A stretch of 64,000 bases of DNA from Chamaelirium japonicum (taxonomy: Eukaryota; Streptophyta; Magnoliopsida; Liliales; Melanthiaceae). The notes under the pieces are model-generated. The model did no database searches. It was not told the origin of the DNA and saw only the letters and a program-made list of their open reading frames with translations. Below are positions 1 to 64,000 of this stretch, in pieces. The DNA is taken from positions 38,459,098 through 38,523,097 of the forward strand of contig OX393549.1 in NCBI GenBank assembly GCA_947650365.1, in the 5' to 3' direction. Position numbers and translations under genes: made by a program. Numbering within the stretch: the first letter of the stretch is position 1; each line of letters opens with the position of its first letter.

Positions 1-370
1 GAGGACGTGTAGCCCTGAGGGGGGTGGATTGTGACGACCAAGATCCAATAGGCCAATAGCCAAGAGCCAAGACTCCTGAGGCGGGAATGCCAAGATGGAT
101 GAGGTGAGGTGAGGTGAGGTGAGATGTACAAGGCCATGAGTTAGCCCCACATCGCCTGGAGAGAAGGAGATCCTGAGCTGCTTATATAATTTCCCCTCCC
201 AAACATAGAAGACGCGTTTTCAAGCCGTACGCCGCTACGGATTTTGTAAGAACTCCGTAGTTAAGCGTGCTCGGGCGAGAGTAGTACCAGGATGGGTGAC
301 CCCTTGGGAAGTTCTCGTACGGGCACGGGCAAAACGGACAATATCTTGTGTGTTTGGGGTGGATGTTACA
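1..370 (+). mobile_element. Cassandra-type TRIM: polypurine tract and 3' LTR
   Basis: The LTR runs from TGTGACGACC at 30 to GGATGTTACA at 370. It is preceded by a purine-rich tract (about 15-29) that fits the primer site before a 3' LTR. Inside is a stretch clearly like plant 5S rRNA, the hallmark of Cassandra terminal-repeat retrotransposons in miniature. A CCCACATCG motif (147-155) and a TATA-like TTATATAA (181-188) lie upstream of the 5S part. Cassandra elements encode no protein and depend on other elements for movement. The left part of the element lies outside the window, so wholeness cannot be judged. Confidence 0.8.
251..317 (+). promoter_or_regulatory. 5S rRNA-like segment with pol III internal promoter boxes
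   Basis: The segment aligns by eye with the middle and 3' part of plant 5S rRNA. An A-box-like AGTTAAGCGTGCTCGGGCGA (259-278), an intermediate element (about 280-289) and a C-box-like GGATGGGTGACC (290-301) appear in the right order and spacing. In 5S genes these boxes bind TFIIIA and TFIIIC. Here the segment is embedded in an LTR, so it is a captured module, not an rRNA gene. Confidence 0.8.
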
Positions 371-381
371 AGAAAAAGTAA

Positions 382-636
382 GAACAATACTTCGCTCCAA
401 CAGGTGTTGGAGTGCTCAGTTTCAACATGCTGATGCGGCTATCATTGATTGGACTATATGCCACTTGTGAGGATTATATCCTTTTAAAAAACACTCTTGT
501 TGAAAGTCGATGGTGTCATATCAAATTTCATCAGTGGGGTATGGCCCTCACTAGTGGCATATGGTCATATCAGTGATAACCACATCAACATATTGAATCC
601 GAGCGCTCCAACACCTGATGGAGTAAAGTATTGTTC
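382..636. mobile_element. Mutator-like MITE, 255 bp
   Basis: The ends are inverted repeats of about 36 bp, starting GAACAATACTTCGCTCCA on the left and closing with the near-complement on the right. Flanking 9-mers AAAAAGTAA (373-381) and AAAAAATAA (637-645) match at 8 of 9 positions. A 9-bp duplication is typical of the Mutator superfamily. There is no coding capacity, so it is non-autonomous. Confidence 0.7.
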
Positions 637-645
637 AAAAAATAA

Positions 646-1310
646 CTAAGGAAATGACTATTGTTGTTCTTTTGGAAATAAAATGAAAATGAAATTTATA
701 AAAGAGATAAAAGTGAGTCTTATATTGCTCTAAACTGCACCAACTCAAAAAAATTAAAATCTTCCTCGGTTTCGCACTCAAAATCAATTTTTACCTACAA
801 TTTAAAACAACAACAATTCAAAACCAGTAAACAAGAAAAAAGATCCCAACAAAACTGGGAATGACGGATCTGTGCAAGATCTATCTCACCGAAAACCAAT
901 TCAAATGGTCAAAGAAAAACAAATCATCATAGGATCATTGTGAAGGTTAGGGTTTACCTGTAGAGAAAGCTAGAGAATGATGAATTTGTGCAAACAAACA
1001 AGTAAAACGCACCAACTGGTTGATTTACGACTTCAGAATGCTTGATATGTGCCAGAATGGAGCCCGATTGCCCAAGTTAGTGGCCAGAAAAGAAGGAAGG
1101 CGATCGTCTGAAATTGCCTTAGCACTTTGGTGATTTTCATCATCAAGGGAAAACTCCACTCGATTTTGGTCAGACTTAGATTTTCATCCAAAACACTTAA
1201 ACGAAGTACCTAGGTGGATTGATTTCCACCCCCCTTAAAACCCAAAAGAACGATGGAGAAGGGCGGAAACGAAATCACTTCCGCCCTTTGGTTCATTTCC
1301 ACCCAAAAGA
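646..1310. other. No gene seen
   Basis: AT-rich single-copy-looking sequence with no supported coding region, inverted repeat or tandem repeat. It is probably host intergenic DNA or an old unrecognisable repeat. Confidence 0.5.
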
Positions 1311-1499
1311 ATGTGACCTTAGTAGATGTTATATTAGCTAAAGGACATGCAATGTTTCAATATTGCACCAAGTCCCTCCCAAATAGCACGTGCTACAGCA
1401 ACTTCCCTAACCTTCTTTTACCCCTTCAAATAACAAAATTGTCCCTCCAATTCATTTCCAGCAAAAGTATCAATTCGTCTACAGTAAGGGTATCAATTC
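1311..1499. repeat. Left part of a repeat split by the Gypsy insertion
   Basis: It contains the text 'ttagctaaaggacatgcaat' followed by a CCCTCC-rich part. Similar text recurs at 19595-20260, 44330-44784 and 54760-55210. The partner half continues at 8708-9215 beyond the Gypsy element. The family is non-coding with imperfect inverted ends (AGGTCC...GGACCT type). Confidence 0.5.
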
Positions 1500-2590
1500 T
1501 GTGGGGGGGTTTTAGTCGAACCGGGCGATTCGGGTGGCGAGCACAATCCAACAAGCCAAATGCAAAGAAGAGACGGTGGTTACGTGGAAAAACCCCTTCG
1601 CAACGTCGAAGGGGAAAAAACCACGGGTGGGGCGAGAATGCACTAAAACAGCTCCTTCATTTACAATCTCTCACCTTGACCCCAATTACAATCCCCGAGG
1701 ACCGGTCTCCCAAACTACCGACCTCTGCAATTTCACTCTGACTACCGACCGCTGCAGACAGCGTCTGCCTGCAGGTCGCTGCAAACAGTGTCTGGCTGCC
1801 GACCGACCGACCTTCGTAGACAGTTTCTGGGTGCTGACCGATCGACCTCCACAGACAGCTTCTGGGTGCAGACCGACGGACCTCCGCAGCTCCGCAAATT
1901 CCGGGACGAAACGGGCAGCGTCTCCTCCTGAATTCCTCCTCCCCACTGAAGGGGTAGGTCCCCTTTTATAGTGGCGGGGTGACGGTTACACTCCGCGAAA
2001 ATCGGGCGAGTGACGTGTCCCCGCAATGAGCTCAACCGCCGCGATGACGTGGCGCGCGGTTGACACCTGGTTACGTTGAGCCGGAAATCGCGGAGCGTCG
2101 TCAGCACCGCGAGATCTCCGGGTTTGGCTGTTGCTTCACGCTTCGGCTCGTTGCATGTCCCATCGAGGGAGAAAGAGGTTGTTGCCTGGCCTATCTCCTT
2201 TTGTCTGGATACACGCCGACCAAGAGCCGCAGGGGGGGTGCTGCCTCCCCCCTGGATACATGCCGACCGACCCCCCCCCCCCTTCTCTAGGTACATGCCA
2301 ACCCAAAGGGGGGGGCTGCTTCCTTGTGTAACAACCGGCCGACCCCCCCCTCTCTCTGGCTACATGCCGACCCAGGGGGGGGGGTGCTCCCTTTGGTGAC
2401 CGGCCGACCCCCCCCCCCCCTTCTCTCTGGCTACATGCCGACCCGGGGGGGGGGGGGGGGTGTGCTCCCTTTGGTGACCAGCCGACCCCTCCTCCCCTCT
2501 CTGGCTACATGCCGACCAAAAAGGGGGAGGGGGGGGTGTGCTTCCCTTGGTGACCGGCCGACCCCCTCCAAAAAAGGAGTGGTACGCACA
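1500..2590 (-). repeat. 3' LTR of the Gypsy element
   Basis: This is a direct repeat of 7443-8707. A minisatellite of about 60 bp with alternating C-runs and G-runs (about 2205-2575) reads roughly 'GGCTACATGCCGACC' then a G-run. It has fewer units here than in the other LTR, which explains the shorter length (1091 versus 1265 bp). Confidence 0.9.
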
Positions 2591-3087
2591 ATACCCCCTC
2601 CTGACCGGACGGTCTTCGGTCCCGCCCGGTCAGGATCACTTTGCCTCGATTTACGTACAGCTTCATTATACGTGTCAGCCTCGACTTGCATGCCCGCCTC
2701 GGTTTGCATGCCCGCCTCGGTTTGCGTACCTGCCCTGGTTTGCATGTGCCACCTCGATATACGTGCCCATCTCGGTTTGTGTGCCCGTCTTAGTTCTTCG
2801 GGCATCATCGACGTCCTCCGGTAGTATCCCATTAAGTAGGTACTTCTTCATGTTGCTTACCCAGTCAGCTCTGACCGCAATAGTATGGACCGCATCAATG
2901 GCTTGTGTCCTCCTCGTCAGGCAACTATCTTCCGCGGGGCCGACTGTTCAGGGGTCAGCTTGCACCTCAATGAAGACTCTTTTCTCTCTGTCTTCTCTGA
3001 GTACCGATGCTAGATTAGCAAGGGCATCCGCCTGCTTGTTTTCCGTTCTGGGGAACTGGTGAAAGCTTATGTCTTCGAACTTGGCGA

Positions 3088-3789
3088 TCAACTCCCGGGC
3101 AGCTTCAGGTAAGCTTGCATTCTGGCGTCGCGGGCTTCGTACCTACCGGTAATCTGATTGATTACCAGTTGGGAGTCGCCGTAGACCTGTAGGCTGGTCA
3201 CCCCCAGCGCTGTCGCCATCTTCAGTCCTGTCAGCATCGCCTCGTACTCAGCTTCGTTGTTCGTCGTCGGGAAAAGTAGCCGCACTGACTTTTCGAGCTT
3301 CGTGTGATCGGGGGTTACCAGGACTACCCCCACACCACACTCGACTGCGCACGACGAGCCATCCACGAACAATCTCCAGCCTTTTCCTTCGTCCTCCTGT
3401 CCTGCTGCCGCACCAACTCCCACGGGTCGATCGACAGCTACCGACAGGTCTTCTAACGTCTCTGGCACCGGTGCAGTGTCTTCCGCCGGGAAATCGCTGA
3501 GGACGTCCGCAAGTGCTTGGCCCTTGACTGCTTTCCGAGGCACATACCGAGGACCAAACTCTTGCAGCTCTGCAGCCCACTTGCTCAGCCGACCTGCCCG
3601 AGTAGAATTATCCAGTACTTCCTTCAGGGGGTGATATACCCTTCCTTGTTTGCGTTGGTCGATCGGTCGTACCCCCGAGGGGTCTGTCGACTGATCCTCC
3701 CAGGTGTTCACCGGCCGGTCACGCCCTTCGCAGGGACCTGTCGACCGGTCGGCCAAGTGGTAGAACTCGCTCAGAGTGTTATGTACCAC
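3088..3789 (-). pseudogene. RNase H-like part of the broken Gypsy element
   Basis: The translated minus strand shows a segment typical of the end of a Gypsy RT/RNase H domain (RLSKWAAELQEF, KGQALADVL). An RNase H-like fold follows, with FVDGSS, NNEAEYEAMLTGL and YGDSQLVINQ. In Tat-lineage elements a second, archaeal-type RNase H sits at this place. The part is a fossil remnant with no full polymerase around it. Confidence 0.7.
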
Positions 3790-4235
3790 TTGATTTAGGT
3801 TGGTCGACCGGTCGTACCCCGGCGGGGTCTGTCGACCGATCTTCCAAGGTGTTCACCGGCCGGTCTCGCCCTTCGCAGGGTCCTGTCGACCGGTCGGCCA
3901 AGTGGTAGAACTCGCTCGGAGTGTTATGTACCACTTGGTTTAGGTTGGTCGACCGGTCGTACCCCGGCGGGGTCTGTCGACCGATCTTCCAAGGTGTTCA
4001 CCGGCCGGTCTCGCCCTTCGCAGGGTCCTGTCGACCGGTCGGCCAAGTGGTAGAACTCGCTCGGAGTGTTATGTACCACTTGGTTTAGGTTGGTCGATCG
4101 GTCGTACCCCGGCGGGGTCTGTCGACCGATCTTCCAAGGTGTTCACCGGCCGGTCTCGCCCTTCGCAGGGTCCTGTCGACCGGTCGGCCAAGTGGTAGAA
4201 CTCGCTCGGAGTGTTATGTACCACGTGGTTTAGGT
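3655..4235. repeat. Tandem repeat, about 145-bp unit, four copies
   Basis: Units begin near 3655, 3801, 3946 and 4091 at the motif TTGGTCGACCGGTCGTACCC. Each also holds a GTCGACCGGTCGGCCAAGTGG block and an ATGTACCAC block. The last three copies are nearly identical. They lie inside the Gypsy element between the protease-like and RNase H-like parts. GGTCGACC and CGACCGGTCG are palindromic. Confidence 0.85.
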
Positions 4236-4310
4236 TGTCTCAGTTAGCCATTATTCTCACGCATGAACAAGAACGCTGAGCAAGTGCATTTTTATTGAAT
4301 AGATCCGACG

Positions 4311-5348
4311 TTACAAAACTGTCAGTTCTTTACGTTCAACTGACAGGTCAGTCTTCATCAGGTCCCCCGACATTATTGGTTCTTTACGTTCAACTGACAG
4401 GTCGGTCTTCGGCAGGTCCTCCGACTCTGTCAGCTCTTTACATTCAGCTGACGGGTCGGTCTTCAGCAGGTCCTCCGACTCTGTCAGCTCTTTACATTCA
4501 GCTGACAGGTCGGTCTTCAGCAGGTCCCCCAACACTGTCAGCTCTTTACGTTCAGCTGACATGTCGGTCTTCAGCAAGTCCCTCGACACTGTCAGCTCTT
4601 TACGTTCAGCTGACAGGTCGCTCTTCAGTAGGTCCCCCGATACTGTCAGCTCTTTAAGTTCAGCTGACAGGTCGGTCTTCACAAGGGGTTGGCCCCCTCG
4701 CGCTCCTACGCTTGATCGGGTGCGGAGCTGGAACGTTGGAGCTTCTTGACTCTGCTTCACAGTCCAGAGGTTGAGGATGCCCAACTCAGTGCCACCTTCA
4801 CCTGGTTCTCCTCCCTCAATTTGGCATGTCGTCTTCAGATGGACGGCACTGAGCTCGCACTTGGCTGCCGAGGACTGGTCACCTCGAATGCTCATCATGC
4901 CCTTGTCGGTCCAAAACTTCACTACCTGGTGGGCCGACGAGGGGACCGCATCCAAGTGGTGGAGCCACGGCCTTCCGAGGATGATGTTGTACGCCGAGTG
5001 AGCTTCGATCACAATGAACCGGGTAAGATTAGTGAGATGCCCTGTTGTGATCGGGAGGGTGATCTCACCAACCACCCTTGCAGCCTCTCCCGTGAAGCCT
5101 GTTATCGTCGACGACGACTCAGTCATCTGCCCGCGATCTAGCTGCATGGCATCGAAGGCGCTGAGGAAGAGCACATCTACCAAGCTTCCGGCGTCGACCA
5201 GAATTCTCTTCACTAGGCAATTGGCTATCTGCAGCCGTATGACCAGGGGATGGTTGTGAGGCCTCTTTATTCCGACCAGATCAGCCGCCGAAAACTGTAC
5301 TGCAGCTTCCACTCTTGGCTCGGGACGGATGACAGGGTCGAGCACCAC
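4311..5348 (-). pseudogene. Aspartic-protease-like region of the Gypsy element with repeat tail
   Basis: The first 170 or so residues resemble a retropepsin-like domain of Gypsy gag-pol (VKRILVDAGS near residue 46-55; YNIILGRPWLHHLDAVPS near 119-136). The C-terminal half is a tandem repeat of about 19 residues (DLLKTDLSAERKELTVSGD type). It is encoded by about seven DNA repeats of roughly 57 bp between 4318 and 4690. This is a fossil part of the element. Confidence 0.65.
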
Positions 5349-5783
5349 ATGGTGGACTTGCCTTGCTTATTCAATACGCCGCACCTATCGGTCGACGGCA
5401 TTTGACGACGGTACAGGGCCATGGTACCCGTAGATGGCGTCTACCTCTCGGAGTTGGCATCTTTCTGGCGGAGGACCCGGTAAGCACTATGCCGTTGCTC
5501 CTCGCTGGACTTCCCCTACAGCCTTGGTTTTCTTACATTGAGGGATGTCAATGAAGCAGCCAAGGTGGCCGGCCTCAATGAGATCCTCAATATGATGCTT
5601 GAGCGCCCAGCACTGCAGGGTGGTGTGACCTTGGCCTTGATGGTACTCACAGTACCTTGATGCATCTCTGGCTCCCCTCTCCCCGGGCTCAAGCGGTTGT
5701 GCCCACTTGAAGTATGATTCACCTTCGATGGCTTCCAGGATCTGGTCTATGGGGGCGTTCAGTACTGTGAACTCCCTGTTCCA

Positions 5784-7316
5784 CTATGGCCTCGCTGGCC
5801 TGTCTTGCTTCTGCCGCTTCGCGTCATGCCTCGTCGCCTCGCCCTGTTGCTTGTTGACGTTCTTCACGGCAGCTGGTCTGGCGTAGCCTTGGTGTGGGAC
5901 CCCGGTTTCCACCGCCTTCCTCTTGCGGTCCGCGTCTTCGATCTTGATGTACTTCTCAACACGCCGCGATAGCTCGTCGATCGTCTCCGGGGTTCGCTTG
6001 ATGAGCGACGCGTTGACGAACTGGGCAGGCTGAATGGCGTTCTTGAAGGCCGCGATCACCATGCGATCCTGCCCGTCTGCGTCCGCCAAGCTCAGGTACT
6101 CGGACCTGAACCTATGGTAGAATTGTCGGAGCGTCTCCTTCTGGGTCATACTCATCCCGAAGAGTGACTCCAGAGTCTTCAGCTCCCGGCGATTGCATCG
6201 GTACTGGTCGATGAACCGCGTGCTCAGCTCCGAGAAGGAGGAGATGGACGAGGGCCTAAGCTTGTGGAACCATTCGAGGGGGGTTCCCGACAAGCTGTTG
6301 GCGAAGGTCCGGCAAAGGATATGATCATCCTCATGCGGGACCAGAGCATCCCGGAAAGCCAGTACATGCTCCACCGGGTCTTTCGATCCGTCAAACTTGG
6401 GAAGGCGTGGAGGATTCCATCCTCGAGGGAATGGCTCCAGGAGTAGCTTCTCGACAAGCGGCGATCGCGCGGCTCCTCGGATGGCGACTTCCTCCAATCG
6501 GTCGGGAGCTCGGACCCCCGGTCGGTCTCGCTGGATCTCCTCTTGCTCCCCGAGTCGCTCCGACGCATGTACCCGAATGCGTTCATGTACGCTCCTCCGG
6601 TCAGTAGTATGAGCCAGCTGCCGACTGGCTGGCATCATCCGAGTGCGATGACTATCACTCGGTTGACGATGAAGTTCTCCGTCTCGCTTTGGGCGATGCA
6701 CTTGTGCCGAGTCCGTCTTCGAGTGATGCTTGGAGGCAGGCGGCTGTCGGGGGTGTGCCCCGAGCCGGGACCAGACATCCGAGCGTGCCGACACCGCTCG
6801 AGCGTGTTTGTTTCTTTCCGCAGGCTCAGGGCTACTCGAGTCTCGCCCGTCGGGATTCGCACTTTGGACCTCCACCGAGCGATTAACCCTGACCTCCACC
6901 TGAGGCACTGGTTGCGGCTGCATTCGCACTGGTGGGGCAGCTTGAGCGGGGAGGCTCTGTCCTGCTTGGGTCAACATGCCCTGATTGAGTAGACCACCCG
7001 TCGGTACAGCCCGCACGAAGTCACGCAAGTCCTCGTAGTTGCGCTGCATCGTTTGGAGCTGGGTGGTGAGAGCTTGCTGGGTCATCATCATTGAGGCCAG
7101 AAAAGCTTCCGACAGACCCCCGGTTAGTGGAGCCAGGGTTGCTACCGGAGCTTGACTGGAGTCCCCGACCCCCAGTATGGGACTCACCAGCGGGACTGCG
7201 CGCTCCGTGTCCGCTGATGGTTGAACAAGATGCCCGACGTCACTAGCATCTCCGAGTGGTGCGGCTTCGGACGGGAGCTGCGACGTCGAGCGGGTACGAT
7301 ACGGTCCACCGGCCAT
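5784..7316 (-). pseudogene. Gag region of the Gypsy element, 510 codons
   Basis: The C-terminal half matches the plant retrotransposon gag family (Pfam Retrotrans_gag type): GWNPPRLPKFDGSKDPVEHV, then LEWFHKLRPSSISSF and FRSEYLSLADADGQ. The N-terminal half is proline-, arginine- and serine-rich. It starts at the first ATG after the primer site and lies next to the 5' LTR, the expected gag place. In a working element it would form the virus-like particle; here it belongs to a broken element. Confidence 0.8.
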
Positions 7317-7442
7317 CGTTCTTCAACCGTGTGGTTGTGGACTACTGGTTGCAGGTAGCTCGGACTGGTCGACACCCACGGGTCAACAGTCGAAAGCTCT
7401 AGTAGGAAGTCTCGAAGACTATCCCACAGACGGCGCCCAGAT

Positions 7443-8707
7443 TGTGGGGGGTTTTTAGTCGAACCGGGCGATTCGGGTGGCGAGCACAATCCAACAAGCC
7501 AAATGCAAAGAAGAGACGGTGGTTACGTGGAAAAACCCCTTCGCAACGTCGAAGGGGAAAAAACCACGGGTGGGGCGAGAATGCACTAAAACAGCTCCTT
7601 CATTTACAATCTCTCACCTTGACCTCAATTACAATCCCCGAGGACCGGTCTCCCAAACTACCGACCTCTGCAATTTCACTCTGACTACCGACCGCTGCAG
7701 ACAGCGTCTGCCTGCAGGTCGCTGCAAACAGTGTCTGGCTGCCGACCGACCGACCTCCGCAGACAGTTTCTGGGTGCTGACCGATCGACCTCCACAGACA
7801 GCTTCTGGGTGCAGACCGACGGACCTCCGCAGCTCTGCAAATTCCAGGACGAAACGGGCAGCGTCTCCTCCTGAATTCCTCCTCCCCACTGAAGGGGTAG
7901 GTCCCCTTTTATAGTGGCGGGGTGACGGTTACACTCCGCGAAAATCGGGCGAGTGACGTGTCCCCGCAATGAGCTCAACCGCCGCGATGACGTGGCGCGC
8001 GGTTGACACCTGGTCACGTTGAGCCGGAAATCGCGGAGCGTCGTCAGCACCGCGAGATCTCCGGGTTTGGCTGTTGCTTCACGCTTCGGCTCGTTGCATG
8101 TCCCATCGAGGGAGAGAGAGGTTGTTGCCTGGCCTATCTCCTTTTGTCTGGATACACGCCGACCGAGAGCCGCAGGGGGGGTGCTGCCTCCCCCCTGGAT
8201 ACATGCCGACCGACCCCCCCCCCCCCCCCCCCCCCCCTTCTCTAGGTACATGCCAACCCAAAGGGGGGGGCTGCTTCCTTGTGTAACAACCGGCCGACCC
8301 CCCCCCTCTCTCTGGCTATATGCCGACCCAGGGGGGGGGGGGGTGCTCCCTTTGGTGACCGGCCGACCCCCCCCCCCCCCCCTTCTCTCTGGCTACATGC
8401 CGACCCGGGGGGGGGGGGGGGTGTGTGCTCCCTTTGGTGACCGACCGACCCCTCCTCCCCTCTCTGGCTACATGCCGACCAAAAAGGGGGAGGGGGGGGT
8501 GTGCTTCCCTTGGTGACCGGCCGACCCCCCCCCCCCCCCCCTCCCCTCTCTGGCTACATGCCGACCCAGGGGAGGGGGGTGTGCTTCCCTTGGTGACCGG
8601 CCGACCCCCCCCCCCCCCTCCCCTCTCTGGCTACATACCGACCCAGGGGGGGGTGTGCTTCCCTTGGTGACCGGCCGACCCCCTCCAAAAAAGGAGTGGT
8701 ACGCACA
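7443..8707 (-). repeat. 5' LTR of the Gypsy element
   Basis: A direct repeat of 1500-2590. The C-run/G-run minisatellite (about 8150-8690) has about two more units than the other LTR. The right end ACGCACA is followed by the target duplication AATTC. Confidence 0.9.
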
Positions 8708-9215
8708 AATTCGTCGGTTGCTATAGTGATTTCATTGTAGCTGGTACAATAAAATCATTGTAGCAAGAGCATCAATTCGGCTAATTGGTACTCTTACCAA
8801 ACTGAATTGCTACGGTTGCTACAGTAAAATCATTGTAACAGTTACTGTGAAATCATTGCAGCAGCAATATAATTTTGGCTAATTGGTACTCCTACCAAAC
8901 AGAATTGATAGTGTTGCTGCAGTGAAATCACTATAGCAATAATATCGATTCAACTAATTGATACTCTTACCAAACCGAATTGATACTCTTGCTGGAGATG
9001 AATTAATAATCTTATTATAGATGAATTAATACTCTTGCTAGAGGGATAATGGAGGGGCCGTTTTGTCATTTGAAAGGGTTGAAAAAGTCAACAGTTTTTG
9101 GTTGGGGACTTGATGTACAAACATGTCTTTGGAAGGGACTTTACACTAAACCCAAATATTGTCTATCATTAACTAATGTATCATCTCCTACAGGGACCTA
9201 ACTAACACATATTAT
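8708..9215. repeat. Right part of the repeat split by the Gypsy element
   Basis: It contains short reiterated text of the type 'acagtgaaatcattgtagca' and ends near 'cagggacctaactaacacat', like the right ends of the copies at about 20220, 44750 and 55190. Together with 1311-1499 it forms one older insertion. Confidence 0.5.
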
Positions 9216-9337
9216 CCCAAAAAATATTGTTGACCACGTTATTTAAACGGAAGCATGACCCACGGAAGGATTTGCACCACTTTGTGTTGAGAAAATTGAA
9301 TACTCTATCATTAATACAAAATTAAGTTTAGCAATAG

Positions 9338-9612
9338 TTTTTTTTTTTTGCTGGACAATTAGGCGATCAAAGGACAAGGTGCTAGAGCAAGAGCTCAAAG
9401 AGGTCCGAACATCAAAACGGGTCGGGAAGGCAGCAAGTTGCAGTTTTTATTAAATTCCATAATCTAGTGGACTCGGTCACAGTTCACACGTGCGAACAAG
9501 GCACAAATGCCCTTGAGCTAAACCTTGTTGTACAGTGTCCATATCGGGAGTCAAACATGGAACTTCTCAAACATGGGAGTGAGGAAGCACCATCAGGCCA
9601 AGAGCATGTTGG
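9338..9612 (-). mobile_element. tRNA-derived SINE, full length
   Basis: Reading the minus strand, the head has A-box-like text (GGCCTGATGGTGCTTC) and a B-box-like GTTTGACTCC. A middle block includes 'gtgccttgttcgca' and the end is an A-run (T-run at plus 9338-9349). The flanks AAGTTTAGCAATAG (9324-9337) and TAGTTTAGCTGTAG (9613-9626) look like an imperfect 14-bp target duplication. Related copies are at 10248-10375, 11335-11491 and 39630-39897. Confidence 0.7.
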
Positions 9613-9799
9613 TAGTTTAGCTGTAGGTTTGTGACACAAAATTAATTTAGTGGTATTTGGGTAGGTGGGTGAGTGAGGCCAGACCCAAACTGATTGAGAA
9701 GCATAGAGGGACTAATTGAACGCATTTGGGTGGGGGGGGGGGGGGGGGAGGTGGGGACCCAAATTGATCGAGAAGTGTGGTAGGGTGGGATCAGTCCTA

Positions 9800-10247
9800 T
9801 GCGGTGGGGGCCTGATCCCACACGAGGATGTGTGACCCTTAAGGAAGGTGGATTGTAACGACCAAGAGCGAATAGCCAAGAGCTAACACACCTGAGGTGA
9901 AAAGACGAGATGAATAAGGTGAGGTGTCCAAGTCCATGAATTAATCCCATATCGTCTTAGGAGAAAAAATTTCTGGGCTATATATATAACTTCCCATTCT
10001 TAATATGTATGACACGTTTTAAAAGTCGTGAGCCATCGGGCAAAACAAATTAACCTCCTCGTGGTGGGGGATTGATACCACATGAGGACGTGTGGTCCTT
10101 AAGGGGTAGATTGTGACAACCAAGATTCAAGAACGCAATAGCATATAGCCAAGACTCATGAGGCAAGGAAATCCAAAATGGATGAGTTGTCAAAGTTCAT
10201 GAATTAGTTCCACATCATATGGGGAGAAAAAATTTATGGGTATGATC
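9800..10247 (+). mobile_element. Cassandra-related TRIM pair lacking the 5S module
   Basis: Two LTR-like stretches begin TGTAACGACCAAGAG (9854) and TGTGACAACCAAGATT (10112). Each is preceded by internal text like that at 1-29 (CACGAGGATGTGTG..., CATGAGGACGTGTGG...). The LTR text matches the Cassandra LTR at 30-370 up to the point where the 5S-like segment begins, then resumes at GGGCAAAAC. The second LTR is cut by the neighbouring SINE piece. Old and degenerate. Confidence 0.6.
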
Positions 10248-10375
10248 CTTTTTATCTAGACCGGCCAAGTGGTCATAGGACACAGCGTAGGCAAGGGTTC
10301 CAAGAGGTCCGAAGATGGAAATGGGGGAAGGTAGCAGCTGTTATTTGTTAATTCCACATTCATGTGAACATGACA
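10248..10375 (-). mobile_element. SINE fragment, 3' half
   Basis: The minus strand matches the 3' half of the SINE at 9338-9612, with text such as 'ttcggacctctt' and 'cttggccggtctagata'. No tRNA-like head is present. Confidence 0.55.
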
Positions 10376-11334
<959 letters not shown>

Positions 11335-11491
11335 TTCGTGTAGGAATTTCTTACATCCACATGCGCAAACAAGGCACAACCTCCTTGAGAGGAAGCTCGC
11401 TCCACGGAGTCCATACCGCGAGTTTGAACATGGAACCTCTCCACCGAGGGAGATGGCAAGTACACCGCCAGTCTAAGAGCCCGTTGGTAGG
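11335..11491 (-). mobile_element. SINE fragment, 5' half
   Basis: Reading the minus strand from 11491, a head GGCTCTTAGACTGGCGG is followed by a B-box-like GTTCAAACTCG and the 'gtgccttgtttgcgc' block shared with the SINE at 9338-9612. The 3' half is missing. Confidence 0.55.
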
Positions 11492-12095
11492 TATGATCCT
11501 TGATAAAAGCATACCCATGGACACCACCACCCTCACTCAACTCCACCTCCGTCCGCCGCTATCGCCCTCCACCCCTGCAACCCATGCTGCCGCCACCTTC
11601 CTCCTCCCGAGTGCTACTACAGCTCATTCGGTCGGAGGAGACTGAATGCACTATAGAGACACTTGGACACCGTTGATCACTCGGCCTCCAATGGCTGAAT
11701 GCGATTGGAAGAAGTAGGGGGGGGGGGGAGGAGGCGATGGTGGTTTGGATCGATGGGACCGGTGGAGGAGGAGGGAGGCGGGCGGGCGTGGAGCTGCAAC
11801 GGTGGTGGCGGGCGTTGGCCTGCACGAGCACAGACGAAAAGGTAGGAAGGGAGATAGGAGAGGGTGTAGGCTGCCGGTTGAGTGGGGTGTCCGGTCGGCT
11901 CTTGGAAAATCACTGGCTATGTAACCGAACTCTTTACCAAATCGGATGCTTGTCCCCCCGCCTTCTATTCTGAATTTTTTCCTTCCCCAACTGGGCTTTG
12001 CTTCCTCTGAAGGTCACGAACCGCAAAATCCAAACGATGGCAAAAGAAACCGAATCGTTGATGAAGGAGGGGGAAAGGTACGCATTCCTATCTTC

Positions 12096-12141
<46 letters not shown>

Positions 12142-12630
12142 TTTATTTATACACCCATCTCACCCACAGGCAAGAAGGGTTGAAACGGGCTCTCCTGCAC
12201 TGAATCGCTGCAGTCCTTCTTCCTCTCTGATGGGAACCCACATGAGTATCATGGGAAAACTCGGTAAAACTTCTATCTTTGTTATCGTGATCCTCGCCGG
12301 ATCAAAGAATGTGCTTATAGGTAGAAGGATCTTAGATTGGTGTGAAATGTATAGAGGAGTGAAGAATAAAAAAACCAAGATGGGATTTGCAATGAGGGGA
12401 TTCAACAGGACTGGATGACTAAGAGGGAATTTTGAATCCGACCCAATTTTGGTTTATGAGTTCTTGGCTATGATTTTTTTGGATTACAGCTACAATGAGG
12501 AAGAAAGAGACTGTATCTTATCTGTCGTACCAAATGCCGAATCCTGTGATCTCATGCTGTTGTATTGGGAGGGCAGTATCCTAATTTGAAATGCATTCTG
12601 CCGATCTTTTCTTTGGTTACCATGTTTAAT
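11492..12630. other. Unassigned, possible 5' part of a host gene
   Basis: GC-rich 11500-11900, a (TC)n microsatellite at about 12098-12138, then ordinary sequence. A short exon-like segment (about 12023-12078, MAKETES start) is followed by a GTACGC donor-like site. A 40-codon open stretch lies near 12460-12590. Neither could be connected to a known protein. They may belong with the exon-like segments at 13373-13636. Confidence 0.3.
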
Positions 12631-12788
12631 ACAACCAAGGAACAAAAAGTCGATTTTGACCATGAAATAATGATTTATTTTACAAAATCTTGTGATTTAT
12701 CGCATTTCGGTAACAAAAAACCCCCCCGAAATATTTTGTGAAATTTTGCGAAATATACAACACACAATCTAGTCTACATCATTAGTAG

Positions 12789-12981
12789 CAAGGAATGAAA
12801 GATCGAGGATACTGAAACAAAACATCGTATACAAAGATTTACAAAAATCTGCCGAAATTTTCTCCCTGTGTTCAGCTGTCTCGAAATACCTGTGATATAT
12901 TTCGGAAATTTTTTTTCTCAAAATATCTCAGTTTTCCTGGATTCCGATACGTAACCGATATGTTAGAAATTTGATTCCTTG
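12789..12981. mobile_element. hAT-type MITE, CAAGG/GAAATATCG family
   Basis: It starts CAAGGAATGAAAGATCG and ends ATTCCTTG. Internally it repeats GAAAT/AAATTTC-type text (for example TCGAAATACC, ATATTTCGG). Flanking 8-mers ATTAGTAG (12781-12788) and GTTAGAAG (12982-12989) match at 6 of 8 positions, fitting an aged hAT duplication. A second related start, CCAAGGAACAAAAAGTCG, lies at 12635, so this copy may sit within another member. Confidence 0.55.
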
Positions 12982-13135
12982 GTTAGAAGAACCTTCTCCC
13001 CTTAGCTATTCTTGTCATAATTTCTTCTTTATGTTACTTCATCTCTGATTTGCCTTGTTTATCTTCTCTTGCTATAGTTTCTTGGATATGTTTGGATCTT
13101 CATTTTATGGAATTTGTTCTTTTGATGTCTAATAG

Positions 13136-13347
13136 CAAGGAATGAAATATCGAGAAATATAGCGCAATAACTAGTTTTTTCAGCGTACCGGAATGAAACC
13201 TGGATACCGAAATTCCCAAATTTATTAGTTTTTTTTCCGGATCCGTAACACAGGGTCCCGTAAAAATAGGGATATCTCACAAAATATCGGACGAAATATC
13301 TCGTTTTTTCAGGATTCCGATAGTCAGAATTCAAAAAAAAATCCTTG
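13136..13347. mobile_element. hAT-type MITE, CAAGG/GAAATATCG family
   Basis: It starts CAAGGAATGAAATATCG and ends ATCCTTG, with internal AAATATCGGACGAAATATC. Flanking 8-mers TCTAATAG and CCTGACAG differ only by three transitions, as expected of an old duplication. It ends 23 bp before a strong-looking splice acceptor at 13371-13372. Confidence 0.55.
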
Positions 13348-13372
13348 CCTGACAGTATACTTTCTTCCACAG

Positions 13373-13636
13373 GTTTGCCTGGGGTGCACTCATTGTCCGC
13401 AGATGAACCATTTGCTCTTACTTTCGAAACCAATATATTCAATTTTGAAGAGTTCCACATTGCCTTTCTTGATTTTTTCAGGTAAGAATTCCTGCAACTC
13501 TGTACTTCTGTTTGCCTGATTCAAACATTATAGTTTAATTGCGTATAGTCTTAACTTCTGCTGATTTTGTTCCAGCAAGATTAATTCTGTTATGCCCGGT
13601 AAGCATTATGAAGCTCCACCACTTGAAAAAATATTG
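13373..13636 (+). CDS. Two exon-like segments of an unrecognised host gene
   Basis: Exon-like segment a (13373-13481) lies between TTCTTCCACAG and a GTAAGA donor. Segment b (13576-13636) lies between TTTTGTTCCAG and a GTCAGT donor. The phases agree: a ends with two bases of a Ser codon that b completes. The joined reading has features of a real protein (LPGVHSLSADEPF ... FHIAFLDFFSKINSV ... GKHYEAPPLEKIL). I do not recognise the family. No start exon could be proven upstream, and no clear further exon is seen downstream. It may be a gene remnant or part of a longer gene. What is seen: splice sites, open frame and protein-like composition. That it is coding is inference. Confidence 0.4.
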
Positions 13637-14411
13637 GTCAGTCTAGCTCTTCTTCAAATTTCAAGTTATTTCATTGTCAAATTTGAGTCAGTCCTATTAC
13701 ATATCAGTTTTCATCAGGGTCTGTGGTGAAGGACATTGTAACAACTAACAACACAAATGACTTTTTATGCCTTCTTTTATTGATCAATATCCAATTAGCA
13801 CACTATTAACGGAAACCTTTGGTTCCTTTTTTTCAGGAAGAGTAAAATAGAATTATGCATTGTAATTAGAACAACACATTAAATGCTCAATTCTCTTCTT
13901 CAAGACAAACCCTAAATGGTCATCCTAATAACATGCCGGGAAATCACCATACATTCTCCATTGCTCATAAAATCAGCCTGCACCGTTAGGTGACTGTGTC
14001 AAACTATTCAAGTAGTCTTCGTAGTCGCAAGTAATAATCTAGTAGTTTGGTTGTCTTGTCTGCCAATGACATATGTGCTTCACGATTATACTTATGACTT
14101 TAAATTGCAATAAATGATCGTTGTGTGCTAGACTGCTAGTGTAGGTATGTGATCGCCCTTATCGATCATGTGTACCAAACACTATTGGAAAAGAGGAATA
14201 CAATTTTTGGCAAGAAATTGTGTGAAATATATGTGTTCAGGAGGAATTATCTGAGGTGTTCTAGTGGAACCATGAGCACAAGACTTTAGGATGGTGAATG
14301 AATACTTGTAGGAGAAAGGGTGACTGGGTGGGAACTGGAGACCACCGCAGAAGTTGCTTAACAGATAAATCCATTTATTACTCCTCAATCCTTAATGGAA
14401 TGCTTTAGTAT
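13637..14411. other. No gene seen
   Basis: AT-rich sequence, possibly introns or 3' region of the exon-like segments at 13373-13636. No inverted repeats or coding signal were found. Confidence 0.4.
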
Positions 14412-14941
14412 TGTCACTAATCCTGTGCGCCCTCAAAACCGGTTGTGAGGGGGAGGGAGCAACGGGTATATGAAGACGCATAACTCCCACCCCTTAGCCG
14501 ATGTGGGACTATTCACTCAACACCCACCAGCACGCAAGCACGTTTCAACAGGGACTTACCCGCATGCGGAGAGACGTTAGTGGGGAGAAAGGGTTGCGAT
14601 GGGGCTACTCGGAGGGGAGACGGGGTGAGGGTCTAGCTCTGATACCATGTCACTAATCCTGTGCCCCCTCAAAACCGGTTGTGAGGGTGAGGGGCAATGG
14701 GTATATGAAGACATGAAATCCCCACCCATAGGTAATGTGCGACTATTCGCTCAACACCCGTTAGCACGCAGAGCACGTTTCAATGAGTACTTACTCGCAC
14801 GCGGAGAAAGAGGTGTTAGTGGGTGGAGGCCCACTCAAGGGGAGACGGGGTAGGCCAGCTCTGATACCAAGTCACTAATCCCGTGCTCCCTCAAAACCGG
14901 CTGTGAGGGGGAGGGGACAACGGGTATTTGAAGACATGAAA
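14412..14941 (-). mobile_element. TRIM array, minus orientation, three LTRs
   Basis: LTR copies lie at 14412-14522 (111 bp), 14648-14756 (109 bp) and from 14870 (partial). Each starts like TGTCACTAATCCTGTGC. The two internal segments are about 113-125 bp and end in GCTCTGATACCA, the reverse of a methionine initiator tRNA primer site (TGGTATCAGAGC) directly beside the next LTR. Sharing of LTRs in the order LTR-internal-LTR-internal-LTR indicates a tandem array formed by recombination. No coding capacity. Confidence 0.75.
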
Positions 14942-15070
14942 CAATAGCCAAAGTGGCCAGGCAAGTGACGCTCGCACTGGGGATAGCGAGGAGATGTGCT
15001 AGGAATCTAAGATCCACATCCGGTAGAAGCGTGCCTCTCAGAACAGATGAGGTACCGAGCTGGCCCCACC

Positions 15071-15531
15071 CCTTTACTAATCATGTGCCTCCTCAAAACT
15101 GATTCTTAGGGGGCACGGGATTAGTGACTTGGTATGAGAGCTAGGCCCCACTCCATCTCCCCGAGTGGTCCCGTTGCATCATCTTTCTCTCCACTGACAC
15201 CTCTCTCCACGTATGGTTAAGTCTCCATTGAAACCGCTCTATGTGCGGGTAGGTGTTGAGTGGATATAAAGACACGGAGAGCGCGTGTCTTCAGAGTTGG
15301 TCCCACTCTTGGTATCAGAGCTGGCCCCACCTAGTATCCCCTCGAGTGGATCTTCACTCGCTAACTCCTTTTTCTCCGCGTGCGGGTGGGTACCTGTTGT
15401 AACGTGCTCTCCGTGCGGTCGGGTGTTGAGCGAATAGTTCCACATCGCCTAGGAGTGGGGTTTCCTCTCTTCATATATTCGTTGTCACTCCCCCTCACAA
15501 CCGGTTTTGAGGGGCACAAAATTAGTGACTA
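15071..15531 (+). mobile_element. TRIM array, plus orientation, same family
   Basis: The same family in mirror orientation. Partial LTR ends with ATTAGTGAC are followed by TGGTATGAGAGC (about 15133) and TTGGTATCAGAGC (about 15310) primer sites. The last LTR spans about 15424-15531, with CCACATCGCC and CCTCACAACCGGTTTTGAGG. Together with 14412-14941 this forms a large imperfect inverted arrangement. Confidence 0.65.
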
Positions 15532-15830
15532 GTATATATAACTTACAATAAAGAAAAAAAGAAACAAATAAATCCAAAACCTCAATGAAATGGTAACTAT
15601 TTCTAGGATGTCCTAAACATAAAGAAAACTTCAGTCCTAACATAACCCTAATGATAGTTCATGAGAGTGATGAAACTTTTGGGAAACAGACTAACAGATC
15701 AGTAAATTACTTTTGGTTTTCATGGATTCGCTAATCTAAGACAAATTAGAAATGTATCTGGTTGAAAACCTCTTTTTTGAATTTGAGCTCTCTTGGGCAG
15801 TTTCTTACCTAGAGTCTACACATACGCACC

Positions 15831-15860
15831 CTAGCAATTCTGACACGTGCAACGCACGAC
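15831..15860 (-). mobile_element. Possible Helitron 3' end
   Basis: On the minus strand a small hairpin CGTGCGTTGCACG (plus 15846-15858) is followed after about 12 bases by CTAG (plus 15831-15834). This is the layout of Helitron 3' termini. The element body would lie to the right. No 5' TC end could be placed, so the extent is unknown. Confidence 0.35.
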
Positions 15861-16734
<874 letters not shown>

Positions 16735-16835
16735 TAGTGATACATTGCGGCGGGTGACATGCAGGCTTAACGTGTGGCGACCCCCTTCGGGGGTATTTTT
16801 GGGATTTTTTTTTTTGGGGATTGATCACCCACCCT

Positions 16836-16997
16836 TGGATTGGACACACAAAAAATTTTTGCCCGATCCAAGACTTGTAGGCCGTCCAAATGTGTTGATC
16901 TTTTATCGGTCGTTCAATTTTTTCGCCATTTTGATCAACACATTTGGACGGCCTATAGGTCTTGGATCGGGCTGAAATTTTTTGTGTGTCCAATCCA
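16836..16997. repeat. Fold-back element with about 65-bp arms
   Basis: The left arm starts TGGATTGGACACACAAAAAA and contains GGCCGTCCAAATGTGTTGATC. The right arm carries its complement (GATCAACACATTTGGACGGCC ... TTTTGTGTGTCCAATCCA). A spacer of about 30 bp separates them. No coding capacity; probably a small inverted-repeat transposon. Confidence 0.75.
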
Positions 16998-17000
16998 TCC

Positions 17001-17369
17001 AGAAACACGCTACTTTGCCACAGAGTTAGACACGCATCTCCAAAACCCTAAATAGAGGTTTTAAAATTTGTTGATTTTTTGTGAGGTTGATAACCTTGCC
17101 TTAGATAGCACATCAGCAAAAAATTAGCGCATTCTAAAACCTATAGACTAATCAAATATCCCCTTCAATTTAACGGTTAAAATGAACGGTCGATAAAGCT
17201 CTTTAGATTTGATGCATTTAAAGGGTTTAAAATGTGCTGATTTTTTATGGATGTGCTATCTAAGGAAAGTTGATCATCCTTACAAAAAAATCAACACATT
17301 CTAAAACCTCTATCTAGGGTTTTGGATGATGCGTGTCTAACTCTGTGGCAAAGTTGCGTGTTTCTGGAT
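17001..17369. mobile_element. Fold-back MITE with long inverted arms
   Basis: It opens CCAGAAACACGC and closes with GCGTGTTTCTGG, and the arms match for well over 100 bp (TTTGCCACAGAGTTAGACACG; ACATTCTAAAACCTCTAT). The centre is AT-rich. It lies right beside the fold-back unit at 16836-16997, and both are bracketed by AT microsatellites. No clear target duplication was seen, so the superfamily is undecided. Confidence 0.7.
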
Positions 17370-17375
17370 CTCAAC

Positions 17376-17377
<2 letters not shown>

Positions 17378-17466
<89 letters not shown>
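17378..17466. repeat. (TA)n microsatellite
   Basis: An uninterrupted TA run immediately right of the fold-back MITE, mirroring the run at 16576-16730. Confidence 0.95.
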
Positions 17467-17468
<2 letters not shown>

Positions 17469-17806
17469 ATTATCCGCCTAGTTAGTATCTTTATTCATTA
17501 ATATCTGCTAGGTTAGGGACTACTGGGATTTATAAAGAGGAGAGAGATACAGAGCATGTGGTAGCCATGAAATTACAATTACATATGTGATAATTATGGA
17601 CAGGGTAGGAAGATTAGGATTATATATAGCCATGAAATTACGAGTACCTTATGCATTAATAAATAGGGGCTATTAAGGAGCAAGGGCATATCAAAGGTGC
17701 AAATGGTTAGATTGACATCATTGAAAACACTCAAGGGGTAATGACAAGTGATTGAATTGTTTCTAAAGACCAATGCCTTTTCACTTAGGGCGAGGCTATA
17801 TACAAC

Positions 17807-18311
17807 CACGGAATCAAATGTCGACAAATTTCCTAAGAAATCATCGAAATATGTCTATTTTTTAAGGGTCTGACATAGAAATTGATCGAATTTTTAATAG
17901 TACCAAATGTTCTTCCGATAGAACGAAATGTCGGCCGAAAAATGACCGACATTTGACCGAAATCCGACATTATGTCTTTTTTCTAGACAATTTCACTAAA
18001 AATTTTTATCTTTTTTAACAAAACAAAGCTCATCTTTATCAGTAAGAAATTATATTTTTCATCAATTTCGATTTTTTTTCATAATAGACAATATTTTACT
18101 GTCATCTTTATCCTGACGTATTGCTGAAATATAAACCTGACCAAAAAACGAAAAATTTCCATCGAAAAACACCAAAATTTGACCGAAAAATAAAATATTT
18201 CCACCGAAATTTGTCTTTCCATTTTACAATTTTTCCACCGACAAATTACTGAAAAGTAAATTTTTTTTTTGCCGACTGACATGGACACCAAAAACGACAT
18301 TTAAAACCTTG
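17807..18311. mobile_element. hAT-type MITE, CAAGG/GAAATATCG family, 505 bp
   Basis: It starts CACGGAATCAAATGTCG and ends CGACATTTAAAACCTTG. Flanking 8-mers TATACAAC (17799-17806) and TATGCAAC (18312-18319) match at 7 of 8 positions, the length expected for hAT. The interior reiterates CCGAAATTTGACCG / CGACATTTGACCGAAAT-type text. Non-coding. Confidence 0.7.
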
Positions 18312-18469
18312 TATGCAACCCACAAAATACCGAAGGCATCTCTAACTTCACTTTGAAAAATATACAGCATGTCCTCATTTTCTTCCTGCTCTTTTGGTAT
18401 GACAACCCCCACCCGCTGTCGCCGGCCGTATGCAGGCCTCCGTCTGCCACCGACAATCCTCGACCATTG

Positions 18470-19022
18470 TGTCGTCCTCCCTCCTTTTCCTTTTTCTTCC
18501 CTTCTTCCTCCGTCCTTCTCCTTCCTCCTCCCTCCTATTTCTTCCTCCATCCTCATCCTTTTTCCACCCCTTCTTCCTCCTCCTCCTCTTCTTCTTCCTA
18601 ATCTGTTCCTTCTCTTCTTCGTCTTCCCCTTCGTTCCCTCCTCCTCCTATTGGAAATCTTGAGACTCAGCCATGCCAAGTTGAATGCACCTTCTGCGCAT
18701 CCGCCCCCCACACCCACACACACATAATGCATTGAAGGTGCATTCGGCCAAATGTGTCTAGAAAACATTCAACCATTGTGTGCCGAAATGCATTCCAACG
18801 GTCGAATGTTCTATAGATGCATTCGGCCTCCATGGCTGAATGCACAAAAAGTGCATTTGGCCTCCATGGCTGAATGCACAAAAAGTGCATTCGGCATGGA
18901 ATCGTCGAGTGTTGAGTGTTGCAATTTCTAAGAGGAAGAGAGGAAGGAGGAGGAGGAAGAAGGGAAAGAGGAGGAGGAGGAGGAGGAAGGAGGAAGGAGG
19001 AGGAGGAAGAGGAAGGAGGTGG
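18470..19022. repeat. Polypyrimidine tract, CATGG palindromes, polypurine tract
   Basis: A CTT/CTC-rich tract (about 18470-18655) and a GGA/GAA-rich tract (about 18930-19022) face each other. Between them are two near-identical units of GCATT(C/T)GGCCTCCATGG with GCTGAATGCAC (from about 18812 and 18857). The unit is close to a palindrome. Similar text occurs at 11670-11700. No coding signal. Confidence 0.6.
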
Positions 19023-19594
19023 TGAAGATGATGGTGATGATTGGTTTCGATGGGGCTGACGGGCGGCAGAGATGCGGCAGGTGGCGGTCTGCACGGGTAC
19101 ATTAGAGGGAAAAAAGAGAGTATTCTTTAGGCGGGGGTTGCCTTTGGGCAAACAGGGGTGGTTCTTTAGACATGGGCTACCAAAGGTGAAACATGGGTTG
19201 TATATAGCCTCACCCTTTCACTTATTGTTCAAAACCAAGGGTCAATCTCAACCCCCTCTCATTAAACCGCTCATGTGTTAATTGGTGTCTAATGTAAGGG
19301 GTGTGGCACATGATGTATGTTATTTGTCAATATAGTTTAGAATGGATGAAAAGAGTATACTTGCATTCTAAGTCAGAATTGTAGTGAAAATTTTCTATGA
19401 TGAGTGTTTAATTCTCGTTAGAACCGAGTATATGTGAAAATATGGCAAACTATTGTGATTAATTTTGTTACATTGGTCTAAATTAAAAAAGGTTATGTCA
19501 AGGCATCCCAATACAAGTATACAACTAGAGTTGGTTGGATATTTGGATGAAATAGAGACAAGCTTATGAGTGAGTATTGCATGCTAGTAAGGCT
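19023..19594. other. No gene seen
   Basis: Ordinary AT-rich sequence with no supported feature. Confidence 0.4.
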
Positions 19595-20256
19595 TAAGGG
19601 AAAAAACCAGGGGTAATGTGGCTAAGGTCCTTGCAGCGGATGCTGTGGTAGCTAAAGGACATACAACATTTGATTGTGTGAAAAGCCCCTCCGTAACAAA
19701 TATATTTTCAGTACCCATTTTGCCCCTACATATGGCTGTGCATGAAAGTATATAGAATTCAGATGTATTGACACAAATCACTATAGCATTTGTTACTCTT
19801 TGCGTTGCAGATTGTTACTCTTGCTATAGTGAAATCACTGTAGCATTTTTTTTTTTGAGGAATCTCGTTGACTTTTTTTTTTTTGCTATTGTGAAATCAT
19901 TGTAGCAAAGAGTAACAATCTGCGTATATTGTTACTCTTTGCACCACAGATTATTACTCTTTATGTTGCAGATTGTTACTCTTTGCACCGCAGATTATTA
20001 CTCTTTATGTTACAGATTGTTACCCTTTGCTACAGTGAAATCATTGTTGCAATTTTTTTTTTAATAAATCTCGCTTTAATTTTTTTTAATAGGATAGGGG
20101 TATTTTTATCATTTGTATGGTTTGAAAAAGTCAAATCAGTGGTTGGGAGAACTTACTGTAATAGGGTATTTCGGGGAGGGACCTGGTGCAAAGCTGATAT
20201 GTTGTTTGTCCTTTAGCTAAAATGGTTTTCTTAAAAGGACTTATGGTTAAGTCCCC

Positions 20257-20260
<4 letters not shown>
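19595..20260. mobile_element. Non-coding repeat with imperfect inverted ends
   Basis: The left end reads GGTAATGTGGCTAAGGTCC and 'agctaaaggacatacaac'. The right end contains GTTGTTTGTCCTTTAGCT and GGACTTATGGTTAAGTCC, roughly the complement. The centre reiterates 'agattgttactctttgc'-type units (19790-20035). The same family is seen at 1311-1499 plus 8708-9215, 44330-44784 and 54760-55210. A C-run and an A-run follow (20252-20296). Confidence 0.55.
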
Positions 20261-20287
<27 letters not shown>

Positions 20288-20635
20288 AAAAAAAAAGAAG
20301 GTAACAAGACTACAAATTTATGCAAATTATACTGTCAAGAGCATCAACAGAAGTAATACATGAGACTATGAGAGTAATCTCAATATCCGTGCTAAAAGGG
20401 GATTTGCATTTTTGTGGGAGCTTGGATTCTTGAAGAGGGATATGAATAGATTTGATTATTAGCCCTTCAAGGTATGGGTGGTGAGACAGAATCAATTAAG
20501 CTAGCTCTAAATTGATGGGAAAATGCTTGTCGGGTGTGATACTGACAATATTGTGAGTACCATACTCGTTTTTATAGTTTTCTATATCACATGAGACTTA
20601 TGAAGGCCAACTTGGTTTTAACAGTTGTAAGTTTA

Positions 20636-20883
20636 GGGGTGTTTGGCACGAGGAATTGTTGTTCCGCTTAAACGTCATCTAGAAAAAGGTATTCGAGTCA
20701 ATTACTATTTCCAATGTAATTCGATGGTTCAGCGTCAGCGTTCCGGTTAGCATAGAAACGGACGGAGTGATAAATTATCGTTCCCAAGTTCTTCATTCCA
20801 CTGGAACAAATAGTATCCGTTGAGTTTGAAATATGGAACAATGGATAGAAATAGATGGGTCCGGAATGAAGCCAAACAGCCCC
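20636..20883. mobile_element. Tourist-like (PIF/Harbinger) MITE, 248 bp
   Basis: It starts GGGGTGTTTGGCACGAGGAA and ends GCCAAACAGCCCC. It is flanked by TTA on both sides (20633-20635, 20884-20886). The GGGG-TGTTTGG terminus and TTA duplication are typical of Harbinger-group MITEs. Confidence 0.75.
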
Positions 20884-20886
20884 TTA

Positions 20887-21478
20887 TTTTCTCAAAGCTT
20901 ATGAGCTGGGAATTCATGGAGAAAAGCGGTGTATCTCATTTCATTAACCAACTAATGTTACCATTTAATATAAACTGATATTACCGGTTCTTGTAAACTG
21001 TAAAAAAGAATTGACATCCTGTTGATTCCTTGTCCAATTTAGCTCTTGCATGTTCTTATAATTCCTTCATAAGGGCTCAATAACTACAGACAAATTACCG
21101 AGCAAGTTTATCTTGATTTAAGCAATGTTATGAGGGGAAAAATAAAAAACCAACTTGGTTAGTGTTGCCTTTACTCCGTTGAAAGGGCAAGTATATGAAG
21201 TGAGAAGGGACACAAGCTTTTGGATACCCAACTCAATGTTAATGGTGTGTTGATGGAACATACCACCAACACACCATATAATCAACATGTAGGCCTACTC
21301 GGTTGCTCCTTGGTTGTTGAAGCTTAAACTGTATAATCAACAAGGTAGGCCCTGCCAAGCGGCCTTTTTAGGTTCTTGGTATGCCCCTCTATTGCCAAGT
21401 TGTCGTGGTCAGGTTTTAGCACCAAATTTAGAGGTCCGGAGCCAAGTTGACAACCAGTCTGAAATCCTTGTCAACCTT
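20887..21478. other. No gene seen; 5' flank of the Tat insertion
   Basis: Ordinary sequence with a short inexact repeat ('ataatcaacatgtaggcc' near 21281, 'ataatcaacaaggtaggcc' near 21334). It ends with the target duplication ACCTT (21474-21478). Confidence 0.45.
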
Positions 21479-23269
21479 TGTAGACATTGAAATATTGCCT
21501 AAAGCTAGAGAATCAGAAATTTGGCTAAGTCTGGAAGACTTTATTTCCCTGATGATCAGGGAAATTTTGCTTCCTTACATTCTGAAATTTGGCTAAGTCT
21601 GGAAGACTTTATTTCCCTGATGACCAGGGAAATTTTGCTTTCTTATACTTCATTTCCCTGATGACCAGGGAAATTTTTCTCTGCACTCAGAAATTTGGCT
21701 AAGTCTGGAAGACTTTATTTCCCTGATGACCAGGGAAATTTTGCTTTACACTCAAAAATTTGGCTAAGTCTGGAAGACTTTATTTCCCTGATGACCAGGG
21801 AAATTTTGCTTCCTTATACTTTATTTCCCTGATGACCAGGGAAATTTTTCTCTACACTCAGAAATTTGGCTAAGTCTGGAAGACTTTATTTCCCTGATGA
21901 CCAGGGAAATTTTGCTTTACACTCAAAAATTTGGCTAAGTCTGGAAGACTTTATTTCCCTGATGACCAGGGAAATTTTTGTTTCCTTACACTTTATTTCC
22001 CTGATGACTAGGGAAATTTTTGTCTACACTCAGAAATTTGGCTAAGTCTGGAAGACTTTATTTCCCCGATGACCAGGGAAATTTTGCTTTACACTCAAAA
22101 TTTGGCTAAGTCTGGAAGACTTTATTTCCCTGATGACCAGGGAAATTTTTGTTTCCTTACACTTTATTTCCCTGATGACCAGGGAAATTTTTGCCTACAC
22201 TCAGAAATTTGGCTAAGTCTGGAAGACTTTATTTCCCTGATGACCAGGGAAATTTTGCTTCCTTATACTTTATTTCCTTGATGACCAAGGAAATTTTTCT
22301 TGCTTCCTTACGCTCTGAAATTTGACCAAGTCTGAGAGTAAGGAAAGTACTATATCCCTATCGTCCAAAGGCTATATCTAAGTCAATAGAATGATACTTA
22401 GAGATGAGCATCCTTCGACAAGCCGATATACAAGGCCGAAGAATAATCAAGCTTAAGCTCCTACAAGTAAGCTTACGCTAGATTTTGACAAACTCATTGA
22501 ACCTACCAAGTCAGAAAGGACCGGATCAAGAGTTAACTTGGTTAAAATCTAAGTCGCAGTAAGTCGATTCGGATTTAAGACCCGAACCACAAGTCGTTTT
22601 AATCAGACTGGTTCACTCAAACTCAAAAGGATTAAGCTACCAGTGGAAGTTACAAAACCACTCAAATATGATCCTAACCATCAAGGAAGTTATATAAACC
22701 ACCTGGAAGTTTCCCTAACCATCCAAGGGAAGTTATAAAAACCACCAGGAGGTTGCTTCAACCACCCGAAGTAGTTATTCTCTACAATAACTACTTCGAC
22801 CCTTATAAAAGGAGGGACAAGAAGAGAAGAAGGGATCTTTGGCCATAGCAACAAGATCCTACAAAGCTCCCGACTGAAGATACTTCAAAGCTCCAAGAAA
22901 TCCCGGAGAAGAAGAATCGAAGATCGAAGCAAACCAAAGAAAATCGAAGACCGAAGATCGAAGAAGAAGATGGAAAATTAAAAGAATCAAGTCCAAAGCA
23001 AGTCGAAGAACAAGTGAAGATTCTAGGAGAAGAAGAGTAAAGCAAAGCCCCTAGCCGATCACGCGCAAGGCCCGGAAGGATCAAGCACCGCAACGCTCTT
23101 CTCTTTTCATTTTCTCACTTGTTGTAATCTTTGTACTTCGAAATCGAGTATCAAAGGATCAAAGACGGATTTCCCCGCAATCTCCTGATATACATATTGT
23201 ACTCCGCTCCCTCGAAGCGAGTCCTTTGAAATTTGTACTTGAGTGAAAAATCAAATATTTGCTCATACA
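21479..23269 (+). repeat. 5' LTR with hairpin-repeat array
   Basis: The U3 part (about 21513-22300) is an array of units of about 35-70 bp reading 'GGCTAAGTCTGGAAGAC' then ATTTCCCTGATGACCAGGG. About 14 copies of the ATTTCCCTG-ATGAC-CAGGGAAAT hairpin occur. A downstream TATAAAAGGAGGG (22803-22815) looks like the TATA box of the element. Confidence 0.9.
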
Positions 23270-23383
23270 AATATTTTGGCACGCCCGGTGGGACCTCCGT
23301 CTCCTTTCATCCCTCCATTTCGTTGGTTCTCATACTCGAAGTTTTCTTCCTTACGAAGGATTCTTCTAATTCAAATTTTCAAC

Positions 23384-26300
23384 ATGGTCGGTATCGGCGA
23401 TGCTATGGTTGTTCCCGTCACTATGCCTTTTGTTGAGTCAAATACAGTCCAACAAGGCAACCAGGAGAATGTCACCACGAATGCTAATGTTTCGGCATCC
23501 GAGGAGGCCCCTGCACTACGTGTCTACACTAGGCGCAAGAAGACTACTTCAGTTCTACCTGAAGTCGAAACCGAGGGAGATATCCTATGCACTAAGGAAC
23601 TCGGGGTGAGAGACGAAGTAATCTTCAATCCAGATGGTCATGTGGACGCTGTTGTTCATCATGACTATGTCTCGGAAGACGACGTTGAGACTCTCGAGGC
23701 ACGCCAGGAAGTTCGCCCAAATTCTACTAACTCCACGATGACTAAACTTGAGGAGGAAGTACGACAAATAAGCCAACTCATGGCTCAGATGGTCCAGACA
23801 ATGGCAGAAAAGGATCGTCAAATCAACAGTCTTCTCAAAAAAATGGATACTAAGGAAGAGGCTTTGGTTCCTGCAACAACCAAGGCCCTCCCCACGACTA
23901 CTCGGACTTTGATGCCGCCGATGATCACTTCTCCAGAGATAGGTGCAATCATGCCTACATCTTCACCTATGACTGTTGAACAATTACAGTCTATGGTCGC
24001 AAGTATGATCCAAGCAAGGGGAGACGGATTTTCTAAGTCCACAGTAGGGTACACCAAGCCTTACTCCCAACGTATCCAAGACTTACGCTTTCCGGCAGGA
24101 TACAACCCACCCAAGTTCCAGCAATTCGAAGGAAAAGGCAATCCAAAGCAACATATTGCCCACTTCATAGAAACTTGTAACAATGCTGGCACTTATGATG
24201 ATGAAATGGTCAAACAATTCGTTCGGTCTATCAAAGGGACCGCATTCGAATGGTATGTAGACCTCACTCCGGGGTCTATCGATAGCTGGGAACAATTAGA
24301 ACGGGAGTTTCTCACTCGGTTCTACAGCACTCGGCGTGTGGTGAGTATGGTGGAACTTACTGCTGTCAAGCAACGCAAAGATGAGAAAGTCATAGACTAT
24401 ATCGATCGATGGAGAAACCTTGCTCTCAACTCACGGGATCGACTCTCCGAGTCTTCAGCAATAGAGATGTGCATTCAAGGAATGCATTGGGGATTACTCT
24501 ACATTCTCCAGGGAATCAAACCCAGCTCCTTTGAAGAGTTGGCCACACGAGCTCACGATATGGAGCTTAGCTTGGCCACTCACGAAGATTCCAAGCCAAG
24601 GGACTTTTCGAAGTCTAAGGCAGACGGTAAAGAAAAAATGTCAGCTCCAAAAGCAAAACAAACAAATGTTGTAAACATTGCTTCTTCTTCCAAACCTTTG
24701 AAGATGAAAGAAAAACCAGACAACACCAAGCCTACTACTGAGTCTTCACAGCAAAGGCCACCCCGGATGACTTTAGAAGAGCTCCAAGCGAAGAAGTATC
24801 CCTTTCCAGACTCAGAAGTTTCAGCTATGTTTGACCAACTCTTGGAGGAGAAGATGATCGAAATACCTTTATCCAAGAGACCAGAAGAAGCAAATAGAGT
24901 TGATGATCCTTTATATTGCAAATATCATAGGGTCGTGAGTCACCCTATCGAAAAATGTTTCGTGTTCAAAGAGAAAATCATGTCGTTGGCACGTCAAGGA
25001 AAGATTGAGTTGCCTTCAGATGAGATAGTCGCAACTAACATGACATCCATTGTCTTCGGTTCTCTCCCACCAGTTCAAATTCCAGCAGCAAGGAAGAGGC
25101 TAGTTTTCAAGATAAAAACTTCAGCCCTCCTCAACAAGCAACATTCTTCAGTAAGGAGGCATATGCATGTTACTCAGGTTGCAAGCTTGGGGGCACCAGA
25201 ACTCAGAATCCAGATGCGCAAAAATCAGATCAAGAGTCGTGAAAGTCTACCAACGAAAGAAGCCCCCTTGCCTCCAAAAGAGAATGACTATTCCCTTGAA
25301 AAAGAGAATTCGGAACAGAAGGACGGATGGACCTTGGTGGTTCGAAATAAAAGAACCCCTCGAGCCCCTCTCCGTAAAGTCTCTCCCATAATCTATGATA
25401 AGTCTAAGAGAGAAAAGACTTACGTCAAGAAGTCTTTAAAGAAGAAAGGCCAAAAGAAAAGTATGCCTAAAGTTGTTACAGTCAATGATGAAGAAATACT
25501 ACATCAAGCCGTCCGGCGACCTCTTACACTAAGAGACTTCATTCCTGAAGATTTCTTCGAAAATGATTTATCCTCTTCGTCAACTTGCTATACGGCAGAA
25601 GTCCATGAGAAAGAATCAAATGAGGAACTAACTCTTCAGCCTCCAGAAATGTCAGATAATATACCTCCTGTTGAGCCGATAGAAGGAGACCTCGCAGCTA
25701 CTTCTGATGAAGCTATGTTACATTTGCCACTTATAGAGGCTTTCCATCTTTCGGAAGATGCACGCCACGCTATGGCTGCGGCATTAACCGACCCAGAAAG
25801 TTATCAAGTGAAGACTAATGAAGAAAAATCAGTCCAATGTGATATGACTATCTCCTTCTCTGACGAAGATTTGCAGCTGGGAGCACGGTTGCACAACCGA
25901 CCTCTTTATGTTTCTGGTTATATCAATGAAAAACCAGTAACTCGCATATTGATAGATGGCGGATCGGCTGTCAATATCATGCCTAGTCAAACCATGAAGG
26001 ACTTGGGCATAAAAAGTGATCAACTTTCCAAAAGCAAATTGGTCATTCAAGGCTTCAACCAAGGGGCACAGTCAGCTGTCGGCATCATACGCTTGAAGTT
26101 GTCAATCGGAGAACTTGACACTATGACTCTGTTCCATGTCATAGACTGTCAAACCTCTTATCGACTCTTACTTGGAAGACCTTGGCTACATATGAATAAA
26201 ATAATGCCTTCAACATTACATCAATGTTTCAAATATCACCAAGGGGGCATTGAGAAGTGCGTTCTGGCAGATGATAGACCATTTAATGAAGCAGAAGCTT

Positions 26301-29300
26301 ATCTCGCCGACGCCAAATTCTACCACAGTAAAGGCTCTGTTATCAAGGAAACGTCACCCAACAAAGCTACAAATTCTCTCCAAGAAACAGAGGCAAAAGA
26401 AGTGACTCCATCAGTCAGGGTCTCTCCAAATCCTCCAACCCAACGTCATACGATGTTTGGTGATTGCGAATGTGACGAATGCCTTGAAGAGGCTCTGGAA
26501 TTGGAATACGAAGATGATGAAGATCGGCGAAGGAAAAACAAGAAGTCATCACAACAATCTCTCAAACAAAGATATGAGAACGGTGACCCAGAAGTAGGTT
26601 TACTTGGCCAACCTTCAGGGAAATTCGATTTTTATGTCCTTTATCCGAAGAAATCAAACCAGCAAGCGGTGCCAGTTCAAATGAAGAGTATAAAAGGAAA
26701 ACAGAAGGTTAATAAATATCCTACAAAAATGGCTGAATCTGCTCCGGTGTTAAGTTTCGTACCACAGAGAGGCCGAAAGATAGGACAGCCACCATTCACT
26801 CCTATGCATACAAAGCCATCCACCTCTTTTACAGATGCTAATTTGGTCACTTTAAAAGAAGACTTTGTATTGCCGCTGCACAGCCTAACATCAGCTACTA
26901 ACTCTGGCGACTCCACATTCAAACCAGAAGGAACATGGGGAAGCGAAGCATCAAGTCTCCTGAGCAAAGCTGGATTCACTCCAAAAGATGTTGAACGTTT
27001 AGGTACATTACCACCACGAACAGCCCCTTACGGTTTAACTAAAACCCAAGAGCGGCTCTTCTTGGCTGGAGAAAATATACCACAAACTCGACCTGGCATT
27101 GGAGCCAAGCAAATCCCCATTGTGCTCAAAACAAGCGCAAAAGAAACTATGTCCGCAAACTTCATTGAAGCCCAAGAGGAAGAAGACTATACAAAAGCTT
27201 TATATGATGCAGATGATGACACAGTAGAAAAGAAGTATCTCGGTAACACAGATGAAGACTTTCAGACATTGTCTAAGTCAGCAAAAAGAAGGCGACGACG
27301 TGCAAAGAAGAAAGAAATACTCATGGCACAATATGAGATGCCCGATGTACATCACCAGTTAAAGCCAAATCAAACTTCAGTCTTTGAGAGGATAAAGAAA
27401 CCAAGAATCAGATCTGAAATCGTCAAAAATAATCATCCACGACAATCAGTCTTTGACAGACTTGAACTTGGTTTCGCAAAGCCCTCCCACCCACCCAGGT
27501 TTGCTCATTCTCGACATGCCAAAATCTCCTATGGTCACAGCGGGTCTTTTCAGCGACACAGTCTCACCTGGCATCGAGTTCCGCCTCTTCAGGATGCTCC
27601 TTTGACAATAAGTATCGATGCTACTTCTAACTCTACTACCAATTCAGCATGTTTGAACGCATCTTCTTCCTCTGGGTCGAATAAGAAAATCGTTGTATCT
27701 GTCAATCATATTTCTACTGAGTACATCGATTGCTCGTCTTCTTCTTCGGACAGTGACTTAGCTGATGCACCTCCAGTCCTTGAAGAAGGGGGGCAGTCCA
27801 CTGTGGATGATTTAAAAGAAATTAATCTTGGCACTGAAGAAGAACCACGACCGACATTCGTCAGTTCTCTCCTAACAACGAACGAAGAAGTCGAGTATGT
27901 CAAGCTTCTCCAAGAATACAAGGACGTCTTCGCTTGGTCTTATAAAGAAATGCCAGGTTTAGACCCCAAAATTGCTGTTCATCAGCTTGCCGTGAAACGT
28001 GGTGCTAATCCTATCAAGCAAGGCCAAAGAAGATACCGCCCAGAACTTATTCCACAAATTGAAGCCGAAGTGAACAAACTGATTGAAGCAGGGTTCATTA
28101 GAGAAGTTAAGTATCCTACTTGGATCTCTAGTGTTGTACCCGTGAAGAAGAAGAATGGGCAAATCAGAGTATGTGTCGACTTCAGAGATTTGAATAATGC
28201 ATGCCCCAAAGACGATTTTCCTTTACCAATCACCGAACTTATGGTGGATGCTACAATGGGATATGAAGCTTTATCCTTCATGGATGGCTCTTCAGGATAC
28301 AATCAAATCCGAATGGCACCAAAGGATGAAGAACTCACAGCTTTCCGCACGCCTAAGGGCATCTTTTGTTATAAAGTAATGCCTTTTGGACTGAAGAACG
28401 CAGGAGCTACCTACCAACGAGCCATGCAGCGGATTTTTGATGACATTCTTCACCAAAATGTAGAATGCTATGTTGATGATCTAGTCGTGAAGTCCAAACA
28501 AAGGTCTTCACATCTGGATGATTTGCGTGCTATCTTTGATAGATTAAGAAGGTATCAACTACGAATGAATCCGCTTAAATGCGCCTTTGGAGTTACATCC
28601 GGAAAATTCCTCGGTTTCATCGTAAGGCATCGAGGCATTGAGATAGACCAATCTAAAATTGATGCTATTCTCAACATGCCCGACCCTAAGTCACTTCATG
28701 ACCTTAGAAGCTTACAAGGTCACTTGGCTTATATCAGGCGATTTATCGCCAACCTCTCCGGGAGATGTCACCCTTTTCACCAGCTCATGAAAAAGGATGC
28801 TATTTTCAAATGGGATGAAGCATGTCAAAAGGCTTTCCAAGATATTAAGGACTATCTCTTGAAACCACCAGTTCTGACAGCACCCATTCCAGGGATATCC
28901 TTGATACTTTACATAAGCGCACGAGAACACTCTCTGGGGGCATTGCTTGCACAAGAAAATGAATTCGGAAAGGAAGTGGCTTGTTACTATTTGAGTCGTA
29001 CTCTTGTGGGGGCAGAATTACAGTATGCTCCTATAGAAAAGATATGCTTAGCCCTTATTTTTGCCACAAAAAAGTTAAGGCATTATATGTTGGCTCATAC
29101 TATTAAACTTGTATCTAAAGCAGATCCCCTCAAATATATTATGTCAAGACCTGTTCTATCAGGAAGACTAGCAAAATGGGCTCTACTCCTGTCAGAATTT
29201 GATATCATCTTCACCCCCCAGAGAGCAGTCAAAGGGCAAGCCTTAGCAGATTTCTTGGCTCATCACTCTATTCCTGCGGATTGGGAGTTAACTGAGGAAT

Positions 29301-31096
29301 TACCAGATGAGGAGGTCTTCTTTGTAAACATAATCCCTTCTTGGGAAATGTTCTTTGATGGAGCTGCAAAACGACAAGCTGCGGGGGCAGGGATTGTTTT
29401 CGTCTCGCCAAACTCCGAAACTCTCCCATACTCTTTCTCATTGGCAGAGCCTTGTTCAAACAACAAAGCCGAATACCAGGCATTAATTATTGGTCTTGAA
29501 CTCGCTCGGGACATGAAACTTCAAGGGCTACGAATTTATGGTGACTCCAAACTCATCATTCATCAAGTCTTGGGAGATTATGAAGTCAATAAGGAAGACC
29601 TCAAGTTTTATCATGAATATGCTCTTACTTTATTCAACAGCATCGAAGCAGCAAGCATTCAACATGTACCAAGAAGTTCGAATCAACAAGCTGATGCATT
29701 GGCGAATCTAGCAGCATCGCTTGCTATTCAAGACCTTGAGCAGTTAAATATTCCGGTTTGTCGAAGGTGGATACTCACTCTGGAAGATCAATTCAATCAG
29801 GCTATAGGTCAGAAAAATGAAGATCATTCCTATGTCATAGAAGAACAAGACTGGAGACAACCCCTTATTGATTACCTCGAGAGTGGCAAACTCCCTAAAG
29901 AAGTTAAACACAGAACTGAGATAAGAAGACGAGCCCCCAAGTTCTTGCATTTCAATGGCGAATTATATCGTCGAAGCTATGATGGTACACTTATGAGATG
30001 CTTGACCGGAGAAGACATCAAGTTTGCTCTCCAGGAGTCACATTCAGGTATATGTGGTACTCATCAGTCAGGGCCGAAACTTCACTTTCGTATCAAAAGA
30101 ATGGGATACTACTGGCCTACCATGGTTAAAGATTGCTTAAACTTCTCCAAAAAGTGTCATGCATGCCAAATCCATGGTGATTATATTCGTCAGCCGCCAG
30201 AACCACTTCATCCTACAGTCGCTTCATGGCCATTTGACTCTTGGGGACTTGACATAGTCGGTCCATTACCCAAATCTTCTAAGCAGCACCTTTATATTCT
30301 AGCGGCGACAGACTACTTTTCCAAATGGGCAGAGGCAGTCCCTCTCAGAGAAGTGAACCGAAATTCAGTCATGAATTTTATTCAAAATGATATCATCTTC
30401 CGATATGGAGTTCCTCGTTGCATCGTTACTGATAATGGCAAGCAATTCAAAAACGCTGCTATGGATAATTTCTGTGCTAAGTATAAAATCAAACAGAGAT
30501 GTTCTACAATGTATAATGCTCCCGCCAATGGTTTAGCAGAAGCTTTCAATAAGACCTTATGCAAACTCTTGGAGAAGGTGGTTTCTAAATCTAAAAGAGA
30601 CTGGCACGAGCGTATGCACGAGGCTCTATGGGCTTATCGAACATCGTTTCGCACTCCGACTCAAGCAACACCATATTCCCTTGTGTATGGAGTAGAGGCG
30701 ATTCTACCTCTAGAACTTCAAATTCCTTCTCTAAGAATTGCCATCCAAGAAGGTCTTACTACTGATGAAAATGCTCAACTCCGACTTGTGGAATTGGAAG
30801 CTCTAGACGAGAAAAGACTTGAGGCTCAGCAACGACTTGAATGCTATCAAGCTCGTATTTCTCGAGCGTTCAATAAAAAAGTTAAGCCTCGCTCTTTCCA
30901 AGAAGGGGACTTGGTCCTAGCAGTGCGACGTCCCATCATCTTGTCTCACAGAGCAGGAAAAAAATTTGATGCTAAGTGGGATGGCCCTCATGTCGTCAGA
31001 GAAGTCTATACTAATGGAGCATATCTACTTATGACACCAGAAGGAGGACAACTTGGCCCAATCAACGGCAAGTTCCTCAAGCGATATTATGCATGA
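23384..31096 (+). CDS. Tat-lineage gag-pol polyprotein
   Basis: The open frame extends 5' into the LTR, but the first ATG after the primer site is at 23384. Counting residues from 23243, there is a gag domain (YNPPKFQQFEG, about residue 288), a zinc-knuckle-like CKYH...H..C (about 560), and protease RILIDGGSAVNIM (about 900). Reverse transcriptase with YVDD (about 1743) is followed by RNase H, then a second RNase H with FFDGAA (about 2036) and YGDSKLIIHQ. Integrase has an HHCC-type zinc part (CHACQIHGD) and WGLDIVGPLP (about 2333). The second RNase H between RT/RNase H and integrase is the mark of the Tat lineage. The frame is uninterrupted, so the element looks whole. Its products would copy and insert the element. 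Confidence 0.92.
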   Translation: MVGIGDAMVVPVTMPFVESNTVQQGNQENVTTNANVSASEEAPALRVYTRRKKTTSVLPEVETEGDILCTKELGVRDEVIFNPDGHVDAVVHHDYVSEDDVETLEARQEVRPNSTNSTMTKLEEEVRQISQLMAQMVQTMAEKDRQINSLLKKMDTKEEALVPATTKALPTTTRTLMPPMITSPEIGAIMPTSSPMTVEQLQSMVASMIQARGDGFSKSTVGYTKPYSQRIQDLRFPAGYNPPKFQQFEGKGNPKQHIAHFIETCNNAGTYDDEMVKQFVRSIKGTAFEWYVDLTPGSIDSWEQLEREFLTRFYSTRRVVSMVELTAVKQRKDEKVIDYIDRWRNLALNSRDRLSESSAIEMCIQGMHWGLLYILQGIKPSSFEELATRAHDMELSLATHEDSKPRDFSKSKADGKEKMSAPKAKQTNVVNIASSSKPLKMKEKPDNTKPTTESSQQRPPRMTLEELQAKKYPFPDSEVSAMFDQLLEEKMIEIPLSKRPEEANRVDDPLYCKYHRVVSHPIEKCFVFKEKIMSLARQGKIELPSDEIVATNMTSIVFGSLPPVQIPAARKRLVFKIKTSALLNKQHSSVRRHMHVTQVASLGAPELRIQMRKNQIKSRESLPTKEAPLPPKENDYSLEKENSEQKDGWTLVVRNKRTPRAPLRKVSPIIYDKSKREKTYVKKSLKKKGQKKSMPKVVTVNDEEILHQAVRRPLTLRDFIPEDFFENDLSSSSTCYTAEVHEKESNEELTLQPPEMSDNIPPVEPIEGDLAATSDEAMLHLPLIEAFHLSEDARHAMAAALTDPESYQVKTNEEKSVQCDMTISFSDEDLQLGARLHNRPLYVSGYINEKPVTRILIDGGSAVNIMPSQTMKDLGIKSDQLSKSKLVIQGFNQGAQSAVGIIRLKLSIGELDTMTLFHVIDCQTSYRLLLGRPWLHMNKIMPSTLHQCFKYHQGGIEKCVLADDRPFNEAEAYLADAKFYHSKGSVIKETSPNKATNSLQETEAKEVTPSVRVSPNPPTQRHTMFGDCECDECLEEALELEYEDDEDRRRKNKKSSQQSLKQRYENGDPEVGLLGQPSGKFDFYVLYPKKSNQQAVPVQMKSIKGKQKVNKYPTKMAESAPVLSFVPQRGRKIGQPPFTPMHTKPSTSFTDANLVTLKEDFVLPLHSLTSATNSGDSTFKPEGTWGSEASSLLSKAGFTPKDVERLGTLPPRTAPYGLTKTQERLFLAGENIPQTRPGIGAKQIPIVLKTSAKETMSANFIEAQEEEDYTKALYDADDDTVEKKYLGNTDEDFQTLSKSAKRRRRRAKKKEILMAQYEMPDVHHQLKPNQTSVFERIKKPRIRSEIVKNNHPRQSVFDRLELGFAKPSHPPRFAHSRHAKISYGHSGSFQRHSLTWHRVPPLQDAPLTISIDATSNSTTNSACLNASSSSGSNKKIVVSVNHISTEYIDCSSSSSDSDLADAPPVLEEGGQSTVDDLKEINLGTEEEPRPTFVSSLLTTNEEVEYVKLLQEYKDVFAWSYKEMPGLDPKIAVHQLAVKRGANPIKQGQRRYRPELIPQIEAEVNKLIEAGFIREVKYPTWISSVVPVKKKNGQIRVCVDFRDLNNACPKDDFPLPITELMVDATMGYEALSFMDGSSGYNQIRMAPKDEELTAFRTPKGIFCYKVMPFGLKNAGATYQRAMQRIFDDILHQNVECYVDDLVVKSKQRSSHLDDLRAIFDRLRRYQLRMNPLKCAFGVTSGKFLGFIVRHRGIEIDQSKIDAILNMPDPKSLHDLRSLQGHLAYIRRFIANLSGRCHPFHQLMKKDAIFKWDEACQKAFQDIKDYLLKPPVLTAPIPGISLILYISAREHSLGALLAQENEFGKEVACYYLSRTLVGAELQYAPIEKICLALIFATKKLRHYMLAHTIKLVSKADPLKYIMSRPVLSGRLAKWALLLSEFDIIFTPQRAVKGQALADFLAHHSIPADWELTEELPDEEVFFVNIIPSWEMFFDGAAKRQAAGAGIVFVSPNSETLPYSFSLAEPCSNNKAEYQALIIGLELARDMKLQGLRIYGDSKLIIHQVLGDYEVNKEDLKFYHEYALTLFNSIEAASIQHVPRSSNQQADALANLAASLAIQDLEQLNIPVCRRWILTLEDQFNQAIGQKNEDHSYVIEEQDWRQPLIDYLESGKLPKEVKHRTEIRRRAPKFLHFNGELYRRSYDGTLMRCLTGEDIKFALQESHSGICGTHQSGPKLHFRIKRMGYYWPTMVKDCLNFSKKCHACQIHGDYIRQPPEPLHPTVASWPFDSWGLDIVGPLPKSSKQHLYILAATDYFSKWAEAVPLREVNRNSVMNFIQNDIIFRYGVPRCIVTDNGKQFKNAAMDNFCAKYKIKQRCSTMYNAPANGLAEAFNKTLCKLLEKVVSKSKRDWHERMHEALWAYRTSFRTPTQATPYSLVYGVEAILPLELQIPSLRIAIQEGLTTDENAQLRLVELEALDEKRLEAQQRLECYQARISRAFNKKVKPRSFQEGDLVLAVRRPIILSHRAGKKFDAKWDGPHVVREVYTNGAYLLMTPEGGQLGPINGKFLKRYYA

Positions 31097-31181
31097 AGAA
31101 AATCACTCTATATTGCAAATGATAGTCCTGATAGATGTGGGTGCCAACCTAGTTGGGATGCATATCGATCAGGGTGATGCA

Positions 31182-31220
<39 letters not shown>

Positions 31221-31416
31221 AAGGGAACTACGTGCGACTTGATCCCTTGAAAAAGGGTACGTAGGCAGCCTGAGGAAACCCCTCAGGTTCAGTCCAAACA
31301 AAAAAAAAAATATAATAACCCATATTCAGTAGAACAATCAAGAAGGAAATACCAGGAGAATTCATATTGCATAAATCTTAATGAAGTCTAAAAGGAAAAA
31401 GTACAAAGCTTATTAA

Positions 31417-34400
31417 TCAATATATCGAGCTTAAGTCACGAAGACGCTGCATAAGTTCCTCTCGTGCGCCATCAATAGCTAAGACAGAAGATGCCCCAGC
31501 TTCCTCTTGACCCTTGAGTTCGGTCAGTTCTTTCTCTTTTTCAGTCTTTTGTGCCTTCAGGGAGTTGAGGTAATCATTTTGTAAAGTCACGGCATCAGAA
31601 GCTGCAGCCAAACGCTTTTCGCAAGAAATAACCAACGCTTTAGCCTCCTCCAATGCTAAACGAGCAGAAGTTTCCTCTGACTTTGCTGTTGACAGTACAG
31701 AATCACCCTCATCCAAGAACTGGGAGAACGACTTCAAAGTCTCTTCTATCTTCGCTATATGGTCCGGACTAACAACAGCCTTTTCCTTGACAAACGATGA
31801 ACGTCGGTTATGATAAGTATGGCTGTCTTGAAGAAGCGATTCGATCTTTTCAACAAAGACAGAATCGTTCACTCCGAATTTTCGAAGACGATCACAAAAG
31901 ATAACACCCATACTGGCCCACCACTTCTCTAGTGCTGAGAATCCCGCTTGATGAAAAGGCTTCAGTGAGCAGTCTATGAATGACCTGCAGGGAACCAGCA
32001 TAATAGCAGCCAAAGAACGGTCCATCTCCTCAACTGAACCATGCACAAATCCAGTTGCCTCAGACATAGTTGGACTCATCCCAGCAATCGATCTCGGCTT
32101 CTTAAAAACAGGGACTTCTGCCTGAGCTTTCTGGCATACCAAAGAAGATTGAACTTCATGATCCACTGGTGTTGTGGAAGGACCTGCAAGCTCCTCAAAC
32201 ATAGAGTCACCCACTATTTCTTTTCTGGTCATCTCAACGGTTACTGATGCCTCGTGATTTTTTCCAACACCCTCATCTTGCAAATCCTGGAAAAATGGGT
32301 ATGTCGCTTCAAAGGCATCATCCTCCAATAATCCTTTGCCAATCACTTCAGTTAGATCATCATTAGGAATGCAAAGGCCGCCAGCTGAATATCCTATACA
32401 ACAAAGCGATAGGGTAAAACATACAGCAATCATTAATATTCAAAGGATTACAAAGGGGACAACTCATACCTGAAGTAGTAATATCAACACCTTGAGTTGC
32501 CATCTCAGCAGGAGAAGCTGCAACAAGAGCAGTCTCCAATATTTGATGCCTCGATCCAGTAGGGGACGTCGCAAGAGGATTAATGATCTCCCGAACAGAA
32601 GAACTATCCTCTGATGTTCTCGCCCTCTTCCTGGCACCTCTTTCATCTCCCTGTCGCTCGGAAGGCATGGCTGGAGGAACAGGACGCTCAGAAGTGCCAG
32701 AACAAGAAGACTCAACTTCTCTGTCAGATTCTGTTCGGCGATGGCACGCTCGTGAAGAACCAGGACGAGAGTTCTTTTGGAATCGAATCTCCGTCCTATC
32801 TCTCATGCCTTCATCTTTTTTGAACTCAAACGAGCTTTTCTCACTCGATTTCAGCATAGAAGAAGGATACATAGCCAATCGATTCTTGATTCCCCCTCTT
32901 ACTAAACTTGAATATGCTGAAGATACGCAGTCTCTGAGGTTTACTCCTTGTAACGGAAGAGCAAAACTAACTCCAGTATGCCTCTCACTGAATGTTAACC
33001 AATAACCAAACGCCAACTTTGGAGACACTTCTTCCTTATAAGGGATAGGTGTTCCAGGTATCGTTTGCATAAAACCTTGTTGACGAGAAAACCGATGAGG
33101 GCTATACTGTGCTATCTGTACTGTATTACCCCGACGGAATACAAGAAACCCTGGTTTACAACTCAACATTGAGAGGAAGATGGGGTATGGCATCTTGCCA
33201 TTATCATAAAAGATACCCTTTTCTCTATCAGGGATCGGCTTCCAAGCTTCATGGGCAAAACGAAAATCAGCTTCTCCCATAGTACGAAGAATCATCCTAG
33301 CGTCTTGAGCTGACCCTTCCCAAGGCTGATAAGCTGCCAGAGCACCAGATACTGATATGAGAAAAGGAAATCTCTTTTGCCGAAGATTCTTGGCAAATAT
33401 CCCTCTCGGAAAGTGAAGTCCAATCCACCCATATAAGTAGTGAAGGGGACAAAAGGAACTAGCCCGACCTAGCTCACCACTGAACTTGGGGCTTGTAGAC
33501 AGGCTGCTGTAAGTCCGCGTCAGACCATTGTAGAGTAAGCATAATATGGGAACAGCCAAATTGTATTCGGTACCTTTCACCATATTTACAGCTGGGATGA
33601 AAGTACCAGGACGAATCAAGTCACCACTCCAAGGCAGGGCGAACTTACAAAGAAAAAGAACAATCGCCGCAGACCTATAGACAATCTTCCCCAGAGTGCT
33701 ATTGGCTGACAATCCTAGCAAAACGTAAGGACTGGGTTTCGAGCCAGAAGGTCGTTTCTCTGGTGGCATAAGACTGATCGGCCTATTAATATCTCCTGAT
33801 TGGTCAAGTTTAGCTTTGGCTTTCCTTATGATATCAGTTTTCTGAGAATTAACAGCTCGAGGGTACCCACGAAACCAAAAATCAATCCAGTCACAATGCC
33901 GAACTCGGTCACTACGGCAAGATGCAGCAATAATTGCAAAAGCTTTGAAAAGATAGGAAAGTGCTGAAGGAGTATATACACAGTCGAAAAGCTCAAAGAG
34001 ATTAGGGACTCTCTCTTGGTAATATTCTCCACTCATGAGACAACCTGATATCTGGAAGAAGAAAAATGAAGAAAGTAAATTACACGTATGAATGTCGCTC
34101 AAATTCAATTTCAAGTATGAATATACCTGATAGATCTCCGACAAGGAAATCCCTATTTCCCCAATAGAAGTAAGGAATGTATTCGTTTCCGGACACCAGA
34201 GCTCACACAAAGCTCTATACATTCCATCAGGCCTACAATATTCATAACAAGCAGGTTCCAGCATAACAGATATGTTTCTAGTAGCCTCTCGGCCGCGCAA
34301 GGCTTCGAAGACTTCGTGCATCCATTCACTGAAACCATTGAGATACTGGACATCGCCACGACCTCGTATTTCGTCCCCCCATCGAGTGAATCTTGAAGCA

Positions 34401-34711
34401 ATTTTTGAAGCAATTTGAGGAATGGGAACCATTTCAGCCGTTGTATGATGATACGGAAAAGAAAGAATCGGAGCCTTTTCAAAACGGCTGATGGGTCCAG
34501 CGCTCTTCTCAGCCCCATGACTATCGTTGTCACAACTCTCGTGCTCAACGATTCTCAAGGTAGTCAAAGAGTTTGGGCCATTCTTTTTCAGAGTTGCCCC
34601 ATGCTGCTTGACTTTCGCATGAGGAAAAACAAGATAAGTGACCCCTCGTTCTTCTTCTTCTTCTAACCAACCATCTTCTGGCATAGCAATGTATTTCTCT
34701 GAAGTACTCAT
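31417..34711 (-). CDS. Antisense gene with plant-mobile-domain-like part and coiled coil
   Basis: Two long open stretches lie on the minus strand between the polyprotein and the 3' LTR: 34711 to about 32470, and about 32390 to 31417. An intron-like stretch (GTATGAG ... TTGTATAG) links them. A second intron-like stretch of about 75 bp lies near 34050-34125. The N-terminal part resembles the plant mobile domain (PMD) seen in MAIN/MAIL1 and in retroelements (ALCELWCPETNTFLTSIGEI, WIDFWFRGYPR). The C-terminal part is alanine-, glutamate- and lysine-rich with heptad-like spacing, a probable coiled coil ending RLRDLSSIY. Antisense reading frames are known in some Tat elements. The role is unknown. 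Assignment to PMD is by eye and moderate. Confidence 0.6.
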
Positions 34712-34904
34712 ACCTACACACAGAAGATTGCGTTAAAAGTTAGAATACATTTTGCAAAAGTTGACTATCGAAAAACATCAAAGATCGAAGATCATTGCAA
34801 AGGAAGGAAAGAAGATCAAGGAACAAGCAAAATAAAGAAAAGAATCCCGTTTCATGTAAAAGGGGAGTCAAAGGACGAGCTGTACCGTCATAAGTACCGC
34901 TGTC

Positions 34905-34907
<3 letters not shown>

Positions 34908-34964
<57 letters not shown>

Positions 34965-35020
34965 TTTTGGCCGACCCTGGGGATTGCCTGGCCGGCCCTG
35001 GTCAAACCTGGCCGGCCCTG

Positions 35021-35085
<65 letters not shown>

Positions 35086-35151
35086 ACCTGGTCAAACCTG
35101 GTCAATTCGGGTAGATGAATAGTCAAAGATTATCTAACATCATGCACGAGA

Positions 35152-35200
<49 letters not shown>

Positions 35201-35675
35201 TAAAAATGAGAGCAAAAAAAAATCGTTATTACGAAATCTTGAACTAAGGTTTCTAAAAACCTAGTCGATTCAAGTAGATGGGTAGTCAAAGATCATCTAG
35301 ATGCATGAAAGATGATCCAAGAATCAAATATCATATGATTCAAAAAGGTAAAGGAGGAGATCAAAGATCATTCTTGCAAAACCTTGAACTAGGGTTTCCT
35401 TTTTTTTAAAAGGGGCCCACAAAGATCATTGCAAAAGGAGAAACGAAGATCAGAGAGAAAGCAAAGCAAAGGAAAAGATCAAGATTATGATTACCTTGGA
35501 TGATTTGGTCGTCTACTTGCCGAAGGAATCAAGTTTGCGAGATGGTTTTTGCAAAATACCTTGAAGTAGGGTTTTTAGACCTAGCTTCAAGAAATACCGA
35601 AAAATAAGTTAGAAAAGGAGAGGAGACCCCTTTTTATAGACAAAGGGGGGTCAAAGGACGAGCTGTACCGCCGTC

Positions 35676-35756
<81 letters not shown>

Positions 35757-35810
35757 TTTGGCCGGCCCTGGAGGTTTCTGGCCGGCCCTGGTCAAACCTG
35801 GCCGGCCCTG

Positions 35811-35865
<55 letters not shown>
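34908..35865. repeat. A-runs with repeated GGCCGGCCCTGG blocks
   Basis: Long A-runs (34908-34960, 35023-35083, 35155-35198, 35679-35751, 35813-35863) alternate with two blocks of three GGCCGGCCCTGG-like motifs (34969-35022, 35759-35812). The whole A-run/GC-block/A-run module is present twice. It lies upstream of the antisense gene start and before the 3' LTR. Confidence 0.85.
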
Positions 35866-35921
35866 CAAAGATTGACCTTTTTCGCTTTTCGCTTGAAACG
35901 TCAATCCTTGAGGGGGCAATT

Positions 35922-37712
35922 TGTAGACATTGAAATATTGCCTAAAGCTAGAGAATCAGAAATTTGGCTAAGTCTGGAAGACTTTATTTCCCTGATGATC
36001 AGGGAAATTTTGCTTCCTTACATTCTGAAATTTGGCTAAGTCTGGAAGACTTTATTTCCCTGATGACCAGGGAAATTTTGCTTTCTTATACTTCATTTCC
36101 CTGATGACCAGGGAAATTTTTCTCTGCACTCAGAAATTTGGCTAAGTCTGGAAGACTTTATTTCCCTGATGACCAGGGAAATTTTGCTTTACACTCAAAA
36201 ATTTGGCTAAGTCTGGAAGACTTTATTTCCCTGATGACCAGGGAAATTTTGCTTCCTTATACTTTATTTCCCTGATGACCAGGGAAATTTTTCTCTACAC
36301 TCAGAAATTTGGCTAAGTCTGGAAGACTTTATTTCCCTGATGACCAGGGAAATTTTGCTTTACACTCAAAAATTTGGCTAAGTCTGGAAGACTTTATTTC
36401 CCTGATGACCAGGGAAATTTTTGTTTCCTTACACTTTATTTCCCTGATGACTAGGGAAATTTTTGTCTACACTCAGAAATTTGGCTAAGTCTGGAAGACT
36501 TTATTTCCCCGATGACCAGGGAAATTTTGCTTTACACTCAAAATTTGGCTAAGTCTGGAAGACTTTATTTCCCTGATGACCAGGGAAATTTTTGTTTCCT
36601 TACACTTTATTTCCCTGATGACCAGGGAAATTTTTGCCTACACTCAGAAATTTGGCTAAGTCTGGAAGACTTTATTTCCCTGATGACCAGGGAAATTTTG
36701 CTTCCTTATACTTTATTTCCTTGATGACCAAGGAAATTTTTCTTGCTTCCTTACGCTCTGAAATTTGACCAAGTCTGAGAGTAAGGAAAGTACTATATCC
36801 CTATCGTCCAAAGGCTATATCTAAGTCAATAGAATGATACTTAGAGATGAGCATCCTTCGACAAGCCGATATACAAGGCCGAAGAATAATCAAGCTTAAG
36901 CTCCTACAAGTAAGCTTACGCTAGATTTTGACAAACTCATTGAACCTACCAAGTCAGAAAGGACCGGATCAAGAGTTAACTTGGTTAAAATCTAAGTCGC
37001 AGTAAGTCGATTCGGATTTAAGACCCGAACCACAAGTCGTTTTAATCAGACTGGTTCACTCAAACTCAAAAGGATTAAGCTACCAGTGGAAGTTACAAAA
37101 CCACTCAAATATGATCCTAACCATCAAGGAAGTTATATAAACCACCTGGAAGTTTCCCTAACCATCCAAGGGAAGTTATAAAAACCACCAGGAGGTTGCT
37201 TCAACCACCCGAAGTAGTTATTCTCTACAATAACTACTTCGACCCTTATAAAAGGAGGGACAAGAAGAGAAGAAGGGATCTTTGGCCATAGCAACAAGAT
37301 CCTACAAAGCTCCCGACTGAAGATACTTCAAAGCTCCAAGAAATCCCGGAGAAGAAGAATCGAAGATCGAAGCAAACCAAAGAAAATCGAAGACCGAAGA
37401 TCGAAGAAGAAGATGGAAAATTAAAAGAATCAAGTCCAAAGCAAGTCGAAGAACAAGTGAAGATTCTAGGAGAAGAAGAGTAAAGCAAAGCCCCTAGCCG
37501 ATCACGCGCAAAGCCCGGAAGGATCAAGCACCGCAACGCTCTTCTCTTTTCATTTTCTCACTTGTTGTAATCTTTGTACTTCGAAATCGAGTATCAAAGG
37601 ATCAAAGACGGATTTCCCCGCAATCTCCTGATATACATATTGTACTCCGCTCCCTCGAAGCGAGTCCTTTGAAATTTGTACTTGAGTGAAAAATCAAATA
37701 TTTGCTCATACA
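35922..37712 (+). repeat. 3' LTR of the Tat element
   Basis: Same length as the 5' LTR (1791 bp) and nearly identical. Preceded by a purine-rich tract (GAGGGGGCAAT) and followed by the ACCTT target duplication. Confidence 0.95.
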
Positions 37713-37717
37713 ACCTT

Positions 37718-38300
37718 CCTTGTAGTCAACTCCCATGGATGATGATGATGTTGATGGGACATAGACGCAAGCCTATCTGACCAATCGGAAAACAGACGCA
37801 AAAAAAGCAATGTAGCCAAATTTTCTGCTTATACGCCGCACTTATCAGTACTATGCTTATTACCGAGGGCTTCTTGTGTAATGTCATTAGCTGGCAAAGG
37901 GAAAGGCCTTTGGAGATAGCATAGTGCAGAAGCAAAATTTATGAATGATGACTGGATGATAGCATGGAGTTAGCGCAGATTATTAGATCATTTAATGGAT
38001 TGGGGGGTTTAAGGGTTTTTGGGTAAGATTTGATTAGATTCAAATCTTTTTGAATTTGGAGGTGTTTTCTTTAGTTGGTAAGTTTCAATTAGATTTTTGG
38101 AATAAGGTAAGCCTTATCTTTCTTATGCGCAATCAGTATCTTTTCTATTTAAAGGTCTTTATGCCTCCCATTGTAAGAAGTGAATGATTAATGGAAAAAA
38201 AATGAAGCTTTTCGCATTTCTTTGACATGGAACTATATTTTGTCAATACTTCATCATGACCGATCGGCTTGCTATGAATTTTTCAAGCCTTCTGCTGCGC
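37718..38300. other. Possible old LTR tail, no gene seen
   Basis: The part near 38110-38210 ('ctatttaaaggtctttatgcc', then 'attaatggaaaaaaaatgaag') has the look of an old LTR end or a 3' UTR. No partner was found. The rest is unassigned. Confidence 0.35.
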
Positions 38301-38307
38301 TAGTGAC

Positions 38308-38616
38308 ATGAAAAGCAGCCACTCTTTTGGCATTGTTCTCACTGCTGTCAAAGTAGTGCAGGAATGCTACCAGAGGTGGGAAGATGTCGAGAATTCGGAG
38401 GAGAAGAAATATGTGGTTATGGAGCTCATGAAGAAGCATGTCAGCATTCGCCGGACAAACGACAATGCGATGCTCGTGACTGGACTGGTGGCACCCCCGG
38501 CCGCCATGATCCTCAAGAGGGTTGTTCCCGACGTCGTCTTCGTCCCATCCTTTGCTCTGCTGGCAATACTTGCAGTCAAACTGATCCAAATCGACACCAT
38601 CAGCAAAATTATATGA
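38308..38616 (+). CDS. Putative small membrane protein or last exon, unrecognised
   Basis: An open frame of 102 codons starting MKSSHSFGIVLTAVK. It is charged in the first half (RWEDVENSEEKKY, LMKKHVSIRRTN). Two hydrophobic stretches follow (MLVTGLVAPPAAMIL, about residues 53-67; VVFVPSFALLAILAV, about 74-88). Codon use and composition look protein-like, unlike most frames nearby. The frame continues upstream of the ATG to a stop at 38275, with an AG at 38302-38303 that could be a splice acceptor. It may therefore be a last exon whose upstream part is gone or unrecognised. It lies tail-to-tail with the BRX-like gene, about 180 bp from its stop codon. I do not recognise the family. Confidence 0.4.
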   Translation: MKSSHSFGIVLTAVKVVQECYQRWEDVENSEEKKYVVMELMKKHVSIRRTNDNAMLVTGLVAPPAAMILKRVVPDVVFVPSFALLAILAVKLIQIDTISKII

Positions 38617-38798
38617 AAAATGTTATCATGGGTTGAGTTTGTCCGCAAGGACGTAGCTATCGGAGAATCAATATGGATTGATTAGGCGAGAGTTGAGGTG
38701 ATCATGACCGTCAGTTAATCGACGCCATACAAATCTGAGGCATTGTTTGTTACTCATTACAGAACACACAGATTACTAGGATTGGAGATTCATCAGCT

Positions 38799-41316
38799 TC
38801 ATGAGTATTGCTCGTGTAATCTGGCCTTGTTTTCCTCCCACCACACCCTTGCCTTCACCTCGCCAAACCGCTCCCGACTGCTTGAAACCACCAGCAGAGA
38901 CAAATCAGGCATAAGGTTATTCGGGTCAGACAATTGCAGAATTGGGTTCGTATGGTGGGTCTGTTTAGCATTTCACTCATCAATGGGTGCCAAAATTTCA
39001 GTATTTGCATTCTTAAACAACTGAAGTTGTACACATTTCTGTAGGAACAAATCTGTGGAGCTCACCTGAGTTCGACACGCAGAAGCTCCCTCTTGGAGCC
39101 GTCCGTTAGGGAACGGATGGTTAGAAAGACGCCTGGCTCGTCCTCGACCACCCACTCAACCATCTTGCCCTCGTCTCCGCCTGCACTCGGGGCCGTGGGA
39201 GGAAGGTCCGGTCCAGCTGCGGGCAGTGAGTCGGCCGCATCCGAGGATGACTCCGATTCATGAGCCTCCATTGAATCAACTGGGTCCTTCAGCAAAATGT
39301 TGAATTACAAAAGAAAATGATAAATTTGAGAAATTGGGAACAAGCATAGTGATATTTACCACTAGCTATGAATAATATTAGCATTTTAATTCTCCAACAA
39401 AATAATAGGAATAATTGGTAAATGATCCAATTGCTTGAGGAGGTTAGAGGTAAGCTTGAGCCCTGTAATCCTCAGGGCCAGCTCGATACCAGGGCCATTA
39501 AGGCGGTCACCTAAGGCCCCACGTGAAATGAAGACTCTTAAGATCTAAATTCGCTTAAATAGCTTAAAGCCCCATACGAAAAAAAAAACCCCCAACAATC
39601 CAAATAAATAGCCGAAGACTCCATATAAATACCAACAGGCTCGTCTGAGTGGTACTTCCTCTCTTCCTTGTTGGAGAGGTTGCTTGTTCGACTCCTGGCA
39701 TATGTACCATTTAGCGAAATTTCCCTCAAGACCGTTGTTGTCTTATTTGCGTGTGAGAATCCTGGTCATTGTTGCCTTGTTCATGGGATTATGGATTTTA
39801 ATAAAAAATAGCTCTATTTCGATCTCAGAACCTCTTTGAGCCCATGCTCTAGCATTGTATCCTCTGACTGCCTGACTGGTCCATCAAAAATTAAAATGAC
39901 TACATCTAATCTAATAGTATACTAGTGCATGCCCGTGCTTGTCGACACAGCAGCGGGTCACCTTCGACGGCAACACATATGTTGGCACTGTAGCGGGCCG
40001 TCTTCGGTGGCAACACACTTGAACGTCTTCGGCAACAAAACACTTTCGACGACAACACCGACATTCATAGGGACACCCATTTCCTCGCGCTGTGCCGATT
40101 GACATGAAGCGGGCGCCTTAGGCGCGACCAACTCCTCCTACCCCTATAATTGATCAATGATAGTTGTCTTTATTCGAACGGATTCCTCGAGATCATGATT
40201 TGGGGCGGTCAAAATTTCAATAGGCGGGTTTATAGCCGTTGATGCAAACAACGATCACGGGATGAACGGTCATATTTAGTGCAATTTAAATGGGCCAGGA
40301 TTTTAGGGGTTTAGTGCAGTTTAAATGGTTAGGGAGGGAGTTAGTTGATGGGGAAATAGAGATTGTGCGTTGATTTTTGAACAAATGGACGGGAAGTAAA
40401 GATCATGCGTTGATTTTTGAACTAATGGTTAGATCTATTCGGTTCATTTTTGTCCAGTAAGCTTGTCCTAGTCAGCTTCTGTTTTGTCTAGTCAGTACAA
40501 AACGGACGTGCCATGTTATATAGATTACTAAAATGGAGCCCTCTTTCCCTGGTTGTGACAAGTGAACCTATTTTGAAGAGCCAGAAACCTTCTATGGTGT
40601 GTGAACCCTATCTCTCATAAATCCCATTAAAAACCTATAATAAAGATGATAAATATTCATTCAATGGCATTTAATGGTCATTTGATGTTAATGAAGAAAA
40701 TTATTAATACTGTATCTCTCTCTCTTAAGTGAATCACACCCTTGCACACTAGACATCTATGATGTCGTTTGTACCAAGTGGCGTGCATCGAATTCATCCG
40801 GGGATTGCCCAGGCTTCTTACTAGTAGTCTATATCTATATATTATTATATATACTAAAATGGAAGTCTCTCTCCCGTGTTGTGACATATGGATGTCTTTT
40901 AAAGAGCTATAATTCTTCTTCCGTGTGTGAACACTGCTTTCTTTTAAATCCATTTAAAAATCGACCATAAAGATGATAAATTTTCATTCAATGACATTTA
41001 ATGGTCATTTGATGTTAATCTCTCTCTCTCTCTCTAACAAGTGAATTACACTCACTTCAAATTTCACACTTCTTCGAACAGTTGTGATGTTGTCTTTGCC
41101 AAATGATGTGCATCAAGCACATTCGGGCATTGCCGGGTTTCTTACTAGTATATACTAAAATGGAAGCCTCTCTCCCGTGTTGTGACACATGGACGTCTTT
41201 TAAAGAGCTATAATTCTTCTTCCGTGTGTGAACGTGGCTCTCTTTTAAATCCATTTAAAAACCTACCATAAAGATGATAAATTTTCATTCAATGGCATTT
41301 AACGGTCATTTGATGT

Positions 41317-41365
<49 letters not shown>

Positions 41366-41639
41366 ACAAGTGAATCACACTCACTTCAGATTTCACACTT
41401 CTTCGAATAGTTGTGATGTCGTCTTTGCCAAATGGTGTGCATCATGCACATTGTCCGAGTTTCTTACTAGTATCTATACTAAAATGGAAGCCTCTCTCCC
41501 GTGTTGTGACACGTGGACGTCTTTTAAAGAGCTAGAATTCTTTTCTGTGTGTGAACACAGCTCTTTTTTAAATCCATTTAAAACCTACCATAAAGATAAT
41601 AAATTTTCATTCAATGGCATTTAATGGTCATCTGATGTT

Positions 41640-41698
<59 letters not shown>

Positions 41699-42246
41699 AC
41701 AAGTGAAACACACTCACTTCAGATTTCACACTTCTTTGAACAGTTACGATGTCGTCTTTTTCAAATGGCGTGCATCAAGCACATTCGGGTATTGCCCGGG
41801 TTTCTAGCTAGTATCTATACTAAAATGGAAGCCTCTCTCCCGTGTTGTGACACGTGGACGTCTTTTAAAGAGCTAGAATTCTTCTTCTGTGTGCGAACGC
41901 GACACTCTTTTAAAACCATTTAAAAACATACCATAAACATGATAAATTTGCATTCAATGGCATTTAATGGTCATTTGATGTTAATCTCTCTTTCTCTCTC
42001 TCTAACAAGTGAATCATGCTCACTTTAGATTTCACATTTCTTCAAACAGTTGCGATGTCATCTTTGTCAAATGGCGTGCATCAAGCACATTCGGGCATTG
42101 TCCGGGTTTCTTACTAGTATAATACTAAAACAGAGTCCTCTCTCTCATGTTGTGACACGTGGATATCTTTTAAAGAGTTAGAAACGTTCTCTGTGTGTGA
42201 GTGCAGCTCTCTCTCATAAATCCTATTACCTACTATAAAAGCATTA

Positions 42247-42306
<60 letters not shown>

Positions 42307-43354
42307 ACACACACACACACAAGTGAATCACACCTCACCGAGTGAATCAAACTCACTCCAGATTGCAGACTTTTATTGGACGGCTGTGATGTAGTTTGTG
42401 CGAAGTGGCGTGCATAAAGTTCATCCAGGCAACATTCAGGTTTCTTAATAGTATAAATCAGAAACCTATGGTCTCATATAAAATAAAAACTTCTGCTATA
42501 TTTAAAAATAAATGTTATTATTTATTTTAATATATAAATATTAAGTCTTATTCTGATGTATTTTTTTTGTCTTAGGTCACTACTTGTATCGAACCTACCC
42601 TTATAATCTATACCATCTTACTTTTCTCTCTCTTAGTTAATTAACCCTGGTCCTCTCTTCTCCATTTCTCTTATCTATGAACCCCCCCCCCCCCCCCCCC
42701 CCCCCCCCCTCTCTCTCTCACTAGTAAGTCATAAGTACTGATGGAGGAGGTCCAATCAGCAGGTCATCTCACATCTCTTTAATTTATAAGGGTATGTTGT
42801 TTTCATTTCCATAGGTTAGAGAAAATGAAAATGGTTTCCTCGTTTCCATTGAGATGCATTTCCATTCACGTCTAACTTATCTGTTCTCTTGGCTAAGGAA
42901 ACTAAGCAAGGAAATATGTTTGAGAAAATCTGGTCCGTTTCTAATTTTCACTCACTTAAGTTTCCATTCATATCATTCCCTCTCTAAATATGTCGGACAT
43001 CATTTCCATGGTTTGAAGAAAAATTATTTCTTTTCCACTCATTTAAGTGGATTGATTTTCACTCAAAATTAATAACAACAAAAAATGGATGGAAATGGAT
43101 AAGGGTGGGACTTGGGCTGGTTGAGGGTCAGCCCATGTCCAACCCGACCTACACATACCTCAACCCATGCTTGCCCATGTTGGGTTGCTCATGTTGCCCA
43201 ATTTGCCAAAAAATGAACGAGTTAGTCGGGTTGGGTGGGTTTAATTTGATCACAATAAATATACATACTTGATCACTTAAAACCAAAACAAATAAATAAA
43301 TTATTCTATTAATCAATAATTGCCACCACTAAAAAAATAAATCAGCCAACACCA

Positions 43355-43386
<32 letters not shown>

Positions 43387-45149
43387 AAAACATCCATCGA
43401 ATGACTATGGTGATGGATTAACAACAGCAGCCCTACATGCATGTATGCCACTGTACTCACCTACTCAGGTTCCTTGGATTGGGAAAGATGATGCCCAAAT
43501 CCGTCCAAATTGAAATCGGATTGATCTTTTTTTGTTCAAACCCGTCCAAGTTTTTAACCAACTTTACCCATGATTGTCCACTGTTTGGGTTGGACGGATT
43601 AGGTTTGAGTTAGACCCGCCCAAGTCCCACCCCTAGAAATGGATAGATTTCTACAAAAATAGATTGATTTCGGCTTGGTGCTAGGTGTACGACTTGATCG
43701 AGCGGCATTCCAGCCGTCCAATCAGTCGACCCCACGAGGTTGGTACTAGTCCAAATTATAAAGTTGATGAACACAACAAGCATGTAAACCAAAAGATTAA
43801 ACCCGTCATTTGAACAAGTTGCTACAGTGGATGTATGGTGATCGAGCTTACTTCATCATCGGATTGATGTGGCGTTGGGGGCTCATGGGGCTGACGAATG
43901 CTGTAGAGCTCCATGATCTTGTCGCAATTAGCAGCCCACCACCTCTGCGCTTCTCGAGCATCGAACAACTCCTCGCTGAAAAGCCCACATAGGCGTCGAT
44001 GAAAGGTGAAATATTCTCTTACACATAAAAAATGCATGAAATTAATTATTGTAATTTTTTCGGCAAATTAGCTATAGATTCTTAACTATTTTGCAATATT
44101 AATCGCATGACGTCATAATTTGCTATATTAGCTAAGGACCTTACAAGTATACATTCGTCTTTAGAAAGAGTATATATTTGTCTTTAAAAAGAGTATACAT
44201 TCGTTTTAGATAGAGTATATATACGTCGGGAGGGACTTGAGCTATATTTTGAAATTAACTTGTCCTGAAGCTAAAAGTCATCTCTCAAAAAGGGCTTATG
44301 TCAAACTCCCCCTAATTTTTTTAGGGTAATGTGGCTTAGGTCCCACAAAAGATCGGTTTGAGCTAAAGGATCTACAATGTTTCAGTTTAGTAAATAGTCC
44401 CTCCGAAATAGCTTTAGTTTCACTATCTGTTTTACCCCTACATATGACTATACAAAAAATTATATAGAATCTAGATGTTGACACAGATCATTGTAGCAAT
44501 TTCGGACTGCTACAAATTTTCTAGCTGCTGTAATGATTTTGGTTAGATTTAGGGTTAGGGTTCACTATTTAGAATATAAATTTATGGTTAGGGTTTGGAT
44601 TGGTTGGTTGGATAGATAATATTATAGTTTTGTTATTTGAAGGGGGTAGAAAAGTCAATACCAAGCTTGTTGTCATTGCTTCATTTGTGCAGGGACCTGA
44701 TGCAAATGTGTCTTGTTGTCTATTCTTTTTACCAAATTAATCTCTTAACAGGGACCTAACACTAAGTACTCCATTTTTTTTTTTACCTGAAGCGTATCTT
44801 CTGTAGATGGTTCCCTCCATCAGGGAGGGAGAGCAGAGTTATGAGGACGCCGTGCTCGGCCTCCGCCACCCACTCCTCGTCCTCCTTTCCGGCGTCGGCC
44901 GCCACGGCCGCGGCGGTTTCTTTCGATCGCTGCGCCTTCCTTCTCCGGTGCTGCATCCTCACAGCCTTGAAGGACATGAACTTGAGCTGCGCTCGGAAGG
45001 GGGGGAGGGGGGATGAACCGTATGGAAACATTAGTAATAATCTATGGATTTGCAAGAGAAGCTAGCAAGGAAATGGTTTTCCAGATAGAGTACATGGTGG
45101 GTGATGTCCTTGATCAGCCCTCTGGTACTCGGGCAAGGAATGCATGTAA

Positions 45150-45153
<4 letters not shown>
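38799..45153 (-). CDS. BREVIS RADIX (BRX) family protein, five exons, 227 residues
   Basis: Exons on the minus strand: 45153-45094, 44986-44787, 43975-43852, 39286-39066, 38877-38799. All introns are GT-AG, the phases agree, and the total is 228 codons with stop. The N-terminus MLTCIPC matches the Cys-rich BRX start, thought to help membrane attachment. ITHHLKFMSFK fits the conserved KSLTxQ-KDMALK block. BRX domain 1 runs [20 protein letters not shown] ... [15 protein letters not shown]. Domain 2 runs [18 protein letters not shown] ... [20 protein letters not shown] and ends EQYS. In Arabidopsis BRX is a plasma-membrane-associated regulator in auxin flux and protophloem formation, about 344 residues long. 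This protein is short because the linkers are reduced. Introns 2 and 3 are full of mobile elements. Being a full-length gene is well supported; expression and exact symbol (BRX or BRX-like) are not known. Confidence 0.85.
39630..39897 (+). mobile_element. tRNA-derived SINE in BRX intron 3
   Basis: The head GGCTCGTCTGAGTGGTACTT and B-box-like GTTCGACTCC are followed by the 'ttgccttgttcatgggattatgg' and 'cctctttgagcccatgctctagc' blocks shared with the SINE at 9338-9612. The A-rich end is near 39890. It is in reverse orientation to the BRX-like gene. Confidence 0.65.
40520..42455 (+). mobile_element. Six head-to-tail Helitron-like units in BRX intron 3
   Basis: Units of about 300-340 bp start near 40520, 40831, 41149, 41472, 41812 and 42118 with TCTATACTAAAATGGAAGCC-type text. 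They end with a small hairpin and CTAG-type end (GGGCATTGCCGGGTTTCTTACTAG-like; key parts GGGCA-TTGCCC and TTACTAG). The 5' TC, 3' hairpin and CTAG ending fit non-autonomous Helitrons. Each has a (TC)n stretch of variable length (for example 41321-41365, 41643-41698, 42251-42303). Tandem units sharing junctions suggest repeated insertion or rolling-circle read-out. No coding capacity. Confidence 0.6.
42456..43100. other. Intronic, no gene seen
   Basis: AT-rich with a C-run (about 42684-42709) followed by CT repeats. Part of BRX intron 3. Ends with AAATGGAT, the left duplication of the next element. Confidence 0.5.
43101..43636. mobile_element. hAT-type MITE, 536 bp, in BRX intron 3
   Basis: It starts AAGGGTGGGACTTGGGC and ends GCCCAAGTCCCACCCCTAG. 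It is flanked by a perfect 8-bp duplication AAATGGAT (43093-43100, 43637-43644). The terminus resembles the common plant hAT end TAGGGGTGGG. The interior reiterates 'aacccatgttgggttg'-type text. Non-coding. It ends about 215 bp before the end of exon 3 on the minus strand. Confidence 0.8.
44060..44784. mobile_element. Long-TIR element with nested repeat, in BRX intron 2
   Basis: The left arm begins CGGCAAATTAGCTATAG (about 44060) and reads to the GGGAGGGACTTGAGCTATAT block (about 44228). Its complement is the right arm of the copy at 54645-55425. Here the right arm is missing. From about 44330 a second repeat (see 19595-20260) lies inside. The insert runs right up to the exon 2 donor (GTAAAA at 44781-44786, read in reverse). 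Confidence 0.6.
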
Positions 45154-45215
<62 letters not shown>

Positions 45216-45216
45216 G
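45154..45216 (-). promoter_or_regulatory. (GA)n tract just upstream of the BRX start codon
   Basis: On the minus strand a GA repeat of about 60 bp abuts the start codon at 45153. It would be in the 5' UTR. GA-rich leaders are common in plants and can bind BASIC PENTACYSTEINE proteins; a regulatory role here is inference. The pseudogene copy has a shorter version at 55860-55884. Confidence 0.5.
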
Positions 45217-48195
45217 TGAAACTTTGGGTGCAAGATTTGCTAAGCTGTGGCTGTGGCTGTGGCAATGGAAAGTAGTGCTGCATGGTTATAGATGGAAAGG
45301 GAGGCATTTACTGCTTGATTTGTGGTGAATTAAGGGGATGGGAATTCCCTCTCTAACGTTCGAAATTTGAAAGATGGGAGATAGGGTTTGATTGATGCCC
45401 TAATCGGGGTCTTAGGCTAAAACGCTTCATGGGTGCTGGAGACGTGGTAATAAAATGTGCTGTGGCTGTCAGTGGGCTGAGACCATGGCCAGCTGCAGCT
45501 TCGGACTATCGGCATCTTCGGGATGGGTTAATGTTCAGACGATGATGAGGAAGAAGAAAGAAGAGGAGGAGGAGGAGGAGGAGGAGGAGGTGGTGTTAAA
45601 GAAGGTTGCTAATCCAAACCAATTTTAATGGTCAAGATTTCTTTGTACCCAATATGAGATCAATTGCTTCGGTGCGAACATGGGATGCAAAGTTTTTTGC
45701 TCTAATACTGTATCAGGCTGGGAAATCAAATTTATTGATAGATCTGGGAATACAAGTCTCGTGTTGTGGATGACCTGATATGGATCTAATTTTATCAAAG
45801 CCAATAATTATCCGCTCAAATTTGTTGATAAATAATGGGAGATGCCCTTAAAGCCCAATGGAGGCTAATCAGGTTTACTGAACATATTCGTTTATCTGAT
45901 GGATATTGTTTATCATTTTTTTTCCTAGCAAGTTGCCTGGTTTATTTGCTACGATGTTGAATAATTAAATTCAAACTATGGGCCAATGAACGTCAGATGT
46001 GCTCTTTGATGATTTGAATTTTCACAAGATTTCAGAACCAAATTATGTCCACTACATAGTTGCCACAAGTTTATTTGGTATGAGCACCCGATCACACATA
46101 ATATTCTCATGCTTAAGGCCTATCATAAATTTTATTATTGGTCATGATGATGATTTGGGATTGTTCCCCCATAACTAGACCAAATATATTGTTTTAGGTT
46201 AAGGCCCATAAAAAATGGGATACTGAAACTCGGCTAGGTGTTGTGGGTATGCTTCAAGCCTGATAGGTAAATTGCCATTAGAGGGAAACGTGGTGTTGCT
46301 CACTACTAGGGTTTTTCCATTTGAGCGGTGCACCTACCTCATAGGCTTTAGTAGTTATTATATGGACCTATTGATTTTGTCCTGATTATTGGTCGCCAAG
46401 TTGATTATGCCCACCAAAATTCTGCAGTCTTAATTTACGACCTAAAGGACCTGGATAGTCCACTCTAAAATCAGTCGACTTGTATATTCACGTTATCTAC
46501 GGCACTAAAAAATCATAGCCCGTTCAACTTTGGTTTGTGCAGTCCTCATTGAGAAACATTGGGCTTGTAGTTCTATTTTCAAGTTCAAAAAGCTTGTTTA
46601 ATTCCAGTGTGTTGAGCCCAATCATTGTACTTATTTCGTAAGAGTTTGAAAACTGTAAACCCAATCAATTTGTTTTTATAAAAGCCTTCGATTTTACTAT
46701 GCAAATAGAGAAGTGAGATGTAGAAAGTTTGTCCAGAACTGGGGATGGGTGTGGAAGTGGATGCACACTGAAAGTTTTCTCTTTCAGTTGGTGTATCCTG
46801 TGCACTGGGAGTCTGGGAGTTGGCTAAGAATAGTACAGGACATGTGAGCATCAAAGTTTCACAATTCACATTTATGCAAAGTGTTTCTAGGATCAAGTTG
46901 AATTTGCTACTATTTATTGTGTAGTGGTTAACATGATCTTGCCAACCGAGAATTTTGCACCAACAAGGTTAGGACGTTAATCTCTGTTACATTAATTTCT
47001 GAAAGAATTGTTAGTGGGTTTATTTGAAGTTGATGCAAGTGTCTGCTAGATGTGGTTGATTTCTTAAAGAATTGTGAGTGGGCCTATGTGAAGATAATGC
47101 AAGTAGCTGATAAATCCGCCTATATCACCTGAAGGTGGAAGATGCTACTGTACGCAAAATCTGAAGCTTGGGCTTCATCTTTCTTTGTCCTTTCCCAATG
47201 AGCTGAAACCTCTTCTAGAATATTTCTGGTCAGATGCAATGATGAGAGGTATTCCTTTTTTGGGGAATTCTTCTTATTCATATAAACGGTTTGATCACTG
47301 CAACAGTGACGGCATAAAAAAACACCTTTATGAAGGTTTTGAGCTGTAGTTTGAGAGGATAATGGAAGCCCCTCCACCAATCTAGGGCATGTGACTTTTT
47401 CAAATGCTAGAAATTAGGCCATGCATTGGTTGAAAGGTTTCGCAAAAATACCATTGATAATGGCAGCCTGCACTTGTATTGAGGCAGGGACATTGTAGGT
47501 TAGTGCATGGTAGCTCTCGCATGGTATTGTATTGAGTTGGTGAACTCGATGAAATTCTTAAATTGGAGGGTAGAAAACTGACAGATTTAATTTGTGTAAG
47601 GTTTGAGGCCTTTACGCAATTGCAAGCAAAGTTTCTTTATAAATCAGTTGTTCCAATCATCCGGATATTTTAGGTTACTGAGACAGTGAGACTCATGTTT
47701 TGCAACTAATTGTAGGTTGTTCGGTGATCTTAATTAGTTAAACTGACTGTATACTCTTAAACAAAATCTAAAAGAACTGTTCTTTGCAAGATGTATAACC
47801 TGTATATTTACAGCACATGCAGGGGATGGATTTGTTCTCCTTGATACTGTGATTAAATATGTTATCTGTAATTATATTAAAGATATCGATCCTTGATATC
47901 TGACATCCTGATTTTGTTCAATTCCATCAAAAAATTGTTCACCTCGTATTGCTGCTATAGTGCTATATCTTTATGCTATTTAATTTTTTTTATTTGAGTG
48001 CTTTATTGAAAAAAGTTATAAATGAGTTACACTATCATCAGTCTGGGAAACTTTTCAGTTTTGCGAATTTTGTGGGCACGCACAGGCATTTGAAAAATCT
48101 GATTTGTTCTTCATCTGCATGCTGAGACCTTTGTCAGCTCAGATTAAAATTGATGATTTGGAAATTCAAGCAGCCAAGGTAACTAAATCTCCTAT
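45217..48195. other. Upstream region of the BRX-like gene; no gene proven
   Basis: 45217-45595 is duplicated at 55885-56240. It includes a (GAA/GGA)n tract near 45545-45590. 45600-48195 shows no supported gene. One exon-like piece, 48145-48180, lies between GTCAGCTCAG and a GTAACT donor and reads IKIDDLEIQAAK. It is too short to assign. Confidence 0.35.
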
Positions 48196-48354
48196 AGTAT
48201 TGTTAGGAGATGACGGCTAGGGTTTGGAGAGGAATAGAATGCATTCCATTGAGGGACTCAAGCCCAATATATGTACATGTATCACTATACAAACCGACCC
48301 GACTATACATTAAACCCGACCCATCTATATGTACATTAACACTCCCCCTCAAAC

Positions 48355-51300
48355 TCACGGTGGATCATGAACCGAGAGTTTGCCTAGAAAATGCTGGAAG
48401 CGAGCAATCGTCAGGGGCTTCGTCAGAAAATCAGCAGTCTGCTCCGATGAGGAAATGAAAGGCAGGGAGATGGTGTGGTCGATAAACGCCTGGCGAACAT
48501 AATGACAATCAACTTCAATATGCTTTGTTCGCTCATGGAAGACCGGGTTGCTAGCAATCTGAATAGCACTCCGGTTGTCACAGAAGAGAGGAGTGGGCCC
48601 GGATATCACCACTCCTAAGTCGAGCAGAAGACGGCGAAGCCAGACAATCTCGGCGGTGGTGGAAGCCATAGCCCTGTATTCGGCTTCGGTGCTGGAGCGA
48701 GCAACAAACTCCTGCTTCTTGCTGCGCCACGAAATCAGTGAATCACCCAGAAACACACAGTATCCTGTAGTCGAGCGACGAGTGGCTGCATCTCCTGCCC
48801 AATCTGCATCGGAGTAGGCACGCAGCACCAACGGAGAGGTGGAGGGAAACAGTAGTGAACGGGTGATGGTGCCCCGGAGGTAGCGGATAATCCGAAGAAC
48901 AGCTGCAAAGTGTACTGACCGTGGAGCCTGAACAAACTGACTGACAATGCCAACTGCATGGGCAATGTCTGGCCGGGTCATGGTGAGATAGACGAGCATC
49001 CCAACCAGCCTCTGGTAGCGGGAGACATCCTGGAGCGGCTCACCGTCTGTAGCGAGAAGCTTCAAATTGAGCTCCATGGGTGTATCAGCAGTGCGCGTGT
49101 CCGTAAGAGCAGCATCAGCAAGAATGTCGGAGATGTATTTCTGCTGGGAGACCAACAGACCACGAGCTGACCGGGCAATCTCAAGGCCCAAAAAGTAGCG
49201 AAGAGATCCCAGATCTTTCATCTCAAACTGACTCTGGAGGTGCCGCTGGAGAAAGGCGATGGTGGCACTGTCATCCCCAGTGATGATCATATCATCCACA
49301 TAGAGGAGAAGAACTGCAATGCCCTGACTGGAGGAGCTAGTGAACAAGGCATAGTCGGAGTGACGCTCAACAAACCCGGCGGCCAGAACTGCACTGCGAA
49401 ATCGCTCAAACCAGGCACGAGGGGCCTGCTTGAGCCCATAGATGGCTCGGCGCAACCGACACACGTGCCCTGGAGGAACTGAAGTGCCCGGAGGAGGAGC
49501 CATGTAGACTTCCTCGGAGAGATCACCGTGGAGAAATGCATTGGTGACATCCATCTGATGGAGAGGCCACCCTCGAGCAGCTGCCACAGCTAAGAGGGTG
49601 CGCACAGTAGTTATCCGAGCAACTGGAGCAAACGTCTCCTCGTAGTCAATCCCATACTCCTGGGAGAAGCCGCGAGCAACGAGGCGAGCCTTGTGCCGCT
49701 CAATAAATCCGTCAGGTCGAGTCTTGACCTTGAATATCCGCTTGCAGCTAACAGGCACCACCCCGGAGGGACAAGGCACCAACTCCCAGGTCTTGGTCCG
49801 CTGAAAAGCCTCAAGCTCAACTGACATGGCCTGCCGCCATTCCGGATGTAACGCTGCCTCACGGTACGACTGGGGCTCCCGATGGGTGTGTATAGCAGTA
49901 AGAAAAGCCTGAAAGGATGGTGAATAGGAGACACTGGCAGAGTAGCCAGAAGAGTCAGGAGAGTCAGAAGGAAAAGCAGAGTAGCCAAACCTGTCAGGAG
50001 AGTAGTCATATCTGTCAGGAGGGTGATGTTCGCGCGCCGGATAGCGCCGAACAGGAGCAGGATCCACGACCGGGGAGGAGGGGGCAGCAGCATCAGGCGA
50101 GGGAGTACCAGTGTGAACCGACTCTGGAGGAGGAGCTGCAGACCGACGTACATAGACACGAGTAACGGGTGGTGGTGGAGGTGGCGAGGGAGACTGAGGA
50201 GGTGGTGGTGGTGGTGGAGGTGGTGGTGGTGAGGGAGACTGAGGAGGTGGTGGTGGTGGTGGTGGCGGGGAAGATGGAGGTGGAGTAGGCGTGGGTGGGG
50301 CAACAGAAAACGGGGGTAGAACGGGGATGTGGAGAGGTGATGAAGGCGAGGAGGGTGACGCAGGAGGCAAGGAAATATCCCGAGACTCAGGGGAAAAGTA
50401 CGGGACATCCTCAACAAAGGAAACGTGATGGGAGACACGGATCCGGCGAGCCAAGGGATCGTAACAACGATACCCCTTGTGCTCCCGACTGAGCCCCAAG
50501 TGAACACACCGAACAGATCTCGCAGAGAGTTTGGTGCGCTCATGGGGAGGAAGAAGAACGAAGCACGTGCAGCCAAACGTGCGAAGAAGGGAGTAGTCAG
50601 GTGGGCTGGAGTGAAGGCGCTCATATGGGGTGGCACCGGACAGAGCAGATGACGGAGTGATATTGATGAGGTGGACAGCCGTCATGACAGCTTCAGCCCA
50701 GTAAGAGTGAGGAACAGACGCAGAGAGGAGCAAGGCTCGGGCGGTCTCAAGGACATGACGATGCTTGCGTTCGGCAATGCCATTCTGCTCATGGGTGTGG
50801 GGACAGGACTGCTGGTGAAGAGTGCCGTGAGACTGAAGAATCTCACGCATCTCGGAGGAGAGGTACTCCTTGGCACAATCAGACCGAAAGGTCTTAATGT
50901 GCCGACCAAACTGAGTGTGTATCATAGTGGTGAATCTCCTAAAGATGTGAGGGACTTCAGACCGATGACGCATAAGATAAACCCAGGTGCACCTAGAGTA
51001 GTCATCGATGAAACACACATAGTACATGTAACCCGAAATGGATGCAACAGGTGCAGGACCCCAAATATCCGAATGTACTAAATCAAATAACGCATCAGAT
51101 TGGGAAGCACTAGCAGAGAATGGAAGAGCTAGATGCTTTGCTAGTCTACAACCCGTACAAACAGAGAGAGGGGAGAAGGACGCTCGACCCAAAGCGCCCG
51201 AACGGAATACGCTTTTGAGTCGATCACTCGATATGTGACCTAACCTTCTATGCCACAGGTCGGCATCGGAGGTAACAGACATGACAGACGCAACAGGAAC

Positions 51301-52116
51301 GGAAGACACATAGAGATGGTCCAGCTGGTAAAGTCCTCCTGCTCTACGGCCCAGCCCAATCCTCTGACCCGTCCGCGAATCCTGCACAACACAAACAGAA
51401 GGGGTGAAGGTGACAGTCAGACCAGAGTCGCAAAGAGAACTAATAGAGATCAGATTAATGTTAAGACGGGGGGCATGATGGACATGGGGTAGGGTCAGGC
51501 GACCAGAAGGGTCAGAGGTAGTAGTGACGGATCCACATTGCGGAATAGGGACGAGAGTCCCATCCGCAGTGCGAACCTCCTGGTGGGTGGTAGTGGGAGA
51601 ACAGTCAGTGAGGACAGTGGAGTCAAAGGTGAGGTGACAGGAGGCACCCGAGTCGAATATCCATGGAGCAGTAGTACCCGGAGTGGCAGAGAGACTGTGA
51701 GCTGTCGAAGAGCTGGTGGAGGCGAGGTACCGAAGCAGTAATTCCTCAAAGCGCTGGAGGCGGTCGGAGTAAGACCGAGACTGAGCAGAAGTACCCGGAG
51801 TGGCAGAGAGACCGTGATCTGTCGAAGAGCTGGTGGAGGTGAGGTATCGCAACAGTAACTCCTCAAAGCGCTGGAGGCGGTCGGAGTAAGACCGAGACGG
51901 AGCAGGAGTGGTGGCAGGCGGTGCTGGAGTAGGGAGATCAGCAGCAGCAGCAGTCTCGCCATCATGGCGGAGGAGACCCTGACGACGTCCACAGTCAACT
52001 GATGTGGTGGAGGGACGTGGCCCGAGAATACCAGCAAAATAAGGAGACGGAGGGACCCGACGATCAGCGAAGGTGTGCAGGCAATATGGGAGCCGAGAGA
52101 TGCTGGAGGAAGCCAT
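48355..52116 (-). CDS. Copia polyprotein, 1253 codons
   Basis: Domains in order: a short N-terminal part with a tandem duplication of about 50 residues (RSYSDRLQRFEELLLRYL twice), protease (WIFDSGASCHLT, about residue 152), then the pre-integrase HRRLGHIS motif. Integrase (LVHSDIWGPAPV) is followed by a proline-rich linker of about 80 residues. Reverse transcriptase has LLYVDDMIITGDD, and RNase H has YSDADWAGD ... SSTEAEYRAM. The order protease-integrase-RT-RNase H identifies Copia. The frame is uninterrupted. A normal gag (UBN2-type with CCHC knuckle) is not seen, so particle formation may depend on other elements. Confidence 0.9.
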   Translation of the reverse strand: MASSSISRLPYCLHTFADRRVPPSPYFAGILGPRPSTTSVDCGRRQGLLRHDGETAAAADLPTPAPPATTPAPSRSYSDRLQRFEELLLRYLTSTSSSTDHGLSATPGTSAQSRSYSDRLQRFEELLLRYLASTSSSTAHSLSATPGTTAPWIFDSGASCHLTFDSTVLTDCSPTTTHQEVRTADGTLVPIPQCGSVTTTSDPSGRLTLPHVHHAPRLNINLISISSLCDSGLTVTFTPSVCVVQDSRTGQRIGLGRRAGGLYQLDHLYVSSVPVASVMSVTSDADLWHRRLGHISSDRLKSVFRSGALGRASFSPLSVCTGCRLAKHLALPFSASASQSDALFDLVHSDIWGPAPVASISGYMYYVCFIDDYSRCTWVYLMRHRSEVPHIFRRFTTMIHTQFGRHIKTFRSDCAKEYLSSEMREILQSHGTLHQQSCPHTHEQNGIAERKHRHVLETARALLLSASVPHSYWAEAVMTAVHLINITPSSALSGATPYERLHSSPPDYSLLRTFGCTCFVLLPPHERTKLSARSVRCVHLGLSREHKGYRCYDPLARRIRVSHHVSFVEDVPYFSPESRDISLPPASPSSPSSPLHIPVLPPFSVAPPTPTPPPSSPPPPPPPPPQSPSPPPPPPPPPPPQSPSPPPPPPVTRVYVRRSAAPPPESVHTGTPSPDAAAPSSPVVDPAPVRRYPAREHHPPDRYDYSPDRFGYSAFPSDSPDSSGYSASVSYSPSFQAFLTAIHTHREPQSYREAALHPEWRQAMSVELEAFQRTKTWELVPCPSGVVPVSCKRIFKVKTRPDGFIERHKARLVARGFSQEYGIDYEETFAPVARITTVRTLLAVAAARGWPLHQMDVTNAFLHGDLSEEVYMAPPPGTSVPPGHVCRLRRAIYGLKQAPRAWFERFRSAVLAAGFVERHSDYALFTSSSSQGIAVLLLYVDDMIITGDDSATIAFLQRHLQSQFEMKDLGSLRYFLGLEIARSARGLLVSQQKYISDILADAALTDTRTADTPMELNLKLLATDGEPLQDVSRYQRLVGMLVYLTMTRPDIAHAVGIVSQFVQAPRSVHFAAVLRIIRYLRGTITRSLLFPSTSPLVLRAYSDADWAGDAATRRSTTGYCVFLGDSLISWRSKKQEFVARSSTEAEYRAMASTTAEIVWLRRLLLDLGVVISGPTPLFCDNRSAIQIASNPVFHERTKHIEVDCHYVRQAFIDHTISLPFISSSEQTADFLTKPLTIARFQHFLGKLSVHDPP

Positions 52117-52199
52117 ATCTCGGAAGTACGGGGGCGAACCGGCACAAGGAAGGTCTGAGGCAGTCCGTACAGAGGAGACGGGCAGTTCGGTACAGAGGA

Positions 52200-52920
52200 G
52201 AAGGTGGGGCGGTGGGGCAGCAGGGGGTGCAGGAGCTGGCGAGGTTGCAGGGGAGGGGGCGGGTGAGCTGTCGGGGCAGAGGAAGGGGGGGCGGGGTGTC
52301 TGGGAGGTGTCGGGTGGGCTGCTGGAGCAAAGGAGGAGGCCGGAGGGGGCAGCCGGGTGGTGCGGAGGGGGCGGAGGGGGCTGCGGGTGGTGCGGAGGGG
52401 GGCTGTAGGGTGTCGGGAGGGGATCGGGGGGGGGGGGGGGGGGGGGGCTGTAGGGTGTCGGGGGTTGGCGGGGGGGCTGGAGGGGGGTCGGGGGGGGGGG
52501 GGGGGGGGGGGGGGGGGGCGGAGGTGGCTGTAGGAGGGTCGGGGGGGGTCGGGGGGGGGGCTGTAGGGGGGTCGGCGGGGTGCTGTAGGGCGGAGGCGGG
52601 GCCGGGGGGGGTGGGCGGGTGGAGAAGGGGGGGCCGGCGGGGTGCTGGAGGGCGGAGGAGGGGTGCCGGGGGTTGGGCGGGTGGAGAAGGGGGGGGGCCG
52701 GCGGTTGCTGTAGGCCGGAAGGGGGGGGGCCGGCGGGGTACTGGAGGCCGGAAGGGGGGGCCGGGGGGGTGCTGGAGGCCGGAAGGGGGGGGCCGGCGGT
52801 GGCTGTAGGCCGGAAGGGGGGGCCGGCGGGGTGTTGGAGGCCGGAAGGGGGGCCGGGGGGGTGCTGGAGGCCGAAAGGGGGGGGGGCGGGGGACTGTCGA
52901 TCAGGTGAACGGAGGCCGGA
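52200..52920. repeat. G-rich minisatellite in the Copia leader
   Basis: The plus strand is a run of units of about 30-40 bp of the type 'GGCCGGAAGGGGGGGCCGG' then GGGGTGCTGGA, with G-runs up to about 20. It sits between the primer site and the polyprotein start of the Copia element, where a gag region would be expected. The strand is highly prone to G-quadruplexes. Confidence 0.85.
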
Positions 52921-53121
52921 GGAGATGACCGTCGTCGACGTCGCCGCGAGGGAGAACCCTAGTGCTCTGATACCATGTTAGGAGATGACGGCTAGGGTTT
53001 GGAGAGGAATAGAATGCATTCCATTGAGGGACTCAAGCCCAATATATGTACATGTATCACTATACAATCCGACCCGACTATACATTAAACCCGACCCATC
53101 TATATGTACATTAACAAGTAT

Positions 53122-54313
53122 AATTCAGATAATTTTGAGTTTTATTTAACCTAGGAGAAAAGGAAATCGGATTTCATAAGATCACTACATCTACAGTCGG
53201 TTAATTCCTGGATGGTAACATAAGCAACTTTATGGCTTTTGTATACAATTGCTTAATGTTTTTATGCCACTATTGTGGGTTCGTTTGTTGAGTTCTCTCA
53301 TATGTTCTGAGAAATTATCTAGAATAAAAGCTTACATATATCCAGAAACAGAAATATAAGACATTTTCCAACCTTTTGGACATGCCATCCTCTTTTCTAT
53401 ACCTCTAACCTAGTGTTTCTTATGATATCGGAACATCTCCTGAAATCTACCAGTCTGACTGATTGCTACGATCTAGGCGTTTATTTCATTTTCCTTTCCT
53501 CTATAATCAAATAATATTTGGATGTGATTCCCACATGTGGTGATCGTAGTTTACGGATATGCATTTCAGGTGATTTGGATTGGAAGGAGGAAAAAAAAAC
53601 TTAAATTCGAGATTGTTGGCGAAGAATTTGAGTGTTCGACCTACTCAGGATTTCGTGTCATAGTGATGAGAAGGGAAACAAGTGCATGAAAATATGCAAT
53701 TTTTAAAAATGACACCGTAAGAAACACATGTTCAAGATCATATATGTACATATATTAGTATGGAACTGTGGTTTCATATGATATGTGCAATAAATGCCAA
53801 TAATACAAATGAATTAAGCCAAAAGCAGGTCAGTTATCACGGGAGGTGAGGAATGTATATATAAAATATTTATCTGCATATATACTATCAGTGGTACGTC
53901 GGCATGTATGATCAGAGTGGATGATCATGCTGACGAAGATCAGTGGTTTGAATCTCGCTAAGATATTACTTTTCGATGATTATACTTAGAATAATGTACT
54001 CAAGTGCTTTAATAGTTTATTAGTCTTAAACAGAACTTGGAAGAAAATCTTTGAGAAATGCTCCATCACTTGCTGAACTGTCTTTATTGGCCCAATGGTT
54101 AGTGGTTTAACAGCTGACCAAGCTACGAAATTTTTAGACTGAGAGACCTTTCCAAATTGTTGTGGACGATTTCATGGCCTAAAAAAACACTTGGATAATT
54201 CTTGAATCTCACAATCAAAGTTCTCGTCTCCACTATTTTGCTAATGGCCTAGGATCTTGTTCCCTTGCTATGACCCAACTACTTCTGTAAACTCTATTAC
54301 AAGAAGTCTATTA
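53122..54313. other. No gene seen
   Basis: AT-rich sequence without a supported coding region. It is the right flank of the Copia insertion, continuing the pre-insertion sequence from 48195. Confidence 0.4.
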
Positions 54314-54321
54314 GACACTAG

Positions 54322-54470
54322 CAAGCTAGGTTTGAAATAGCGATTTCGACTATCATTTCGAGCCCTCCAAAAAAAGGCATATTTCGTGGAATATTGCCAA
54401 ATATCGCAAAGCATGTAAAAAATAAATATTCCTTGATATTTCTCGAAATATGTCGATATTTGGTACCTTG
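54322..54470. mobile_element. hAT-type MITE, CAAGG/GAAATATCG family, 149 bp
   Basis: It starts CAAGCTAGGTTTGAAATAGC and ends CGATATTTGGTACCTTG. Flanking 8-mers GACACTAG (54314-54321) and GACGCTAG (54471-54478) match at 7 of 8. The interior has TATTTCGTGG, AAATATCGC and TCGAAATATGTCG. Confidence 0.7.
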
Positions 54471-54559
54471 GACGCTAGTATTGAGATTTGGTTCTTGAAT
54501 TTGTCTCTTGGACTTGTCCAGTGGATGCCCCTTGTCGAATTCGTGGAGTAGTTGTTCGT

Positions 54560-54644
54560 TCAGGGTGACAACATGTTCAAGAAGATCATCGACATTTGCA
54601 TCGCACGGCTCGGGAAGCGCTACTGCGGATTAGGCGCCCACCAA
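54560..54644 (+). pseudogene. Exon-like fragment, unrecognised
   Basis: After a GTTCGTTCAG acceptor-like site, the frame reads GDNMFKKIIDICIARLGKRY and on into GAHQE before the mobile element at 54645. The composition is protein-like. The same frame upstream (PLVEFVE) meets a TAG at 54549-54551, so this is either an exon start or a decayed exon. Family not recognised. Confidence 0.3.
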
Positions 54645-55425
54645 GAGTATATATATGTCGGGAGGGACTTAAGCTGTATTTTGAAATTAACTTGTCATAA
54701 ATCTAAAAGTCATCTCTCTAAAAGGGCTTATGTCAAACTCCCCCTAATTGTTTTAGGGTAATGTGGCTTAGGTCCTGACAAGAGATCGATTTGAGCTAAA
54801 GGATTGACGATGTTTCAGTTTAGTGAATAGTCCCTCCGAAACAGCTTCAATTTCACTATCCGTTTTGCCCCTACATATGGCTATACAGAAAATTATATAG
54901 AATCGAGATGTTGACACAGATCATTGTAGCAATTTCGGACTGCTACAATATTCCTAGCTTCTGCAATGATTTTGGTTAGGTTTAGGGTTAAGGTTCACTA
55001 TTTAGAATATAAATTTATGGTTAGGGTTTGGATTGGTTGGTTGGATAGATAATAGGACAATTTTGTTATTTGAAGGGGTAGAAATGTCAATAGTAGGACT
55101 TGTTATCATTGCTTCGTTTGTGCAAGGACCTGATGCAAATTCTTGTTGTCCATCCTTTTCACCAAATTAATCTCTTATCAGGGACCTAACACTAAGTCCT
55201 CCATATTTTTTTTTTTTGGGAAGTTTGACATAAGTCCTTCTTGAGAGATGACTTCTGGTTGCAGGACACATTAATTGTGAAATATAGCTCAAGTCCCTCC
55301 TGAGGAATATATACTCTTTCTAAAAAAAATTTGTAGGGACCTTAGCTAATATAGCAAATTATGGTGTCCTGTGGCTAATATTACAAAATAGTTAAGGACT
55401 TATACCTAATTTGCCCGTTTTTTTT
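54645..55425. mobile_element. Long-TIR element with nested repeat, second copy
   Basis: The left part (GGGAGGGACTTAAGCTGTAT ... AGTCATCTCTC) pairs with the right part (GAGAGATGACTT ... AGCTCAAGTCCCTCC). The right arm continues to GGGCAAATTAGG (read in reverse) at about 55420. Inside lies the repeat family of 19595-20260 (54760-55210). The left arm is shortened here, the reverse of the copy at 44060-44784. Confidence 0.65.
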
Positions 55426-55483
55426 TTCTCCAGCAAATTATATTGGGTTTGTAGAAGCCGAGGGGGAAAAGGCGGTCGAGTAC

Positions 55484-55859
55484 TTGAAGCGTATCTTCTT
55501 TAGATGGTTCCCTCCATCAGGGAGGGAGAGCAGAGTTATGAGGACGCCGTGTTCGGCCTCCGCCACGCACTCCTCGTCCTCCTCTCCAGCGTCAGCCACC
55601 ACGGCCGCGGCGGTTTCTTTCGATCGCTGCACCTTCCTTCTCCGGTGCTGCATCTCACAGCCTTGAACGACATGAACTTGAGCTGCACTTGGACCGCGGG
55701 GGGGGGGGGGGGGGGGGGGGGGGTGAACAGTATGGAAACATTAGTAAGAATCTATGGATTTGCAAGAGAAGCAAGGCAATGGTTTTCCAGAAAGAGTACA
55801 TGGTGGGTGATGTCCTTGATCAGCCCTCTGGTACTTGGGCAAGGAATGCATGTAAGCAT
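55484..55859 (-). pseudogene. Decayed duplicate of BRX exons 1 and 2
   Basis: Exon 1 (55859-55800) encodes the same 20 residues as the intact gene ([20 protein letters not shown]). The exon 2 copy (55682-55484) is 199 bp instead of 200: a 1-bp deletion shortly after KAVR shifts the frame. The conserved Trp of the EWV motif is Cys. The last exon base before the donor is changed (AG|GT to AA|GT). No exons 3-5 are found nearby. The duplication spans roughly 44208-45595 versus 54645-56240 and includes the promoter-side region and the intron element. A non-functional host gene copy. Confidence 0.8.
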
Positions 55860-56435
55860 CTCTCTCTCTCTCTCTCTCTCTCTCTGAAACTTTGGGTGTA
55901 AGATTTGCTATGCTGTGGCTGTGGCTGTGGCAATGGAAAGTAGTGCTGCATGGTTATAAATGGAAAGGGAGGCATTTACTGCTTGATTTGTGGTGAATTA
56001 AGGGGGTGGGAATTCCCTCTCTAACGTTCGAAATTTGAAAGATGGGAGATAGGGTTTGATTGATGCCCTAATCGGGGTCTTAGGCTAAAACGCTTCATGG
56101 GTGCTGGAGACGTGATACTAAAATGTGCTGCGGCTATCAGTGGGTTGAGACCATGGCCAACTGCAGCTTCGGACTATCGGCATCTTCGGGATGGGTTAAT
56201 GTTCAGACGATGATGAGGAAGAAGAAAAGAGGAGGAGGTGGTGGTGTTAGAGGAGGGATGCGGCAGCAGGGCGGCAAGGGGGAGGGTTGGCTCGAGGTTA
56301 GGGACATGGGTATTTTGGGGTTAGTAGTGGTGCCAATACAAGCCTACTAAAGTGGGTTCGGACCCCAGAGAAGTTTCCAATGCAGTGTCTTCTTCAACTT
56401 CTGTGGAGACCAGGGGACCGTGTAGTTCAAAGAGT

Positions 56436-56928
56436 CAGTGTTTTAAAACCCGAAAACTCATCTCAACTCGGAACCTTCCCGAGTCGAGTCGACTTGAAAA
56501 CTCGGTCAAAACTCGGTCGAGTAGTTACACCCAAAACTCGAAAAATATAATATAATTTTAATATTTATTATTATTAATATATATAGCTCCATTTAAAAAT
56601 GATAAATATGAAGTAACTAAAGCATAAAAATAATTTTAAAAATCGATATCTATCAAGTTTTGATGACCTTAAAGCTTATCACCAAATAACATGTCATTAC
56701 AAAACATAAATTGTTCTACCAGATCTCGATTTTACCCCTAAAAATACAACGATCAAGACTTGAACCGAGTCACACCCCCCCAAAAACTCGAGTCGACTCG
56801 CCCGAGTCACTCGAGTTTTGGTCCGAGTAGTTACTAAATCGAGTTTTGGACCGAGTCGGATCGAAAGTCAGCCGAGTTAAGTCGACTTGGCCGAGTTTTG
56901 AGTCGACTCGGCGAGTTTTAAAACACTG
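56436..56928. mobile_element. hAT-type MITE rich in GAGTCGACTCG palindromes, 493 bp
   Basis: It starts CAGTGTTTTAAAACCCG and ends CGAGTTTTAAAACACTG. It is flanked by a perfect 8-bp duplication CAAAGAGT (56428-56435, 56929-56936). Both subterminal parts reiterate ACTCGGTCGAGT / GAGTCGACTCG-type words. The centre is AT-rich. Non-coding. Confidence 0.85.
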
Positions 56929-57173
56929 CAAAGAGTATTGTGTCAGGGTGTCGATGTGCTGAACATGACAAGAACAGACTCTAAAGGATTTTGAAGAAAA
57001 AAAATCCCCTTCCCCTAAAATCCTCAGTCAAGCGTTCATCCTCAAACATTTTGGTCCTGCCGAGCACATGCTCGATCTCATCCAACCCCTCCCTTGTCTT
57101 GGGTAACATTATCCTCCTCTGTTTTCTCTCAGCTTTTCTTATCACTTATCTGTATCAACCAAAGCTTCATAGT

Positions 57174-57620
57174 TGTTAGATACCCTCACACCTCAAAACC
57201 CGAGTTGTAAGGGGTGGTCCACAGCGGGTATATTAAGCGGGTGATGGGTGCCTCCCTTACCGATGTGGGACTATCCGTTAACATCCCCCCTCACGCGGAG
57301 CACGCGTGGTAAGGCACAATCGGTGGGGACGCACAAACCCGATCGGAGCCGTGGAGACGTCGAGCATGGGTCGGGAAACCACGGGGTGGCGGATCGGCGG
57401 CCGGATGACGGCACGCAGGTGGGGCAGGACGGCGCGGGCATACGAGGAGTGGATTCGGGCCGACCTTCGTTGTTGTGCTTCTCTGCTCCCTTTATTTATT
57501 TATTTTTATTCCTTCTTCAGGTGTTGATGGTGTGGTCTGTGATGACGGTGAGCATGATGAACATGACGGGCAAGACCGCGTGAGGGAGCAGAATCCTTCA
57601 CAACCTGGCTCTAATACCAA
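57174..57620 (-). mobile_element. TRIM-like element, one LTR seen
   Basis: An LTR-like stretch (57174-57283, starting TGTTAGATACCC, ending GTTAACA) is followed by a CCCCCC tract (a reversed purine tract). About 330 bp later comes GGCTCTAATACCA (about 57604-57616), a reversed initiator-methionine primer site. It contains CCGATGTGGGA like the TRIMs at 14.4 kb. The second LTR is not recognisable, so it is incomplete. Confidence 0.55.
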
Positions 57621-57776
57621 TTTGATGCAGCACAGCCGTCGATCGTCGGCGCAAGAGATAGGAAGAAAGAAGAAGATAAAAAGGGGGGGCCTCGCACCCT
57701 TGGCCTCTCGCCAAATCCGATCTCACATCGGCATTGAGCCTCTCGCTCGCTCTCCTCTCACAGGGGAACTCGTGGC

Positions 57777-58330
57777 CATGGTACAAAAAATCGAAATATT
57801 TCGCGAAATATCGCGAAATATCTCGGATAACTGAAAACCCGATTCGAAATCAGACCTGCAGTATCGAGCAGTTCGAAAATGCATTAATCTCGCGATATTT
57901 CGTAATATATCGCACGAAATATAAGCCTCGCGAAATATCGCGGTATTTCGGTCGACAGCGGGGCCCGCCTCACGTGGGGCTGTTTGGAGTTGACAGCCTG
58001 TCACGATATTTCGTGATATATCGCACGAAATATCGCGCGAAATATCGTGCGAAATATCTCTGCCGACAGCGGGGCCCACCTCACGTGGGGGCAGCTGGAT
58101 TTGACTGGTCACGTGCGAATATTTCGACGAAATCTCGCGATATTTCGCACGAGATTTCGCCAAAATATCACGATTTTTTGAAATCGGGCGCCCGCTGTGC
58201 AGCTTTCGCGAAATGCATTACACGTGGCGACCGAAAGCGACCGCAGCTGTCAGCTTTCGCGAAATTTCGGGGATTATGACATTTGGCTGGATTTGGCCCG
58301 AAATTTCCGCCAAATGTCACTTCGGAGCGG
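57777..58330 (+). repeat. Left end and subterminal repeats of a hAT transposon
   Basis: The end CATGGTACAAAAAATCG matches the family terminus of the small elements (CAAGGAATGAAATATCG type). It is followed by dense copies of GAAATATCG and its complement CGATATTTC (57790-58180). Two blocks of GACAGCGGGGCCC(G/A)CCTCACGTGGGG (about 57955 and 58064) lie within. In hAT elements such subterminal repeats are binding sites of the BED zinc finger of the transposase. The matching right end is not in the window. Confidence 0.6.
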
Positions 58331-60186
58331 AATTTTCGTGCGAATTTTTTGGGTTTTGGTTTATTTAAGGCTGCCCGAACCCTTTGGTGCCTTCACAGCC
58401 GAAACTTGCTCCCCCTGTCCCCCAAGGCCCGAATCCTTTTGGTGCCTTTCACAGCCGAAACTTGCTCCCCTAAGGCTAAACCCTTTGGCCCCTTTCACAG
58501 AATCACAGCCTCACCCGAAATACTTGCTCCCTCTCTCTCTCTCTCTCCTCTCCCTCTTTGCTCACAGTCTCACACAATCACAGCCGGCTCTCTTACTCTC
58601 TCGTCTCTTAACTTTCTCGAGTCTCTTCACAGTTTCACACCGAGCCGAAGGTCCGAAATACATTCTTTCTATTATTATGAAATGCATTTTTGCTGCCATT
58701 GTTTATGCTTTTAAAGTATTTATCCAAATGTTTTTTTTCAAATGTTTATGCCATTGTTTATGCTTTTAAAGTATGATTTTTGCTGCCATTGTTTATGCCA
58801 AAAGTTTTTGCTGCCATTGTTTATGCCATTGTTTATGCTTTTAAAGTATGATTTTTCCAAATGTGTTTTTTCCATAATAGCCTTTTCATCCAATTTCAGT
58901 TCTGAATCTTTTAATGCTAATATGCTATTAATCTATTCTTTTTTTTTTATCCATTAATCTTAACATACCTAATACTCTAATAGTGAATCCGAGTTATATG
59001 TTCCGAACCAATGACCATGGGTTAATTAAGGGGTCGCTTTGTGTGGATCGTTTTAAAGTTGTTTCTTTTTAATAGATATATCATCAGTTAAAATGCTTGC
59101 ATGTATTCATCTCGATGGTATAATGGAACAATAAATATTCCAAGTATAAATATGCTTGCATGTATTTCTTGAATCTTGACTATGTTAAAATGTTTGCATG
59201 TATTTTTTGACTATGTTTTCCAAGTATAAATATGTTTGCATGTTAAAATGCTTGCATGTATTTCTTGACTATATTTTCCAAGTATAAATATTAATGTCAT
59301 TTTTGGCTGAAGTTGAGCTTCAAAACCCAATTTTGTATTTCATTGGGTGGTGACTATGCAGTATGCACTACATATTCTGATATGTTCATGCATAATTGGA
59401 ATTATCTAGGATCTATTATAGGAAATGTAGTATGTGCCACTTCGCTCTCGCGTCTCACTCAACTTTCTTTCTCTCTTTTGTTTTGGCTGTGCAAAAGTGT
59501 AAAAGGGCTGTGACAGCTTGACAGAAGAGTGCAAAATTAAAACTTGAGTCTCAACTTGCAAGAAATCTTATAACAAAGGTATGTCTTATTTATTTACTTT
59601 ATAGATAAACACTTTTAAAATGAACTTCCATTGGTAAATTATATTGCCAAAATATCATAAATATTTGATAAAATCTTAAAATAATTATTAATATATAAGT
59701 CAAAGAAATACTATCATGATAGAATCATAGAAACGACTTCTTTTAGAAATTAGAAGTTTAGAACATATCTTGCACAGTTGCACTTAGGTTTCTCGATAGA
59801 AGCGACTGTAAGTTTTCCACTGAATATTCTATTGATTGACGGTGTCTAAGAAAAGCTTGTCTAAGAAAGCTTGGAAATTTAAGAGAGCCTAGTGCTCCTC
59901 CACCGATCTGGAGCTGATCTGGCTGTCACGCCTTAGAATATTCAATTGGATATCTGAAGTTTAATCTATCTTGATACCTTATTACACATACACTCGTAGG
60001 ATCTCCGTAATTATCTAAAAAAATCTTTTCAAGACTCTAGTAGGAAAAGCTCGGCACATACACTTTTGTATGTGTGTCTAGTCTGTAGTCCCCATAATCT
60101 AGAGATTTTGATTAGAGGTATTAACTATTAAAATAATAAATAAATTAATTTGAAAATTAATGTCGTTTTTACAGACTTACAGTAAA
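58331..60186 (+). promoter_or_regulatory. Putative promoter and spliced leader of the hAT transposase
   Basis: A TATA-like TATTTAAG lies at 58361-58368. Then come repeats of about 60 bp ('acagccgaaacttgctcccc'), AT-rich short repeats ('tgctgccattgtttatgc', 58690-58850; 'gcttgcatgtatttcttgac', 59090-59280), and a good donor (AAAG|GTATGT, intron from 59579). An acceptor (ACTTACAG, ending about 60181) precedes the start codon. Transcription from here is inference. Confidence 0.4.
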
Positions 60187-63100
60187 ATGGGAAAGAAAGA
60201 TATTGGATGGGAACACGGTGTTGCAATATCTGGTGATAAATCCAAGTCACAGTGCAATTATTGCCAAAAGATTTTAAAGGGTGGCGGGGTATCAAGACTG
60301 AAACAACACTTAGCTGGAGGTTTTTCAAATGTAGAGAAGTGTACAAAATGTCCAAAAGAGGTTAGAGATTTAATGAGTGATGTGCTCAGAACAAGTAAGG
60401 ATAAGACATTGGATAAGCGGAGGGCTGAGGAGCAATTTAGAGAGACTTTGGCTGCCCCTATCCGTATTGAAGAGGAGAACTCTGACGATGATGATCCAGC
60501 CTTTAGAGAGGCAAGTCATATGTCCCGTGCCGAACAGTGGGAACGGGATCAGAGAGAAAGGATAGAGCGTACGAGACCTGATTTTGGTCATTCTGTACGT
60601 GAGACGGGAGGTAGTTCAGGTACTCGAGGTACTAGCCATGGGGGGAAGGGTATTGGTAGCTTATGGCGCTCAATGTCTATGAGGCAAAGCAAGTCTTCAC
60701 GGTCAAGTTTTGATCCATATGCTTGCAGAGGGCAGGACACGAGTCAACCAACAATTCCACAAGTAGTAAATAAGAAGGGGATTAAGGCTAGACTGCACAA
60801 GTTCATTGCTAGATTTGTACACTACGGGGGTTTGCCACCTAATGCAGTGGCTAATAATCCCTTTTACCAGACAATGCTTGATGAGGCTGGTAGGTGTGGA
60901 CCAGGAGTGAAAGGTCCAAGTGCATATGAGTTGATGAACCCACTTCTTGATCAGGAGGATGACGATCTCCGAGAATACATGGGGGACTTAAAAAAGAAAT
61001 GGCCACAATATGGTGTTACTATCATGTGTGATGGTTGGACAGGTCCCACGCGCATGTCACTAATCAATTTTATGGCATGTAGTGACGGAAAAATAATTTT
61101 TCTTAAATCAGTTGACGCGTCTGCACATATAAAAGATCATCAATATTTGTATGAATTGATGAAAGAAGTTGTAGATATGGTAGGAAAAGAGAATGTGGTG
61201 CAGATTGTCACTGATAATGGCAGTGCATATCTGAAAGCTGGAAAAAAGCTCATGGAAACAAGTGGCTATAACTTGTTCTGGACCCCCTGTGCTGCTCACT
61301 GTATAGATTTGATGCTTAAGGATATTGGAAAGAAGAGTAAAGTAAAGAATCTGGTGCAGATGGCGAGAACAATAACAAACTTCATCTATAATCATAGTTA
61401 TGTGCTTGCTATGATGAGGGAGAAGTGTGGGGGGGATATTGTGAGACCGGGTCTCACTAGATTTGCAAGCAACTATGTAGTCCTATAGAGCTTGCTCGAT
61501 AAGAAAGATAGTCTTAGGGCAATGTTTACTTCCCCAGAGTGGCTGCAATATCAGGGGCGACATGCTGGTGTAAATATTAAGGACTTGGTTGGGCAGTCTG
61601 CATTTTGGATTAAAGTCCGTGAAGTTGTCGATATTCTCGACCCTATTGTGAAAGTATTGCGGATGGTGGATGGAGATAAGAAGCCCACCATGGGATATAT
61701 GCATCGTGCTATTGATCTGATGAAAGATCAATTGAAAACCAATCGTTCTCATGATTGGATATTAAAGATCATTGAGAAAATGTGGACAACACAGCTACAA
61801 CATCCCTTACATAAGGCTGGTAAGAATCTATCCCGAATGTGGTATAATTAGAGCTTATCATTATAACTGTGATGATTATTTAATCTTTTTTGTAGCATTT
61901 TATTTGAATCCGATGTATCACTATAATCTCGATCTTGGAATTCGAGATGACCTGATTCAAGGGATTCAAGATGTAGTTGCGAAGTTAGTATTAGATCCAA
62001 ATGAACAAGCGATCTGTCTTAGTGAGGTAATCTTGTAAATAGATTACACATTTTAATTTCTATAAGATGAAGCTTTTAATTGAGTATGTCTCAATAAAGC
62101 TTTAATTCTCTCAATCTTGTAGTTGAAGATCTTTAGGGATGCGATGGGTAGCTTCGCGACACCGGCTGCAATAAGTGGGAGACAGTTAACACAACCAGGT
62201 CAAACACTTAAATCATGAATAAAAATCATAAACACTTTTTTTATTCGTTAATGTTTACTTAGTGATATTTTTTTTTATTAATGTAGCTGAATGGTGGGTA
62301 ACTTATGGCACTTCGGCCTCAAATCTACGCAAAGTTGCCGTCCGAGTCCTTTCACAAATCGCTTCATCATCCGGTTGTGAACGTAATTGGAGCACGTTTG
62401 GGTTGATCCACACTAAAAGAAGGAACAGGCTGGGGCATGAGAGGTTGGAGAAACTTGTACGCGTGCACTATAATTTACGAATGATGATAAGAAATTTGAA
62501 AGAAGGAGAGGACAGGGACATGGGACCGATCGATCTTAGCGATATTTTTTCTGGAGACGTAGAGGAGGACCCACTATATGAGTGGGTTAAGGAGTTGGGA
62601 TCTCCAGCTATGGACACCCCCTCAGGTAGACCGAGCCTATACATCGCCTCACAGATGGGTATAGATATTGCAGACCTAGAGACGCAGGCTCGTAGCAGTA
62701 GCACCGATGAGGATGACGATGATAGTCATAGTGGTAGTGATGATGTTTCTGGCGGTGGTGGTGGCGGTGGGGGCAGTGGTGGTGGTGGCGGGGCGGTGGC
62801 GGTGGCGGTGGGGGCAGTGGTGGTGGTGGTGCTTCGGGATCACAGAGACCGTTAAGCCCATTTACTGGAGAAGATCAGTTTGAATATGCTACTCAGGATC
62901 GTGATCATGCTGATCCACGACAGAAGAGGGCAAGACATTATGAGCGTAGACGAGGTGCTCCGAGACATACTGATAGAGATAGCTCCACATCTACTCATTG
63001 GAGCCAAGAGGTTGACTCATTATCGTCTCAGTTTGATGAGATGAGCACGAGCAGTGGCGGATACGGTGGATACAATTATGGTCAGGGGCAGACTAGTGAC

Positions 63101-63523
63101 CCATATAGTCAACCTTATAGCCAACTGGGCACCGGTGGGATTTTCTACTCTCCATATGGATATCCTGACCAGAGCGGTAGTTCTTATGGCTCTCAGCTTC
63201 AGCTTCAGCCTCAGCCTCAGCCTCAGCCTCAGGGATATCAACTGTATCCATATGGATATGATCATCCGATAACTGAAGGTGCAGTTGTATATCCTCATAC
63301 AGATGGAGGGGTCACCATCGCTTTATATACACAGTATCCGGTGATTGGATATTTGGTTGGGGTGTCAGGACCAGAGTATGAGCAATATGTAAGAGAGTTT
63401 ATACAGTGGCACCAGCAGTATATGACATGGCATCACTATTGTCCAGATTATCTTGCATCCATCTACCAGAGGCGAAATCCAAGAAATGATTATGAGCCGG
63501 GCCGCCGATCATTTTGGCAATAG
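60187..63523 (+). pseudogene. hAT transposase, BED-DUF659-dimerisation type, decayed
   Basis: Exons 60187-61819, 61896-62026, 62123-62198 and 62287-63523 fit GT-AG introns with agreeing phases. An N-terminal BED-type zinc finger (CNYCQKILKGGGVSRLKQHL) reads HLAGG where the next copy has HLAGC, so a metal ligand may be lost. DUF659 follows (IMCDGWTGPTRMSLINF; ITDNGSA-like VTDNGSAY; AAHCIDLMLKDIG). Exon 2 has AFYLNPMYHYN, and exon 4 the hAT dimerisation domain (SSSGCERNWSTFGLIHTKRR). A Gly-rich and a Tyr/Gln/Pro-rich tail close it. A TAG interrupts the frame at 61486-61488 (after NYVVL), and the frame shifts in the Gly repeat near 62790-62800. It would have cut and pasted the element; now probably inactive. 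Confidence 0.8.
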
Positions 63524-63704
63524 ATTTGATGTTTCATTAGAATTTTGATGATGTATTCTTAATTTCTTATGTACTTTTGGGTTTTGGATATATAGTCTGT
63601 ATTTTCAATCAACTATTCTTATGAGCTGGCTAGTCGTTCACTCGTTCATCAGTTTAAACTTCTTTTATAGTTCAATATTACTTATTAATTATTATCATTT
63701 ACAG

Positions 63705-64000
63705 ATGGCCTCCCAACCTCCTCCGCATAGAGATTCTGGGTTAAAAGACATAGGGTGGCAGCACGGCTTTCCCTTGGACACAAAGAAACAAAAGTCACAG
63801 TGTGCATATTGTGGCAAACAGATCGGAAGTGGAGGTGTTACACGATTGAAACAGCACCTCGCCGGCTGCTTCCCCGATGTAGCAGAGTGTTTGAAGGCTC
63901 CGCTTGAAGTCAGAGTATTCATGCGCAATCTATTGAGAAGCGGAGACAAAGGAGTTCAGCTTCGAACCCCTAGGCAACCCAAGAAGGGACGGATCGAGAA
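63705..64000 (+). CDS. Second BED zinc-finger hAT transposase, start only
   Basis: It starts MASQPPPHRDSGLKDIGWQH right after a splice acceptor-like TTTACAG. The BED finger CAYCGKQIGSGGVTRLKQHL continues AGCFPDVAEC, with all metal ligands present. The closest relative in the window is the transposase 180 bp upstream (same strand, same layout with an acceptor just before the ATG). It runs open to the window end; DUF659 and dimerisation parts would lie beyond. Whether it is a separate element or a tandem gene copy is unknown. Confidence 0.75.
   Translation, partial: MASQPPPHRDSGLKDIGWQHGFPLDTKKQKSQCAYCGKQIGSGGVTRLKQHLAGCFPDVAECLKAPLEVRVFMRNLLRSGDKGVQLRTPRQPKKGRIE

Follow-up and report, generated by a model that had tools for sequence, protein, structure and literature searches.

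To our knowledge, the hAT transposons studied in detail encode one protein each. In the literature searched, where matching papers were covered in part, we found no two-protein hAT, which does not prove that none exists. The BED domains of Hermes bind subterminal repeats and help to assemble the transpososome, according to the available sections of PMC10368747.

The window analysed here, a stretch of 64,000 nucleotides from Chamaelirium japonicum, holds a plant-type hAT with a DUF659 domain. It shares with the studied hATs Hermes, Ac and Tol2 the 8-bp target duplications, the short imperfect inverted ends, the BED finger, the hAT dimerisation region and the subterminal repeats; it differs by adding a second reading frame, ORF2, with a free BED finger.

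Three described systems come close to this frame. KP-type repressors arise from P elements with internal deletions, which retain a DNA-binding domain derived from the transposase although no working transposase is left, and KP is 207 aa long (PMC7776569; PMC12393704, in the accessible parts of both). The same anatomy, a DNA-binding domain without a catalytic body, is present in ORF2, a likeness taken from sequence alone. However, the P element belongs to another superfamily and its DNA-binding domain is of the THAP type; moreover, KP is a truncated transposase, whereas ORF2 is a separate, diverged frame found in full-length elements as well. In En/Spm (CACTA), one element makes, alongside its transposase, a separate protein for reiterated subterminal words: TNPA attaches to the subterminal repeats, and both it and TNPD are required (PMC2613891, available portion). 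ORF2 would parallel TNPA if it binds DNA in the same way, but the superfamily, the element ends and the duplication length differ, and the available portion of that paper does not describe TNPA as a copy of the transposase DNA-binding domain. CGGBP-type proteins likewise descend from hAT transposases and bind DNA through a BED domain (PMC8097297, as far as the available text goes), yet they are host genes, while ORF2 is part of a mobile element. A natural hAT encoding an isolated BED finger in addition would show a route to hAT self-regulation, and how BED-only host proteins could begin.

Limits, ends and transposase gene of the element

The features of the element are as follows.

57769..57776, no strand: left copy of the target duplication, CTCGTGGC; the right copy lies 741 bp past the window end
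57777..64000, running on to 64741, plus strand: hAT element, delimited by its ends, the 8-bp duplication and genome matches
57777..58336, no strand: left end, in which GAAATATCG-type subterminal repeats recur in both orientations, from word counts against shuffles
58360..58370, plus strand: TATA-like sequence picked by eye, possibly the start of a shared leader
60187..63523, plus strand: transposase gene ORF1 in several exons, with zf-BED, DUF659 and hAT dimerisation region, from Pfam and open reading frames
63705..64000, on to 64310 past the window, plus strand: ORF2, a BED-only protein of 201 aa, its ATG directly behind TTTACAG

Reading the sequence confirms the left end, CATGGTACAAAAAATCG, at 57777, where the original prediction had placed it. 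The right end that it expected beyond 64000 lies at 64741 (locus L009): ...GGAGATTTCGAACCTTG is followed there by CTCGTGGC, identical to the 8 bases just before 57777. The window copy is thus flanked by an exact 8-bp duplication. The whole element measures 6965 bp, the final 741 bp lying beyond the window.

With the left 624 bp as query against the genome (1.52 Gb), at least 54 matching rows were obtained from the 40 candidates scored of 982; of the 54, 35 start at query base 1 and another 5 at bases 4-6. Our sample of 20 copies comprises the window copy and 19 loci from the top 20 rows of this search; for four of the copies the left flank was taken from a second locus covering the same place. 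As anticipated, matches to the terminus are flanked by 8-bp duplications, identical at 8/8 positions in 18 copies and at 7/8 in 2. The majority left end begins with CACGG, and with CATGG in the window copy and L020. In full, the majority ends are CACGGTACAAAAAATCGAAA on the left and, read inward from the right side, CAAGGTTCGAAATCTCCATT. The terminal inverted repeats are short and imperfect, as in other hATs (CACGGTAC... against CAAGGTTC..., agreeing at 11 of the first 17 bases). CACTA ends and a 3-bp duplication of the En/Spm type are absent, the element having CACGG / CAAGG ends and an 8-bp duplication.

A scan of 65 kb for paired ends of the element type with flanks matching at 7/8 or better, using a pattern shaped on these very ends, recovered only the big element and a small one at 17807-18311. 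Twenty mononucleotide shuffles gave no match, and we reject a chance origin of the ends, with the reservation that the pattern was modelled on them. Another small element, 54322-54470, was missed, its end being interrupted by a 4-bp insertion.

ORF1 matches zf-BED (3.1e-7), DUF659 (7.7e-52) and Dimer_Tnp_hAT (1.1e-11) in Pfam. Together with the right end of the expected kind and the 8-bp duplication, these transposase domains bear out the hAT identity. The window copy had also been called autonomous, which is not supported because its ORF1 is interrupted by an in-frame stop at 61486-61488, absent from all 12 of the other copies read there. L014, L016, L019 and L020 have no stop or gap in the three ORF1 pieces compared, so that uninterrupted transposase copies apparently exist. 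Over the first coding exon, changes shared among 14 copies give a dN/dS of 0.23 (39 synonymous, 34 non-synonymous). Separately, in a Gly-rich stretch at 62744-62855 the open frame of ORF1 switches from that of 62232-62855 to that of 62744-63523, possibly through a frameshift in the window copy.

The subterminal repeats of the big element stand far above chance in its left end, as the predicted reiterated word required. In the left 560 bp, GAAATATCG/CGATATTTC occurs 7 times against 0.03 expected, and GAAAT/ATTTC 23 times against 3.75 (1000 dinucleotide-preserving shuffles each). In the right 130 bp, GAAAT/ATTTC occurs 11 times against 1.51 expected from dinucleotide shuffles, and GAAATATCG was not found there.

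Two side observations concern the left part of the locus. The left ~970 bp (57777-58750; L010-L028) exist in two versions: there, many copies share just 84-86% identity with the window copy, against 95-97% over most of the remainder. The left-end type and the ORF2 variant are not always paired, which suggests recombination between copies. Outside the element, the stretch 57177-57290, GTTAGATACCCTCACACC...GATGTGGGACTA, is found by eye twice more downstream in L009, once reversed; it seems to be one end of a further dispersed repeat.

The four small elements of the window

12789..12981, no strand: MITE family A, ends CAAGGAATGAAA / CAAGGAATCAAA, flanks agreeing at 6/8 in the window copy
13136..13347, no strand: MITE family B, CAAGGAATGAAATATCG-type ends, flanks agreeing at 5/8 in the window copy
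17807..18311, no strand: MITE family C, ends CAAGGTTTTAAATGTCG / CATGGAATCAAATG, flanks agreeing at 7/8; a large family, with 2044 first-look candidates
54322..54470, minus strand: MITE family D, right end resembling the left end of the big element and left end its right end, flanks agreeing at 7/8

All four lie at the positions originally given for them, and two of the four indeed have flanks matching at 7 of 8 bases. They are genuine hAT MITE copies of four families. Each family is dispersed (at least 40, 41, 43 and 42 matching rows for A, B, C and D, with 40 candidates scored per search), and one relative per family, L031, L036, L038 and L044, has flanks that agree by eye at 8/8.

Their ends were compared in one to three copies per family. 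The right end of family D agrees with the big left end at 37-40/45 positions in three copies (37/45 in the window copy), and its left end with the big right end at 20/30 in two copies and, ungapped, at 14/30 in a third. One end of family C agrees with the big right end at 21-22/30, the other with the big left end at 17-20/30. Families A and B have CAAGGAATGAAAT ends and match the big left end at no more than 12 of the first 17 bases; the best-read copy of B carries CAAGGAATGAAA at both ends. One end of the B copy L035 comes close to family D, at 35/45 against the big left end, the other B ends scoring 25/45 and 28/45. The proposed resemblance of all four elements to the big one extends to both ends only for family D; A, B and C, with weaker or one-sided matches, share the general terminus more loosely. 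The four sets of ends are of similar type without being identical.

GAAAT/ATTTC is present in all four, as originally noted, with counts of 5, 4, 13 and 6 in A, B, C and D. Such counts are reached by 28, 126, 0 and 0 of 1000 shuffles, respectively; a clear excess is therefore confined to 17807-18311 and 54322-54470. GAAATATCG in full is present in 13136-13347 alone, as a single copy. The idea of one MITE family tied to the big element is not supported: in the few copies read, A, B and C carry consensus ends that differ from those of the transposase-bearing element. With differing ends and GAAATATCG in one element only, we reject one common family for all four. The differences fit the presence of several hAT lineages that are related and whose ends are of one type, D being the one close partner.

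By eye, another CAAGGAACAAAAAGTCG end with GAAAT-type words lies at 12635-12790, just left of the family A element, and this stretch may form a MITE cluster with A and B. A second copy of 54314-54478, 99% identical and with alike flanks, lies 28 kb away (L042, G000:C1:38541851), suggesting a local segmental duplication.

A second reading frame and the deletions around it

The original prediction recognised the element and missed both ORF2, from 63705 onwards, and the derivatives that keep it. The ORF2 protein consists of a BED finger (Pfam zf-BED, 8.3e-8), a linker and an acidic tail with a TWTSDDE end. Its finger and that of ORF1 both exceed the Pfam zf-BED cut-off and are 56% identical over 68 aa; a weaker likeness (36-40%) reaches the first 123-145 residues of the transposase. 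These likenesses suggest that ORF2 arose long ago by duplication of the 5' part of the transposase coding region. It does not extend the transposase frame, a possibility that we reject: ORF1 stops at 63523 and ORF2 begins anew at 63705. A PDB sequence search with ORF2 gave 0 hits at E up to 1. A structure model of residues 1-98, from a two-row alignment, is of low confidence (mean pLDDT 62.9), too weak for a structure search; its strand-strand-helix succession is as expected for a zinc finger.

ORF2 was found in 19 of the 20 copies, intact in 9 and broken in 10, and an acceptor-like AG precedes its start in 18 of the 19. The transposase region is present in 13 copies and partly missing in L025, which keeps ORF2. 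Five copies of 1967-3050 bp (L011, L013, L022, L023 and L024) have lost the transposase and kept ORF2, which is intact in three of them; L027 (1114 bp) has lost both. L022 and L024 have a common junction filler and are 99.5% identical over 1322 bp on the 3' side, with different target duplications: a single deletion then moved, and an ORF2-only element has transposed. There are accordingly six independent internal deletions, four that remove the whole transposase and keep ORF2, one that removes part of it and keeps ORF2, and one that removes both. Five of the six break 8-308 bp before the ORF2 ATG (element positions 5621-5921, the ATG being at 5929), and the sixth beyond ORF2, at 6704. In a uniform-breakpoint simulation, a crude null applied to a stretch chosen afterwards, at least 5 of 6 breaks fall there with a frequency of 1.5e-5; with a stretch of 729 bp the frequency is 6e-4. 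L027 bears a clean 8/8 duplication despite having lost ORF2, so the ORF2 stretch is not needed in cis. The frequent retention of ORF2 in shortened copies without the transposase hints at a built-in regulator.

Constraint on ORF2 does not appear clear within the family. Shared changes comprise 6 synonymous and 15 non-synonymous ones, two of the latter being stops, with a ratio of 0.71, and ORF2 diversity is 2.4% against 2.5-3.0% in the surroundings. Two older relatives lie beside copies of the element.

L023, oriented 3000-3680, minus strand: decayed divergent ORF2 relative with a TWT-type acidic tail, beside the L023 element
L013, oriented 7606-8019, minus strand: decayed divergent ORF2 relative with a TWT-type acidic tail, beside the L013 element

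Between ORF2 and the relative at L023, itself decayed, dN/dS is 0.37 over 175 codons at a dS of 0.75, with 50/42/70 differences at the three codon positions. The L013 relative, whose BED part is absent or could not be aligned, yields 0.64 in this comparison; between the two relatives the value is 0.81. A search of the L023 locus for transposase likeness outside the known element returned nothing but the BED part of the relative. Past constraint on ORF2 seems likely from these comparisons, though not proved.

Possible roles of ORF2

We tentatively favour, over a passenger or a helper role, a two-gene hAT in which the BED-only ORF2 protein brakes transposition by competing for the subterminal repeats. 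ORF2 would be expressed from a promoter in the left end, with the acceptor-like site at the ATG used for splicing. The ORF2 finger would bind the same GAAATATCG-type repeats as the transposase; without the catalytic and multimerising body, the protein would occupy them and damp transposition, as KP-type repressors do for P elements, and perhaps also damp transcription from the left end. Full-length copies would move the ORF2-keeping derivatives in trans, and the brake would travel along. In its favour we count the presence of ORF2 in 19/20 copies, the 56% identity of the fingers, the acceptor-like AG in 18/19, the breakpoints, the movement of the L022/L024 deletion, the dN/dS of 0.37 and the binding of subterminal repeats by Hermes BED domains. 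Against it count the within-family ratio of 0.71 (0.23 for the ORF1 exon), an ORF2 diversity near that of the flanking sequence, the 10/19 broken frames, the values of 0.64 and 0.81 for the relatives, the choice of the breakpoint stretch afterwards, the sample of 20 copies and a possible deletion hotspot.

The same data can be read in other ways. That ORF2 is a functionless partial duplicate of the first coding part of the transposase, kept through a chance clustering of breakpoints or a cis requirement for the 3' part, is rather doubtful. Such a passenger would explain why constraint is not visible within the family, why 10 of 19 frames are broken and how L027 could lose ORF2 and still show a clean 8/8 duplication; yet L027 also shows the stretch to be dispensable in cis, the dN/dS of 0.37 against the older L023 relative speaks against a passenger, and uniformly placed breaks would rarely cluster so (1.5e-5 or 6e-4, under the crude null and for the stretch picked afterwards). 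We consider it unlikely that ORF2 is a helper comparable to TNPA of maize En/Spm, binding the subterminal repeats, joining the ends and being required alongside the transposase; in that case ORF2-only elements would feed or lean on full-length copies. The two-protein precedent with a separate subterminal binder (PMC2613891, available portion), the reiterated words and the presence of ORF2 in 19/20 copies agree with this role, but the transposase has a BED finger of its own, which leaves no obvious need for another binder. L012 and others pair a damaged ORF1 with an intact ORF2, and ORF2 is broken in 10 of 19 copies; neither point against a helper is decisive.

The view from which the analysis started, one autonomous element with a single MITE family on its ends and recognition of a shared word as the whole story, is now very improbable. 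Family D does resemble the element at both ends, the B copy L035 reaches 35/45 at one end and family C 22/30; however, the ends of families A, B and C are distinct, GAAATATCG occurs in 1 of the 4 window MITEs, the transposase of the window copy is interrupted, and ORF2 is left unaccounted for. Beyond the braking role itself, and slightly more tentatively, a hAT lineage may have evolved a dedicated free BED-finger gene, split off from the transposase, whose product recognises the reiterated subterminal word and controls how much transposition occurs. Regulator-only elements would then have arisen repeatedly, at least one of them spreading, and the family would carry its own evolving brake.

Some splice-like sequences were noted in passing. 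A donor-like GT picked by eye lies near 58650, downstream of the TATA-like sequence, and may be a splice donor. In L013 the deletion sets a donor-like GT, also picked by eye, and an acceptor-like AG 73 nt apart before ORF2. Donor-like and acceptor-like sites also lie ahead of the ORF2 relative in L023.
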